Source: Capsulimonas sp.
GTDB lineage: Bacteria; Armatimonadota; Armatimonadia; Armatimonadales; Capsulimonadaceae
Direction: 5' to 3'
DNA: 10,238 bases
NCBI GenBank assembly: GCA_025963815.1
Contig: JAOQAA010000426.1
Coordinates: 1 to 10,238 of the forward strand
This document shows, piece by piece, positions 1 through 10,238 of this stretch. Position 1 is the first letter of the stretch, and every line of letters starts with the position of its first letter. The notes beneath the pieces were generated by a model that saw only the letters and a program-made list of their open reading frames with translations, ran no database searches and had not been told where the DNA came from. Position numbers and translations under genes: made by a program.

Positions 1-2754
1 CACGAAGCACTGCGCACGGGGCTCAGGATCGGAACACTCGTTGTGCGTGGTGGCGTGAAAGGAAATCAGCTTTGTCGACGGGAGGTCGTACATCGAGATT
101 CTATTGTTGGCGACAACTAACCGCTCGCCGTTTGCAATGACGATATGGCTCGCAACGGACTCAAGATGCAGTTCCGGCTGAAGGGTCGCGGGCGGCAGCG
201 CCCAGAGCCTGGCTGTTCCATCCTGGCCTGCGGTGAAAATATGAGAGCTGTCCGCGCCAAACTGCGCCGCCACGAGCGGGCCGGCGTGACGCAAAGGAGC
301 GCAAATGGCTGCTCCCGTAACTGCGTCCCAAACGCGCGCCGCGCCGTCGTCACAGGCCGTTAAAATCCTGCGGCCGTCCGGACTGAACGAGACATGGGTG
401 ATAGGCCGTGTATGTATCAGAGGTGGTGTTACGGGCAGGCCCGTCGCTGCGTCCCAAACGCGTGCGACGCCATCCCCGCCGGCGGTGGCGATTCGATGCT
501 CGTCGGGACTCCAGGCAGCGTCCGAGGCGAACTGACCGTGCCGCATGAGCGCCGTCAATTGAGTCGTGGCGAACCTCGAAACGGCTTGGGAGGAGAAAAC
601 GCAGGCGCCGGGATTACTGGCTGTATTTCCAAACGCGCCTGCGACCAGCAGACGCTGGCCGTCGCGACTGTATGTCACTCGGCTTCCGACATAACACCCG
701 CCCAGCGCTCGCGATCCTAACACGGAAATCGTATCACATGTAGGAATGGAGATCTGCTGACCGAGAAAATTCCCCGCGATGACCGTGATACGCTTGCCGT
801 CCGGAGAAAAAACGACTCCGGAGAGATGGGCGCCCATAAACTCCTGTGCGGGGATCGCGAGGGTGGGGGCGGTGTTCTTACGGACATTCCAGACGTGGAT
901 GGAGCCGCCCCAGACCACGGCGATGCGGCGTCCGTCCTGACTCCACGCCGCTCGCGTGGTCTGGGTGCGTCCATCCGTCTGCGCCTGACGGTGTTCTTCC
1001 TTTGGGGCGAGCGGTCCCAATGTCCAAAGCAAACGACGTTCGTTCAGATCCCACACGCGCGCGCGCGCGTCCTCGCCACACGTCATCAATCGACTGCTGT
1101 CTGGACTGAAAACAGCGTCGGTGATTGCGCCGTCGTGAGCCATTGTCAGCGGCAGTTCAAAGCCTGTCGCCACATCCCAGACGTGCGCTCGCCCATCCAG
1201 GCTGGCGGCGGCGATACGCTTCTTATCCGGTGAATACGACGCCCAGCGCAGCGGGCCGCCGGGGCGCCATAAGTGCTGAATCTGGGGTGTGAGCGCCAGC
1301 GCGGCGGCGAAGCGCATTCTGTGCCGAGCCATTCGCGTCGGATCGTCATGATCCAGCGTCATTGCTTCCGCGAGGGGCGCCAATGCGGCGCTGGCGTCGC
1401 CGGCGTCCACCAGGCGAGTGGCGTCTTCCACATACGCGCGGCTCAGGCGCGCGCGCGCGAGCGTTTCCTCGTGAGCGGCCAGCTTGCTTTGCGCCACGGC
1501 GCGCGCGGTGGCGCGGCGCGCGACATCGGCGCGGTTGACGGCGACGCCAGCCAGCGCCGCGACCAGCAGCAGGATCGCGCCACCCGCCGCCGCCGTTCTC
1601 AGCGCGCCGCGCAGATACGCCTGTCGCTGCCGGTGCACTTCCTCCCCAGGCAGGCTGGAGTGTACCCACGCCTTATCGAATACGTCTCGGTAAATACGAT
1701 TACGAACGATCAGGCGATCGCCAGATCGCGCTACGATCCCGGACAGCAATAAGAGCGAACAAAGCGGATTGGCGGGATCGTCGCGCACGCGTCGGCCCTG
1801 CCGGATTTTCAAATAAAAGTCCAGCAGCGTCCCAACATCCGTTTCGCTTTGAAGCAGTCGATTGCGGACAAACGCCAGGTTATCGTCGGTTTCTTGTGCG
1901 GCGCGGCTCAAAAACAGATCGCGGCAGAGATCGTCCACGAACGCATCGTCAAAGCGCGCGTTCGCCGGCGCCGCCGCCATCCGTTCCGAAACGCTCCGGC
2001 ACAGCCGCTGCGTCATATAGGGATGTCCGTTGGTCCAGGACAGAACCCGACGGATGATGCGCTGGGCGCGTGTCTCGCTCCCCGTCAGTCCCTTTGTGAG
2101 CGGTTCTGACTCTTCCGAAGTAAAGTCGCGCAGTTCAATGCGTCGCCCAATATTGAACGGGCTGATGCGCGTATCCCGGACGAGATCCGTGGGCGCCGCC
2201 ACTCCTAGCAGACAGAAGGTCAGATGTCCAAACGCCGGGTCCTGTGGGCGGCGGTTGTAACACTCGCGAATGCCCGCGAAGAACTCATCAGCTGAGAACG
2301 GCAGGATGCGAACGGCGTCGATTTCGTCCACGAACAAGACTAGATCAGCGACGGAATCGGCCCCCGGGGGCGGCGTCAGCAGCACCTCGCGCAGGGCTTC
2401 GAGGAAGCGCTGCATCGGCCCCAGGTCTTTGTGTTCTTTCCAGAAGGCCAGCAGCTCCACCATCCGACCCGTCTGTGTGGCCGTCCGGCTCAGCAGGCCG
2501 CTGTACCATTGTTCGACGGTGAGATTTTGCCCTAGCGCCGTCAGATCCAGAACGGCCACGCGGCGCCCTTCTTCCCGAAGCCGCTGCGCCGTCCGCACCA
2601 TCAAGCTGGACTTGCCCATCTGCCGCGTATCGAGCACATAGCAGAACTCACCCGAACGCAGGCCGTCCAGGAGTTCGGCGTCCGCCCGGCGCACGACATA
2701 AGATTCGGCTGCCGGCGGCAATGTGCCGCCCGTGATGTAGAAGTTGTCGCTCAT
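1..2754 (-). CDS. AAA-like NTPase with transmembrane helix and WD40 propeller (3' end outside window)
   Basis: The minus-strand frame is open from ATG at 2754 to the window edge, giving 918 residues with no stop. Residues 1-360 form an AAA-like (AAA_35-type, STAND-related) NTPase. Walker A is DTRQMGKSS (42-50), Walker B is LFVDEID (140-146), and SPFNIGRR with DFTSEE follows near 198-215. A single hydrophobic helix lies at about 388-406. A helical stretch (about 410-490) then links to at least eight WD40-like blades from about 495 onward, with repeated FSPDGRRI and ARVWD motifs. By family knowledge such proteins are NTP-dependent signalling switches whose propeller binds partners or ligands. 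One helix suggests membrane anchoring, with the NTPase cytoplasmic and the side of the propeller unclear. The ligand is unknown. It lies downstream of a SARP-type regulator with a related NTPase domain and has its own putative promoter in the gap. No strong Shine-Dalgarno precedes the ATG. Confidence 0.92.
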   Translation of the reverse strand, partial: MSDNFYITGGTLPPAAESYVVRRADAELLDGLRSGEFCYVLDTRQMGKSSLMVRTAQRLREEGRRVAVLDLTALGQNLTVEQWYSGLLSRTATQTGRMVELLAFWKEHKDLGPMQRFLEALREVLLTPPPGADSVADLVLFVDEIDAVRILPFSADEFFAGIRECYNRRPQDPAFGHLTFCLLGVAAPTDLVRDTRISPFNIGRRIELRDFTSEESEPLTKGLTGSETRAQRIIRRVLSWTNGHPYMTQRLCRSVSERMAAAPANARFDDAFVDDLCRDLFLSRAAQETDDNLAFVRNRLLQSETDVGTLLDFYLKIRQGRRVRDDPANPLCSLLLLSGIVARSGDRLIVRNRIYRDVFDKAWVHSSLPGEEVHRQRQAYLRGALRTAAAGGAILLLVAALAGVAVNRADVARRATARAVAQSKLAAHEETLARARLSRAYVEDATRLVDAGDASAALAPLAEAMTLDHDDPTRMARHRMRFAAALALTPQIQHLWRPGGPLRWASYSPDKKRIAAASLDGRAHVWDVATGFELPLTMAHDGAITDAVFSPDSSRLMTCGEDARARVWDLNERRLLWTLGPLAPKEEHRQAQTDGRTQTTRAAWSQDGRRIAVVWGGSIHVWNVRKNTAPTLAIPAQEFMGAHLSGVVFSPDGKRITVIAGNFLGQQISIPTCDTISVLGSRALGGCYVGSRVTYSRDGQRLLVAGAFGNTASNPGACVFSSQAVSRFATTQLTALMRHGQFASDAAWSPDEHRIATAGGDGVARVWDAATGLPVTPPLIHTRPITHVSFSPDGRRILTACDDGAARVWDAVTGAAICAPLRHAGPLVAAQFGADSSHIFTAGQDGTARLWALPPATLQPELHLESVASHIVIANGERLVVANNRISMYDLPSTKLISFHATTHNECSDPEPRAQCFV
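321..462. repeat. 16-bp direct repeat from duplicated WD40 blades
   Basis: The sequence CTGCGTCCCAAACGCG occurs exactly at 321-336 and 447-462. The offset is 126 bp, or 42 codons, which is the size of one WD40 blade. On the coding strand both copies encode the ARVWDA end of a blade. Exact conservation at DNA level suggests fairly recent blade duplication or conversion. Confidence 0.85.
1056..1069. repeat. (CG)7 dinucleotide run inside the WD40 gene
   Basis: Seven uninterrupted CG units, preceded by CACA, make an 18-bp alternating purine-pyrimidine tract. It encodes part of an ARARVWDL blade motif on the minus strand. Such tracts can slip or adopt Z-form DNA, but in this GC-rich coding context it may simply reflect Arg/Ala codon use. 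Confidence 0.7.
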
Positions 2755-2802
2755 TTGGAAGCTGATTATCGCCTTCTGGGCAGTCGTTTCGCCGTTATGG
2801 AG

Positions 2803-2857
2803 ATTCTAACCGCCCAATCGTGACGACGGCGTGACGATTAGGACGCGAAACGTGACG
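2803..2857 (-). promoter_or_regulatory. putative SARP-type operator/promoter for the AAA-WD40 gene
   Basis: Three exact copies of the heptamer CGTGACG (CGTCACG on the transcribed strand) start at 2819, 2830 and 2851, spaced 11 and 21 bp, so on one face of the helix. Ten bases nearer the gene is TAGAAT (2808 down to 2803 on the minus strand), a 5/6 match to the -10 consensus. No good -35 exists; the repeats occupy that region. SARP-family activators are known to bind heptamer direct repeats at 11-bp or multiple spacing just upstream of the -10 box. The gene ending 24 bp away encodes such a regulator. Expected transcription start is about 40 nt before the ATG at 2754. An imperfect inverted repeat (AATCGT/ACGATT, 2816-2839) overlaps the sites. 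Confidence 0.5.
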
Positions 2858-2880
2858 GAACGCGTCATCGCCCATTCGGA

Positions 2881-4698
2881 TTACGCGCCCCCGAGGCGCC
2901 GGGCGAAGAAGGATCGGTAAAGAGGGCAGCGGAACTGGGCTTCCTGTGAGGATGGGCCGGAAAGAATGCCGGCGGCGCGCAGGCGAAAGAACGAATCCGG
3001 CGATGGGCGCCCTTGGCTCGCAAGTATGGCTCGGATGGCGTCTTCCTCGCCTGGCGCGCGTGCGAGGGACATCAGCAAACGGCGCAGGTGCTCGCCGAAT
3101 AAGCCGTCGTCACCGGCGGCGTCCGCTTCAATCTGTTCGACGCGGACGCCTTGCGCCGCCTGATCCAAGCCCAAACGCACCAGATACGGCTGACCGCTGA
3201 CCAGCGCGCCGAAGCGCGCCAGATCGGCTTCCGTCCATGGGCTGCCGTAGCGCTTGTTCAGCTCGGAGATTTGGTCTGAAGTAAAGTCCGCCAGCGCCAG
3301 CCGCGTGCCGACATTGAACGGAGACTGGTTCGGATCGGTGATGAAGAGATGCGCCTCTGTGGCGTAGGCGATGGCGAGCGTCAATCGGCACAGCGGGCTG
3401 CTGGGGTCCAGCGAACGTTCGTTATGCCAGGATCGAAACAATCCAAAGACTTCCCCGCCGAAGGGGCAGGAGAACAATCGGTCCACTTCGTCCAGCCCCC
3501 AGAGCAATGGCCCAGGGAGGGCGGGGAGGATGTGCAGGCGCAGAAACAGCTCCATGTTCATGTTCGGGCCGAAATCTTCGTCCCACACGGCGCGCGGCGA
3601 GACGGAAATCCCCAACTGCCGCGCAATGTCGGCGGCCAGCGCCCGGTAGAGCGCGTCGGGCGCGGCGAGCTGATCGGTGTTGAGCTTCTGGAAATCCGTG
3701 GTCACGACCGAAGCGCCGGCGCTGCGCGCCTGCTGAAGTCCACGCGCCAGCAGTGACGTTTTGCCGACCTGCCGCGCGCCCTTGACCAGCACGATGCTGT
3801 CGCCGCGTGTCAGGGCGGCATGGAACTCCGCGTCCGTCGCGCGCTCGATATAAAACGGGGATTGAATCGGCACGGCGCCGCCAGGCGCATCCAGTGTCAG
3901 CGTCACAGCCTCTTGCGCTGGCTCCCGAACGGGGGCGGAGCGCGGCGTCTCGATTTCCCGCGCCCGGCGCAGCTCTGCGGCCAGTTCCACCGTGTCCGTC
4001 TCCAGCGTCCGCCCTGCCCCCGTCGCCGCCTGTGACAACTTCTCCAGTACCCCAAGAGTCTCGGCGTGACGCCCGCCCACCGCCAGCACCCTGAGCAGAT
4101 CGCGTCCTGCCTCTTCGTCCCCGGGCCGCGAAGCGAGCAGCAGGCGGAGCCACTGTTCTGTCTCCTCCACGCGCCCGTCCCGACGCGCCCGCAGCGTCAG
4201 GCGCCGCAGTGCATTTTCGTACTGGAGCCGCCGCTGCGTCCGCGCCTCCACGGCCCAATTCTCTCTCCACCCATCCAGCAGCCCCCCCCCGTAAAGCGCC
4301 ACGGCGTCCCGCTCAGCCTGCGTGGCCGCATCGCCATCAATTCGAACCAATCGATCGAACGCGAGCATATCGCACTCAACCCCAGTCAAATCCAGCTGTA
4401 CAGCCGCCCGGCTTGGCCGCGTCAGCCGTTCCGCGTCCGGTCCCAGCGCCTGCCGCAGCGACCGCAGCGCCTGTCGAACGCTGGGAAAGTCGCCCTGTCC
4501 GTCCAAACTACCCTGCGCCTCGGCGGGCCAGAACTTCATTGCCAAATCCCGGGATGCAACAGGCTCCCCGGCATGCAGCGTCAAATAAGCCAGCAGCCGT
4601 TCGCCCTCGCGTAGATGCAGTCCGGGCAGGGGAACGCCGCCCTGTGTCGCTTCGAACTTACCGAAAAGCCGCAGTGTGAATGGAGAAAATTGGGTCAT
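2881..4698 (-). CDS. SARP-like transcriptional regulator: winged helix, BTAD and AAA-like NTPase
   Basis: This is a 605-residue protein from ATG at 4698. Residues about 5-105 are an OmpR/SARP-type winged helix (opening FTLRLFGKFEA, with SVRQALRSLRQALG at 73-86). Residues about 108-250 are a helical BTAD (bacterial transcriptional activator) domain. Residues about 280-600 are an AAA-like NTPase with Walker A GARQVGKTS (307-315), Walker B LLWGLDEVD (398-406) and SPFNVGTR/DFTSD (459-475). The family activates transcription by binding short direct repeats, with the NTPase acting as a nucleotide-dependent switch. The same NTPase type occurs in the downstream AAA-WD40 gene, so the two may interact. 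An in-frame ATG at 4779 would add 27 residues of no recognised family. Neither start has a clear Shine-Dalgarno; 4698 is preferred because the winged helix begins right after it. A G9 tract interrupts the BTAD-coding region. Confidence 0.92.
   Translation of the reverse strand: MTQFSPFTLRLFGKFEATQGGVPLPGLHLREGERLLAYLTLHAGEPVASRDLAMKFWPAEAQGSLDGQGDFPSVRQALRSLRQALGPDAERLTRPSRAAVQLDLTGVECDMLAFDRLVRIDGDAATQAERDAVALYGGGLLDGWRENWAVEARTQRRLQYENALRRLTLRARRDGRVEETEQWLRLLLASRPGDEEAGRDLLRVLAVGGRHAETLGVLEKLSQAATGAGRTLETDTVELAAELRRAREIETPRSAPVREPAQEAVTLTLDAPGGAVPIQSPFYIERATDAEFHAALTRGDSIVLVKGARQVGKTSLLARGLQQARSAGASVVTTDFQKLNTDQLAAPDALYRALAADIARQLGISVSPRAVWDEDFGPNMNMELFLRLHILPALPGPLLWGLDEVDRLFSCPFGGEVFGLFRSWHNERSLDPSSPLCRLTLAIAYATEAHLFITDPNQSPFNVGTRLALADFTSDQISELNKRYGSPWTEADLARFGALVSGQPYLVRLGLDQAAQGVRVEQIEADAAGDDGLFGEHLRRLLMSLARAPGEEDAIRAILASQGRPSPDSFFRLRAAGILSGPSSQEAQFRCPLYRSFFARRLGGA
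4282..4290. repeat. nine-base homopolymer (C9; G9 in coding sense) within the regulator gene
   Basis: The run encodes Gly137-Gly139 of the BTAD domain of the minus-strand regulator. Runs of G or C this long inside genes are known hotspots for slipped-strand frameshifting. A one-base change would remove the NTPase domain from the main frame. Whether it varies cannot be judged from one sequence. Confidence 0.8.
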
Positions 4699-4829
4699 TG
4701 AGGATTGCGTATGAAAATGGGAACCTGTAAACTTACTGTGCTCTGAAACTTCGACGCGCAAGAAGGATTTTCCTGCCATTTTAAGAAATTACGCTTACTT
4801 GTCAGCAGGAAGCGATTGGGGATGAAGAT

Positions 4830-5177
4830 ATGGGTGGAATGGAACGATCTCTGGTTTCGCCGGAAGAGATGAAGGCGCTGTGGCGCGTTGTACGTTCTGT
4901 TTATGTCATGCAGGCGATTGGCGCTTGCCTTGGCTTAGGATTCCTGCACCACTCCGACAAATTTTCCGATGTCTGGATTGGGGTCGCCCTGGGTACGATG
5001 ATTGGCTTTATCATAGGCCTTTGCTGGCATTTCTCGGATCCAGCTCGACGTAACGATGAACATCGTAATGCTCTGCTTTTAATGGGATGCGCGGCGGTTG
5101 TTCTGTGTGTCTCGGGGATTGCCTTGACCATGAATCCTCTTCCCCCTGGCTCCAGTTCACCCACGGGCGGAAAATAG
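4830..5177 (+). CDS. small three-helix membrane protein of unknown function
   Basis: This is a 115-residue protein. A short charged N-terminus (SPEEMKALWR) is followed by hydrophobic segments at about 23-40, 48-68 and 82-102, separated by charged loops (HHSDKFSD; SDPARRNDEHRN). A Pro/Ser/Gly tail, PPGSSSPTGGK, ends the protein. It is therefore probably an inner-membrane protein. I do not recognise a family. ATG at 4830 is chosen because GGGGA at 4818-4822 gives a good Shine-Dalgarno with 7-nt spacing; ATG at 4839 is an alternative. The gene diverges from the SARP-like regulator across a short intergenic region and lies 4 bp upstream of the next small ORF, so the plus-strand cluster 4830-5806 is probably one transcript. 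The surrounding base composition is more AT-rich than the flanking large genes. Confidence 0.8.
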   Translation: MGGMERSLVSPEEMKALWRVVRSVYVMQAIGACLGLGFLHHSDKFSDVWIGVALGTMIGFIIGLCWHFSDPARRNDEHRNALLLMGCAAVVLCVSGIALTMNPLPPGSSSPTGGK

Positions 5178-5181
5178 TTTA

Positions 5182-5373
5182 GTGCTAGGAAATACAATTA
5201 TTGTGCCGGAGATGTTCTGGGTTGAGCATCTAGACCTGGGTCGATTCATGGACGCCATCGTACTCAAAGCCAACGATCTGATCGACACGCAGCCAGATTT
5301 GCGGGAATTGCTTGTTGATGATGTGATCACGCGCATGCAGAAATATCAGCGGACACGTTTACCATATGGATGA
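5182..5373 (+). CDS. hypothetical 63-residue protein
   Basis: This frame begins at GTG 5182, 4 bp after the stop of the upstream membrane-protein gene. It encodes a soluble, acidic, mostly helical product with no signal peptide or membrane segment. The stretch LDLGRFMDAIVLKANDLI resembles an amphipathic helix. A shorter version from ATG 5212 (53 residues) is possible; that ATG has GGAG directly adjacent, which is too close for a normal ribosome-binding site. The stop overlaps the ATG of the next reading frame (ATGGATGA, 5366-5373), an arrangement typical of translational coupling and support for this being a real gene. No family recognised. Confidence 0.55.
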   Translation: MLGNTIIVPEMFWVEHLDLGRFMDAIVLKANDLIDTQPDLRELLVDDVITRMQKYQRTRLPYG

Positions 5374-5434
5374 TCTCACGCTGTGTATTTTCTCTATTGC
5401 GCAGGCCAAGCAATATCTATGGCGTTGTGAATAA
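5366..5434 (+). other. 22-codon ORF overlapping the previous stop; possible true N-terminus of the next gene
   Basis: ATG at 5366 overlaps the preceding stop by 8 nt and reads MDDLTLCIFSIAQAKQYLWR plus two more residues to TAA at 5432-5434. It lies in the same frame as the 5438-5806 ORF, only one sense codon (TCC) before that ORF's TTG. The simplest reading is one 146-codon gene (5366-5806) broken by a single nonsense codon. It could instead be an independent leader peptide. Confidence 0.45.
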
Positions 5435-5437
5435 TCC

Positions 5438-5806
5438 TTGCTGAATAAAGACTACAAAACACTGCTTCACTTTAGCGAAGATTGGTTTTCGCTTGGTGTG
5501 CTGACGGAAGCGGAATTGACGCAATACGGGATGCAGTACGAAGCGAGCATTGACAAGAACACTGAGCATTATCGTTACTGCGCATTTCGCCAATTTTTGA
5601 AGCGCGCGCCTCGCCCGATGGATGCTGCGCTAGTCACTGCTTTATACGAGCTTGGCGTAGCTGACTCTGATCGCGCGATGGGCGCCTCGATCATGACGCA
5701 TATTGTGGAGATGCCGGAATGCACGAACGAGGTTATGGAGAAGGCGCTGCATTCGGGCTGGACGCATCTGGCGAAGATTGTGGAGCGCAAACGATCAATG
5801 ACGTGA
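5438..5806 (+). CDS. hypothetical helical protein, possibly the 3' part of an interrupted gene
   Basis: The open frame from TTG 5438 gives 122 residues, LNKDYKTLLHFSEDWFSLG onward. It has no membrane segment and is rich in helix-forming stretches (MDAALVTALYELGVADSDRA; NEVMEKALHSGWTHLAKIV) that faintly recall HEAT-like helical pairs. No family is recognised. There is no Shine-Dalgarno before the TTG. The same frame continues upstream through a TAA at 5432-5434 to an ATG at 5366 coupled to the previous gene, so the annotated product may be the remnant of a longer protein or need stop readthrough. Composition (about 40-48% GC in the lines counted) is well below that of the neighbouring large genes. 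It converges on the membrane acetyltransferase-like gene. Confidence 0.6.
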   Translation: MLNKDYKTLLHFSEDWFSLGVLTEAELTQYGMQYEASIDKNTEHYRYCAFRQFLKRAPRPMDAALVTALYELGVADSDRAMGASIMTHIVEMPECTNEVMEKALHSGWTHLAKIVERKRSMT

Positions 5807-5825
5807 TTTCTGATTGATAGACCTC

Positions 5826-5842
5826 CATAAACGCAGTTTATG
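5826..5842. terminator. short symmetric hairpin between convergent genes
   Basis: CATAAAC-GCA-GTTTATG forms a perfect 7-bp stem with a 3-nt loop in the 65-bp gap between two converging genes. Its position suits a bidirectional terminator. It is AT-rich and lacks a U-tract on either side, so the call is tentative. Confidence 0.3.
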
Positions 5843-5871
5843 ACGTCGGGGATAGCTGCCAGATGTCTCGT

Positions 5872-7065
5872 TCAAACACGAAGAAAGATCTTGTTGCGGT
5901 AGAGATAGGCCAGCAGCAGCCAGCAGATGATGATGTAGATTGTGGTGTAGACGATGCCGCCGCCGATGGGGCCGTAGTGTGTGGTCGCGCTGTGGAGCAT
6001 CGCCTGCTGCAAGGGGACGCGCTTGCCGTCGGCGAGAGGCCACGTCCAGCTTTGCAGGATGTAGGCTTTGAAAAGAATCGGCGCGACATATGCCGTGATG
6101 GCGTTTGCGCCTAGCACTGTCAGCGGGATTGCGATGCGCCGCCAGCCCGCCACATCCAGCAGGGCATAAAAGAACGCCAGCGCCACGGCGCCGAATCCGC
6201 CGGTAAACAAGATATAGGAACTTGACCAGACGGCCTTGTTGAACGGCAGCCAGTGGCTCCAGAGGAATCCTATTGCTGCTAGCGCGCCGCCGCCGGCGAT
6301 CATCCACGTCAGTTTCCATGCGGGCGCGGTCTTCTTGCTGCGAAGCAGGTCGCCGATCCCCGTGCCGATGAGCGCGAGAGCGGCTGTCGGAATTACCGAC
6401 AGCAGACCGCTGAGATGGTAGGTCTGGAGGTAATGCTGGTTGACATACGTGATGACGTTGCAGTCCTCGGACGCAATGCCCGGGCCGCAGCCTGGCGTCG
6501 CTGCAAATTGCAGCAGCGCGCCGTGCCCGGCGAGCAGCGCCGTGATGAGCGCGGTACGCCCGATCAGCGGCAGCGGGTACGCGAGCGCCGCCACGAGATA
6601 GGCGATGCCGATCACTTGCAGAACGCCTAAATCCAAAATCGGCTGCTTGGCGATGCTGGAGTCGATCAAACAGCCCAGCAGGACCAGAATGATGGCGCGC
6701 CGCAGATTTTTGCCGGCGCGCGTCGCCCACGACCAGCCTTTGGCGCGGGACGATGCGTCCGAAAAGGGGATCGCGGCGCCGACGATGAGCAAGAACCAGG
6801 GAAAGACGAGATCGGCGAATTGCACGCCTTGATTCCAGTCGGCGTGTGTCAGCTGTTTCGGAGTGGCGGTGTCCAAAGCGATGTTGTTGACGAGCAGCAT
6901 CCCGAGGACCGTCAATCCACGAAAGGCGTCCAGGGACACAAGGCGTGGAGCCGCGGTGAGTACACGCTCTTCGGATGCTCTGGGGCCAGTCTCCGATGTC
7001 GCCCCAGAATCGACCACCAGCGGCGGAATCGGACCCTCTTTCGTGTTCTCTCGCTCGTTGTACAT
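5872..7065 (-). CDS. multi-pass acetyltransferase-like membrane protein (HGSNAT/DUF5009 type)
   Basis: This is a 397-residue protein with a hydrophilic N-terminal tail (1-40) and about ten hydrophobic segments. Family hallmarks are RLVSLDAFRGLTVLGMLLVN (41-60), ADLVFPWFLLIVGAAIPFS (84-102), and KAVWSSSYILFTGGFG (277-292), matching the bacterial relatives of heparan-alpha-glucosaminide N-acetyltransferase (COG4299/DUF5009). Relatives are thought to move acetyl groups from cytosolic acetyl-CoA across the membrane to sugars, but the bacterial substrate is unknown; no nearby glycan genes help. Length is normal for the family. The start at 7065 is preceded by GAGGGG only 2 nt away, a strong but closely spaced Shine-Dalgarno. 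A TATAAT box lies upstream. Transcribed divergently from the P450 gene. Confidence 0.88.
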   Translation of the reverse strand: MYNERENTKEGPIPPLVVDSGATSETGPRASEERVLTAAPRLVSLDAFRGLTVLGMLLVNNIALDTATPKQLTHADWNQGVQFADLVFPWFLLIVGAAIPFSDASSRAKGWSWATRAGKNLRRAIILVLLGCLIDSSIAKQPILDLGVLQVIGIAYLVAALAYPLPLIGRTALITALLAGHGALLQFAATPGCGPGIASEDCNVITYVNQHYLQTYHLSGLLSVIPTAALALIGTGIGDLLRSKKTAPAWKLTWMIAGGGALAAIGFLWSHWLPFNKAVWSSSYILFTGGFGAVALAFFYALLDVAGWRRIAIPLTVLGANAITAYVAPILFKAYILQSWTWPLADGKRVPLQQAMLHSATTHYGPIGGGIVYTTIYIIICWLLLAYLYRNKIFLRV

Positions 7066-7151
7066 GGCCCCTCGCTAGATCTACTATCGTCTCGGAGCTC
7101 TCTGGAGTTCCCGGCTGTGTCTCTCAATACTTTATTGTCGTGCTTCGTCTC

Positions 7152-7157
7152 ATTATA
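7152..7157 (-). promoter_or_regulatory. probable -10 box for the membrane acetyltransferase-like gene
   Basis: A perfect TATAAT lies on the minus strand (7157 down to 7152), 86 bp upstream of the ATG at 7065. At 17-18 bp spacing the -35 position reads CCAATA/CCCAAT, a poor match, so an activator may be needed. A palindrome CGTTCGAACG sits just upstream at 7187-7196. Confidence 0.4.
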
Positions 7158-7312
7158 AACCATCGTGCGTTTTATATTGGGCCGCGCGTTCGAACGGCTC
7201 TTCCCTATGGAGCTATAGACGCATTTTATTTCCGGATGTGACCTAACCTCCCCTTGCCGAATAAAAAGCGGCGAATGTCCGTATTTTCTCAAAAACTCTG
7301 CAAACTGCCAGG

Positions 7313-7340
7313 TTGATACCGATGCGACTTATGATAGAAT
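7313..7340 (+). promoter_or_regulatory. sigma70-like promoter with extended -10 for the Clp_N-P450 gene
   Basis: The -35 box is TTGATA (7313-7318), followed by a 16-bp spacer and -10 box TAGAAT (7335-7340). The preceding TGA at 7332-7334 gives the extended -10 form TGnTAGAAT. Transcription would start near 7347, leaving a leader of about 190 nt before the ATG at 7535. Confidence 0.55.
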
Positions 7341-7346
7341 AGGATA

Positions 7347-7534
7347 TGCGCTAGAAGAAACGGGTGAACTATCCAGGCCCTGATTCGAGACGCTCCCCCC
7401 TTGCTCCCAACTGCGTCCGTTGATACAGATCGTCACGTCAAGTTCCCTCTTCTGATTTTTGCCTCACCTTGTTCCCAGCCGAATTGTGTCTGAGAAGGAA
7501 GACGGATCGAACAGCGCTGGAAGGAACTTGATCT
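7347..7534 (+). other. long untranslated leader of the Clp_N-P450 gene
   Basis: About 190 nt separate the predicted start site from the ATG. The segment includes a pyrimidine-rich stretch (7392-7409), a second copy of GTTGATACnGAT (7419-7430; the first, at 7312-7323, overlaps the -35 box), one CGTCACG (7431-7437) and the Shine-Dalgarno GGAAGGAA (7519-7526). I see no known riboswitch fold or attenuator. Confidence 0.35.
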
Positions 7535-9274
7535 ATGTGGCGCCGGTTTGACGAAGGTTTGAAGCGCGCGATTTTGAGCGCGGCCGAGGAAGCAAAAGAC
7601 AATCGACTGACAACAACGCTTCTCTTTCAGCGAGTGAACGCCGAGTGCGCCGAGGCGGCTCGGCTGCTGCGGCGATTGGGCGCACCGGCGGCGTTGACCG
7701 ATGTTGAGGATCGTCGCGAGACGCCGAACGGCGTGCTGGGACTGACGCCGGAGGCGCGCACGGCGTTCGAGCGGACTTACCAAATTGCGGCGGACCTTGG
7801 CGATTGGTCCGTTCGCGGCGAGCATTTCCTTCTTGCCCTCGTGCAAAATCCCGAAACGAGCGACGCCGGACGTGCGCTGGCGCGTGCGGGAGTCCACTGG
7901 GCGTCGGCGGGCGCTGCGCTGATGGCAATGCACCCTCGACGGCTTCGGGCGCCGGAGGGCGTCGACGTTCCTGGCTTGGCCGCGCGCCGCCTGAAGAAAG
8001 GGGTCCGAGCGGCCGCCGGCCGCGCCGCGCGTTTGACGCTTGGGGCGCCGCGCTACCGCAAGTCGTTCACCGCCTATGCCCTGTTCCACGATCGCACCGC
8101 GCGAAATCCTTACCCGATGTACTCCTGGATGCGGCGCAAGCCCGTCTTTTGGGATCCACGCATGAGGCAATGGGTGGTGACTGGATACGCCGATGTGTCG
8201 GCGGCTCTCGCGGAGAACCGGCTTTCGCTGCGCTCCTTTTCCCCGTCCGTGCTGTCCGATGAAGAACTGGCGCCGATTGTCCAGCAGGAGTTTCGTCTGC
8301 TTCCGGGACATCTCGACCGGCAGATGCTGTTTCAGGACGCCCCGGATCAAGTGCGTCAGCGCGCTCAAGTGGCGAAGCGGTTTACCCCGCGCGTGATCGG
8401 CGAGATGCGCGCGCAGATGGAACTGCTTGTGGAGGAGATGCTGGACGGCGTCGCCGGTCGCGGGAGGATGGAGCTAATCGCCGATCTTGCGGTCCCATTC
8501 CCGATTGTCGTTATCATGCGGCTGCTCGGCCTGCCGGAAGGCGAGCGGGCGCGGTTCAAGAAATGGTCCGTGGATTACTTCACCCATATCACGTTTGAGA
8601 CGACGCTGGAGCAGGATGTCGTCACGTATCAAAGCATCCGGGAGGCGTCGGAATACTTTCAAACAGTAATCCAAGAGCGACGCGAGAACCCGGGCAGCGA
8701 CCTGATCTCCCTGCTTCTTAAGCCGGACGACCGGGGCGAGCGGCTGTCCGATCAAGATGTGATCTCCAACAGCATGATGCTGCTTGCAACCGGCCATGAA
8801 AATACGACCCGGCTGATCGGCGCCGGCGTCGCCGCCTTGCTGACCCGCCCCGATCAGTGGACGATGCTGCGCAATGATCCGTCCCTGATCGGCGGGGCGG
8901 TGGAGGAGTTCCTGCGCTTCGATTGTCCCGTGCAGTGGGTGGTGCGTCATCTGCGTGAGGACCTCGAATGGCGCGGCCACTCGATGAAGAAAGGGCAGGG
9001 CGTGTTTCTTGGTCTGGCGGCGGCCAACCGCGATCCGGCGCAGTTCCCCGATCCGGACCGGTTCGACATCACACGCGAGCCTAACCGCCACGTCGCCTTC
9101 GGCTACGGCTCGCACTTCTGTCTCGGCGCCGCCCTGGGACGCCTCGAAACACAGATCGTCGTCAGCGCCCTGATTGCTCGTTTTCCCACTCTCAAATTGG
9201 AAGAACCCATCGAATGGCTCGACAGCGTCATCGCGTTTCGAGGTCCGAAATCGCTCGATGTCGCCTGGGATTAG
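7535..9274 (+). CDS. cytochrome P450 with N-terminal Clp_N domain (fusion)
   Basis: This is a 579-residue protein. Residues about 5-133 are a Clp_N double repeat: DEGLKRAILSAAEEA starts repeat one, and LTPEARTAFERTYQIAADLG with RGEHFLLALV (94-103) and RALARAGV forms repeat two. An Ala/Arg-rich linker (134-175) follows. Residues about 176-579 are a full bacterial class I P450: NPYPMYSWMR near 191, I-helix ATGHENTT (418-425), ExxR E458-R461, and heme loop FGYGSHFCLG (522-531) with Cys529 as thiolate ligand. It should catalyse NAD(P)H-driven mono-oxygenation, needing separate ferredoxin and reductase, which are not in the window. The substrate is unknown. The usual C-helix His of DxPxH is Gln272 here. 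There is no membrane anchor, so it is cytosolic. Shine-Dalgarno AAGGAA sits 8 nt before the ATG. Clp_N normally binds adaptors or substrates of ClpA/ClpC, so its presence on a P450 is odd. Confidence 0.95.
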   Translation: MWRRFDEGLKRAILSAAEEAKDNRLTTTLLFQRVNAECAEAARLLRRLGAPAALTDVEDRRETPNGVLGLTPEARTAFERTYQIAADLGDWSVRGEHFLLALVQNPETSDAGRALARAGVHWASAGAALMAMHPRRLRAPEGVDVPGLAARRLKKGVRAAAGRAARLTLGAPRYRKSFTAYALFHDRTARNPYPMYSWMRRKPVFWDPRMRQWVVTGYADVSAALAENRLSLRSFSPSVLSDEELAPIVQQEFRLLPGHLDRQMLFQDAPDQVRQRAQVAKRFTPRVIGEMRAQMELLVEEMLDGVAGRGRMELIADLAVPFPIVVIMRLLGLPEGERARFKKWSVDYFTHITFETTLEQDVVTYQSIREASEYFQTVIQERRENPGSDLISLLLKPDDRGERLSDQDVISNSMMLLATGHENTTRLIGAGVAALLTRPDQWTMLRNDPSLIGGAVEEFLRFDCPVQWVVRHLREDLEWRGHSMKKGQGVFLGLAAANRDPAQFPDPDRFDITREPNRHVAFGYGSHFCLGAALGRLETQIVVSALIARFPTLKLEEPIEWLDSVIAFRGPKSLDVAWD

Positions 9275-9376
9275 ACGCCGTTTTTTTCCTTGCCCGCCTG
9301 TTAGCTTTCATTCCTGGCTGGGTATGAATCACCAGAACCCATGGAATACCGCGTCGATGCGGGAGGGAAACGGATC

Positions 9377-9383
9377 GGGAGGA
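9377..9383 (+). promoter_or_regulatory. ribosome-binding site fixing the GTG start of the KaiC-like gene
   Basis: GGGAGGA lies 7 nt before GTG 9391. The frame is open back to a TGA at 9325-9327 with no better in-frame ATG, so this site decides the start. Confidence 0.75.
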
Positions 9384-9390
9384 TCGGGGC

Positions 9391-10238
9391 GTGGCGGCAA
9401 TACAAACGACGATAGGGGATGGATCGTGGACGGTGGAGCGGGCGTCCACGGGGATCGAGGGGCTGGACGATGTGCTCGGCGGCGGTTTTCCCCGCAACCG
9501 GCTCTTTTTGGTGCAGGGCGATCCGGGCGTCGGTAAAACGACGCTGGCGATGCAGTTTCTGCTGGAAGGGGCGCGGCAGGGCGAGCGTGTGCTTTATGTC
9601 ACGCTTTCTGAAAGCCTGGAAGAGATTCGGGATGTCGTTCATTCGCATGCATGGTCGCTGGATGGGGTCGATATTTACGAGTTCAGCCAGGAAGACCAGC
9701 TCTCCGCGCAGTCGCAAAGCACGATTTTTCATCCGGCGGAAGTCGAACTTGGCGAGACAATGCGGCTTCTGCTGGAAGTTGTTGAGCGGGTTCAGCCCGC
9801 GCGCGTCGTCTTTGACAGCCTTTCCGAACTGCGTCTGCTCGCGCATGATTCGCTGCGGTACCGGCGCGAAATCCTTTCCCTGAAACACTATTTTGCAGGA
9901 CGCAAGTGCACCGTGCTGCTGCTCGACGATCGCACCACGGACGCGGGGGACCGGCAACTGCAAAGTCTGTGCCACGGCGTGGTGGCGCTGGATAACACCG
10001 TTCCCGAGTACGGAGTGGAGCGGTACCGAATCCGTATCACGAAAATGCGCGGCGTGCGGTTTCGCGGCGGCTACCACGACTATATTATTCGGACGGGTGG
10101 TCTGGATGTTTATCCAAGGCTGGTCGCCGCCGAACACAAAACCGAGTTCATCAATAACCCGATCGCGAGTGGTATTCAAGCGCTGGACGATCTGCTCGGC
10201 GGCGGTTTGGATCGGGGCGCCAGCATCGCGCTGATGGG
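9391..10238 (+). CDS. KaiC-like (RecA-fold) two-domain ATPase, 3' end outside window
   Basis: The GTG start gives 282 codons to the window edge with no stop. Domain one (about 18-250) opens with STGIEGLDDVLGGGFPRN, then Walker A GDPGVGKTT (43-51). VTLSES (70-75) is at the site of the paired catalytic glutamates of cyanobacterial KaiC, with only the second kept (Glu74). The EVELGE segment (117-122) and Walker B VVFDSLSE (139-146) follow. A second domain begins at about 258 with SGIQALDDLLGGGLDRG and is cut before its Walker A. This pattern fits the widespread non-clock KaiC-like ATPases of bacteria, usually about 500 residues and often tied to signalling. No kaiA or kaiB is in view. It follows the P450 gene by 116 bp in the same direction; co-transcription is possible, since no hairpin terminator was found in the gap. 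Confidence 0.9.
   Translation, partial: MAAIQTTIGDGSWTVERASTGIEGLDDVLGGGFPRNRLFLVQGDPGVGKTTLAMQFLLEGARQGERVLYVTLSESLEEIRDVVHSHAWSLDGVDIYEFSQEDQLSAQSQSTIFHPAEVELGETMRLLLEVVERVQPARVVFDSLSELRLLAHDSLRYRREILSLKHYFAGRKCTVLLLDDRTTDAGDRQLQSLCHGVVALDNTVPEYGVERYRIRITKMRGVRFRGGYHDYIIRTGGLDVYPRLVAAEHKTEFINNPIASGIQALDDLLGGGLDRGASIALM
9462..10207. repeat. 26-bp near-identical direct repeat at the start of the two KaiC domains
   Basis: Positions 9462-9487 and 10182-10207 match at 25 of 26 bases (G/C difference at the eleventh base). They are exactly 720 bp apart, or 240 codons. Each encodes the LDD(V/L)LGGG(F/L) motif that opens a KaiC domain, reflecting internal domain duplication. Confidence 0.8.

Follow-up and report, generated by a model that had tools for sequence, protein, structure and literature searches.

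The window, which is the whole 10,238-base stretch of DNA analysed here, encodes in a single gene a ClpC-type N-terminal domain (Clp_N) followed by a cytochrome P450. The fusion is real, rare and conserved between two genera of one Armatimonadota family. We tentatively favour the reading that Clp_N is a docking module whose hydrophobic groove would hold a peptide or a protein as partner, and we hold this reading at somewhat less than an even chance. The first-pass annotation of the sequence, which had noticed the fusion, was right, and the architecture appears undescribed in the literature that we searched.

The gene is one intact open frame that runs stop-free for 579 amino acids (Table 1). 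The first-pass annotation had stated that neither a stop nor a frameshift separates the two domains and that a Shine-Dalgarno motif lies ahead of the Clp_N part, and both statements agree with the sequence. Its division of the protein into Clp_N (about residues 1-133) and P450 for the rest holds for the two domains but not for their border, since a linker of 49 residues lies between them and P450 homology starts only at about residue 183. We rejected the idea that the P450 part is translated separately. Between residues 91 and 231, GAGG lies ahead of GTG codons 214 and 215 in the window and GGAG ahead of GTG codon 174 in the homologue described below, and no internal start with a ribosome-site motif falls at a matching place in both. 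Promoter and terminator scans gave results near chance. The window is an entire contig of a fragmented assembly (4.77 Mb, 734 contigs, 69% complete).

Table 1. Features of the Clp_N-P450 fusion gene, in window coordinates
Feature	Position	Strand	Basis or remark
Shine-Dalgarno-like AAGGAA, 8 bases 5' of ATG	7521..7526	+	read directly off the sequence
Clp_N-P450 fusion gene, 579 codons plus stop	7535..9274	+	full-length homologue 53% identical
ClpC-type N-terminal domain, aa 1-133	7535..7933	+	Pfam, phmmer, profile, hhalign
Asp6-Gly8 at ClpC Thr7/Arg9 (S. aureus numbering)	7550..7558	+	replaced in both fusions
Thr28 (hhalign) or gap (HMM alignment) at ClpC Glu32, pArg2	7616..7618	+	lost in both fusions
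LTPEARTAFERTY, aa 70-82, second repeat, groove side by position	7742..7780	+	alignment of the two fusions
Glu96, equivalent of ClpC Glu106	7820..7822	+	kept in both fusions
Linker, aa 134-182	7934..8080	+	41% identity, window versus homologue
Cytochrome P450 domain, aa 183-579	8081..9271	+	closest solved relative BioI
I-helix ATGHENTT, aa 418-425	8786..8809	+	Asn423 where BioI and the homologue have Thr
ExxR motif, Glu458-Arg461	8906..8917	+	translation; kept in the homologue
Heme loop FGYGSHFCLG, Cys529 at 9119-9121	9098..9127	+	translation; kept in the homologue

The P450 part is well defined. Pfam places PF00067 at residues 366-551 (E 7.9e-23, 81.4 bits against a cut-off of 22.8). The best solved relative is BioI (PDB 3ejb, which we take to be CYP107H1), matched over residues 7-395 of the 397-residue P450 part (E 7.1e-74), and the other closest solved structure is YjiB. 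No named P450 subfamily fits, because the matching NCBIfam P450 models score well under their cut-offs. The alignment with BioI, an enzyme that acts on carrier-bound chains, is nearly end to end and covers the ExxR motif and the Cys loop region; in contrast to the window protein, BioI lacks Clp_N in the aligned chain. The earlier reading of an intact P450 with ExxR and a Cys heme loop is thus borne out, and that of an intact I-helix in part: the helix is present, but its usual Thr is replaced by Asn. The acid-alcohol pair of this helix, which is usual in P450s without defining them, is Glu422-Asn423 in the window protein (GHENTT) and Glu-Thr in the homologue (GHETTT). P450cin also carries Asn here, and we therefore do not call the enzyme dead.

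Self-sufficient P450s such as CYP102 and CYP116B consist of a P450 and fused reductase domains. The window protein resembles them in that its P450 is covalently joined to a second domain, whereas that domain would serve in protein docking, and no fused reductase or ferredoxin domain was matched by Pfam up to E 10; it does not, therefore, qualify as a self-sufficient P450. Since a fused reductase domain is absent, electrons would come from separate redox partners.

The N-terminal part was claimed to be a repeat domain of the ClpA/ClpC type, and profile comparisons support this. A profile seeded with the ClpC domain of the host and comprising 86 matching rows, duplicate loci included, aligns at its positions 1-134 with residues 1-125 of the window protein (E 5.5e-13) and covers residues 1-138 of the homologue (E 3e-30). 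When the two fusion domains were compared with six ClpC domains by hhalign, they matched over 136 columns with 29% identity (probability 99.1, E 5.1e-19); both methods thus recover the ClpC layout of two repeats in about 140 residues. Moreover, phmmer matched ClpC1 N-domains across residues 1-120 (E 2.7e-4), the Clp_N domain of the homologue matched the ClpC N-domain 5hbn in the PDB (E 3.2e-12), and phylum ClpC domains align along positions 1-143 of a profile made from the fusion domains. The Pfam search proposed by the first-pass annotation is clear for the P450 and falls just short for Clp_N (PF02861) in the window protein, where only the second repeat is detected (residues 82-120). Scored on the N-terminal part by itself, this repeat reaches 20.3 bits, the cut-off being 20.7; in the whole protein it reaches 16.6 bits. 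The first repeat of this protein is degenerate; the homologue gives two matches above the cut-off (35.3 and 25.9 bits). No AAA family was matched by Pfam up to E 10 in the fusion protein, which is thus not an Hsp100/Clp ATPase. The predicted structures are of low confidence, with a mean pLDDT of 37.6 for the whole protein and 45.3 for the Clp_N domain alone; when the latter model was searched with Foldseek, ranks 1-9 were all Clp or ClpV (best E 0.16, TM at most 0.31).

The homologue (contig JAFAZD010000264.1, G004:C261) comes from a different genus of the same family. It has 589 residues, is identical to the window protein at 53% of positions over the full length and has the same domain order. 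Taken separately, Clp_N is 49.6% identical between the two, the linker 40.8% and the P450 55.9%. In all three parts, codon positions 1 and 2 diverge less than position 3, the differences at the three positions being 0.38, 0.32 and 0.57 for Clp_N, 0.45, 0.39 and 0.55 for the linker, and 0.32, 0.25 and 0.53 for the P450. The N-terminal MW, LTPEAR..ER.Y and GEH motifs are common to both proteins. Two observations had been named beforehand as speaking against a genuine fusion, an N-terminal part without a Clp_N match and homologues in which the two parts are always separate genes; as described, the profiles detect Clp_N, and in the sole homologue found the parts are fused.

We also compared neighbours and phylogeny for the two fusions, as had been proposed. 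In a tree of Clp_N rows the two P450-linked domains are sisters (support 0.84), and their gene neighbourhoods are unlike. The window fusion is flanked by genes for an HGSNAT-like membrane protein and a KaiC-family ATPase (by Pfam), and the neighbours of the homologue, judged by eye, differ. A conserved neighbourhood was therefore rejected, and no partner gene travelling with the fusion was seen at either locus. In G001, a genome from the same genus as the window, homologues of the flanking genes at 5872-7065 (-) and 9391-10236 (+) are separated by about 1.25 Mb. This distance and the fragmented state of the window assembly would fit an assembly or frame artefact that joined two genes, but the same fusion occurs in a separate genome record from another genus, with similarity along the whole length. 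The artefact is for this reason very unlikely, to the point of being negligible, and we rejected it. Elsewhere in the window, positions 1-4779 (-) hold two adjacent AAA_35 genes, one continuing into WD40 repeats and the other with a BTAD-type activator domain ahead of it.

The fusion is rare. A search of 291 Armatimonadota genomes with the full-length protein at E 1e-60, in which up to four candidates per genome were scored and which a fusion with a different type of P450 could escape, gave full-length matches in two. Such an escape is made less likely by a search of the 291 genomes with an N-domain profile: the two fusions scored 244 and 270 bits, by construction, as the profile was built from them, and among the matches listed, with up to 13 candidates per genome scored, nothing else exceeded 103 bits. 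G001, assembled in one contig and 95% complete, yielded nothing that matched the fusion at E 1e-20. Among 15 distinct P450-like frames in the collected loci (phmmer E 1e-5), the two that carry Clp_N are these two. Viral contigs gave no match to the fusion, nor did plasmids, which were searched with the N-domain only. A scan of genome contigs with two N-terminal peptide patterns returned just the known homologue; for genome contigs beyond Armatimonadota, coverage is confined to these two patterns.

These comparisons bear on whether Clp_N has a function of its own in the fusion. It could be decorative, captured once and now a mere folding or solubility module, as its attachment to several unrelated proteins in the phylum (see below), the degenerate first repeat of the window protein and the lack of a match in the same-genus genome would allow. 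Against it, the domain is still about 50% identical across two genera, is more conserved at codon positions 1 and 2 than at position 3, and retains its motifs. We regard a decorative role as unlikely.

What the domain might bind can be approached through residues of known function. The phospho-arginine pocket pArg1 of S. aureus ClpC includes T7 and E106, and pArg2 includes E32; K85 anchors the N-domain to AAA1, and adaptors bind the N-domain, MecA using both pockets. The hydrophobic groove accommodates unfolded substrate and cyclic peptides as well as the adaptor MdfA (PMC12583610, in excerpt). In ClpC1, F2, F80 and E89 are critical for cyclomarin binding (PMC10030653, in excerpt). We compared these positions across 81 Clp_N domains. 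They are those of 90 distinct rows in which 105 or more residues align, the nine shorter ones having been left out; the rows are related to one another. The N-domains of B. subtilis ClpC, S. aureus ClpC and M. tuberculosis ClpC1 are homologous to residues 1-133 of the fusion over both repeats, and the groove positions and E106 are kept, the former conservatively. The fusions differ from them in having no AAA modules and in the replacement of T7, R9 (at or near the pocket) and E32.

At the T7 position the fusions have Asp or Gly, and at the E32 position Thr (or a gap) or Arg. Among the Clp_N rows not linked to a P450, T7 is Thr or Ser in 74 of the 76 that have a residue there, E32 is Glu or Asp in 76 of 79, and E106 is Glu or Asp in 73 of 79; none has lost both T7 and E32, versus both P450 rows. 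Since the rows are related and the P450 domains are sisters, this loss may be one ancestral event counted twice. Both fusions retain E106, W2, L70, T71, E79 and Y82, with Arg in place of K85; in the second repeat L70, T71, R75, E79 and Y82 are identical in the two. The cyclomarin positions F2/F80/E89 read W2/L70/E79 in both fusions and W/L/D in the host ClpC. These are conservative replacements much as in most Clp_N rows, where W occupies F2 in 55 of 64 and L occupies F80 in 67 of 79. Even as a single loss, the pattern leads away from phospho-arginine, and it agrees with binding in the groove.

We therefore dropped, on the residue table, the proposal that Clp_N in the P450 fusion recognises arginine-phosphorylated proteins and brings the P450 to them. 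Kinases of the ATP-guanido family, which includes McsB, are found in 169 of the 291 phylum genomes and in both fusion hosts, and of the three pocket residues Glu106 persists as Glu96; with T7 and E32 lost from both proteins, we consider such a reader highly improbable. In the genome of the window, an McsB-like arginine kinase gene (L002:2031-3113 (-)) adjoins clpC (L002:1-2016 (-)); this kinase matches McsB models, with scores under their curated cut-offs.

The pocket residues also weigh on a role in turnover or quality control, in which Clp_N would tie the P450 to ClpCP through ClpS, another adaptor or McsB, for degradation on a signal or for titration of an adaptor. The host ClpC adjoins the McsB-like kinase, ClpS was found in five of the seven family genomes searched, including that of the homologue (G004), and adaptors bind the N-domain of ClpC (PMC12583610, in excerpt). 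Against this, the pockets used by MecA are altered in the fusion, no adaptor gene was seen beside either fusion, and ClpS was found neither in G005 nor in the 69%-complete genome of the window. The chance of such a role we put at about one in five.

The groove residues, in turn, recall mycobacterial ClpC2, a partial ClpC homologue that binds cyclomarin and acts as a sponge (PMC10030653, in excerpt). ClpC2, like the fusion, has a ClpC-type domain detached from the ATPase, and its groove residues, which bind cyclomarin, have conservative counterparts in the fusions; it differs in having an N-terminal dimerisation part and in repressing its own promoter, whereas the partner in the fusion is an enzyme. 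By analogy, Clp_N might capture a Clp-targeting cyclic peptide, which the P450 would oxidise and disarm. The matching positions W2, L70 and E79 fit this idea, but their occurrence in most other rows makes them not specific to the fusions, and neither fusion has a recognisable gene for biosynthesis or resistance next to it (by Pfam in the window, by eye only for the homologue). We rate antibiotic capture as improbable.

The explanation that we favour remains docking through the groove. The sequences show the fusion itself, its conservation in two genera, intact heme and ExxR motifs, one residue lost from each pArg pocket, and groove residues that are kept; docking and a partner are our inference. 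The gene encodes a soluble bacterial P450, nearest in sequence to BioI among solved structures, with a ClpC-type N-domain covalently fixed at its N-terminus; the hydrophobic groove would bind a peptide or protein, and docking would bring the P450 to this partner, which might be a substrate carrier or a regulator. In favour of docking are the full-length homologue with the same domain order, the lower divergence at codon positions 1 and 2 in all parts, the absence of a third match above 103 bits among those listed for the N-domain profile, and the retention of W2/L70/E79 together with the loss of T7 and E32 in both fusions. Several points weigh on the other side. With two sequences, conservation of the groove may reflect common descent; the same groove residues are usual in Armatimonadota Clp_N rows and serve folding too; and Clp_N is less conserved than the P450 (50% versus 56%). 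In addition, no partner gene was seen to travel with the fusion, the neighbours of the two fusions are unlike, two of those in the window have homologues far apart in G001, a genome with no match to the fusion at E 1e-20, and the structure models are of low confidence. In our view turnover control has about half the likelihood of groove docking, and so does a decorative fusion.

As a rule, a P450 reaches its substrate unaided or by contacts with redox or carrier proteins. A covalently fixed domain that binds peptides or adaptors would be a new way to address a P450. The first-pass annotation knew of no characterised enzyme with a Clp_N-P450 architecture, and our literature searches likewise gave no description of it, of proteins joining Clp_N to ornithine carbamoyltransferase (Clp_N-OTC) or of arginine kinases in Armatimonadota. 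Rare ClpN repeats fused to a vWA domain are mentioned in a literature excerpt. In a table of 30 selected Pfam domains, Clp_N heads those of low versatility (index 0.231; Table 2 of PMC2588589, in excerpt).

In Armatimonadota, this low-versatility domain is attached to several unrelated proteins. Clp_N matches were present in all 21 genomes searched (that of the window and 20 relatives), and from among the matches listed we picked by hand 38 loci, with 45 frames, where the open frame differs in length from ClpC or ClpB. By motif and hydropathy, the 45 picked frames comprise 11 with OTC, three sigma-like, four with at least two hydrophobic segments, two pieces of ClpC, and 25 alone or undefined. 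A Pfam scan of ten of the 45 confirmed OTC in two and sigma-70 regions in two. In the 30 genomes best matching a fused OTC, Clp_N and OTC share one frame in 20 (in one of them partly) and do not in 10, a count that may be biased upward by the query, itself a Clp_N-OTC fusion. Three Clp_N-OTC proteins, one of them from another family, pass the NCBIfam OTC equivalog cut-off.

Like the P450 fusion, the Clp_N-OTC proteins carry Clp_N at the N-terminus of a metabolic enzyme; unlike it, they are far more widespread and mostly keep the pArg residues. In 27 OTC-fused rows, T7 is Thr or Ser and E32 is Glu or Asp throughout, and E106 is kept in 25. The OTC fusions may link arginine synthesis with arginine phosphorylation. 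Examples are L072:1095-2708 (-), L075:4931-6793 (-), L113:952-2436 (+) and L103:3165-5159 (+), among others; the one at L075 has a GspE/PilB-like (T2SSE) stretch at residues 175-285, between Clp_N and OTC.

It is conceivable, though we think it quite unlikely, that the ClpC N-domain of Armatimonadota is a general plug-in recognition module of OTC, sigma factors, membrane proteins and the P450, in which copies that keep the pockets would read arginine phosphorylation and the P450 copy would have abandoned such reading and would use the groove to deliver a peptide or protein substrate to the heme. If true, this P450 would be the first to be addressed through a domain of protease recognition. The spread of Clp_N in the phylum may matter more than the P450 fusion itself. 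Because the domain sits on unrelated proteins, Armatimonadota is a place to ask what a Clp N-domain recognises apart from the ATPase, and also whether arginine phosphorylation regulates enzymes besides marking proteins for degradation.

Other arrangements of Clp_N were seen in the collected loci. It is C-terminal on ECF-type sigma factors at L067:741-2231 (-), L077:2128-3717 (+) and L090:2126-3319 (+), of which the first two have Pfam sigma-70 regions and the third, in a frame cut by the contig end, is assigned by motif only and has a weak Clp_N match. In the genome of the window, L069:1645-3843 (+) (G000:C178) holds three consecutive Clp_N frames; by hydropathy, the first and second contain three hydrophobic segments each and the third contains one. 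In G005, a multi-repeat Clp_N gene (L080:3244-4773 (+)) lies near an argH-like gene, recognised by eye, and is convergent with a P450 gene (L080:4954-6324 (-)), with an unfused OTC upstream on the same contig; we treated this adjacency of Clp_N and P450 as chance, as the genes are convergent and the P450 is not matched by that of the window (phmmer E 1e-5). Finally, four-repeat Clp_N proteins in frames of their own lie directly upstream of an unfused OTC at L111:1036-2019 (+) and L134:223-1245 (+).
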